Assembly (NCBI GenBank): GCA_021738345.1
Contig: JAIPCE010000021.1
Span: 1-32,310, forward strand
Reading direction: 5' to 3'
Length of the DNA stretch: 32,310 bases
Origin: Rhodoferax sp.
Lineage (GTDB): Bacteria > Pseudomonadota > Gammaproteobacteria > Burkholderiales > Burkholderiaceae_C
The first letter of the stretch is position 1. Each line of letters opens with the position of its first letter. A program made the position numbers and the translations under genes. Below are positions 1 through 32,310 of this stretch, piece by piece. Under the pieces are notes generated by a model, which saw only the letters and a list, made by a program, of their open reading frames with translations, made no database searches and was not told where the DNA came from.

Positions 1-366
1 GTCGGCTTCGGTCGGGTCGGGATTGGTATTGAGCAACTCTAGCGCTGCCATGATGGTACCTGGTGTCGAGAACCCGTTTTGCACGGCAAAGTTGTCCCAC
101 AGCGCCTGTTGCAGTGGATGAAGTTCAGCCCCAGCTACACCTTCGATGGTGGTCACGGCGCAGTCGCTCGCTTCAACAGCGAGTTTCTGGCAGCTCTTGG
201 TGGCCTTACCGTCCACCAGCACTGTGCAGACGCCACATTTACCCGAGTCGCAGCCGCGTTTGGTACCGGTCAATCCCAATGTGTCGCGCAGAAAATCCAG
301 CAGCGGCACATCCAGGGCACTGTCGCCTTGCCGAGCGACCTGGTTGACATGCAAATTGATATTCAT
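1..366 (-). CDS. [2Fe-2S] small subunit of a molybdenum hydroxylase-type dehydrogenase, partial
   Basis: The minus-strand product starts MNINLHVNQVARQGDSALDV and runs off the window edge after about 122 residues. Early residues carry the plant-type ferredoxin signature GCDSGKCGVCTVLVDG, as in the iron-sulfur small subunits of the xanthine dehydrogenase/CO dehydrogenase/isoquinoline oxidoreductase family, which pass electrons from a molybdenum-site subunit. Established knowledge: these proteins also have a C-terminal domain whose second cluster begins with C-G-F-C-T-P-G. Here the corresponding stretch reads N-G-F-S-T-P-G, so both cysteines are replaced. The later Cys-x-Cys part lies beyond the edge. 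The start at 366 is the only in-frame ATG, and no strong ribosome-binding site precedes it. Family assignment is firm; substrate is unknown because the catalytic subunit is not in the window. Confidence 0.85.
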   Translation of the reverse strand, partial: MNINLHVNQVARQGDSALDVPLLDFLRDTLGLTGTKRGCDSGKCGVCTVLVDGKATKSCQKLAVEASDCAVTTIEGVAGAELHPLQQALWDNFAVQNGFSTPGTIMAALELLNTNPDPTEAD

Positions 367-413
367 GATGGTTGTGATGAGTGCGGGATGAGTTGGAAGT
401 ATTTGGGGGCAAA

Positions 414-773
414 CTATACGAAATTGATACAGAACCGATCAACGCCGGAATAATGGCGCAAGATCTTCCTGTCTTTCATGTGCATGGCATCCCGGACCTT
501 GGATTCGCCGCTCATGGTGTTAATAGTGGCTTCGAGAGCAATTGAGTCTTCGGACATGCACAGTTTTTGCGTGAACACAAAACCACGGCAAATGTTTTTC
601 GGGTAGTCGCCGAGTTGGCCATTGCGAGCGTCCTTGGCGCGAAGCACCTGGCCACCGGACTCGACTAGCAGGACCATGGCAACATCTTCGTGTTAAACGT
701 TGTCCACCATGCAGACGGCATCGCCTTCGGTCAGGAGTTTGAGGTGGGCGTCAACGTAGGATTGGAATGACAT
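414..773 (-). pseudogene. Small gene of unknown function interrupted by an in-frame stop
   Basis: Reading on the minus strand from ATG at 773 gives MSFQSYVDAHLKLLTEGDAV, then 26 codons in it meets TAA (693-695). The same frame continues without interruption through HEDVAMVLLVESGGQVLRAK to a TAG at 414-416, making a product of about 119 codons if the stop is read through. Sequence on both sides looks protein-like, and a single C-to-T change from CAA would create the TAA. A shorter restart at 677 (87 residues) is possible. I do not recognise the family. It lies between the iron-sulfur subunit gene and the outer-membrane protein gene on the other strand. A sequencing error is the main alternative to a true nonsense mutation. 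Confidence 0.5.
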
Positions 774-970
774 GGCTGCTTGGCTCCGGACATTAAGATT
801 TTGTGAGGTAAGCCCAGTTTATCCCAAATTTCCCGAGCTCGAAAGCAGGAGGAATCGCGGCAAAACTGTGCTGTGATTGGCGCTTTTACAACACATGGCC
901 TGCGCCTTAACACTATTATCATCGGGTTAAGTTGAATGTTGAATGCGATTTTTTCAAAGGAGAATTGACA

Positions 971-1732
971 ATGCTGAGTAAGCTTAAATACGTGCTGGGG
1001 GCGGTGGTAGGTCTTGCAGCTTCCGCCGGCGCCATAGCGGGTGATTTGCCTGCCGCAGCCGATCCCGAATTTCGTCTGGCCGTGATTGCTTCACCCCACA
1101 AAACCGAGTTGAAGACCTATGACAACGCCATGCAACCCAAGGAATACAGCAATGGCGGCAATGGTTTTTACGGTTTTCTGGGTGAAGCCAACTTTGGCAA
1201 GGTCAGCCTGAGTGTGGACTACCTGACGGGCACGTCTAACACCGTTCCTGGCGGGCTGGATTTCACGCCGAACTCTCCCACCTTCACGCCCTTGACCCAT
1301 GCGAACACAGAAGTGCTCACAATTTTGGGCGGTTACAACGTGGTCAATCACCCGTTGATCGGAAAACTGGATGTCACCCTGGGCTATTTCCGTTTGTGGG
1401 AACAGCTCTCCGTTGCACCGGCAAACTGGTTCGATGGCCTTGAAATCGGGATCAAGGGTCGGCGCTCCTGGGATGACAAATTTGCACTTACCTACAAGCT
1501 GGGTTATGTGCCAGATATGGCAGTCCATGGCTACGTGAAGGACTCCAATATGTTGATTGGCAAAAACGTCTTGAATCTCAGACTGGGTGCCGAAGTTCCA
1601 GTGTACAAAAATATCAGCGTGGTGGCTGGCTACGAAAGAACGGCCGCCGAAGACCGATTTGTCATCGATGACAGCAAGAAGCTCACGATGGTGTTCTCCG
1701 GCTTCTACATTGGTTGCATGGTCAACTTTTGA
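971..1732 (+). CDS. Predicted outer-membrane beta-barrel protein, 253 residues
   Basis: The ATG at 971 is preceded by AAAGGAG (956-962) at 8-nt spacing, so I prefer it over the longer frame beginning at 932. The product opens with MLSKLKYVLGAVVGLAASAG, a typical signal peptide ending near AIAGD. The mature part alternates polar and hydrophobic residues with many Gly and aromatic residues and ends in phenylalanine (GCMVNF), the usual C-terminal signature of outer-membrane barrels. The length fits a barrel of about 8-10 strands. No specific family is recognised, so substrate and role are unknown. A second, larger outer-membrane protein gene follows after 40 nt on the same strand, suggesting co-transcription. 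Confidence 0.75.
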   Translation: MLSKLKYVLGAVVGLAASAGAIAGDLPAAADPEFRLAVIASPHKTELKTYDNAMQPKEYSNGGNGFYGFLGEANFGKVSLSVDYLTGTSNTVPGGLDFTPNSPTFTPLTHANTEVLTILGGYNVVNHPLIGKLDVTLGYFRLWEQLSVAPANWFDGLEIGIKGRRSWDDKFALTYKLGYVPDMAVHGYVKDSNMLIGKNVLNLRLGAEVPVYKNISVVAGYERTAAEDRFVIDDSKKLTMVFSGFYIGCMVNF

Positions 1733-1736
1733 TGTT

Positions 1737-1749
1737 GTTTAAGTTAAAC
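1737..1749 (+). repeat. 13-bp palindrome between two outer-membrane protein genes
   Basis: GTTTAA-G-TTAAAC directly follows the stop codon of the upstream gene and precedes the start of the next by about 24 nt. It could be a weak attenuating hairpin or a protein site. The stem is AT-rich and lacks a clean U-run, so it is not called a terminator. Confidence 0.3.
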
Positions 1750-1772
1750 ATTTTCATTGTTTGTGGAGTTGT

Positions 1773-3257
1773 ATGAAACATTCGATCATTTCCAAAAAGG
1801 CGCAAACCTGGTTGCCTGCCTTGGGTACTGCGCTGTGCATGACTGCTGCGCCCGGCTTTGCTGCCGATGCAGCGCCCGCGCCAGGCGGCCCGCAATTTGA
1901 TTTCGGTCTGGCCGCTGGTTTTTCAGCTTTTTCGTTGACCAACACGCATTTTGGTGCCGGGCAGTTAGGTGCCAATTTAAGCAACGACATTGCCCGCAGC
2001 GAACTCTATCTGGCACCGCGCATGAACATGACCTGGAAGCAATCCGACTCTTCGACCGTCTATGGCGGCCTACGCGGAGTCACATCCATGACACGCGGCG
2101 ATGGCGACAGTTACGGCAAGACCATTGGCGAACACTGGCAATTCGACGGCCAAGGCTATTTCAACGGAACACCGTTGCCAGGGATCATTGGCAAGAATAT
2201 GTCCAATAGCAGCCTGGACTGGGCTTACCTGGGCTGGAAGTCGGGCAATCTCTTTCCTGCTTTGGGCCAGGATGGCCTGGATTTGAGCATTGGCCGACAG
2301 GACTTCCAGTTAGGTGATGGCATGGTTTTGTCCGATGGTACCGATGAAGCAACCCAGAGCAAGGGGCTTTACTGGCTGGGCATCGCACGTCAGGCATGGA
2401 ACAACACGGCTATCGCGCGCGTCAACAAGGCACCTTTTCGGGCTGAGTTATTCGCCCTGGATGCAGTGTCCGATTATGGTGACGACACCATCACGGGTAT
2501 GAACCTGGAGTTGGCGGATGCCAAACTGGGCAAGGTTGGTGTGTCCTACTTTGAAGTAAGTGCTTCCACCCACTTTGACATCAACAGGGCACCCATACAA
2601 GACCGGAAAGGTGTGTCGGTCTTTGGTGTGCATGGCCGTGGTCACCCGATCACTTCCTTGCCGATACTGGAATTGGCCGGTGAATACAATCGTCAAAAGG
2701 GCGGCGCAGCAAACCGCGATGCCAGTGCCTGGTTTGTCGAGGCCGGTCTGTTCATGCCCTTCCTGCCCTGGTATCCGACTCTGGGTTATCGCTACTCTTC
2801 GTTCTCGGGCGACAAGGCTAGTACGCCGGGTACCAACGAAGGCTGGGATTACCTGTACTACGGCTATACCCCACGCGGCCCTGGTTACTGGTACCAGGGC
2901 ATCGTGGTCGGTACTTACGAAACCCGCCCGAGCAATCTCAACACCCATTTCGTCCATCTAACTCTGGCCCCTCCGATTCAAGGAAGCTGGATAAAACTGC
3001 AGTACTACGATTACCGCTTTGACCAGGCCAGTACCGCCAATTCCATCACGAGCCGCTCAACGCTTAGCGACAAGTTTGCTACCGAGTGGGATTTGATTCT
3101 GGGCTATTCCCCAACCAAGAAGGCGGATTACCTGATGATTTATGGCAAGGCCAAGCCCGGACAAGGTGGCAAAAATCGCTATGCCGGCTTGCCTATCGAC
3201 AAGCCTATCGACCTCGATGCCAGTATCCTGCAATTCACCGTGGTGGTTCATTTCTGA
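1773..3257 (+). CDS. Large outer-membrane beta-barrel, alginate-export-like, 494 residues
   Basis: ATG at 1773 follows GGAG (1765-1768) with short spacing and is followed by a signal peptide (MKHSIISKKAQTWLPALGTA, cleavage near GFAADA). The mature protein is rich in Gly, Trp and Tyr, includes DLSIGRQDFQLGDGMVLSDG, and ends LQFTVVVHF with a terminal Phe, all expected for an outer-membrane barrel. The size and the conserved-looking inner-strand motif IGRQ-x-F are reminiscent of the alginate export (AlgE-like) porin family; that family assignment is an inference. A terminator follows the stop, so this is the last gene of its unit with the barrel gene 40 nt upstream. Substrate unknown. Confidence 0.72.
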   Translation: MKHSIISKKAQTWLPALGTALCMTAAPGFAADAAPAPGGPQFDFGLAAGFSAFSLTNTHFGAGQLGANLSNDIARSELYLAPRMNMTWKQSDSSTVYGGLRGVTSMTRGDGDSYGKTIGEHWQFDGQGYFNGTPLPGIIGKNMSNSSLDWAYLGWKSGNLFPALGQDGLDLSIGRQDFQLGDGMVLSDGTDEATQSKGLYWLGIARQAWNNTAIARVNKAPFRAELFALDAVSDYGDDTITGMNLELADAKLGKVGVSYFEVSASTHFDINRAPIQDRKGVSVFGVHGRGHPITSLPILELAGEYNRQKGGAANRDASAWFVEAGLFMPFLPWYPTLGYRYSSFSGDKASTPGTNEGWDYLYYGYTPRGPGYWYQGIVVGTYETRPSNLNTHFVHLTLAPPIQGSWIKLQYYDYRFDQASTANSITSRSTLSDKFATEWDLILGYSPTKKADYLMIYGKAKPGQGGKNRYAGLPIDKPIDLDASILQFTVVVHF

Positions 3258-3276
3258 ACTAAGGATCGTCAACTTG

Positions 3277-3301
3277 AAGGGGCACAGTTGTGCCCTTTTT
3301 T
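3277..3301 (+). terminator. Rho-independent terminator after the outer-membrane gene pair
   Basis: A GGGGCAC / GTGCCCT stem with AGTT loop is followed by a run of T residues, 20 nt after the stop codon at 3257. This is a textbook intrinsic terminator for the plus-strand unit. Confidence 0.85.
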
Positions 3302-3386
3302 ATTGCGCTGCCCTAGCATGGCATCACCTGTGCATCGTGAATCAATACATAGCCGCCATCGTGACTGATGCGCATCCACCTACACC

Positions 3387-3477
3387 TAACTACTCACCTT
3401 CCAGCGAAACGACAGGATGTCAATTCCTCCCATCTGTCATCCCCGCGAAGGCTGGAATGACGACGGGTGAGTAGTTA
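3387..3477. repeat. 91-bp MITE-like or REP-like element with 12-bp terminal inverted repeats
   Basis: TAACTACTCACC at 3387-3398 is perfectly repeated in inverted orientation at 3466-3477. Inside is an imperfect palindrome of the widespread GTCATCCCCGCGAAGGC...GAATGAC type (about 3436-3462), a sequence often dispersed between genes in proteobacteria. No coding capacity. Whether it is one unit that moves together cannot be decided from one copy. Confidence 0.65.
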
Positions 3478-3586
3478 CATTTCTATTCGAGTGCGCCAAC
3501 GTTCAGCAAAAATGCGTAAGACGTTCAATCGATACCATTGACGCGGCCCAGAGCAGCAACAATCAACTTCAGAGATTTAAGGTCCA

Positions 3587-4666
3587 ATGGGCCCCATGAA
3601 CGACGCGTCACCACCTCTCCCACCGGACCCTCCCCACAAGCGTCGCGTGCGCTACGCTGGCACTCACCCACGCCAGTTTGAGCAAAAATACAAAGAGCTC
3701 GATCCCGAGCGGCATGCCAGCGAGGTTGACAAGGTCATGCAGCGTGGCCAGACACCTGCGGGCATGCACCGGTCCATCTGTGTCGATGAAATTCTGGCCA
3801 TTCTCAAGCCGCAGCCGGGTGAGACCGGCCTCGATGCCACGCTGGGCTTCGGTGGTCATACCCAGGTTCTGATGCCGCTGGTGCTGCCGGGTGGACGCAT
3901 GTTTGGCATCGATGTTGATCCGATTGAGCTGCCGCGTACCACGGCTAGACTGCGGGCGCTGGGGTTTGACGAAGAAGTGCTTATCGTGCAGCGCAGCAAC
4001 TTCAGCGAACTGGCCCTCTTGTTGCCGCCGTCTGGTGGAGGGTTTGACTTTATTCTGGCCGATCTGGGCGTGTCATCGATGCAGATCGACAACCCGGCGC
4101 GTGGTTTCAGCTTTCGTTCCGATGGACCTCTGGATTTGCGTCTGGACCCCGGGTGTGGTCAGTCGGCCAGCGAGCTTTTGCTGTCGGTCACACGCGCGCG
4201 GCTGCGTGAGCTGCTGACCGACAATTCCGACGAGCCCTTCGCCATCGCGTTGGCCGCTGCATTGCAGGGCCAATACCTGCAGACGACCTTGCAGCTCGCC
4301 GACCTGGTGCGCGCTACGATGGAAGGTACTTTGAAACGTTCCATGCCACAGGAAGAGCGTTTCGCAGAGACCAAAAAGGCATTGCAGCGCACGTTTCAGG
4401 CGCTGCGCATTGAAGTGAATGACGAGTTTGGCGTGTTGGATAAGCTGCTGGCGCAACTGCCCTCGTGTCTCAAGGTTGGGGGGAGGGTGGCCATTTTGAG
4501 CTTTCACTCCGGCGAAGACCGCCGCGTGAAGAAGGCCTTTCAAAGTGGCGAACGCGACGGCACCTACACCTCCGTAGCGCCTGACCCGATTCGCGCCTCC
4601 TATGCAGAGCAGCGCTCCAACCCGCGCTCCACTTCAGCCAAATTGCGCTGGGCGGTGCGGTCCTAA
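3587..4666 (+). CDS. RsmH/MraW-like rRNA methyltransferase paralogue outside the dcw cluster
   Basis: The 359-residue product has the hallmarks of RsmH, which N4-methylates C1402 of 16S rRNA using S-adenosylmethionine: DATLGFGGHTQVL (near 83-95), FGIDVDP (106-112), LADLGVSSMQIDNPARGFSF (near 155-175), DGPLDLRLD, ALRIEVNDEF and VAILSFHSGEDRRVKK. The last motif has Gly where RsmH normally has Leu (FHS-L-EDR). About 60 basic, proline-rich residues precede the usual start of the fold. The gene stands alone, without mraZ or ftsL neighbours, so it is probably a paralogue of the canonical cell-division-cluster gene (inference; the rest of the genome is not visible). Start: ATG 3587 with AAGG 4 nt upstream; ATG 3596 is an alternative. 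Confidence 0.85.
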   Translation: MGPMNDASPPLPPDPPHKRRVRYAGTHPRQFEQKYKELDPERHASEVDKVMQRGQTPAGMHRSICVDEILAILKPQPGETGLDATLGFGGHTQVLMPLVLPGGRMFGIDVDPIELPRTTARLRALGFDEEVLIVQRSNFSELALLLPPSGGGFDFILADLGVSSMQIDNPARGFSFRSDGPLDLRLDPGCGQSASELLLSVTRARLRELLTDNSDEPFAIALAAALQGQYLQTTLQLADLVRATMEGTLKRSMPQEERFAETKKALQRTFQALRIEVNDEFGVLDKLLAQLPSCLKVGGRVAILSFHSGEDRRVKKAFQSGERDGTYTSVAPDPIRASYAEQRSNPRSTSAKLRWAVRS

Positions 4667-4830
4667 ATGCTCTGCGCAGCTCGTTGATTGGGACCTTTGG
4701 ACGTTGCTGCGATCTGAAACTCCCCTGCCAGGTCCCAGGTAAGTCCTCTTGATTCGCGCAATGAGCCGAATAAGGGCTATCAATTTTCCTCGATCGGCGT
4801 ATAAGGATTGAAAACCCTTAGAGAAGTCGG

Positions 4831-6759
4831 ATGGGCATGCGGCCCGCGACTGAGGTTCCAACCTGGTTCTACATGAACGTATCTGCAAAGCAAAAAACAA
4901 TCCACGAGTCAGGGCGCGATTTGGCGGGTGATCACAATGAGGTTCAAGGACAAGAAGCTTTGTTGATTGCCGGTGCCTTGCAAAACGCGATTCTTAGCAG
5001 CGCCAATTTTTCGAGCATAGCCACCGACGCGAAAGGAGTCATTCAGATTTTTAACGTCGGCGCGGAGTGCATGTTGGGATATGCCGCTGCGGATGTCGTG
5101 AACAAAATCACGCCGGCAGATATTTCCGATCCCCAGGAGGTGATTGCCAGGGCGAAAGCACTGACAGACGAGCTTAACACCCCGATTGCGCCAGGCTTTG
5201 AGGCCTTGGTGTTCAAGGCATCGCGCGGCATCGAGGATATTTACGAGTTGACCTACATCCGCAAGGACGGGAGCCATTTCCCTGCGGTGGTCTCGGTCAC
5301 CGCGCTTCGAGATACCCAGAACAGCATCATTGGCTACCTGCTGATTGGCACCGACAATACCGCTCGCAAGAATGCCGAGGAGGCGCTTATCAAGGCCGGT
5401 GCACTGCAGGCGGCGATCTTCAATAGCGCCAATTTCTCGAGCATCGCTACCGACGCGAAGGGTGTCATTCAAATCTTTAACGTGGGTGCAGAGCGCATGT
5501 TGGGGTATGAGGCATCCGAGGTGATGGACAGAATTACACCGGCGGACTTGTCGGATCCCCATGAACTTATTGTGCGGGCCAAGGCGCTGAGTGTTGAACT
5601 CGAAACCGCCATCGCACCTGGCTTTGAGGCGCTGGTATTCAAGGCATCGCGTGGTATTGAAGATATTTACGAACTGACCTACATCCGCAAGAACGGTACC
5701 CGCGTTCCAGCAGTGGTTTCGGTGACCGCGTTGCGCGACGATCAAAATGTGATTATTGGCTATCTGCTGATCGGCACCGACAACACCGCACGCAAGCAGA
5801 TTGAGGCCGAACAAAAATTACTGGGTCAACGCCTGCGTGACCACCAGTTTTACACCCGCTCATTGTTTGAGGCGAATATTGACGCGCTCATGACCACGGA
5901 TCCGTCAGGAATCATCACCGATGTGAATAAACAAATGGAATCGCTCACCAGTTGCACGCGAGACGAACTGATAGGAGCGCCTTTCAAAAACTATTTCACG
6001 GATCCAGACCGTGCCGAAGATGCGATCATGTTGGTACTTACCAAGAAAAAGGTCACCAACTACGAGTTAACTGCGCGCGACCGCAACGGCAAGGAAACGG
6101 TGGTCTCCTACAACGCCACTACGTTTTATGACCGTGACCGCAAGCTGCAGGGGGTATTTGCCGCCGCGCGCGACATTACTGAACGTAAGCTTGCAGAAAA
6201 ACAAATTCTGGACTTGGCGCTGTATGACGCATTGACCCGATTGCCGAATCGGCGCCTATTAACCGAGAGGCTCGGTCAAATCAAGGAGGTAAGCAAACGC
6301 AGCGGCCGCCATAGCGCCCTGCTGTTCCTGGACTTGGACAACTTTAAGTCGCTCAATGATGTGTATGGGCATTTCATGGGTGACTTGTTGCTGGTGGAGG
6401 TGGCCCACCGATTGAGCGGGTGCGTTCGCACGGTCGACGTGGTCGCACGTTTCGGCGGCGACGAGTTCATTGTGGTTCTCAGTGAAATGGGTGCGAACAA
6501 GGCGGAAGCGACAGCACAGTCACGCTTGATCGCCGAGAAACTCAGGGCTGTGCTGGAAAAGCCCTATGTGCTGGCGTATCACCAAGGGGACCAGAGGGAA
6601 ATCTCGGTTCAGCATCGCTGCACTGCCAGCATCGGCGTGGTCGTTTTCTTCGACAACGAGAGCAACCAGGACGAGATTCTGAAGTGGGCTGATGCAGCGA
6701 TGTACAAGGCCAAGGAACAGGGCGGCAACAGAATTCAATTTCATGCTGCGGCGGTTTAA
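4831..6759 (+). CDS. Diguanylate cyclase with three PAS domains (PAS-PAS-PAS-GGDEF)
   Basis: 642 residues, no transmembrane segment seen, so a soluble sensor. Residues 43-184 and 185-326 are near-identical PAS units with a 142-residue period, each containing ANFSSIATDAKGVIQIFNVG and ending GYLLIGTDNTARK. A third, different PAS spans about 340-455 (FEANIDALMTTDPSGIITDV; ends AAARDITERK). The C-terminal GGDEF domain (about 460-640) has an intact GGDEF active site at 542-546, and RTVD at 533-536 is correctly placed for the inhibitory RxxD c-di-GMP site. It should make c-di-GMP from GTP and be product-inhibited. The signal sensed is unknown. The ATG at 4831 has GAGAAG 4 nt upstream; 4837 and 4873 are possible later starts. 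Confidence 0.92.
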   Translation: MGMRPATEVPTWFYMNVSAKQKTIHESGRDLAGDHNEVQGQEALLIAGALQNAILSSANFSSIATDAKGVIQIFNVGAECMLGYAAADVVNKITPADISDPQEVIARAKALTDELNTPIAPGFEALVFKASRGIEDIYELTYIRKDGSHFPAVVSVTALRDTQNSIIGYLLIGTDNTARKNAEEALIKAGALQAAIFNSANFSSIATDAKGVIQIFNVGAERMLGYEASEVMDRITPADLSDPHELIVRAKALSVELETAIAPGFEALVFKASRGIEDIYELTYIRKNGTRVPAVVSVTALRDDQNVIIGYLLIGTDNTARKQIEAEQKLLGQRLRDHQFYTRSLFEANIDALMTTDPSGIITDVNKQMESLTSCTRDELIGAPFKNYFTDPDRAEDAIMLVLTKKKVTNYELTARDRNGKETVVSYNATTFYDRDRKLQGVFAAARDITERKLAEKQILDLALYDALTRLPNRRLLTERLGQIKEVSKRSGRHSALLFLDLDNFKSLNDVYGHFMGDLLLVEVAHRLSGCVRTVDVVARFGGDEFIVVLSEMGANKAEATAQSRLIAEKLRAVLEKPYVLAYHQGDQREISVQHRCTASIGVVVFFDNESNQDEILKWADAAMYKAKEQGGNRIQFHAAAV

Positions 6760-6797
6760 GCCAGCTTGGCCCCTGCCCGGTTGAAGTTGACAAGAGA

Positions 6798-7517
6798 TCA
6801 GGAAAAGAACTCGACGCGTCCTTCGTCCAGGTCGTAGCGACCGGCCAGTACTTTGACTTTGCCCTTCTTGACCAAGTCCGCCACGATGCTGCTCTTGGTA
6901 GCAATCTTTTGGGCTGTGCGCATGGCGCTTTCACGCACGGCGTTGTCAACAAAGTCGCCAGGCTTGCCCGCGACCGCCTTGGCGGCAGGGACGATGGCAC
7001 CCACCATTGGCCCAATCGACGCGGGAAACTTGGTCTTCTTCCCGACCACTTCGCAGGCGGCAGCCACCGCCCCGCAGCGCTCATGCCCGAGCACGATGAT
7101 CAGCGGTACCCCCAACACGCCGGAGCCATATTCAATCGTGCCCATGGTGGCGGTGTCGACCATGTTGCCAGCGTTGCGCGCCACAAACAGTTCACCCAGT
7201 CCCAGGCCGCCAAACAACAACTCCGGGGGCACCCGGCTGTCGGCGCAGGACACGATGGTGGCCCAGGGCGCCTGGCTTTTGGCGACATGTTCCCGTTGGG
7301 AACCCAGTTGTACAGCGCAAAGATCGGGGCCTTTGACATATTTCTCGTTGCCCTCCTTGAGCTTGGCCAGTGCCTGGTCTGCCGTCAAGCTCGTGGTAGC
7401 GCCACCCGCAGCAAAGGCCGGACTAATCGACAGTGCAAGGCCGGCCAGGGCACCTGCAGAAGTCATGGACAAAAAACTGCGCCGGGAAGCCCGTCGCTCA
7501 TTACACACAAAACACAT
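6798..7517 (-). CDS. Tat-exported beta-carbonic anhydrase
   Basis: The 239-residue product interconverts CO2 and bicarbonate. Beta-class zinc-site residues are visible: C91-x-D93-x-R95 in SCADSRVPPE, and H145-x-x-C148 in LGHERCGAVAA. The N-terminus MCFVCNERRASRRSFLSMTS has a twin arginine (R12-R13) followed by SFL, then a hydrophobic stretch ending SPAFAAG, so the folded enzyme is probably exported to the periplasm by Tat (inference). AGGAG (complement of 7524-7528) lies 6 nt before the ATG at 7517, which favours this start over the one 30 nt upstream. It is convergent with the diguanylate cyclase gene; the 38-nt gap holds no obvious terminator. Confidence 0.93.
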   Translation of the reverse strand: MCFVCNERRASRRSFLSMTSAGALAGLALSISPAFAAGGATTSLTADQALAKLKEGNEKYVKGPDLCAVQLGSQREHVAKSQAPWATIVSCADSRVPPELLFGGLGLGELFVARNAGNMVDTATMGTIEYGSGVLGVPLIIVLGHERCGAVAAACEVVGKKTKFPASIGPMVGAIVPAAKAVAGKPGDFVDNAVRESAMRTAQKIATKSSIVADLVKKGKVKVLAGRYDLDEGRVEFFS

Positions 7518-7740
7518 GAAAATCTCCTGGGTTTGTTCGCTACTCAAAGTTGAACCGCTCGTATCCGCGCAGATGACGGACCCTTTGCGAGGCCAACAGA
7601 GCCGGCCCGCGACCTGACTATATCCAGTCTGATGGCCGTGTCAAAGGCCGCTACCAACTCAGATACCCAAAATTCATTCCTTGTCGTGCCACCCGAATCT
7701 GACCTGGTACCCCATGCATCTTCTCCATTTCGTTTTACCT

Positions 7741-7765
7741 ATAATTATGAAATTTGCATAATTAT
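7741..7765. promoter_or_regulatory. AT-rich inverted repeat upstream of the ATPase gene
   Basis: ATAATTATG (7741-7749) and CATAATTAT (7757-7765) form a perfect 9-bp inverted repeat with a 7-nt spacer, 26 nt before the ATG at 7792. Its position in an otherwise GC-richer spacer suggests an operator or promoter site; this is inference. No -10/-35 pair is assigned. Confidence 0.45.
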
Positions 7766-7791
7766 CAAATTACAATAAAAAAGCATAAATC

Positions 7792-8983
7792 ATGACCTTC
7801 CGTCGTACCGCCCTCGCTCTGGAAATGGCGCAGCAACTACTGCAGCCCTCTTTTCTTGACACAAGCTTACGCTCTGGTTTGTTTCTTTCGGGACCGCGGC
7901 GAGTGGGTAAGACCACGTTTCTCGCAACCGACCTGATTCCTGCTTTGGCAGAGAGGGGGTGCCATCGTCATCTACGTTGATCTGTGGAGTCAACCACAGG
8001 CAAATCCGGCAGATTTGGTTCACGGTGCCATTCAGAAGTCTTTAAACGCGCTGCAAATTCCTGGCTCCACAATTCTTCAGAAGTTGAAGCAGGTTTCCAG
8101 CTTTGAGGCTGGCGCTGCAGGCTTCAAATTTGGATTCAAGCTCGCAGACCTCGGTAAGGAAGGCGGAGTCAGCCTCGCCCATGCGTTCACCGAGCTCATT
8201 GACCAGGCCCAAACCAGCGTGGTGCTGATCGTTGACGAGGTGCAGCATGCTCTGGGAAGTGCTGAGGGCGGCAACATGCTCCACGCGCTGAAAGCAACAC
8301 GCGATGCGATCAACACGCGACCGGACACCCCGGGCTACTTTCTCTTTCTTGGAACGGGTTCGCACCGGGCTCGCGTGCAGGAACTTACCATCAAGGGCAA
8401 CCAGGCATTCAATGGTGCGGTAACGCACGAGTTTCCGGTGCTTGGCCGTGACTTTATTGAATACGTGCTGCACCGCGTCAAGCCACAATTGGGAAGTAAA
8501 ACCCCTTCTGCAGCTGTCACTGAAAAGGCGTTCAAAAAAATGGGAAGTCGCCCTGAAGAATTGATGAAAGCGCTCCATGTTTTACGCGAGTTGCCCCAGG
8601 GCGCTAACGCCGACGAGCATTTGCCCACCATCGCCCAGTCGCTGAGTGCTGCCGCAGCCGATGTAGAGATTCAAAAGATAGAAGCGCTTGGTCCACTTGC
8701 AGAAGCTGTTTTTTCACGTATTTGCAGTATTGGAGGTAACGTTAAAGGAGGGTTTACTGCAGACGCACTGAAAGAGTATTCGGTCAAAACCGGTCGCGAT
8801 GTCACAGCGCAGGAGGTTCAGGGCGTCATCGGTGTGATGACGGCTGCCAACTTGCTCATGCGAGTCAGTCACGGGCACTATGGCGTGACCGACAGCATTG
8901 TTGAAAAGGCGTGGGTCACGCGATTGCAGGCAGATACCCTCATGCGGTCTGACATGCTTCCGGACATCGGTGCGTCAGCCTGA
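7792..8983 (+). pseudogene. AAA-type ATPase gene with a +1 frameshift in a G run
   Basis: The first frame (7792-7980) starts MTFRRTALALEMAQQLLQPS, has a Walker A motif SGPRRVGKTTF and then hits a stop. Another frame carries on from about 7960 (AIVIYVDLWSQPQANPADLV), contains a Walker B-like VVLIVDEVQHAL and sensor-like FLFLGTGSHRAR, and ends at 8983. Removing one G from the five-G run at 7955-7959 joins the two into one product of about 396 residues. The joined protein resembles stand-alone ATP-binding proteins of the AAA/archaeal-ATPase kind, with a probable winged-helix C-terminus. Partner and role are unknown. Either a true frameshift or a homopolymer sequencing error would explain it; slippage-dependent expression is less likely. 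Confidence 0.75.
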
Positions 8984-9290
8984 TTCGCTGTACCGTCCGC
9001 CCCCGAATCTGGCCCTTGGCAAATGGGCAGGGGACTTCAGAGTCTGAGCAGGTCGCAGACAAACCCGAGCGTGGCATTGCGGGCGGGCGGCAAAGGGCAA
9101 ATTCATCAGGGTATGTGGCGCCACGGGAATCAGCACGATGTTGGCCTGTTTGCTGTCCTTCAGAACGTCACCGCAGTGCCCCTTGCCCTGCGGGTTGCCC
9201 AAGGCGCGGTGCGCCAGCGTATTTTCGGACCCGCGCGAGGCATGCACCATCTCATAAACCTAAGCCGGACAAGCCAGAACCGAACAACCG

Positions 9291-9354
9291 TTCGCGGCGA
9301 GGGCGCCGCTCCAACAAAAACAAAGCTCCGCTGGAGCGGCGCTCCCGCCGCGAA
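9291..9354. repeat. REP-like palindrome, 23-bp arms
   Basis: Left arm 9291-9313 begins TTCGCGGCGAGGGCG; right arm 9332-9354 is its reverse complement with two differences that still allow G-U pairs. The loop is 18 nt. GC-rich TTCGCGGC...GCCGCGAA palindromes of this kind are recurrent intergenic repeats in many Proteobacteria (established knowledge). It may act as a transcript-end stabiliser or terminator-like structure. Confidence 0.7.
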
Positions 9355-9592
9355 TGACTTTGATGTTTGAATTCTTCTCATGATTTGAAAAGATTGAATT
9401 TGTTCAGCAACCCCTTCCGGATATTCACATTTTTGGCTTTGAACTCCATCACCGTTTGGGTGACAGCGCTACGCACCCGACTGCGCCGCTGGCATCGCGC
9501 CTGGGGTCGTTACCAACGGCTGAATCGAGCACGTTCAACTCCAGACGTCCTGACCCCGTCGGAACCGTGGTGGCACCGATTTTCTTGTGTAG

Positions 9593-9612
9593 CTGCGGCT
9601 TCCTAGCCGCAG
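9593..9612. repeat. 8-bp hairpin at the break of the response-regulator remnant
   Basis: CTGCGGCT-TCCT-AGCCGCAG is a perfect hairpin that begins immediately past the stop codon truncating the response-regulator remnant. It may mark the edge of an inserted or recombined sequence. Confidence 0.5.
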
Positions 9613-9615
9613 TTG

Positions 9616-9690
9616 CTAGGTGCAAAGAAGATCGCGCAGATCCGGGTCGTCATCGACAACAAGAATGCGTGGGGAAGTCAGGTCGCTCAT
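9616..9690 (-). pseudogene. N-terminal stump of a response regulator
   Basis: Minus strand from ATG at 9690 reads MSDLTSPRILVVDDDPDLRD, then LLCT and a TAG at 9616-9618. ILVVDDDPDLRDLL is an unmistakable first strand and acidic pocket of a CheY-type receiver domain, but only 24 residues remain of the roughly 230 expected for an OmpR-type regulator. A small hairpin (9593-9612) begins right at the break. The start is divergent from the exported-protein/DUF2202 pair at 9846-10915, an arrangement often used for autoregulated two-component systems, so the regulator of that pair may have been lost here (inference). Confidence 0.75.
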
Positions 9691-9845
9691 GGTGGGGTGA
9701 AGGCAGTTTAAGCCATGGAAAGGAGACGCTGCATGCTATTGCTGCGGGTGATACCTTCGGCGACAAACGGATACACAGCGCGGCTGTCGTGACATGATGG
9801 CGCAACGCACGCGATGCATCCTACCAACACCCGGAAACAAGCACC

Positions 9846-10178
9846 ATGAACAAGCGCACTACTCTCCTCTCATTGTTGTTGCTGGTCGTGACGGGGTCGG
9901 TCTCTGCACAAGGGCAGTCAATTGACTCTGAGACTGCACAAGCTGCGCCGCTCAATCTTTCGTTGCCCAAAAAGGCAAGCCAGGACAAGGCCCCAGCGAG
10001 TCCAGCAGAAAGAACGGACGGCATGGCTGCAGGACAGTCAGATTCCACAATGACCAATGGGAAAAAAGATGGGGGGAGTAGTGCGCTGCGTTTGCCATAC
10101 GGGGCTGGCTTTGAAAATCGACAGCGTAGTACGGCAATGGGTGGAAGTGGACGGGGCGGCATGGGCCGTGGACGCTAA
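9846..10178 (+). CDS. Small exported protein of unknown function, 110 residues
   Basis: MNKRTTLLSLLLLVVTGSVS with AQGQ following is a clear Sec signal peptide. The mature part is low complexity (Ala, Ser, Lys, Asp) and ends in a glycine/arginine-rich tail, MGGSGRGGMGRGR. No domain recognised; probably a disordered periplasmic or secreted peptide. The next gene, a DUF2202 lipoprotein, starts 30 nt downstream, so they are likely one transcript. A similarly small, basic exported protein heads the other exported-protein operon in this window (28975-29244). Confidence 0.65.
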   Translation: MNKRTTLLSLLLLVVTGSVSAQGQSIDSETAQAAPLNLSLPKKASQDKAPASPAERTDGMAAGQSDSTMTNGKKDGGSSALRLPYGAGFENRQRSTAMGGSGRGGMGRGR

Positions 10179-10207
10179 GGGCCGAACTACTTCACATCGA
10201 GAAACTT

Positions 10208-10915
10208 ATGAAAACACAATTGACAAAAATCGCTGCTATCTGTCTTTCCACGCTTGCGCTAGGCGCATGCGGTGGCGGCGGTGACAACGCCGGCGCTATA
10301 GGCAATGGCGGGCCGCCGCTTGTCGTGGATGCCAATGGCGTGTCAAGCTTCAATGCCACAACGCTTGGAGCATCGCTGGTGGCATTGCCCATGGAAGCTC
10401 TTAGTGCGACCGAAAAGGAGTCTCTGCTGTTCATGCGCGAGGAAGAAAAACTGGCCCATGATGTCTACGCACAGCTCGACTTGCGTTGGGGCAGCAGCAC
10501 CCGCTCTTTCGGCAGTATTGCCAGCAGCGAAGCCACCCACACCGAGGCGGTACGGCAACTGTTGCTGCGCTATAGCCTCCCAGACCCCGCACCGGCTGCA
10601 GCGGGACAGTTCCAGAACACGGTCCTGCAGGGCCTGTACAACCAACTGACCACCGCCGGTGCCGTATCGTTGGCCGAAGCGTTAAAAGTGGGTGCGGCGA
10701 TCGAGGAAATAGACATGGTGGATATCAACAAGGCCATGCTCAGCATAGACAACCAGGACATGGTGCTGGTTTACCAAAACCTCCTGAAGGGCTCACGAAA
10801 CCACTTACGGTCGTTCGTCGGAAGTTTGGCCAATCTGGGCATTAGCTACGTGCCGCAATATATGCCGGCGGCTGATTATCAGCTGATCATTTCAACACCC
10901 ATGGAACGGGGCTGA
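10208..10915 (+). CDS. DUF2202 (ferritin-like) lipoprotein
   Basis: The 235-residue product starts with a lipoprotein signal peptide and lipobox LGAC (Cys21), followed by a Gly-rich stretch. The body has LSATEKESLLFMREEEKLAH, EATHTEAVRQLL, and later EIDMVDINKAML, NQDMVLVYQNLLKGSRNHLR, all matching the helical DUF2202 family, whose fold is ferritin-like. The Glu/His residues in EEEKLAHD, EATH and the final NHLR could bind metal, but no activity is established for the family. Likely anchored in a membrane and facing the periplasm. It follows the small exported protein gene by 30 nt. No terminator is evident after it. Confidence 0.88.
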   Translation: MKTQLTKIAAICLSTLALGACGGGGDNAGAIGNGGPPLVVDANGVSSFNATTLGASLVALPMEALSATEKESLLFMREEEKLAHDVYAQLDLRWGSSTRSFGSIASSEATHTEAVRQLLLRYSLPDPAPAAAGQFQNTVLQGLYNQLTTAGAVSLAEALKVGAAIEEIDMVDINKAMLSIDNQDMVLVYQNLLKGSRNHLRSFVGSLANLGISYVPQYMPAADYQLIISTPMERG

Positions 10916-11123
10916 ACTTCAGACGACACGCAACGAGGACATGCATGCATGGGTCGTGCACCGTCCTTCGACCCCGGTTGGCATCACCCGCGCCACTACA
11001 AGGCAACTTGGCCAGCCTGCAGCGCAGGGTGGCCCGTCGTTCAATCAGACGCGGGCCTTTGCTCCTGCGCTGGTGCCTTGGGGAAATACTGCACGCCAGC
11101 CAAAGACCACCAACAGCGCAAGG

Positions 11124-11309
11124 GTGCGATTCAAAGTGATGTGGACTCTTATTCCCTCGCCCCAGCGGGGAGAGGGTTAGGGTGAGGGTGAAGGGTGATG
11201 TTTTGCATTGTTGAAAGAAATCTGGAATCTGTGGCAGCCCCTCACCCCAGCCCTCTCCCCGCTGGGGCGAGGGGGAAAAACCGAATTGCCACATCACTTT
11301 GAATCGCAC
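11124..11309. mobile_element. 186-bp MITE-like element with perfect 21-bp terminal inverted repeats
   Basis: 11124-11144 (GTGCGATTCAAAGTGATG plus 3 nt) and 11289-11309 are perfect inverted copies. Just inside, a second long inverted repeat pairs the CCCTCGCCCCAGCGGGGAG region (from 11154) with its counterpart near 11248-11275, giving a strong nested hairpin. CAACAGCGCAA occurs on both flanks (11111-11121 and 11317-11327), 2 and 7 nt outside the terminal repeats, and may be a target-site duplication with slightly imprecise ends. No coding capacity; it would need a transposase in trans. Confidence 0.75.
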
Positions 11310-11358
11310 TCCAGCACAACAGCGCAATGACAGTTGGCTTCTGCGCGCGCAAAGATTT

Positions 11359-11596
11359 AACCTACTTTCCTTAGTTGGACGTGCCCGAGTGGGCTGCTGG
11401 CGGCGCGTCTGGGTAGGCGCGACGACGCTGCAGGCTACTGCCTGCAAGGAGGAGTAACGACCCCAGGCGCGTTGTCAGCGGCTCAATCGGGTACGTAGCG
11501 CTTTCACCCAAAAGGTGATGTCCTTCAAAGCCAATAAAGTGTGTGTTCATGCGGAGTTACCAACAAAAGTAAGCGGTCAACTAAGGAAAGTAGGTT
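11359..11596. mobile_element. Second inverted-repeat bounded segment, 238 bp, non-coding
   Basis: AACCTACTTTCCTTAGTTG (11359-11377) recurs as a perfect inverted copy at 11578-11596. The interior contains a 7-bp hairpin TGCAGGC-TACT-GCCTGCA (11429-11446) and no recognisable coding sequence. It begins 50 nt after the preceding MITE-like element. No clear flanking direct repeat was found, so mobility is an inference from the ends only. Confidence 0.55.
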
Positions 11597-11723
11597 TAAC
11601 ATTTGGCCATTTTGGCGTAATCAAGCTTGACGGTACAAAGTGTTCTGCATGTAACTCTGGCCGACTCTGGCACGCGTGATTCCAGTCGCACCGCTTATGG
11701 CAGATAACGAAACTGAAGCAATG

Positions 11724-11761
11724 GGCAGCCGGGGTTTGCTGTGCTGCCTGATGTAGCACAG
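11724..11761 (+). promoter_or_regulatory. Overlapping, mutually exclusive hairpins in the leader of the mgtC-like gene
   Basis: GGCAGC (11724-11729) can pair with GCTGCC (11743-11748); CTGTGCT (11739-11745) can pair with AGCACAG (11755-11761). The two stems share bases, so only one can form. This lies 29-66 nt before the start codon. A regulatory role is only a suggestion. Confidence 0.25.
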
Positions 11762-11789
11762 AAGCGCTACAAAGCAATATGGAGGAAAA

Positions 11790-12278
11790 ATGATGTGGCA
11801 AGAGATATGCAATACCGTGATGTCCGAATTCTCGGATATCCCTGACGCGGCCCAAATTACTCGCATCACCTTGCGCCTGCTGGTGGCGGCAGCCCTTGGC
11901 GGGCTATTGGGGTACGAGCGCGAACAGCATGGTAAGAGTGCGGGGGTGCGAACACACATGCTGGTGGCCATGGGAGCCGCTCTTTTTGTCCTGATTCCCC
12001 AGCAGTTGGGTGCATCTCCCACCGATTTAAGCCGTGTATTGCAGGGTTTGATTGCCGGGGTGGGTTTTCTTGGGGCCGGAAGCATTATTTTGGGGAACAA
12101 AGAAGTAGAGACTCGGGGGCTGACTACGGCTGCGGGCATATGGGTAACAGCAGCAATCGGCGTAGCGGCAGGAATAGGGCGGGAGTCGACCGCCGTGTTG
12201 AGCACTTTGATTGCCTTATTCGTGCTCTCTACCATTCCTTGGCTCCTGCGAGTTGGCAAAAGCGCGCCGAAAAAGTAA
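11790..12278 (+). CDS. MgtC/SapB-family inner-membrane protein
   Basis: 162 residues with four hydrophobic segments. MgtC signatures are visible: LRLLVAAALGGLLGYEREQH near residues 28-47, GVRTHMLVAMGAALF, QGLIAGVGFLGAGSIIL and GLTTAAGIWVTAAIGVAAG. The family sits in the inner membrane; MgtC of Salmonella affects magnesium homeostasis and F-type ATPase activity, but many members have unknown function. GGAGG (11779-11783) lies 6 nt before the ATG. Length is close to the short MgtC/YhiD type without the extra C-terminal ACT-like domain. The leader has competing hairpins, and the gene is followed after about 100 nt by a small metal-binding-type domain gene. Confidence 0.9.
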   Translation: MMWQEICNTVMSEFSDIPDAAQITRITLRLLVAAALGGLLGYEREQHGKSAGVRTHMLVAMGAALFVLIPQQLGASPTDLSRVLQGLIAGVGFLGAGSIILGNKEVETRGLTTAAGIWVTAAIGVAAGIGRESTAVLSTLIALFVLSTIPWLLRVGKSAPKK

Positions 12279-12379
12279 CACGACCGACAAAGCCAAATGG
12301 CCCAACGCCCCCAGCGTGGACACGGTTTTGCTCCCAAGCTTACAGTGTGCTCACTTGCTCCCTACACCTGTTGCAGTCT

Positions 12380-12595
12380 ATGGTCACTACCCATTTCGCA
12401 ATTCCAAGCATGTTTTCACAAAACGATGCTGACGCAGTGATGTTTGTGCTGCAAGACCTGCCCTGCATCCACGTTGCCGATGTGAACCTGGAACAGCGCA
12501 GCGCCTGGGCCGAGCACACCCGCTTTATCAGCCCAGAGGAGATTGCCTCGGCCCTGGAAGAAGCCGGCTACCTGGCTGCCATCTGCGCAAGCTGA
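12380..12595 (+). CDS. Small heavy-metal-associated (HMA-like) domain lacking the CxxC motif
   Basis: The 71-residue frame MVTTHFAIPSMFSQNDADAV ... VADVNLEQRSAWAEHTRFIS PEEIASALEEAGY has the beta-alpha-beta pattern of copper-chaperone HMA domains. In those, the loop after the first strand is M-x-C-x-x-C; here it is M-F-S-Q-N-D, so both metal-binding cysteines are gone. The only cysteines, in the middle and at the C-terminus, are not in that loop. There is no good ribosome-binding site, so it may be a decaying gene. It precedes a truncated NADH dehydrogenase gene by 10 nt. The family call is by pattern only. Confidence 0.5.
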   Translation: MVTTHFAIPSMFSQNDADAVMFVLQDLPCIHVADVNLEQRSAWAEHTRFISPEEIASALEEAGYLAAICAS

Positions 12596-12605
12596 GCGCA
12601 GCACC

Positions 12606-12728
12606 ATGGACACTAGCGCAGGCTGTCCCCACCTGGTGATTATTGGCGGTGGTTTTGGCGGGCCGGAGGCCACCCAAGCGTTACGCCCGTCAGTGCCGCC
12701 AGAAACGGTACATTGGCTGTTTCGTTAA
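12606..12728 (+). pseudogene. N-terminal stump of a type II NADH dehydrogenase-like flavoprotein
   Basis: MDTSAGCPHLVIIGGGFGGP followed by EATQALR is the Rossmann FAD-binding start (GGGFGG) of the pyridine nucleotide-disulfide oxidoreductase family, as in Ndh. After 24 residues the frame enters an interspersed repeat (12682-12725) and stops at 12726-12728, leaving 40 residues instead of the roughly 430 expected. The rest of the gene is not found downstream, where the NhaA gene begins on the other strand. Confidence 0.75.
12682..12725 (+). repeat. Interspersed 44-bp repeat, copy 1
   Basis: This stretch (core GTGCCGCCAGAAACGGTACA) occurs again in inverted orientation at 15653-15696 with about five differences. 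Copy 1 sits exactly where the NADH dehydrogenase reading frame breaks down. Confidence 0.75.
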
Positions 12729-13975
12729 GGCTTGCCCTGTTCGTACAGTTCGTACTTGGGCTCAGCCACTAGGAACGGACGGGTTTGATCATCGGTGTTG
12801 GCGGATGGGGCGTTGGCCGTTTTGGGCAGCGCGCGCGACAAAATGACAAGGCCCGCGATGGCCGAAAAAATCGACCCCGCATACACGCCCAGGCGCACCG
12901 GTGTTGCCAGCGCCGGATCGGTAAAGGCCAATGCGCCAACAAAAAAACTCATGGTAAAGCCCACACCCGCAATACAACCCACACCAACGATTTGCCACCA
13001 ATCGCCTGGCCTGTTGGCTTTGATGAGCTTGACTCCCAGGTAGGTCATCAAGACGATACCCATGGGTTTGCCCAGTGCCAGGCCCAGTGCTGCACCCAAG
13101 GTAATGGGGTGCGTCAGGTAATGACCCGCACCGTCCAGGCTGATGCCTGCATTGGCAAAGGCAAACACCGGCATGATGCCAAACAAAACCCAGGGTCTGA
13201 AGCTATGTTCCGCCTCATGCAGGGGGCTGTGGCCGTCTTTGGCTTTGAGCGGCACGCACGCTGCCACGATCACTCCGCCAATGGTGGGGCTAATGCCTGA
13301 TTGGTACATCACCACCCATAGCACGATACCTATCAAAACGTACAGGCCCACGGCCGCCAACTTGAATCGGTTCATCACCACCAGCACGGCACTGACGCCT
13401 GCAGCCATCAGAAGGTAGTCCGGAAAAACCTGCTCGGTGTAGAAAAAAGCCACGATCAAAATGGCCCCCAGATCGTCAACCACCGCTACCGCCAGCAAAA
13501 ACGCCTTCAGTGCGACCGGCACCCGATTGCCCAACAAGGACAACACCCCCAATGCAAAGGCAATATCGGTGGCCGCCGGAATAGCCCAGCCCTTGCTAAA
13601 GCCTGCACTGCCGGCTAGTGCCAAAAACACCAGCGCTGGCATGGCCATGCCGCCCGCGGCGGCCAGCACGGGTAGCAGCGCGGCCTTTGGGTTGGATAGC
13701 TGCCCCTCCAGCATCTCACGTTTGAGTTCCAGCCCGACGAAGAAAAAAAACAAGGCCATCAACGCGTTCTTGATCCAGTACGCCACCTTCATCTCAATGC
13801 CGCCGCCCGTGGGCCCAATGCTGAAAGAGGTGGCAAGGAGCGATTGGTACGCAGAACCCCAGGGTGAATTCACTACGACCATTGCCAACGCGGAGACAAA
13901 AACCAACAGAGTGCCTGGCACTGCGTCTTGCGGCAAAAAACCCAGGACTTTTTGTTCGGATGCGGCCGCGGTCAT
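12725..13975 (-). CDS. nhaA: Na+/H+ antiporter NhaA
   Basis: 416 residues, highly hydrophobic, about 11-12 membrane segments. NhaA hallmarks: FFFFVGLELKREMLEG (near 76-91), PAATDIAFALGVLSLLGNRV with Asp137, and LLAVAVVDDLGAI with the Asp167-Asp168 pair that binds Na+/Li+ and protons in NhaA. It exchanges external protons for internal sodium and supports pH and salt homeostasis. The ATG at 13975 is 13 nt after the stop of the CaCA antiporter gene, so the two are probably one operon. A TTG at 13996 would add 7 residues that overlap the previous gene and is less likely. Length fits the family. Confidence 0.95.
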   Translation of the reverse strand: MTAAASEQKVLGFLPQDAVPGTLLVFVSALAMVVVNSPWGSAYQSLLATSFSIGPTGGGIEMKVAYWIKNALMALFFFFVGLELKREMLEGQLSNPKAALLPVLAAAGGMAMPALVFLALAGSAGFSKGWAIPAATDIAFALGVLSLLGNRVPVALKAFLLAVAVVDDLGAILIVAFFYTEQVFPDYLLMAAGVSAVLVVMNRFKLAAVGLYVLIGIVLWVVMYQSGISPTIGGVIVAACVPLKAKDGHSPLHEAEHSFRPWVLFGIMPVFAFANAGISLDGAGHYLTHPITLGAALGLALGKPMGIVLMTYLGVKLIKANRPGDWWQIVGVGCIAGVGFTMSFFVGALAFTDPALATPVRLGVYAGSIFSAIAGLVILSRALPKTANAPSANTDDQTRPFLVAEPKYELYEQGKP

Positions 13976-13988
13976 GTTGTGGAGCTTT

Positions 13989-14945
13989 CTAGGCAATTGA
14001 GATCAAGTAGCCCGTGTAGGCTGCGTAGGACGTGAGAAATATCCAGCCTTCCCAGCGTTGCAAGGTGGCACCTGAGCGCGCAAAGTACACCAGCAGAGCT
14101 GTGGCACCCTGCATTACCCAAATGTCAAAACCGGCAATTTGAGGCGGAATGTCAATCGGCTGGATGACGGACGTGGTTCCCAGAATAAAGAACACATTAA
14201 AGATGTTGGACCCCACAATATTGCCGTAGGCCACATCGGCATGTTTGCGCAGCGCCGCCATCACCGAAGTCACCAACTCGGGCATGGAAGTGCCTACCGC
14301 CACAATCGTCAGCCCGATGACGGTGTCCGACACCCCCAACTCTTTGGCCATTGCAATGGAGCCGTCCACCAAAAAACGAGCCCCAAAAATCGTGATCGCA
14401 ATACCGCCCACCGCCATTGCCAGAGACAACGCCAGTTGGCGTGGCCCGCTGCGAGCGTCTTGCGCGCGGTGCTCGGCTACCAGCGCCGCCTCATCGGGTG
14501 CGCGCTTTTCCTGCAAATAGACATACACCACATACGCCAGCAAGCTGGCAAGAAACGCCACACCCACCAGCATGCCCATGCGCCCAGCCAGCACCACACC
14601 CAAGCAGGCCACAGCAGCGGCCGACATCATCATGGCATCGCGCCTGAAGCCCTTGGGGTTGACGGCCATTGGGTAAATCACCGCCGAGAGTCCCAGGATA
14701 AAGAGAATGTTGGCGATGTTGGAACCCACCACATTGCCCACCGCAATACCGGGCGAGCCGTTCAGCGCTGCGGTCACACTGGTCACCAGCTCGGGGGTCG
14801 AGGTGCCAAACCCCACCAACGTCAACCCAATCAGTAGCGGCGATACCCCCAACGACGTGGCCGACGCCACGGCCCCGCGCACCAACAACTCGCCACCCAC
14901 CAATAGCAACACCAGGCCCAGGCCAACAGATATCCAAACTTCCAT
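13989..14945 (-). CDS. Calcium/sodium antiporter of the CaCA superfamily (YrbG-like)
   Basis: 318 residues, about ten membrane segments in two inverted halves. Both alpha repeats are clear: LVGFGTSTPELVTSVTAALN with GNVVGSNIANIL in the first half, and IVAVGTSMPELVTSVMAALR with GNIVGSNIFNVF in the second. Acidic ion-binding residues (PEL in each) are intact. The half-way acidic loop (KRAPDEAALVAEHRAQDA) is typical. ATG at 14945 has GGGAG upstream at about 9 nt. The reading frame is open further upstream, but that sequence is a decayed antitoxin, not part of this protein. Followed by nhaA after 13 nt, giving a cation-homeostasis unit. Confidence 0.93.
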   Translation of the reverse strand: MEVWISVGLGLVLLLVGGELLVRGAVASATSLGVSPLLIGLTLVGFGTSTPELVTSVTAALNGSPGIAVGNVVGSNIANILFILGLSAVIYPMAVNPKGFRRDAMMMSAAAVACLGVVLAGRMGMLVGVAFLASLLAYVVYVYLQEKRAPDEAALVAEHRAQDARSGPRQLALSLAMAVGGIAITIFGARFLVDGSIAMAKELGVSDTVIGLTIVAVGTSMPELVTSVMAALRKHADVAYGNIVGSNIFNVFFILGTTSVIQPIDIPPQIAGFDIWVMQGATALLVYFARSGATLQRWEGWIFLTSYAAYTGYLISIA

Positions 14946-14974
14946 GCGCGTTATCTCCCAGTTGCGGGCACACC

Positions 14975-15258
14975 GGCCCATTGATTGCGATCGAAGTATG
15001 CCGCGAAACTTGGCAAACATGCCGGGATTTCCGCTAGGCGACAACATGCGAGGCAAACTCTTGCTTGGCAGGGCGTTCAGTGTTGCACGTTGCTCGAATC
15101 CGATGGAGGCGTTGACAAGTTCACGCAGAATCAGTCGGGCAGTCTCAAGTTCGCCATGGAGAAACAGTCGCAGCCTCATCCAATGGCGCCTGCGCAAAAG
15201 AAGCATCGCCTTGGACACGCTGAATGGCGGTTTCTTTGAAATTTCTGGTCAGTGTCAA
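14975..15258 (-). pseudogene. Frameshifted HTH antitoxin (HigA/COG3636-like)
   Basis: From a TTG at 15258 the minus strand reads LTRNFKETAIQRVQGDASFA then QAPLDEAAT. A frameshift near 15168-15176 then moves to the next frame, LFLHGELETARLILRELVNA SIGFEQ, and on to PSKSLPRMLSPSGNPGM. Joined, these match the helix-turn-helix regulators found as antitoxins beside RelE/HigB-like toxins (pattern: FKET-x-DEA-x-LFLNGEPETARLILRDLVNA-x-PSKSLHRMLSPxGNP). The C-terminal 20-25 residues are also eroded where the sequence runs into the leader of the CaCA gene. A matching toxin remnant lies 11 nt upstream. Confidence 0.7.
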
Positions 15259-15269
15259 ATCTTTTTTAC

Positions 15270-15500
15270 TCACTGAGGGTGTTGCTTGACTTGGTTGTCA
15301 GCACCGTTTTCGTGCCTTTTATTGAACCAACAATGCCCAGGAAGTGTCGTTGTTTGGTGTTGACCAGTTTTGCCGCCACCTCCAATCAGAACGATCAGCG
15401 CGTCGCCATCATTGGCGAGGTTGATCCGATAGCCTGGACCCGAGTCGATGACGTATTCACCCAGGCCATCGCACCACTTTGCAGTGCCGAAGATTGATGG
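15270..15500 (-). pseudogene. Remnant of a RelE/HigB-type toxin
   Basis: The minus strand holds FGTAKWCDGLGEYVIDSGPG then YRINLANDGDALIVLIGGGG KTGQ, closely resembling the C-terminal half of HigB/RelE-like toxins (GL-x-E-x-RID-x-GPGYR-x-Y...LL-x-GGDK-x-x-Q). The lysine of GGDK is retained one position later, but the sequence after KTGQ no longer matches the usual helix. The frame has no start and an upstream in-frame stop, so the gene is dead. It is followed after 11 nt by the frameshifted antitoxin, in the toxin-first order usual for higBA. Confidence 0.6.
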
Positions 15501-16185
15501 CTTGACTTGGCTCGGCTTTGTCTTTCTGGGGTTGGGCTGTCATTAGGCAATTTGCCCGATGAGGTCGGAACGTTGGTAGTGGACTTGATGCCTGACACTT
15601 AAAGCAGCATTCACCATGGTCGGCACAGACCCTTAGCGGCCATTTAGGGATGCGGAAACAACCAATGTACCGTTTCTGGCGGCACCGACGGGCGCATTGC
15701 GTCGTTACCCTTCGTTTATGTGGCAAGCCACACTGCACTCAGGGCGTCTCGCACTGCATCCCGCCAGCACCACCATAAACGGTACCTCAGCTATTTCCGC
15801 ACCCCTTACCAGAATTGCCAAGCGACCATCGGAAAGTCAAAAGAAGCCCTTCGATTTCGCCGAAAGCAGACTTTTCTTTTTGACACCCGAATCTCGGGAG
15901 CGGTCATTCAGCGGTGAAAATCATCTTTTCAAACTGGCGGTCGGCACTGCAGCGTAAGCGGAAATACAGAGGTCCAAATTGACCGGCAGATAGCCGACAT
16001 TGGTGCTAGGGCTAAGTCACCTAAGCCAAACTTGACATAAAACCCGAATGGATCCCGTGTCTTCTGACTCAACTTTGTGCTTTTTAGCTTGGAATCCCTG
16101 ACTACAACCACACACCGTACTTAAAACGTTTGAAACTCCAGCCGCAGCCAGGTTGAACTTGGCTAGGGATCAATTTTGCAAGTTC
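15501..16185. other. Spacer with an interspersed repeat; no supported gene
   Basis: Apart from the repeat at 15653-15696 and a small imperfect hairpin at 16146-16164 (AGCCAGGTTGAACTTGGCT), which follows the toxin gene and may serve as its transcript end, nothing recognisable is seen. Confidence 0.5.
15653..15696 (-). repeat. Interspersed 44-bp repeat, copy 2
   Basis: Inverted copy of the sequence at 12682-12725. Adjacent bases 15598-15652 look like part of a longer repeat unit, but only the 44-bp core is shared within this window. Confidence 0.75.
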
Positions 16186-16482
16186 TCACCGGACTAGCCT
16201 TGGGCTTTGACGTTGGCCCACGACGGCCAGCACCGTGACGACCTGCGCCTGGTCGTCCACCTCGTAGAGCACATGCTGGCCTGACAGGCTGATGCGGCGC
16301 ACGCCTTCCCCGTATTGAGGCGCGGCTTCGTAAAGTCTTGGAAACTCGGCCAAGCGCTCTGTGCTAAGCACGAGGCTTTTGCAAAGGTTCACAGCGTCCC
16401 ATAAAGATGCGTTTTCGGCCAGGTAGTCAAACAGTGCCTCGATGTCTTCAAGGGCCGAAGCACTCCAATCAACGCGATGCAC
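16186..16482 (-). CDS. ParE/RelE-superfamily toxin
   Basis: 98 residues beginning MHRVDWSASALEDIEALFDY LAENAS, the classic start of ParE-type toxins (W-x-x-A-x-x-DLEAI-x-x-YIA). Later RRISLSGQHVLYEVDDQAQ and VVTVLAVVGQRQSP match the strand-rich core and the C-terminal V-x-V-L-x-V-x-H/G-xRQ. ParE members poison gyrase, RelE members cut mRNA on the ribosome; which applies here cannot be told. The gene overlaps the upstream antitoxin gene by 14 nt, so translation is coupled. The frame is intact. Confidence 0.88.
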   Translation of the reverse strand: MHRVDWSASALEDIEALFDYLAENASLWDAVNLCKSLVLSTERLAEFPRLYEAAPQYGEGVRRISLSGQHVLYEVDDQAQVVTVLAVVGQRQSPRLVR

Positions 16483-16738
16483 TGCTCAACCTATCGTAGC
16501 GGGCGCCAAGGTGGGCCGTAACTTCGTCGGTGGTCATGGTTGGCCTGTTGTCGGCACGCGCTGCGGCCACCTTGGTGCGAACCCATTCATCGTGTTGGGC
16601 CTGGGCCAGCTCGTCGTCGGCAAGCCGTTGAAGCAGCTCGGCTTGGCTCTGGCTGTGGCCCTGCGGCCGAATGCGCGGTAGGCTTTCTGCCAGTTCGCGC
16701 AAGAAGTTAGCATTCTCATAGTGGGTGGAGGCGTTCAT
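16469..16738 (-). CDS. Antitoxin partner of the ParE/RelE-type toxin
   Basis: 89 residues: MNASTHYENANFLRELAESL ... ADDELAQAQHDEWVRTKVAAARADNRP, then MTTDEVTAHLGARYDRL. The acidic, helical C-terminal part (W-V-x-x-K-V-x-x-A... PTMTTDEV) is typical of antitoxins that wrap the toxin (PF-type with ParD/RelB-like ends). It precedes and overlaps the toxin gene by 14 nt, the normal antitoxin-first order. An AGAGA sequence about 9 nt before the ATG may serve as ribosome-binding site. Together with the toxin it forms an apparently complete addiction module immediately upstream of the transposon-like region. Confidence 0.82.
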   Translation of the reverse strand: MNASTHYENANFLRELAESLPRIRPQGHSQSQAELLQRLADDELAQAQHDEWVRTKVAAARADNRPTMTTDEVTAHLGARYDRLSSASR

Positions 16739-16939
16739 GGGATTTCATCTCTTGTTGATCTGGTGGGTCGATGTGCTCATTTGGAACCTCTCGGGAAACA
16801 TGGCTCATGCACGTTAAGCCTTTTTTACCACTAATTCGACTGAAACGGAATATGCTTGAACAACGACCCACCATCATAGTTGGAGAAACGGGCAACGCCG
16901 CCCCGATACTCAACGACCGTCTGGCATCTGAAAACTAGT

Positions 16940-16978
16940 GTGAGTCACTTAAGCAGTTAACTGTCATGGACAACCATG
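16940..16978. promoter_or_regulatory. Cluster of three short palindromes upstream of the first transposase gene
   Basis: Within 39 bp: GTGA-G-TCAC (16940-16948), CAGTTAACTG (16954-16963) and CATGG-ACAA-CCATG (16965-16978), with CTTAAG overlapping the first two. They lie 32-70 nt upstream of the GTG start at 17010. Possible roles are operators for the transposase promoter or transposase-binding subterminal sites. Confidence 0.4.
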
Positions 16979-17009
16979 TTGATTTGACTCTCCAACTCAA
17001 AGGCTCGAA

Positions 17010-19151
17010 GTGATTACTTACGAAACCTGGCGTCAGATTCGGGTATTAAGCCGCCGCAAGCATATGACTTTTGCACAAATTGCGGTGGAAATGCACTTGA
17101 ACGTTCGCACGGTGGCGAAGTGGGCCATCTTGCCAAAGTACCAACCAAGGAAGAGCGCAGTGCGTGCAAGCGTGCTTGATCCATTCAAGGCGCAAGTAGT
17201 TGAGCTACTCGATGCGCATTTGCAGAGCACCCATCGCTTGACTGCTTTTGACATTTTTCGGCGATTGAACAAGAGCGGCTACTCCGGTGGCTACACACCC
17301 GTTAAGGAATTCATTAGGCAAATACGGCCAAAGAGTCCCCGTGGTCTTCACGAGCAACCCTTGAAAACTCAACTTGAAGCGAATCCGGTTGCGCCAAGCG
17401 AACCTGAAAAAAGTGATGCTGCAAGAGTGTATTCACTACGAATCGAGCACGTAATCAATCCAATACTGCCGACCGTTGTGGATGAGGTTTCGGAGCGGTC
17501 GGTCGTTTCATTTGCTGACACCTTGGCAGCGATTGTGAAGCTAGATGTTGAGCCTGACTGGGTACGTGAATTCACCGTGCTTGGGAGGCATACGCTCGAA
17601 CAACTCAGCGACCTCATTCAGAACGTTCTAGGGTGGGACGGAAGGCACCTCTATGAGTTTCGAATCGCCAATCGAGTGCATGCACACCTCATCCCTCTGG
17701 AAAGCGATGGTCTATTCGTTGATGCAATTGGACCGACCATTTCGTGTCATATTCCGATTAAGCGGCTTGGTCTAGCTATCGAAGACAGATTTGCTTACAC
17801 ACTTCACTCAAGCAACCGCCGCATGTTTCGTATCACGCTACTCGAAATTCGGCCGTCTGCAATCAACGAAGTTGTGCCATCACTACTCTCTTGCCAAGGG
17901 AAGAAACTTACCAAATGCGGCTGTGATGGCAGTACCTTAGATTCAGATTGCGAGATCCAAAAACCAACGGTCGTAGAACCTGATCCTCCCCGTGATCGAT
18001 TGCGAATTCGTTCCATCAGCAATACAGACGCATCTATATTGAAGGAGTGGCGCGCATCAAACAACAAGACACTTTGGCAAAAAGCGGTTTCCATTCTTGA
18101 AAACCGGAATCTCTCAATTGAAAATATTGCCTCAAAGATTGAGCAGACTGAAGGTAATGTCGATCGATGGATAAAGGCCTTCAACCGTTTTGGCCTCGAT
18201 GGGCTTAAGAAACCTTGCGCTCACGTTGGAGTTGAAAAATTGGGTGGCATCGCAGGCCGTACAGCCGTTCGCGATGTGAAAGCCAGACGGATATTTGAAA
18301 TTTTCCATGCCAAACCAAGTGCGTACGGAATTAATCGCAGCAGTTGGAGCCGCAAGGCGATCGCACTAGCCTATAGCCAGCAGCACAACGAGACTATCAG
18401 CGAGCGCTACGCTGGACATCTGCTGCGCCAGTTTGGTTACGCCATTCGCAAAGCGCGCAAAGTCCTAACAAGTCCCGATCCAAACTATCGGGAGAAAGTG
18501 GAGCTTTTGCTGAACACCCTTCAGTCGCTGAAGCCAGGCGAGCTCTTCTTTTTCATCGACGAACTTGGCCCCCTGCGAGTCAAGAAGTACGGTGGCCGTG
18601 CACTCGTGAAAAAAAATGAGACGCTCACCTATCCACAAGTGCAGGCACACCGAGGTGTGATCATGATGTCAGGAGCTCTCAGCGCAACCTCGAATCAAGT
18701 GACATGGATCTATGGTCGGGCAAAGGACACATTAGCTATGATCGACCTAATGGAGCTTCTCTATAACCAGTACCATTCAGCTTCCAAACTCTACGTCACG
18801 TGGGATGCCGCATCGTGGCATAAGTCCACAATGCTTGTGGATTGGCTCGACACATTCAACGCAACCACAAAGCTATTGAACGAGGGACCACTGATTGAAT
18901 TGGTCCCTCTTCCGACATCCTCACAGTTTCTGGATGTAATCGAAGCAGTTTTTAGCGGGATGAAAACTGCCGTTGTTCACCACTCTGACTATCGGGACGT
19001 GCCAGAAATGAAGAAGGCGATTTCAAGACATTTCACAGAGAGAAACGAGCACTTCCGTGAAAATCCACGGCGAGCAGGAAAGAAGATTTGGGAGATCGAC
19101 TTTTTTGATGACAATGAGAACATTCGCTCTGGGAACTATCGAGAATGGTAG
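17010..19151 (+). CDS. Composite transposase: IS21-type HTH + pRiA4b ORF-3-like domain + IS630-like DDE domain
   Basis: 713 residues from a GTG start with AAAGG 6 nt upstream. Residues 1-107 (MTFAQIAVEMHLNVRTVAKW ... SGYSGGYTPVKEFIRQIRP) look like the DNA-binding region of IS21 IstA transposases. Residues about 145-305 (VLGRHTLEQLSDLIQNVLGW DGRHLYEFRI) resemble the plasmid pRiA4b ORF-3-like domain. A second HTH region (about 365-410, SIENIASKIEQTEGNVDRWI) precedes an IS630/Tc1-like DDE catalytic domain: Asp517 in FFFIDELG, Asp599 in TWDAASWH, Glu645 in VIEAVFSG. The last two are 45 residues apart, more than the 34 usual for IS630. All three acids are present. The stop overlaps the next gene (ATGGTAG). 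Base composition is about 48% GC, lower than the flanks. The fusion is unusual; function as a transposase is inferred. Confidence 0.8.
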   Translation: MITYETWRQIRVLSRRKHMTFAQIAVEMHLNVRTVAKWAILPKYQPRKSAVRASVLDPFKAQVVELLDAHLQSTHRLTAFDIFRRLNKSGYSGGYTPVKEFIRQIRPKSPRGLHEQPLKTQLEANPVAPSEPEKSDAARVYSLRIEHVINPILPTVVDEVSERSVVSFADTLAAIVKLDVEPDWVREFTVLGRHTLEQLSDLIQNVLGWDGRHLYEFRIANRVHAHLIPLESDGLFVDAIGPTISCHIPIKRLGLAIEDRFAYTLHSSNRRMFRITLLEIRPSAINEVVPSLLSCQGKKLTKCGCDGSTLDSDCEIQKPTVVEPDPPRDRLRIRSISNTDASILKEWRASNNKTLWQKAVSILENRNLSIENIASKIEQTEGNVDRWIKAFNRFGLDGLKKPCAHVGVEKLGGIAGRTAVRDVKARRIFEIFHAKPSAYGINRSSWSRKAIALAYSQQHNETISERYAGHLLRQFGYAIRKARKVLTSPDPNYREKVELLLNTLQSLKPGELFFFIDELGPLRVKKYGGRALVKKNETLTYPQVQAHRGVIMMSGALSATSNQVTWIYGRAKDTLAMIDLMELLYNQYHSASKLYVTWDAASWHKSTMLVDWLDTFNATTKLLNEGPLIELVPLPTSSQFLDVIEAVFSGMKTAVVHHSDYRDVPEMKKAISRHFTERNEHFRENPRRAGKKIWEIDFFDDNENIRSGNYREW

Positions 19152-21466
19152 CCGGTCCTTTAGTCGATTCATTCGTGATCGATGCGACTTTTTTACTGGC
19201 TGATGCCGAAAAGGCCTTCCTTGGATCTGTTGCGATTGCCGATGAATGTGGGCGAAACACTTCTGTAATTTACGGTGCTGTTCGAAGCTTGCTGCAACTT
19301 CGAAAGGCACTCGGCATTGTCAGCGGAATCGTGGTCGTGGGTGATGATGCCAATAGGGTATCGTCTCCGCAAAGTATTGACATGTTTTGCGACCTTTTGC
19401 GTGGCATAGGTTCAAAGGTCTTGCATGAACCGACAGTTGGCGTCGGTTTACTCTTACGGTCGCTGCATCTGAAAGGTAAGGCAACATGGATTGTCACTGG
19501 GAATAAGTCCCTAATGCAACTTGTCGAGTCGGGGTGCGGCGTTATCCTAACGCTCGAGGGGTCGACCCCAGAGGTAATCACCGAGAACACACTCACATCG
19601 CGCTATCACATTACCCGCGTGCAGGTGCCGAGTTTTATTGCGCTTACTGAAGTCATCGGTGGGCCGTCACTTACGATAAAACAAGCCGTGCGACTGCTCG
19701 AAGTGCACGGAACCCTTGGATCTGCGCTCGAGGGTCCCGGAACCGATTCGCTTTCACCAAAGATTAGGCGCTACATCAATACGAACAAGGCAGCATTACT
19801 CGCACGACTACAGGAGTTGACTATTGCAGATCACAAGGGTTCGACGCTAGCCACTACCTTGGGGCCATTCGTCAGAGACGATGATGAGAGTCGCCGTTTG
19901 CTCAGGAAGTGGGGAATGCCGTCACTAGGGCGTCTTCTTGGTGTGCCTCCAAATATTGAGTTGGTCAGCTCTGCCAGAATTCAAACGCAATCGTACTTTG
20001 CGGTTGTCGACAAAGCTGGTCTACGTAATATGGAAACTGTGGTTGCGAACGCAGTAGTTTGTGCTGTCGACACAGAGTCCACGGGCAAGGATCCAAGAAG
20101 TGCAACTCTACTTGGTGTTGCAATCGCCGTTAGTGAAGGAGGTGCATTTTACGTTCCATTGACTCAGTCTGACCTTCGGGATGTCTCGTCGGCCTCAGTA
20201 GTTGGGATTCTTCGCAATCTTCTAACGGGAACGATTAAAGTCGTCGGGCACAATCTCAAATATGACTATGTGCTCCTTCGACGGCATGGCATCCAAATTC
20301 AAGAGCCGTACTTTGACACGATGTTGGCAGCGTACGAGTGCTTCGGCGACTGGGACTTTTTCAATCTCAGTGCAGTTGCAAAAAGGTTGCTCGGACGGGA
20401 TGTTAAGAGATACAGGGACATCGTTGACGAAGGCCAGACTCTTCAGGATATTCCGTTTGCCGATGTAGTCGAACATGGATGCGCAGACGCTTCTACAACG
20501 CTGGCTTTGTACAGTCACCTGCGCGCTGACCTAATAGATAAGAACATCTACAGCCAGTTCGTGGATACCGTGATGCCACTTATACGCATTTTGGGCGACA
20601 AAGAGATCGACGGCGTGACACTGGACATCCATGCCATAAAGGAAAAGAGAGAGGCGCTGTCAAACAAGTCAGTGCTATCAGAAGCAGCTATTTTTGCCCA
20701 AGTTGGTAAAAAATTCGACTTGGAGTCGATGCAGGACGTCGCCTCAGTTTTGCGCGGAATCGAAGGAGTTCGTGACCGGATTGGAACACAGCCGCTACGG
20801 CAGGGGCAACTCGAACAGCTCGCTCAGCTTAGTCCCATTGCCAGTGCAGTTGTGCAACACAGGCGATTGATGAAACAGGTCACATTGCTTGACGCGATTT
20901 GCAAAGTCGAAATGAACGCTAAAGTATTTCCAATCTTTAGTCAAATGAAAACAAGTCACGGCCGAATTTCATCGACTGACCCTAATCTCTTTGAAGTTGA
21001 GGGAGCCTTGCATGCTGAGGCAGTGCTTGACATCGACATCCGAAAGCTATTAACAGATGAGAGTCGTTCATTGGATATTTTGCAGCAGTTGACGCAAGAT
21101 AATAAGCTTGAACGTGATCGAAAAGGCGGAAACAATGAGTTTATGAACACCGATGGCGATCTCCCATTGCTCACTGGTCTGAGCCACACGAGTTTGCTCG
21201 TGTCGATTGCGGTTGGGGACTCAAATGCAACTCTATGCAAAAGATTTCTGTTGGATGCACGTAAGGTAAGTGATATCCGCGAAGTAGTCACTAGTCGGTA
21301 CCCGAGTCTGTTCAGATGGATCGACGAATTCTCCCGCAAGACTCTGTCTTCAGGATTTGCATTGTCTGGAGAACGTCGACGATATTTTGACGGACTCCGA
21401 AGTTCGGACATTGACAAGCGTGTCCGCTCAATGCGAAGTGCCATGCGATGGTTGATTAGTTTGTAA
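19145..21466 (+). CDS. DNA polymerase I-like protein: intact-looking 3'-5' exonuclease, degenerate 5'-nuclease, truncated polymerase
   Basis: 773 residues, ATG at 19145 overlapping the transposase stop by 7 nt. The order of parts follows PolA. Residues 1-250 resemble the 5'-nuclease, but ADD, GDKD and GDSSDN ligands are replaced (TVGVGLL, TGNKSLMQLV, GGPSLTIKQA). Residues about 300-465 form a DEDD exonuclease: Asp309 and Glu311 in VDTESTG, Asp374 in GHNLKYD, Asp448 in HGCAD, with His444 where PolA has Tyr. Then a polymerase thumb part (KTSHGRISSTDPNLFEVEG, compare GRLSSTDPNL) and a late-palm-like part (ERRRYFDGLRSSDIDKRVRS). No DYSQIELR-like motif A is convincing, and the protein ends before the VHDE motif C, so polymerase activity is unlikely. 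Role in the element is unknown; end processing or replication-coupled repair are guesses. Confidence 0.78.
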   Translation: MVAGPLVDSFVIDATFLLADAEKAFLGSVAIADECGRNTSVIYGAVRSLLQLRKALGIVSGIVVVGDDANRVSSPQSIDMFCDLLRGIGSKVLHEPTVGVGLLLRSLHLKGKATWIVTGNKSLMQLVESGCGVILTLEGSTPEVITENTLTSRYHITRVQVPSFIALTEVIGGPSLTIKQAVRLLEVHGTLGSALEGPGTDSLSPKIRRYINTNKAALLARLQELTIADHKGSTLATTLGPFVRDDDESRRLLRKWGMPSLGRLLGVPPNIELVSSARIQTQSYFAVVDKAGLRNMETVVANAVVCAVDTESTGKDPRSATLLGVAIAVSEGGAFYVPLTQSDLRDVSSASVVGILRNLLTGTIKVVGHNLKYDYVLLRRHGIQIQEPYFDTMLAAYECFGDWDFFNLSAVAKRLLGRDVKRYRDIVDEGQTLQDIPFADVVEHGCADASTTLALYSHLRADLIDKNIYSQFVDTVMPLIRILGDKEIDGVTLDIHAIKEKREALSNKSVLSEAAIFAQVGKKFDLESMQDVASVLRGIEGVRDRIGTQPLRQGQLEQLAQLSPIASAVVQHRRLMKQVTLLDAICKVEMNAKVFPIFSQMKTSHGRISSTDPNLFEVEGALHAEAVLDIDIRKLLTDESRSLDILQQLTQDNKLERDRKGGNNEFMNTDGDLPLLTGLSHTSLLVSIAVGDSNATLCKRFLLDARKVSDIREVVTSRYPSLFRWIDEFSRKTLSSGFALSGERRRYFDGLRSSDIDKRVRSMRSAMRWLISL

Positions 21467-21552
21467 TACGGTTTCGATATATGCTAAGAATAAGGTGTTG
21501 TGACTGCTTGTGATTGGAATCGAAGGTCTCGAACTAAAACCCCTTAAATGAT

Positions 21553-23064
21553 ATGCTTAGTCGCAGAGTCCAGGCTCAAATATTGAAACTCCATAGTAGC
21601 GGAGAAAGTTTTCATAGTATTGCGCGGCTGCTGACAGTAACGCGAAGTACAGTCAGGAAATTAGTCAGACGAGGCTCTATCAAGGTTCAAAGATTAGCGC
21701 CCGCCAATAAGATACGTGATTGGCATCGCGAAGTAATGTCCATACTTGCTGATCGGAAATTGACTAGGTCAGAAGTGTTCAGCGAGCTTGGTGTCAAAGG
21801 ATTTAATGTTCCGTATTCAACTTTTTCCCGATATTGTAGAAATAATAAAATAGATTTTTCTAGTAACACTAATTCTAGAAATTCAAAGATAATTTCGCTG
21901 CAAGATTTGTTTCACGGTAAAAACGTTCCTCAATACTTTTCCAATGAATTACTTTCCTCGGAAGAAACTAAAATTCTGCTCGGAAAAATTAAAAAAGGCA
22001 GCCTTAGAGATCGAAAAAGAGCTTGTACGATATTGGCACGTGAGTATGGACTTCCAAATCGCACCATTGCATCAGCTCTTAATTCTTCACCAAGTACAAC
22101 TCGTGAATATTATATTTCATATAAAAATCTTGGTATTTCAACTCTATTCACCTCGAATCGAGCCAAAAATAATGATTCCACTAAGGATGCAAATCGAACT
22201 AACAGAATTATCGAACTACTCCATCAAAGGCCAAGCGGTTTTGGAATCAATCGTACAAGTTGGAGTCAGATAAGCATTGGCGCAGCATATGAAACGCAGT
22301 TCGATGAAAAGATTTCTCGTTCCACTATTGCGCGCTCGCTTAAAGAACTACGATTCACATGGATGAAGGCGAAGAAGATACTGACGTCTCCTGATCCGAA
22401 CTACCGTGAAAAAGTAGAACTCCTTTTATCAAAACTTCAAACACTTGCCCACGATGAGCAGTTCTTTTTTCTTGATGAACTTGGTCCCTTATTAGTGAAG
22501 AAGCGCGGTGGGAGGACCTATGTTCTGAACGGCACTGTACCCAACACCCCACGCCGACAAATCTCCAAAGGATCGGTAACACTCTTGGGTGCATTGAGCG
22601 CCACAACAAATCAAGTAACCTGGATATTTGGCGAGTCGAAGGACAGTGGTTTCATCATTGATTTGATAGAGATTCTCTTTAATCAATATTATGACAAGAA
22701 AGCAATTTTCATCACCTGGGACGCTGTTTCTTGGCATAAGTCAGTCGAGCTAATGACGTGGTTGGATAGTTTTAATGACACCACTAAAAAACTTGGTAAA
22801 GGGCCAGTCATAGAAATAGTACCGTTGCCTACAAGCTCTCAGTTTTTGAATGTAATCGAGGGCGTGTTTTCAGGAATGATGCGGGCCGTTGTGCATAATT
22901 CTGACTACCAATCTGAACAAGAAATGAAAATTGCGATGTCAAGACATCTCTGTGAACGCAATTCGTTCTTTGTTACTAATCCTAAACGCGTAGGCAAGAG
23001 AATTTGGGAGACAGATTTCTTTAGAGATAATGACAATCTCAGGTTTGGAAATTACTTTGGATGA
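21553..23064 (+). CDS. Second transposase, IS21-type HTH + IS630-like DDE, without the pRiA4b-like domain
   Basis: 503 residues. The N-terminus (MLSRRVQAQILKLHSSGESF HSIARLLTVTRSTVRKLVRR) is an IS21/IS630-style HTH; a second HTH-like part lies near 150-200. The DDE domain is related to that of the 17010-19151 gene over about 250 residues, at around half identity by eye, sharing TSPDPNYREKVELLL, GALSAT-NQVTWI and LPTSSQFL. Acidic residues: Asp308 (FFFLDELG), Asp390 (TWDAVSWH), Glu436 (VIEGVFSG), again 45 apart. The gene is AT-rich (about 40% GC), clearly different from both its neighbour and the chromosome. No good ribosome-binding site precedes the ATG at 21553. It follows the PolA-like gene after 86 nt, same strand. 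Confidence 0.8.
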   Translation: MLSRRVQAQILKLHSSGESFHSIARLLTVTRSTVRKLVRRGSIKVQRLAPANKIRDWHREVMSILADRKLTRSEVFSELGVKGFNVPYSTFSRYCRNNKIDFSSNTNSRNSKIISLQDLFHGKNVPQYFSNELLSSEETKILLGKIKKGSLRDRKRACTILAREYGLPNRTIASALNSSPSTTREYYISYKNLGISTLFTSNRAKNNDSTKDANRTNRIIELLHQRPSGFGINRTSWSQISIGAAYETQFDEKISRSTIARSLKELRFTWMKAKKILTSPDPNYREKVELLLSKLQTLAHDEQFFFLDELGPLLVKKRGGRTYVLNGTVPNTPRRQISKGSVTLLGALSATTNQVTWIFGESKDSGFIIDLIEILFNQYYDKKAIFITWDAVSWHKSVELMTWLDSFNDTTKKLGKGPVIEIVPLPTSSQFLNVIEGVFSGMMRAVVHNSDYQSEQEMKIAMSRHLCERNSFFVTNPKRVGKRIWETDFFRDNDNLRFGNYFG

Positions 23065-23077
23065 TGGCTTGCATAAA

Positions 23078-23098
23078 CCAAAATCCCTGATTTTTTGG
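23078..23098 (+). terminator. Weak terminator-like hairpin after the second transposase
   Basis: CCAAAATC and GATTTTTTGG can pair around a CCT loop, with the T run partly inside the stem, 14 nt past the stop at 23064. AT-rich and weak; plausible transcript end. Confidence 0.35.
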
Positions 23099-23298
23099 AA
23101 TGGCGTGTCTCAGATGCGTCTTAGGTTATGTCCAGCGTTGAATTCCGCATTATGCTGCTGACAGCGCTGCATCGGACCACCGGAAAGCGGTCTGTGGTGG
23201 GCGTCCGCAATGGGTCTACAGGAGCCGGTCAAGTGAAAACGGAAAATATTTTGGTCGACTCCAGAAGACCCAAAGCGGGTGCTGATATTCTCCAACTA

Positions 23299-23335
23299 GT
23301 CGCTCCAGACCGGCCGTTGGCCGCCTTGGAGCGAC
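23299..23335. repeat. Nested hairpin, 9-bp outer stem
   Basis: GTCGCTCCA (23299-23307) pairs with TGGAGCGAC (23327-23335), and inside it CGGCC-GTT-GGCCG (23311-23323) forms a second stem. Probably an intergenic repeat unit; a similar CGGCCAATGGCCG palindrome occurs near 23399-23411. Confidence 0.55.
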
Positions 23336-23458
23336 CGTCAACTTTGAGGCAACTGTTTAGTCAATTAGTGAGCCCTCAATTGACCATCTGCAGTCTCCGG
23401 CCAATGGCCGTTTACGAACAGTTCGATTCTGTAGACTGCGCGACCACGAGAGCAGCGT

Positions 23459-24700
23459 TTAGGCGTGCTTCATTAGCTTCGCCAGTCGTGCGTCAAATTC
23501 ACTACCAGGAAACACTTCTTGCAACTGATCATGGCTGAGGTTAAAGCCAGTCCGCAAAACCTGGGAAAAAACGCTTCGAAAGTCGTGATGCACGGGCAGG
23601 TCGCGCCCCTCATGTAAGTTTCCACTGGACAAGCCGGTCCATTCTCCGTGCCAGCGCCCACCGTTGATGCGGTTGCCGATAAGCCACATGGTGTTGCCAT
23701 GGCCGTGGTCAGTTCCTCGCGTGCCGTTCTCGGCTACCGTGCGGCCAAACTCACTGACCACCACAATCACGTCGCCGTTCTCGGAGAAATCTTGCCTGAG
23801 TTGCACCAAGGCCTGTCCAAGTCTGCCCAAATTTTGTGACAATGCCCCGGTGGCGGTTCCCTGATTGGCGTGGGTATCCCAACCACCGGCCGACAGAAAC
23901 CCCAGGCGCAAACGCCGGTCGCTGCGCATCAATGTCCCAAGGTGCTGCGCGTCCAGTACAAGGCCTGCGGCACTCGAAGCTCCGTTGTCCGACGCCATCA
24001 TTTCCTGGTTCAATTCTTGTGCGCTGTTCATGCGGCTGTCCGCGCCCTGCCGGAAGGCGCTGGAGACGGCGTCCGTGCCGGCATACAAATCCATGAGCGC
24101 CTGGCGCGTGCGTTGGTTCCCCAAAACGCCTTCCTGCATCGCTGATTTCCCCTTGGGGATCAAGCGCACGGGAGCTTGCCCGCTGAGGATTTTCGGATTG
24201 GCCTCGCCAACGCCGATGGCCGTGGGTGCATTGCTGCCGCCAGAACCCAACTCAGCCAGCGTATTGAGCCAGCCACGCGGCGCATTGCTTTTTCCAGGAA
24301 TGCCAAGTTCCCAATGGTTTTGTGCCTCAAAGTGGGAACGCGTGGGGTCAGGCGAGCCGGCACCGGGGATAAAGCTCAGAACACCGCTTCTCCACAACGG
24401 CAGCAACGGGGCCAAGGCCGGGTGCAGCGCAAAGGTGGCATCCAGTTTGATGGCAGTTGTCCCGCTACCGTCGGGTGCCGCAATGGCAATGTTGGGACGC
24501 ATGTTTGCGTAGTGCGCATCGGCATACGGCACGGAGACAGAAAGTCCGTCATAGGCGCCGCGAAGGAAAACGATGATCAAACGTCCGCTGGTCAGTCCAG
24601 GCGCAGGCTGCGCCCAAGCTTGTGGCAGCAAGGCGGAACCTGCGGCAAAACCCAGAGTGCGCAGTAGTTGTCGGCGTTGTGAGAATAGGGAGGGATGCAT
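23459..24700 (-). CDS. DUF1501 family exported protein
   Basis: 413 residues. The N-terminus (MHPSLFSQRRQLLRTLGFAA) has a twin-arginine pair at 9-10 and a hydrophobic stretch ending PQAWAQ, so Tat export is likely. Family hallmarks: RLIIVFLRGAYDGLSVSVPY, GWDTHANQG and VVVVSEFGRTVAENGTRGTD HGHG near the C-terminus, placing it in the DUF1501 group, which is related to alkaline-phosphatase/sulfatase-fold proteins. No biochemical role is established. It lies 13 nt downstream of the DUF1800 gene, its AGGAG overlapping that gene's stop. DUF1501 and DUF1800 genes are very commonly paired, so they probably work together outside the cytoplasm. Confidence 0.93.
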   Translation of the reverse strand: MHPSLFSQRRQLLRTLGFAAGSALLPQAWAQPAPGLTSGRLIIVFLRGAYDGLSVSVPYADAHYANMRPNIAIAAPDGSGTTAIKLDATFALHPALAPLLPLWRSGVLSFIPGAGSPDPTRSHFEAQNHWELGIPGKSNAPRGWLNTLAELGSGGSNAPTAIGVGEANPKILSGQAPVRLIPKGKSAMQEGVLGNQRTRQALMDLYAGTDAVSSAFRQGADSRMNSAQELNQEMMASDNGASSAAGLVLDAQHLGTLMRSDRRLRLGFLSAGGWDTHANQGTATGALSQNLGRLGQALVQLRQDFSENGDVIVVVSEFGRTVAENGTRGTDHGHGNTMWLIGNRINGGRWHGEWTGLSSGNLHEGRDLPVHHDFRSVFSQVLRTGFNLSHDQLQEVFPGSEFDARLAKLMKHA

Positions 24701-24713
24701 GGTGGGTGATCTC

Positions 24714-26177
24714 CTATTTACGCATGAAGTCGGGGCTCGCCAGCATCAAGCCCGTGCGCGAGGGGGCGGGCTCCTGGGCGATGCGCTGACGGGTCGCGTT
24801 GCTAAAGAAGGGGGCCAAATACTCTAGCACGGCGACTTGCTTGGCGAGTGCCATGGCAAAGTCGGCGCGGCGCGTCAATGCCTCGGGTGAGAGCCAGGTG
24901 GCTGTATCGGTCTTATAGCCGTCCGGGGTCTGCCAGCCTTGCACGGGCTGCCCGGCGTCATTCAAGAATTTGAGTGTTTGTGCCAAGTCGCGCCGGTCTT
25001 GCGCGGCATCTACCGCCAGCAGCGTGGAGCAGGCAAAGTCAATCGGGGTCTTGAACAGGGTCTGGTCAGACTGCCAAAACGCGGCAGACTCTACCAGCGT
25101 GCGCAGGACCGCGCGTATGTCCCCTTGCGAAGCAGTGAAGCTGGCAGCCAGTTTGTCGACTAACGCCTGGCTGGGCTTGTCAGACACAAAAAAACTTGCC
25201 ATTCGGGTAGCGATGCGTTGGGCGGTGGCCGGATGCCGGGCCAGCATGCGGATGGCGTCCTCGCCCTCCCGCAGTCCCTGGTTTTGAAACGTGGTGCCCA
25301 GCAGGCGCTTTGGCCCGTTGTCATGCGTCTGCGGGTTAAACCGAAACCCGGATACGCCTCTGGGTGCTACCGTCCAGCCGGTGAGAATACGCGCAAGTTC
25401 GCGCACATCACTTTGGCTGTAGCCACCGTTCACACCCAGCGTGTGCAGTTCCAGCAGCTCGCGGGCGTAGTTTTCGTTGAGCCCTCTGGCCTGCCCCATC
25501 GGACCGGTGCTGCCATCGGCCACACTTTGCGCTTGGTCCAGATAGAACAACATAGCGGGGTGCTTGGCGCTGGCCAGTAAAAGATCCTCAAACTTTCCGA
25601 GTGCGTTGGCACGGATGACGTTGAGTTCGTAATGCCCGACAAACGGCCGAACCGGACCTTTGCCTGCAAACACGTTGAGGTGGTTGAACCAAAACTCGGT
25701 CATGCGCGCAAGCAGCGGGTTTTCCAGTTCGGGGTTGCTACACGCCGTGACGCGCCATGCGGCCGCTTCACGCGCGGCATCGCGGCTGAATATGGCCCCC
25801 ACCATCCGACCGCCACCGGGCTCTGCGTCGTCCTTCTTTTGCAGCTTTTCCTGTCCGGCCTTGCGCGCCTTCCGCTCAGCCTCAAATACCGGAAATATCT
25901 GAGCGAGCGACTGGTTGAAGTGGATGAACTGGGTTGGAATGGCCGCTGGCTTTTGGCTCGCTCGGTAGGCGGCATCGATCTGCTGTGCTGCCCAAGCCTG
26001 CGCACCGCCTGCGCCCGATATGTCCTGCACCAGACTTGGCGTCGGCCCGTAGCCCAGACGAGAACTGGCACGCCAGACGGCGTCCGTTGGGGCAACAGTT
26101 TGTGCCTGGATGGGTGCAATGAGCGAGCACATCGCCAAAGCAAGTACGGGAAGTGCGGGTATCGGCAGTTTGAACAT
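24714..26177 (-). CDS. DUF1800 family exported protein
   Basis: 487 residues with a Sec-type signal peptide (LALAMCSLIAPIQAQ). Characteristic DUF1800 segments: ASRLGYGPTPSLVQDI near the start, LLARMTEFWFNHLNVFAGKG, LNENYARELLELHTLGVNGG YSQSDVRELARILTGW, and RPFVGHYELNVIRANALGKF. The last three are strongly conserved in the family, whose function is unknown. It is the standard partner of DUF1501, here immediately downstream. It starts 29 nt after the cytochrome c peroxidase-like gene, so it is in the same operon. Confidence 0.93.
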   Translation of the reverse strand: MFKLPIPALPVLALAMCSLIAPIQAQTVAPTDAVWRASSRLGYGPTPSLVQDISGAGGAQAWAAQQIDAAYRASQKPAAIPTQFIHFNQSLAQIFPVFEAERKARKAGQEKLQKKDDAEPGGGRMVGAIFSRDAAREAAAWRVTACSNPELENPLLARMTEFWFNHLNVFAGKGPVRPFVGHYELNVIRANALGKFEDLLLASAKHPAMLFYLDQAQSVADGSTGPMGQARGLNENYARELLELHTLGVNGGYSQSDVRELARILTGWTVAPRGVSGFRFNPQTHDNGPKRLLGTTFQNQGLREGEDAIRMLARHPATAQRIATRMASFFVSDKPSQALVDKLAASFTASQGDIRAVLRTLVESAAFWQSDQTLFKTPIDFACSTLLAVDAAQDRRDLAQTLKFLNDAGQPVQGWQTPDGYKTDTATWLSPEALTRRADFAMALAKQVAVLEYLAPFFSNATRQRIAQEPAPSRTGLMLASPDFMRK

Positions 26178-26206
26178 GAAAACCTCGATAAAACGATGGT
26201 GGGTGG

Positions 26207-27379
26207 CTACTCGTTGGGGTTGCTAAAGCGTGGATTAGCAACGAACGTGTGGTCCGTGAGTGTTTGCAGAAATGCGATGAGGTCGGCCTTTTCCTGAGTC
26301 GATATCGGAAAGCCGCTGGTCAAAGCACTCTTGTAGGGGTTGACCCGGCCATCCCCAGCGTTGGGGCCACTTGCGATAAGTCGTCCGCCCGCGGCGTAAA
26401 AGTCAATGACGGCTTCCAGGCTGGAGATACTTCCGTCATGCATGTAGGGCGCGGTCAGCGCCACGTTGCGCAGGCTGGCCACCCGGAACTTGCCCATGTC
26501 GTCGGCCCGTCCAGTCACCTCAAAGATTCCTCGATTCGGTGCGGGAAAGCCACCCAAACCATCGATGTTGTAAAGGCCCGTGTTTTGAAAGTGGTTGGAT
26601 GCACCACGCACATCGTCGGACGGCGCATTCAAATTGAAGCCGCTGTGGCAACGGGAGCATCTGGCCGCATCGCTAAAAAATAGTTCTTTGCCGCGAGATT
26701 CGCTTGCCGTCAGCGCCACTTTGCCTTGCAAAGACTGGTCATAGCGGCTGTCAGATGTGACCATGCCGCGTTGAAAGCTGGCAATCGACTTGATGATGTT
26801 GCTCAATGTTACGGGCGCTCCTTCGTTTGGAAACGCCTCTGAAAACTTGGTCACCAGTTTGGTATCGCTTTGTAAGCGTGCCAGCATGGCACCTTGATTT
26901 AGCGGTGTAAGGCCCATTTCAACAGGGTGCTCTGCAAACAGCGGAATCACCATTTGCGCCTCCAACGTGGTGACATCCGGGCGGCCCCAGGTGTAGCTGG
27001 TGTGCCAGGCGCTGTTGCCCAGAGGCTGCGCATTGCGGTGCGTGAACTCGCTTGTTGCACCGCGTGATACGGGGAGCCCGTCCGTAAAGGCTTTGGCTTG
27101 AACGTGGCACGAAGAGCAGCTCTGAATGCCGTTGACTGACAGGCGCGTATCGTAAAACAAAGACCGACCTAGCTGGAATTTGGCCTCTGACATGGGATTG
27201 TCTGCGGGCACGGTGGGCAGAACGAAGTAACTGGGCAGGGACCAGGCCCAAGTTGCGGCCATATCGGAGGGATTGGCGGAGGGCTTGGCTGCGTCCAGAG
27301 ATTCGGGGCTGCTGCCTCCCCCACCGCAAGCAGACAGTGCGCCCAGCAAAACGAAAATGCTAAGGCACTTGGCTTTCAT
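26207..27379 (-). CDS. Di-haem cytochrome c peroxidase-like lipoprotein (MauG/CcpA superfamily)
   Basis: 390 residues. A lipobox LSAC (Cys18) followed by GGGGSS suggests a lipid anchor. Two haem-binding motifs are present: CSSCH at 88-92 and CSRCH at 241-245, as expected for bacterial di-haem peroxidases, with LGRSLFYDTRLSVNGIQ before the first haem and APYMHDGSISSLEAVIDFYA near the end as in the family. These enzymes reduce hydrogen peroxide or oxidise protein-bound substrates in the periplasm. It overlaps the upstream DUF1996 gene by 4 nt (ATGA) and precedes DUF1800. Peroxidase versus MauG-type oxidase cannot be decided from sequence alone. Confidence 0.92.
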   Translation of the reverse strand: MKAKCLSIFVLLGALSACGGGGSSPESLDAAKPSANPSDMAATWAWSLPSYFVLPTVPADNPMSEAKFQLGRSLFYDTRLSVNGIQSCSSCHVQAKAFTDGLPVSRGATSEFTHRNAQPLGNSAWHTSYTWGRPDVTTLEAQMVIPLFAEHPVEMGLTPLNQGAMLARLQSDTKLVTKFSEAFPNEGAPVTLSNIIKSIASFQRGMVTSDSRYDQSLQGKVALTASESRGKELFFSDAARCSRCHSGFNLNAPSDDVRGASNHFQNTGLYNIDGLGGFPAPNRGIFEVTGRADDMGKFRVASLRNVALTAPYMHDGSISSLEAVIDFYAAGGRLIASGPNAGDGRVNPYKSALTSGFPISTQEKADLIAFLQTLTDHTFVANPRFSNPNE

Positions 27380-28956
27380 TGTTTGCCCCTACCCTGGTTG
27401 ATGATCTCGGGAATGAACTCGGTGCCCCTCCCTGCACCGAGACCACCCAGGCTCAGGCTACCAGACCAAGTGCCCGAGGTGCCGCTAGTGGCGCTAGTCA
27501 CTGCAAAATTTCCGTCATGGCAGTCCCTCTGACCCACTACGCATCCCTTAAGGAGCAGATCCATCGCTTCGGGGTGCCAGCCGTTCATCCAGACACCATG
27601 CAGTGACAACCCCCCTCGGTTTTTGGTGTCAACCGTGTACAAATCAGAGGCCAGTCGGAATCCTTTGGATGTTTTGGTCACTGGGTCGAGTTGGGCGGGG
27701 AACAGTGGAAAAGCAAAGTGGTAGCTCACCCGCACAATGGGATAAGGGTGCGTGCCCGGGCACGTCATTGTGTTGGCCGTTCCAGTGGGATACGCCATAT
27801 GGCTTTGGTGATTGGGGGAGTCCAGATCAACCCCGTTCCAGCAACTGGGGAAAAAGATGTCGAAGCGCAACATGTCGGGTGCGGCACACTCCGGGATGGT
27901 GCTGCTCCAGGGTCCCCCTGCAGCATCGCTTGAGTCCCAACTTTGGCAGTGCCAGCGCGCGACCGAGGTACTTTGTGCCGCTTTGCTTGGGACACTGGTG
28001 GCATCCCCAGCAACAATACGCAGACCGATCGGTGGCGTCCAGATACTCTTCAAGTCGCTGACCGCCGCTGAGTAATAAAACACCTCATGGGCCGCTGCCG
28101 CCGAACGGTCACCCTCGCCCACCTTGGCCTTGACTACCTCCCATGCGGGTGCACCGGCGGCGTCCAACGTGCGAACACCCGTGGAGGCGTTGTACTTTGG
28201 TGCCAGTAGCGCCGGCATCCAATACGCCGAACGATTCAAGGTACTGCCTGAACAGCCTGCCTCGGGGCTGCTGAATAATTTGTCGAAGGTCGTAGCGCTG
28301 TCTATGTTTTTGGTGCCATAGAACATGTTCAATACACTGCCATCGGGCACGCCGGGGTAGACCACCGGGTCGTTGTAAGCGGCATGGTCAAACAAACAGT
28401 TGATCCGCATAATGCCTTTCCACCCCCCTGGGGTTGCGGCCGTAGGGATGACCTGCCCATCAATCAGACGTTGGGTTGTAAAGTCGACTGAACCAGTCGC
28501 AAAGATGCTGTCGATTTTCCATGTTTTTGATGTGCTCGCACCTGCTACACCGCTTCTATTCAGTGCGCGCAACCGAAGTTCATGACTACCCACGGCAAGT
28601 CGTTCGAACTGATTTTTGGCATTCATACGCGGTAGCTGCAGCGGGCTTGCACAGCGCGTGAAGCTTTCCTGGTCGAGTGCACACTCAAAGCTGCTCGCAT
28701 CTGCAGCTGAAAATGTAAAGTGGGCAAACGGGTCGGTGGTTGTCGGACTGGGAGACTCTGAAACTACGACGTTGCCAACTGTGACATCGATAGGTGCAAG
28801 CGTAGGCGTAGGCGAGGTTATGGGTGTGTGTGTGACTGTGGGTGTGGGTGTGACGGAGGTCGTGGGTGCGGCTGGGTTGGTACCGCCCCCACCGCATGCA
28901 CTGAGCATCGTCAGCACTGCCAGCGTGAACCCATACATTTTTGAATCAGTTTTCAT
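27376..28956 (-). CDS. DUF1996-domain lipoprotein with N-terminal Pro/Thr linker
   Basis: 526 residues. Lipobox LSAC (Cys21), then GGGGTNPAAP and a Thr/Pro-rich linker (TPTPTVTHTPITSPTPTLAP) encoded by a GT-rich stretch. Residues about 55-150 form a Cys-containing, Ig-like or repeat-type domain (FECALDQESFTRCASPLQLP). The rest is DUF1996: MRINCLFDHAAYNDPVVYPG, FDIFFPSCWNGVDLDSPNHQ SHMAYP, and SLHGVWMNGWHPEAM. The family is common in fungi and some bacteria and is of unknown function. GGAGG lies 4 nt before the ATG. It is followed with a 4-nt overlap by the peroxidase-like gene. Confidence 0.9.
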   Translation of the reverse strand: MKTDSKMYGFTLAVLTMLSACGGGGTNPAAPTTSVTPTPTVTHTPITSPTPTLAPIDVTVGNVVVSESPSPTTTDPFAHFTFSAADASSFECALDQESFTRCASPLQLPRMNAKNQFERLAVGSHELRLRALNRSGVAGASTSKTWKIDSIFATGSVDFTTQRLIDGQVIPTAATPGGWKGIMRINCLFDHAAYNDPVVYPGVPDGSVLNMFYGTKNIDSATTFDKLFSSPEAGCSGSTLNRSAYWMPALLAPKYNASTGVRTLDAAGAPAWEVVKAKVGEGDRSAAAAHEVFYYSAAVSDLKSIWTPPIGLRIVAGDATSVPSKAAQSTSVARWHCQSWDSSDAAGGPWSSTIPECAAPDMLRFDIFFPSCWNGVDLDSPNHQSHMAYPTGTANTMTCPGTHPYPIVRVSYHFAFPLFPAQLDPVTKTSKGFRLASDLYTVDTKNRGGLSLHGVWMNGWHPEAMDLLLKGCVVGQRDCHDGNFAVTSATSGTSGTWSGSLSLGGLGAGRGTEFIPEIINQGRGKQ

Positions 28957-28974
28957 GTTACCTCCGTCGAGTTC

Positions 28975-29244
28975 CTATTTGCGACCATTGGGTGCAGCCG
29001 GTGCCCCAGGTTTTGTGGGCCTTTGCTTATTACCTTTGTTCGCAGCCTTTTCCTCCCGAAACATGGCCGCAAAGCGTGCTTGAGCCGCTGCATGCTGTTC
29101 GGCCCGCTTCTCTTCATTCAGTGTGTGTGGTGCGGGTTTGGTCGGCGCGACGGGCGCTGTAGACGCATTTGCCGTTTGGGCGTGGGCATTGAAAGCACTT
29201 GTCAGTGTGACAAACAAAATTACTCGGACCGTAGACTTTTTCAT
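28975..29244 (-). CDS. Small exported Ala/Lys-rich protein, 89 residues
   Basis: MKKSTVRVILFVTLTSAFNA HAQ is a signal peptide. The mature part has a charged helical middle (EEKRAEQHAAAQARFAAMFR EEKAANKG) and a Pro/Lys-rich tail. No domain recognised. A GGAG sits 6 nt before the ATG at 29244; the ATG 12 nt upstream has no such site. It is the first gene of the minus-strand run, 18 nt before the DUF1996 gene, and is divergent from the two-component system at 29462. The alternating charges and small size recall periplasmic accessory or stress-sensing peptides such as CpxP in position only; there is no LTxxQ motif. Confidence 0.7.
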   Translation of the reverse strand: MKKSTVRVILFVTLTSAFNAHAQTANASTAPVAPTKPAPHTLNEEKRAEQHAAAQARFAAMFREEKAANKGNKQRPTKPGAPAAPNGRK

Positions 29245-29352
29245 GATGGGCTCCATAGATTAGGTTGCTGAAATCGAACCGCTGTGCGCTGCGCGGTAGC
29301 CGTTCGATGACTCAATTCTGGTCACAGAAGAGCCGGGAAACGTCAGTGCAAA

Positions 29353-29367
29353 GTAAGTGTGGGTAAA
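29353..29367. promoter_or_regulatory. Candidate CpxR-type box in the divergent promoter region
   Basis: GTAAG-TGTGG-GTAAA matches the known CpxR site GTAAA-N5-GTAAA at 9 of 10 specified bases. It lies midway between the exported-protein operon (start 29244) and the CpxR-like regulator gene (start 29462), the expected place for autoregulation and control of the operon. Confidence 0.55.
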
Positions 29368-29421
29368 GGTCTTCCTGACACTTCTTTACGCATTGGAGTG
29401 GGTGAATTTGTGACTAAGCTC

Positions 29422-29438
29422 GTTAGACTTGTTAGACT
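29422..29438. repeat. Direct repeat GTTAGACT, twice, 9-bp period
   Basis: GTTAGACT at 29422-29429 and 29431-29438, 24-40 nt before the regulator's start codon. It could be a tandem binding site or merely part of the 5' leader. Confidence 0.35.
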
Positions 29439-29461
29439 GAACCGATGATTCCGGAGCCCTC

Positions 29462-30160
29462 ATGCCACGCTTGTTGATTGCCGATGACGACATGGAGTTG
29501 TGCCATTTGCTGCAGCAGTACTTCGAAATGGAGGGTATGGAGTTGCATTCGGTGCATGACGGTAATGCGGTGCTTCCCGCCTTGGAGCAGTCAAGCTTTG
29601 ACTTGCTCATTTTGGACATCATGCTTCCCGGCCAGCAAGGCCTCGACGTGTTGAGACAAGTCCGCCGGAGTCACACGACGCCGGTGCTCATGCTCACAGC
29701 CAGGGGCGAGGAAATGGACCGCATCATCGGCCTTGAGTTGGGTGCCGATGACTACCTGCCCAAGCCCAGCAGTCCGCGCGAATTGGTGGCACGAGTACGC
29801 AGCATTTTGCGACGCAGTCAAATCACGCAAGAAGACAAACAAACGGCCGTAGTGCTGCGCGTGGCCGACCTGGAGCTGAATTCGGCCACACGCCAAGTGT
29901 TCTGTGCAGAACAAAAAATACTGCTGACTGGTGCGGAATTTAGTGTGCTGCAGGAGCTGATGCGATTGCCAGGACAGGTCATTGACAAGAACGACCTGTT
30001 TCAGCGCGCCCTAGGGAGACGCCAGCAGGCATTTGACCGCAGTCTGGACATGCACATCAGCAACCTGCGGAAAAAACTAGGCGCCCACCCCGACGGCAGC
30101 GCGCGTATCACGGCCGTTCGGGGAGCTGGCTATGTATTGACACTGGCGGGCAAATCTTGA
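29462..30160 (+). CDS. OmpR/PhoB-family response regulator, CpxR-like
   Basis: 232 residues. Receiver domain: acidic pocket in LLIADDDMELCHLLQQYFEM, phospho-acceptor Asp52 in LLILDIMLPG, Thr in MLTARGEEMD, Lys in DYLPKPSSPRELVAR. C-terminal winged helix: LTGAEFSVLQELMRLPGQVI, FDRSLDMHISNLRKKLG and ITAVRGAGYVL. The MEL-C-LL start and overall sequence are closest to CpxR-type regulators of envelope stress (by eye). GGAG is 5 nt before the ATG. The stop overlaps the kinase start (TGATG), so the pair is co-translated. A near-consensus CpxR box stands upstream, suggesting autoregulation and control of the divergent exported-protein genes. Confidence 0.93.
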   Translation: MPRLLIADDDMELCHLLQQYFEMEGMELHSVHDGNAVLPALEQSSFDLLILDIMLPGQQGLDVLRQVRRSHTTPVLMLTARGEEMDRIIGLELGADDYLPKPSSPRELVARVRSILRRSQITQEDKQTAVVLRVADLELNSATRQVFCAEQKILLTGAEFSVLQELMRLPGQVIDKNDLFQRALGRRQQAFDRSLDMHISNLRKKLGAHPDGSARITAVRGAGYVLTLAGKS

Positions 30161-31545
30161 TGTCACGCATTGCGGTCAAGATATTTCTCGCGTTTTGGCT
30201 GACTTTCTTTTTGGCAGTCACTGGCTTCGCCATCCTGTTGGAAGCATTGCGCCAACAGGAAGGATTGCAGCCACTGGGTGTATTTCAGCAGCGACAGCTG
30301 GACCAGCATCTGGGGCAAGTGCAAACCATCTACCGCAACCGGGGATGGCAGGGGCTTCGGCGCTTCTCGCAGGATGTGGAGACCAACCGAGGAGTCACCA
30401 TCTTTTTGCTGGATGCCGACGGCAAAGACATGCTGGACCGAGTCGTACCCGAAACCGTACTTGCTTTTTTTACCAGCACCCGCGGGGCTGACGCGACGAA
30501 GATGCAGCAGCGCGAAGGACGCACGCTGCTGGGGCCAAAAGTCCTTGCAGAGACCTCTCCACCCACCGCGCTGTTGCTGTGGCTTCCAATGTCCCCGAGC
30601 GACGCTCCACAACTCGGAAGCTGGTGGAAGGGTCGATATGCTGGCGCACAGCTAGGCCTGGCCCTATTGGTCAGCGGGCTGATTTCGCTGGCGTTATCGC
30701 TTTCTCTGACACGGCCGCTAAACCGGCTGGAGCGTGCGGCCGCCCGCTTGGCACAAGGGGATTTCGACAGCAAGGATATAGATGCAGTCGCCTTGCGCAA
30801 AGATGAGATTGGCGCGTTGGCCAAAGAGTTTGGCAGCATGGCAAAACGCCTCAAGGCGGCACTCGATGGTCAACAGCGCCTGCTGCGTGATGTCTCGCAC
30901 GAGTTGCGATCGCCTCTGACGCGCTTACAAGTAGCCATTGGTCTTGCGAGCCGGAAAGCCGGGACCGCAAGCGAAACCAGCTTTGAGCGCATGGAAATGG
31001 AATGCGAGCGACTCAATGCACTGATCGGCGAGGTGCTGGCATTGGCTCGCGACGGCAATGTCGGTCATGAGAGTGTGGTGAGCTCATTTGACCTAGCGGT
31101 GACACTGAGGGCCCTGGGTGCCGACGCTCGGTTTGAAGCGCAAGCGAACGAGAAGGATGTCACGCTGCAACTGCCAGAGCATTTGATGATGGTGGGCAAT
31201 GAAGCGCGCCTTGCCAGTGCCATCGAAAATGCGGTCCGCAACGCTATCCACTACACTGCTCCCCACACTGCAGTGGTGTTAGCGGCTGAGGCCGCCGGAG
31301 ACGGGGTACACATCAAGATCAGCGACTCCGGTCCTGGTCTTCCAGAAGACGAACTTGAAAAAATATTCATGCCGTTCTACCGAGTGTCTCAGGCTCGGGA
31401 GCGTGAATCCGGGGGTACTGGCGTCGGCTTGGCGATTGCGGCCCAGGCGGTTCAGTGGCACGGTGGAAAAATCGTAGCTCGCAACCGATCCGAAGGCGGA
31501 TTGGAGATCAAGATGTATTTGCCGAGGAAGAATCGAAGCTCCTAG
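30160..31545 (+). CDS. Sensor histidine kinase, CpxA-like
   Basis: 461 residues. Membrane segment near 8-28, a periplasmic part of about 130 residues, a second membrane segment near 160-190, HAMP (LTRPLNRLERAAARLAQGDF), HisKA with His247 in LLRDVSHELRSPLTRLQ, and a catalytic ATPase domain with N box (NAVRNAIHYT), G1 (DSGPGLP), F box (IFMPFYRV) and G2 (GGTGVGLAIA). All catalytic motifs are intact. The ATG overlaps the regulator's stop by 1 nt. It should sense an envelope signal and phosphorylate the regulator encoded just upstream. The adjacent operon of exported lipoproteins and a peroxidase suggests an envelope or redox stress input (inference). Confidence 0.94.
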   Translation: MSRIAVKIFLAFWLTFFLAVTGFAILLEALRQQEGLQPLGVFQQRQLDQHLGQVQTIYRNRGWQGLRRFSQDVETNRGVTIFLLDADGKDMLDRVVPETVLAFFTSTRGADATKMQQREGRTLLGPKVLAETSPPTALLLWLPMSPSDAPQLGSWWKGRYAGAQLGLALLVSGLISLALSLSLTRPLNRLERAAARLAQGDFDSKDIDAVALRKDEIGALAKEFGSMAKRLKAALDGQQRLLRDVSHELRSPLTRLQVAIGLASRKAGTASETSFERMEMECERLNALIGEVLALARDGNVGHESVVSSFDLAVTLRALGADARFEAQANEKDVTLQLPEHLMMVGNEARLASAIENAVRNAIHYTAPHTAVVLAAEAAGDGVHIKISDSGPGLPEDELEKIFMPFYRVSQARERESGGTGVGLAIAAQAVQWHGGKIVARNRSEGGLEIKMYLPRKNRSS

Positions 31546-31655
31546 ATGTGGGTCACGAAGCTATCGCGTATCGATTTCGCAAAGTCATCAAATGACTTCT
31601 GGTTGGTAACGCGTTGGACTTCCAGTAACCGGCCGTTCGCTACTACCCGACTAGT
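31542..31655 (-). pseudogene. Possible C-terminal remnant of an unidentified gene
   Basis: The minus strand has an open stretch without a start codon, VVANGRLLEVQRVTNQKSFD then DFAKSIRDSFVTHI and a stop that overlaps the kinase stop on the other strand. The composition looks protein-like and ends as a natural C-terminus might, but I do not recognise it and an upstream in-frame TAA bounds it. Confidence 0.25.
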
Positions 31656-31731
31656 TTAGACATTGGCACCGCCTCCAAGCCAGTCTGGCTGGTGGAAATC
31701 GCTTGAGCCTTGCGCCATAACAATGGTGGTA

Positions 31732-31753
31732 TCAAGGAAAAATTTTTCCTTGA
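31732..31753. repeat. 22-bp perfect palindrome upstream of the transposase fragment
   Basis: A perfect palindrome with arms TCAAGGAAAAA / TTTTTCCTTGA and no spacer, ending 3 nt before the ATG of the truncated transposase. It is likely part of the insertion sequence's 5' leader, perhaps a regulatory hairpin. Confidence 0.7.
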
Positions 31754-31756
31754 ACC

Positions 31757-32044
31757 ATGTCCTTCACAACCATTGTCTGCGCGCTGCTTTCCGAATGGAT
31801 TACGTTTCTTCTCGGAACGGTTCCATTACGCGGTCGTCTCACTTTCGTCGAATTGCATTGCGGTTGCCTGATGTCTCAAGAGGGCTGGGTGACGCAGGTC
31901 ATCAGCATCGTTGGCCACGAGAAGCACTGGACGACCTACTACAAGTTTCTTGAACGACGATCGGTGAAAACGCAGGCGCTGGCAAGTCAGCTGATGCGAT
32001 TGGTGATGAGAGTCTTTCCCTCCGAGGTGACTATGGAATTCCTC
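31757..32044 (+). pseudogene. Truncated transposase (IS4/IS701-like), N-terminal 96 residues
   Basis: MSFTTIVCALLSEWITFLLG TVPLRGRLTFVELHCGCLMS QEGWVTQVIS...KHWTTYYKFLERRSVKTQALASQLMRLV matches the N-terminal region of DDE transposases of the IS4/IS701 kind as I know it. The match stops after SEVTMEFL, just before the first catalytic Asp would be expected; the remaining codons to 32179 are unrelated and overlap a gene on the other strand. The gene is therefore dead, cut by recombination with the neighbouring sequence near 32045. Confidence 0.75.
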
Positions 32045-32055
32045 CGCAACAATTG

Positions 32056-32310
32056 TCACTCTTGCGCGAATGTTGAAGTCAAATTGAATGCACATGGAAA
32101 GTCCACGTCATGCAGGCGAACAGCGGCCCACATGGTTCGAACGCCTTGTGCACTGAGCCGATACAGGCGTGAGTTCTGAACCTTATGGATCAATCGATGG
32201 CCACGCAGTTTGGTAATCAGCCGACTGGTGCGATGGATGCGGCGCTTGGCCTCGATGCGATCTTTTGGCTTGGTGTCAAATATCTTGCTCTGCAAATCCG
32301 CGTTGCGAAA
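32056..32310 (-). CDS. C-terminal part of a winged-helix-type protein, partial
   Basis: The minus-strand frame is open to the window edge: RNADLQSKIFDTKPKDRIEA KRRIHRTSRLITKLRGHRLI HKVQNSRLYRLSAQGVRTMW AAVRLHD...FAQE. The segment SRLITKLRGHRLIHKVQNSR LYRLSAQG looks like a winged helix (recognition helix then beta-wing) of a kind often found in proteins of mobile elements. The N-terminal part is outside the window, so the full function cannot be judged. Its C-terminus abuts the truncated transposase on the other strand. Confidence 0.55.
   Translation of the reverse strand, partial: FRNADLQSKIFDTKPKDRIEAKRRIHRTSRLITKLRGHRLIHKVQNSRLYRLSAQGVRTMWAAVRLHDVDFPCAFNLTSTFAQE

Follow-up and report, generated by a model that had tools for sequence, protein, structure and literature searches.

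The window, by which we mean the whole 32,310-nt stretch of Rhodoferax sp. DNA that was analyzed (contig JAIPCE010000021.1), contains three genes on the plus strand, encoding a transposase (Tnp1, 713 aa, 17010..19151), a protein derived from DNA polymerase I (PolX, 773 aa, 19145..21466), and a second transposase (Tnp2, 503 aa, 21553..23064). An earlier note on this DNA had described three same-strand genes of these lengths, a 7-nt overlap between the first two, and a GC content below that of the flanks, and the open reading frames and base composition bear out this description. The overlap (ATGGTAG, 19145..19151, plus strand) places the PolX start codon within the Trp and stop codons of Tnp1, and the GC content of 1-kb segments is 0.39-0.51 within 17-23.5 kb, compared with 0.52-0.61 in the flanking segments. 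Searches against Rfam gave no match in the window. A ParE-type gene adjoins the transposase-PolX unit.

Both transposases exceed the cut-off of the NCBIfam IS630 model (100 bits), with scores of 125.5 bits for Tnp1, assigned to class A, and 152.4 bits for Tnp2, assigned to class B. Tnp1 is composed of an IS21-like HTH head (residues 13-111 match an IS21-type NCBIfam model, under the IS21 cut-off), a PRiA4_ORF3 domain (residues 179-298, Pfam E 1e-9), and an IS630-type DDE domain (Pfam DDE_3, E 1.4e-8) with the catalytic triad D517, D599, and E645. Tnp2 contains an HTH head and an IS630-type DDE domain (Pfam HTH_23 and DDE_3) with the triad D308, D390, and E436. The DDE regions of the two proteins are 57% identical across 287 aa. 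The D-D-E triad is intact in 238 of 250 related proteins, Tnp1 and Tnp2 among them, and 231 of these 238 have the DD45E spacing, outside the DD34-41E/D range given for Tc1/mariner in PMC8533490. At one related locus (L009), the second catalytic Asp is absent from one of three transposases. Related transposases are also found without PolX.

Homology between PolX and PolA spans almost the full length of the protein, which ends ahead of polymerase motif C and covers positions 4-133 of the 381 in the DNA_pol_A model. Three parts can be distinguished, all on the plus strand: a 5'-nuclease (FEN)-like part (residues 1-265, 19145..19939), a DEDD 3'-5' exonuclease domain (residues 286-463, 20000..20533; D309, E311, D374, H444, and D448) that matches the Pfam model of the PolA 3'-5' exonuclease (E 1.5e-18), and a polymerase-like part in which motif C and the Asp of motif A are both missing (residues 466-773, 20540..21463). 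The relatives of PolX form a single group, separate from cellular PolA, and the same pattern of retention and loss runs through its 107 proteins. Exonuclease residues D355 and E357 are present in 107/107, D424 in 106/107, and D501 in 100/107 (lost in 7/107), while position Y497 is occupied by His in 99/107. Polymerase residues D705 and D882 of motifs A and C are absent in all 107, and the nearby position D638 is Asp in 69. Among the 5'-nuclease acids only D13 is generally kept (104/107); D63 is found in 1/107, and positions D116, D138, and D188 are Asp in 27, 22, and 20 of the 107, respectively. Judged by its sequence, PolX is thus a PolA descendant that retains only its DEDD exonuclease site, with putatively dead 5'-nuclease and polymerase sites, and it cannot be a working polymerase.

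The loss of two activities together with the retention of the parts that carried them bears on an alternative in which PolX is a polymerase-dead decoy or regulator of a transposon, holding nicked or gapped DNA against the host Pol I or limiting transposition. Consistent with such a role, conservation extends to the dead polymerase and 5'-nuclease-like parts, purifying selection acts across all three parts of PolX (one pair of copies), and the predicted structural model retains the Klenow shape; the structure comparison barely covers residues 1-280, where the 5'-nuclease homology rests on other evidence. However, conservation of catalytic residues is strongest in the exonuclease site, and in the same single pair of copies the lowest dN/dS falls in the exonuclease part. 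We therefore consider the decoy explanation unlikely.

The pairing of a transposase with PolX recurs in several distantly related bacteria. From 80 loci that were kept, 15 (L003-L016 and L040) were chosen by identity and coverage as the PolX family, and PolA with motifs A and C was recovered from 36 of the other 65. Plasmids gave no match at E 1e-30, and identity was the sole ground for regarding the 80 loci kept from viral contigs, at 21-28% identity, as ordinary polymerases. In 11 of the 13 junctions, 7 nt are shared between the start of PolX and the stop of an IS630-type transposase gene, from which we infer that translation of PolX may be coupled to that of the upstream transposase. Within 15 genomes, each of the 19 matches to the transposase subfamily falls on a contig that also carries PolX, and in the transposase tree a branch with full support has PolX on one side only. 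PolX loci carry one, two, or three transposases with different DNA-binding heads and in varying order. Hence, of the conserved transposase-PolA-transposase trio suggested in the earlier note, the association of transposase and PolX stands in unrelated loci, but the fixed number and order do not: the constant unit is transposase-PolX and not a strict trio. The element is sporadic, being present in 1/103 genomes of the genus, and mostly occurs as one locus per carrier genome, unlike a busy insertion sequence.

Since it recurs in other loci, the pairing is more than chance, which bears on the simplest alternative, that two independent single-gene insertion sequences came to flank a truncated PolA gene by accident. 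Each transposase alone does score as IS630, relatives without PolX exist, and a class C transposase gene precedes PolX in L016 and follows it in L013. Independent insertion is nevertheless contradicted by the overlapping start and stop codons and, in the 15 genomes, by the confinement of the subfamily to PolX contigs. The position of PolX on one side of the supported branch and the purifying selection also speak against it, and it is highly improbable.

The earlier note proposed aligning several loci to find element ends and target-site duplications; none was established. In the window, the best candidate is a TA-bounded inverted repeat, TAGTTGGAGAA, with its left arm at 16877..16887 (plus strand) and its right arm at 23288..23298 (minus strand). 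With three sizes of flank, 3000 shuffles gave such a pair of TA plus 9 nt in 0, 3, and 24 cases, the pattern having been picked after the pair was seen. The right arm is located within a copy of a genome-dispersed repeat (23204..23373, no strand assigned), and the alignment with a further copy, from contig 133 of this genome, spans that arm (114/174 positions); because of this alignment, the pair is doubtful and is not claimed as the element ends. The right end of the element probably lies before the dispersed repeat. The shorter sequence AGTTGGAGA occurs three times in the window (shuffle mean 0.15; 0/100 shuffles with three), and its third copy, just upstream of Tnp1 (16989..16997, minus strand), may be a protein-binding site. 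In 11 other loci, as far as the contigs reach, no TA-bounded inverted pair reached the threshold, set at 8 exact bases or at 12 bases with a single mismatch, over 1.5 kb on the left and 2 kb on the right. Looser inverted pairs are present in L009 and L012; a 14-nt pair in L012 was distrusted as ends, its motif being repeated beside it. Direct repeats lie on both sides of the unit in L011 (90 nt, 98.9%) and L014 (103 nt, 77.7%), and they are not simple target duplications because each is a copy of a repeat that is dispersed in its genome. A 397-nt repeat around L006 resembles part of an integrase-type gene, the type being assigned by eye.

The comparison with empty sites gave a partial answer. 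At one related locus, the site is unoccupied in 5/9 relatives, and the island present there also holds other genes. The flanks of the unit in the window yielded no empty site: the right flank is found in one genome of the same genus (88%), on a contig that continues for just 172 nt beyond the match, and searches with the left flank recovered just pieces near the unit.

The scarcity of copies and the absence of clear ends are compatible with the main rival to a mobile element, namely a system of domesticated transposases that serves defence or acts against plasmids, in which the DDE proteins would recognize and cut incoming DNA and PolX would degrade it from the 3' ends. Ten neighbour genes were examined in three loci and the window. 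L009 lies among genes matching the RT-Protease_XI, AbiEi/AbiEii, and PDC-M02A models, L012 is near PDC-S01, L014 is beside a retron-type exonuclease effector, and the ParE-type gene adjoins the unit of the window. Defence and toxin-antitoxin genes, however, gather in mobile islands too. Moreover, PADLOC gives nothing for Tnp1 and weak, partial matches for PolX (RTasPolA, 9.2e-7; DEDDh, 2.6e-6) and Tnp2 (1.4e-4), and the transposases vary in number and order. On this balance a defence system seems improbable.

We lean slightly towards reading the window as the protein-coding core of a low-copy IS630/Tc1/mariner mobile element equipped with transposases and a dedicated nuclease; both its mobility and the job of the exonuclease are what we infer. 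The transposases would bind at the ends of the element, perhaps with each class serving one end, and then cut. PolX, made in step with the upstream transposase through the overlapping start, would use its inactive polymerase and 5'-nuclease-like regions to dock on the broken ends, and would trim the 3' ends. It might remove the short 3' overhangs left on the donor by Tc1/mariner-type cutting or, as proposed for the exonuclease of some Dada transposons, mature the 3' ends of the element before joining. Of the new mechanism with end processing or repair envisaged earlier, end trimming thus fits a protein that cannot polymerize and keeps the exonuclease site alone, whereas repair synthesis does not. 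Several points speak against a mobile element: the lack of established ends, the mostly single loci, the defence-type neighbours, the D501 losses, the L009 transposase without its second Asp, the relatives without PolX, and the unoccupied site that concerns an island with other genes. A more specific and rather doubtful version is a new class of transposition machinery, with an almost complete DNA polymerase converted into its nuclease and a mixed transpososome, in which two or three paralogous DD45E transposases would each direct one head to one of two unlike ends and the polymerase-dead PolA would serve as an end-recognition clamp and 3'-trimming exonuclease; such a division of heads would account for the lack of inverted repeats.

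IS630/Tc1/mariner elements are the textbook case of transposition by a single protein. Like ISY100 of IS630, Tnp1 and Tnp2 possess a DDE domain preceded by an N-terminal HTH head, but known members carry a single transposase gene whose product is the sole protein needed (PMC2170065), and the ability of the ISY100 transposase to work without a partner counts against the mobile-element reading preferred here. The window instead has two transposases and PolX, one to three paralogues occur per locus, and for the terminal inverted repeats of IS630 the doubtful pair is the one candidate in the window. A functional parallel is provided by the eukaryotic Dada transposons, which also combine a DDE transposase with a DEDD-type 3'-5' exonuclease proposed to process cleaved 3' ends; this domain lies inside the transposase of some members (PMC3706591), whereas PolX is a separate PolA-derived ORF with mostly His in place of Tyr in its site. 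TV-Pol is likewise a family A polymerase superfamily protein of bacterial mobile elements, sometimes near IS630 or IS605-type transposases, but PMC2579912 describes TV-Pols as polymerases never linked to nuclease domains; PolX, a nuclease with a dead polymerase part, is the reverse. Casposons (PMC9939771) are prokaryotic mobile elements with a DNA polymerase relative, although with a Cas1-type integrase and a PolB-type polymerase and not DDE transposases and a dead PolA. The three proteins of the window match families other than Cas1 and PolB. In CRISPR adaptation, DnaQ-like trimming of prespacer 3' ends places a DEDD exonuclease in the service of an integrase; the maturation of 3' ends is shared, and the integrase and the absence of a PolA body differ.

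In agreement with the earlier note, which knew of no element pairing two IS630-type transposases with a PolA derivative, no previous description of this pairing was found in the open-licence papers searched. If the mobile-element reading is true, a branch with a coupled, selected, exonuclease-only PolA would show how cut-and-paste transposition can recruit end processing, in parallel to Dada, and would make it testable whether a 3' exonuclease changes excision footprints or end maturation in the superfamily. PolX also defines a protein family whose members are so far named just "DNA polymerase I" or "DNA polymerase-1" in the sources.

When the window was re-read, the three open reading frames of the earlier note were borne out in strand, length and 7-nt overlap, as was their lower GC content relative to the flanks: the transposases Tnp1 (713 aa, 17010-19151, + strand) and Tnp2 (503 aa, 21553-23064, +), and between them the PolA relative PolX (773 aa, 19145-21466, +). 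As contig C340, the window belongs to a genome of 4.87 Mb (346 contigs, completeness 90.8, contamination 3.1), where a Tnp2 search matched the Tnp1 and Tnp2 genes only. In Tnp1 an IS630-type DDE domain follows an IS21-like HTH head and a PRiA4_ORF3 domain; the head of Tnp2 is a short HTH, and its DDE domain, also of IS630 type, is 57% identical to that of Tnp1 across 287 aa.

The D-D-E triad was found in 238 of 250 transposases (two from the window, 12 from loci, and 236 from the database, which again include the window's two). Nine of the 12 triad-less proteins have gaps in the last one or two triad columns, P0177 has K, and P0220 has H and G. At locus L009 the middle one of three transposases (6426-8099) is short of four residues, the second catalytic Asp among them, either by genuine loss or through misassembly. 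In 231 of the 238 triad-bearing proteins, 45 residues separate the second D from the E; PMC8533490 gives DD34-41E/D for Tc1/mariner, and the term 'DD45E' was not found in the open-licence PMC papers searched. Four classes were set by the N-terminal part: A (PRiA4), B (HTH), C and D (a single protein). On a DDE tree of 240 rows the class labels are clustered (38 changes vs 121 in shuffles) and a single branch sets class C apart, which indicates that most of the heads are old; several changes are required within class A and likewise within class B, so head swaps occur.

A scan of genome contigs for PolX yielded 376 relatives, of which the best 80 were kept and 15 taken as family members. The transposase-PolA-transposase order proposed earlier recurs as a same-strand trio at L008, with broken genes, and elsewhere the transposases vary in number and order: Tnp1-PolX with a convergent, split Tnp2 (L007); three transposases, then PolX (L009); one transposase, then PolX (L010, L011, L012, L014, L016); a transposase remnant, PolX and a class C transposase (L013); PolX with a convergent class B gene (L006); and Tnp1-PolX on a cut contig (L004). 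The L010 and L012 units lie close to contig ends, and the L011 transposase is interrupted by a stop. The 7-nt overlap was found at 11 of 13 junctions (window, L004, L008-L014, L016, L248), where in the motif RTGGTRR the ATG or GTG start of PolX falls within the codons for the C-terminal Trp and stop of the transposase; the other two are L006, with a transposase remnant, and L007, where PolX starts a few bases later.

One refuting case in the earlier note was that the two transposases are independent insertion sequences flanking an unrelated gene. A transposase alignment (E 1e-30) matched 12 of 15 genomes, and all 19 matches lie on PolX-bearing contigs; since the alignment includes sequences of some of these genomes, the informative point is that no copy was found elsewhere in the 15. 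In the three genomes with no match (G293, G401, G410), PolX is truncated by the contig start. Among 120 PolX proteins listed in the protein database, 24 equal a listed Tnp1 relative in the size of the longest contig (offset control: mean 1.1, maximum 6) and six a listed Tnp2 relative (control: mean 1.0, maximum 3). Counting against a strict bond, a transposase profile (E 1e-60) gave partial matches in two other genomes among 399 of the order, one at a 5.1-kb contig end and one on a 13.8-kb contig, neither with a PolX match.

The proposed comparison with empty sites gave an unoccupied site at L011 and none for the window. The L011 island is flanked by a DUF1015-like gene and an amidohydrolase gene (named by eye), 5.8 kb apart in the carrier; in five of nine relatives (G830, G828, G823, G813, G817) they lie 0 to ~0.85 kb apart with no transposase or PolX match, so the L011 unit sits in acquired DNA. 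In the other four, the stretch examined gave no amidohydrolase gene. The island includes other genes and does not give the exact element ends. The amidohydrolase 3' end occurs twice there (12714-12801 and 13658-13745, ~91%) with a PIN-domain gene between, a second insertion beside the first.

The search for element ends in the window gave a single candidate, a TA-bounded inverted repeat enclosing ~6.4 kb and unusual by shuffling; it is doubtful, because its right arm lies within a dispersed repeat. Repeats with dispersed copies in the window's genome and same-genus genomes lie at 15635-15806, left of a ParE-type toxin gene (16186-16482, - strand), and at 23204-23373, just past Tnp2. The L011 and L014 units likewise lie between dispersed repeats, a location that may reflect target preference. 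In two same-genus genomes, similarity to the ParE-gene region stops near 16779, which bounds the left end of the unit. The L011 repeat at 8288-8377 has a conserved core of ~50 nt and a sharp right edge, occurs in many genomes of L011's family and had no Rfam match at the gathering threshold. Given its IS630-type catalytic core and its doubtful ends, the unit is treated as a variant within the IS630 kind.

We propose that PolX, a predicted 3'-5' exonuclease, would be made in step with the transposase and could either trim the 3' overhangs that Tc1/mariner-type cutting leaves behind on the donor or process the element's own ends into their mature form, and that its catalytically empty but conserved polymerase and 5'-nuclease parts would serve as DNA-binding scaffolds. 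The closest described systems found are TV-Pol elements (PMC2579912) and Dada, for which PMC3706591 reports the proposal that a DEDDy exonuclease within some transposases processes cleaved 3' ends. The earlier note knew of no described element that pairs two IS630-type transposases with a PolA derivative, and searches of open-licence PMC papers gave no description of the transposase-PolX pairing. The genes may alternatively have a role in defence: by PADLOC and Pfam, neighbours match RT-Protease_XI, AbiEi/AbiEii and PDC-M02A at L009, PDC-S01 and SocA_Panacea at L012, and an exonuclease effector at L014, and the ParE-type gene adjoins the window's unit. At L009 a serine resolvase gene (3477-4037) lies upstream of the three-transposase operon, and the set of resolvase, transposases and PolX looks like a unit transposon.

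PolX is sparsely distributed: it was found in one of 103 genomes of the genus (the window's own) and in two of 299 genomes from the class to which an acidobacterial carrier belongs, carrier included. In the 399 genomes sampled from the order the matches were the window's own, G293 and G333, the last a 928-aa frame that is probably an ordinary PolA. Carriers are labelled Betaproteobacteria, Acidobacteria, Deltaproteobacteria, Desulfobacteraceae, Nitrospira, Opitutales, Phycisphaerae and Bacteroidetes, labels of metagenome-assembled genomes in which binning can err. L003 (Betaproteobacteria, 147-255) and L004 (Bacteroidetes, 3462-3570) come from one sample, and at their contig ends, inside PolX, 109 nt are identical between them; they are probably one element split across two bins. 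Broken copies are common (L007, L008, L011, L013, L015, L040, L178/L181).
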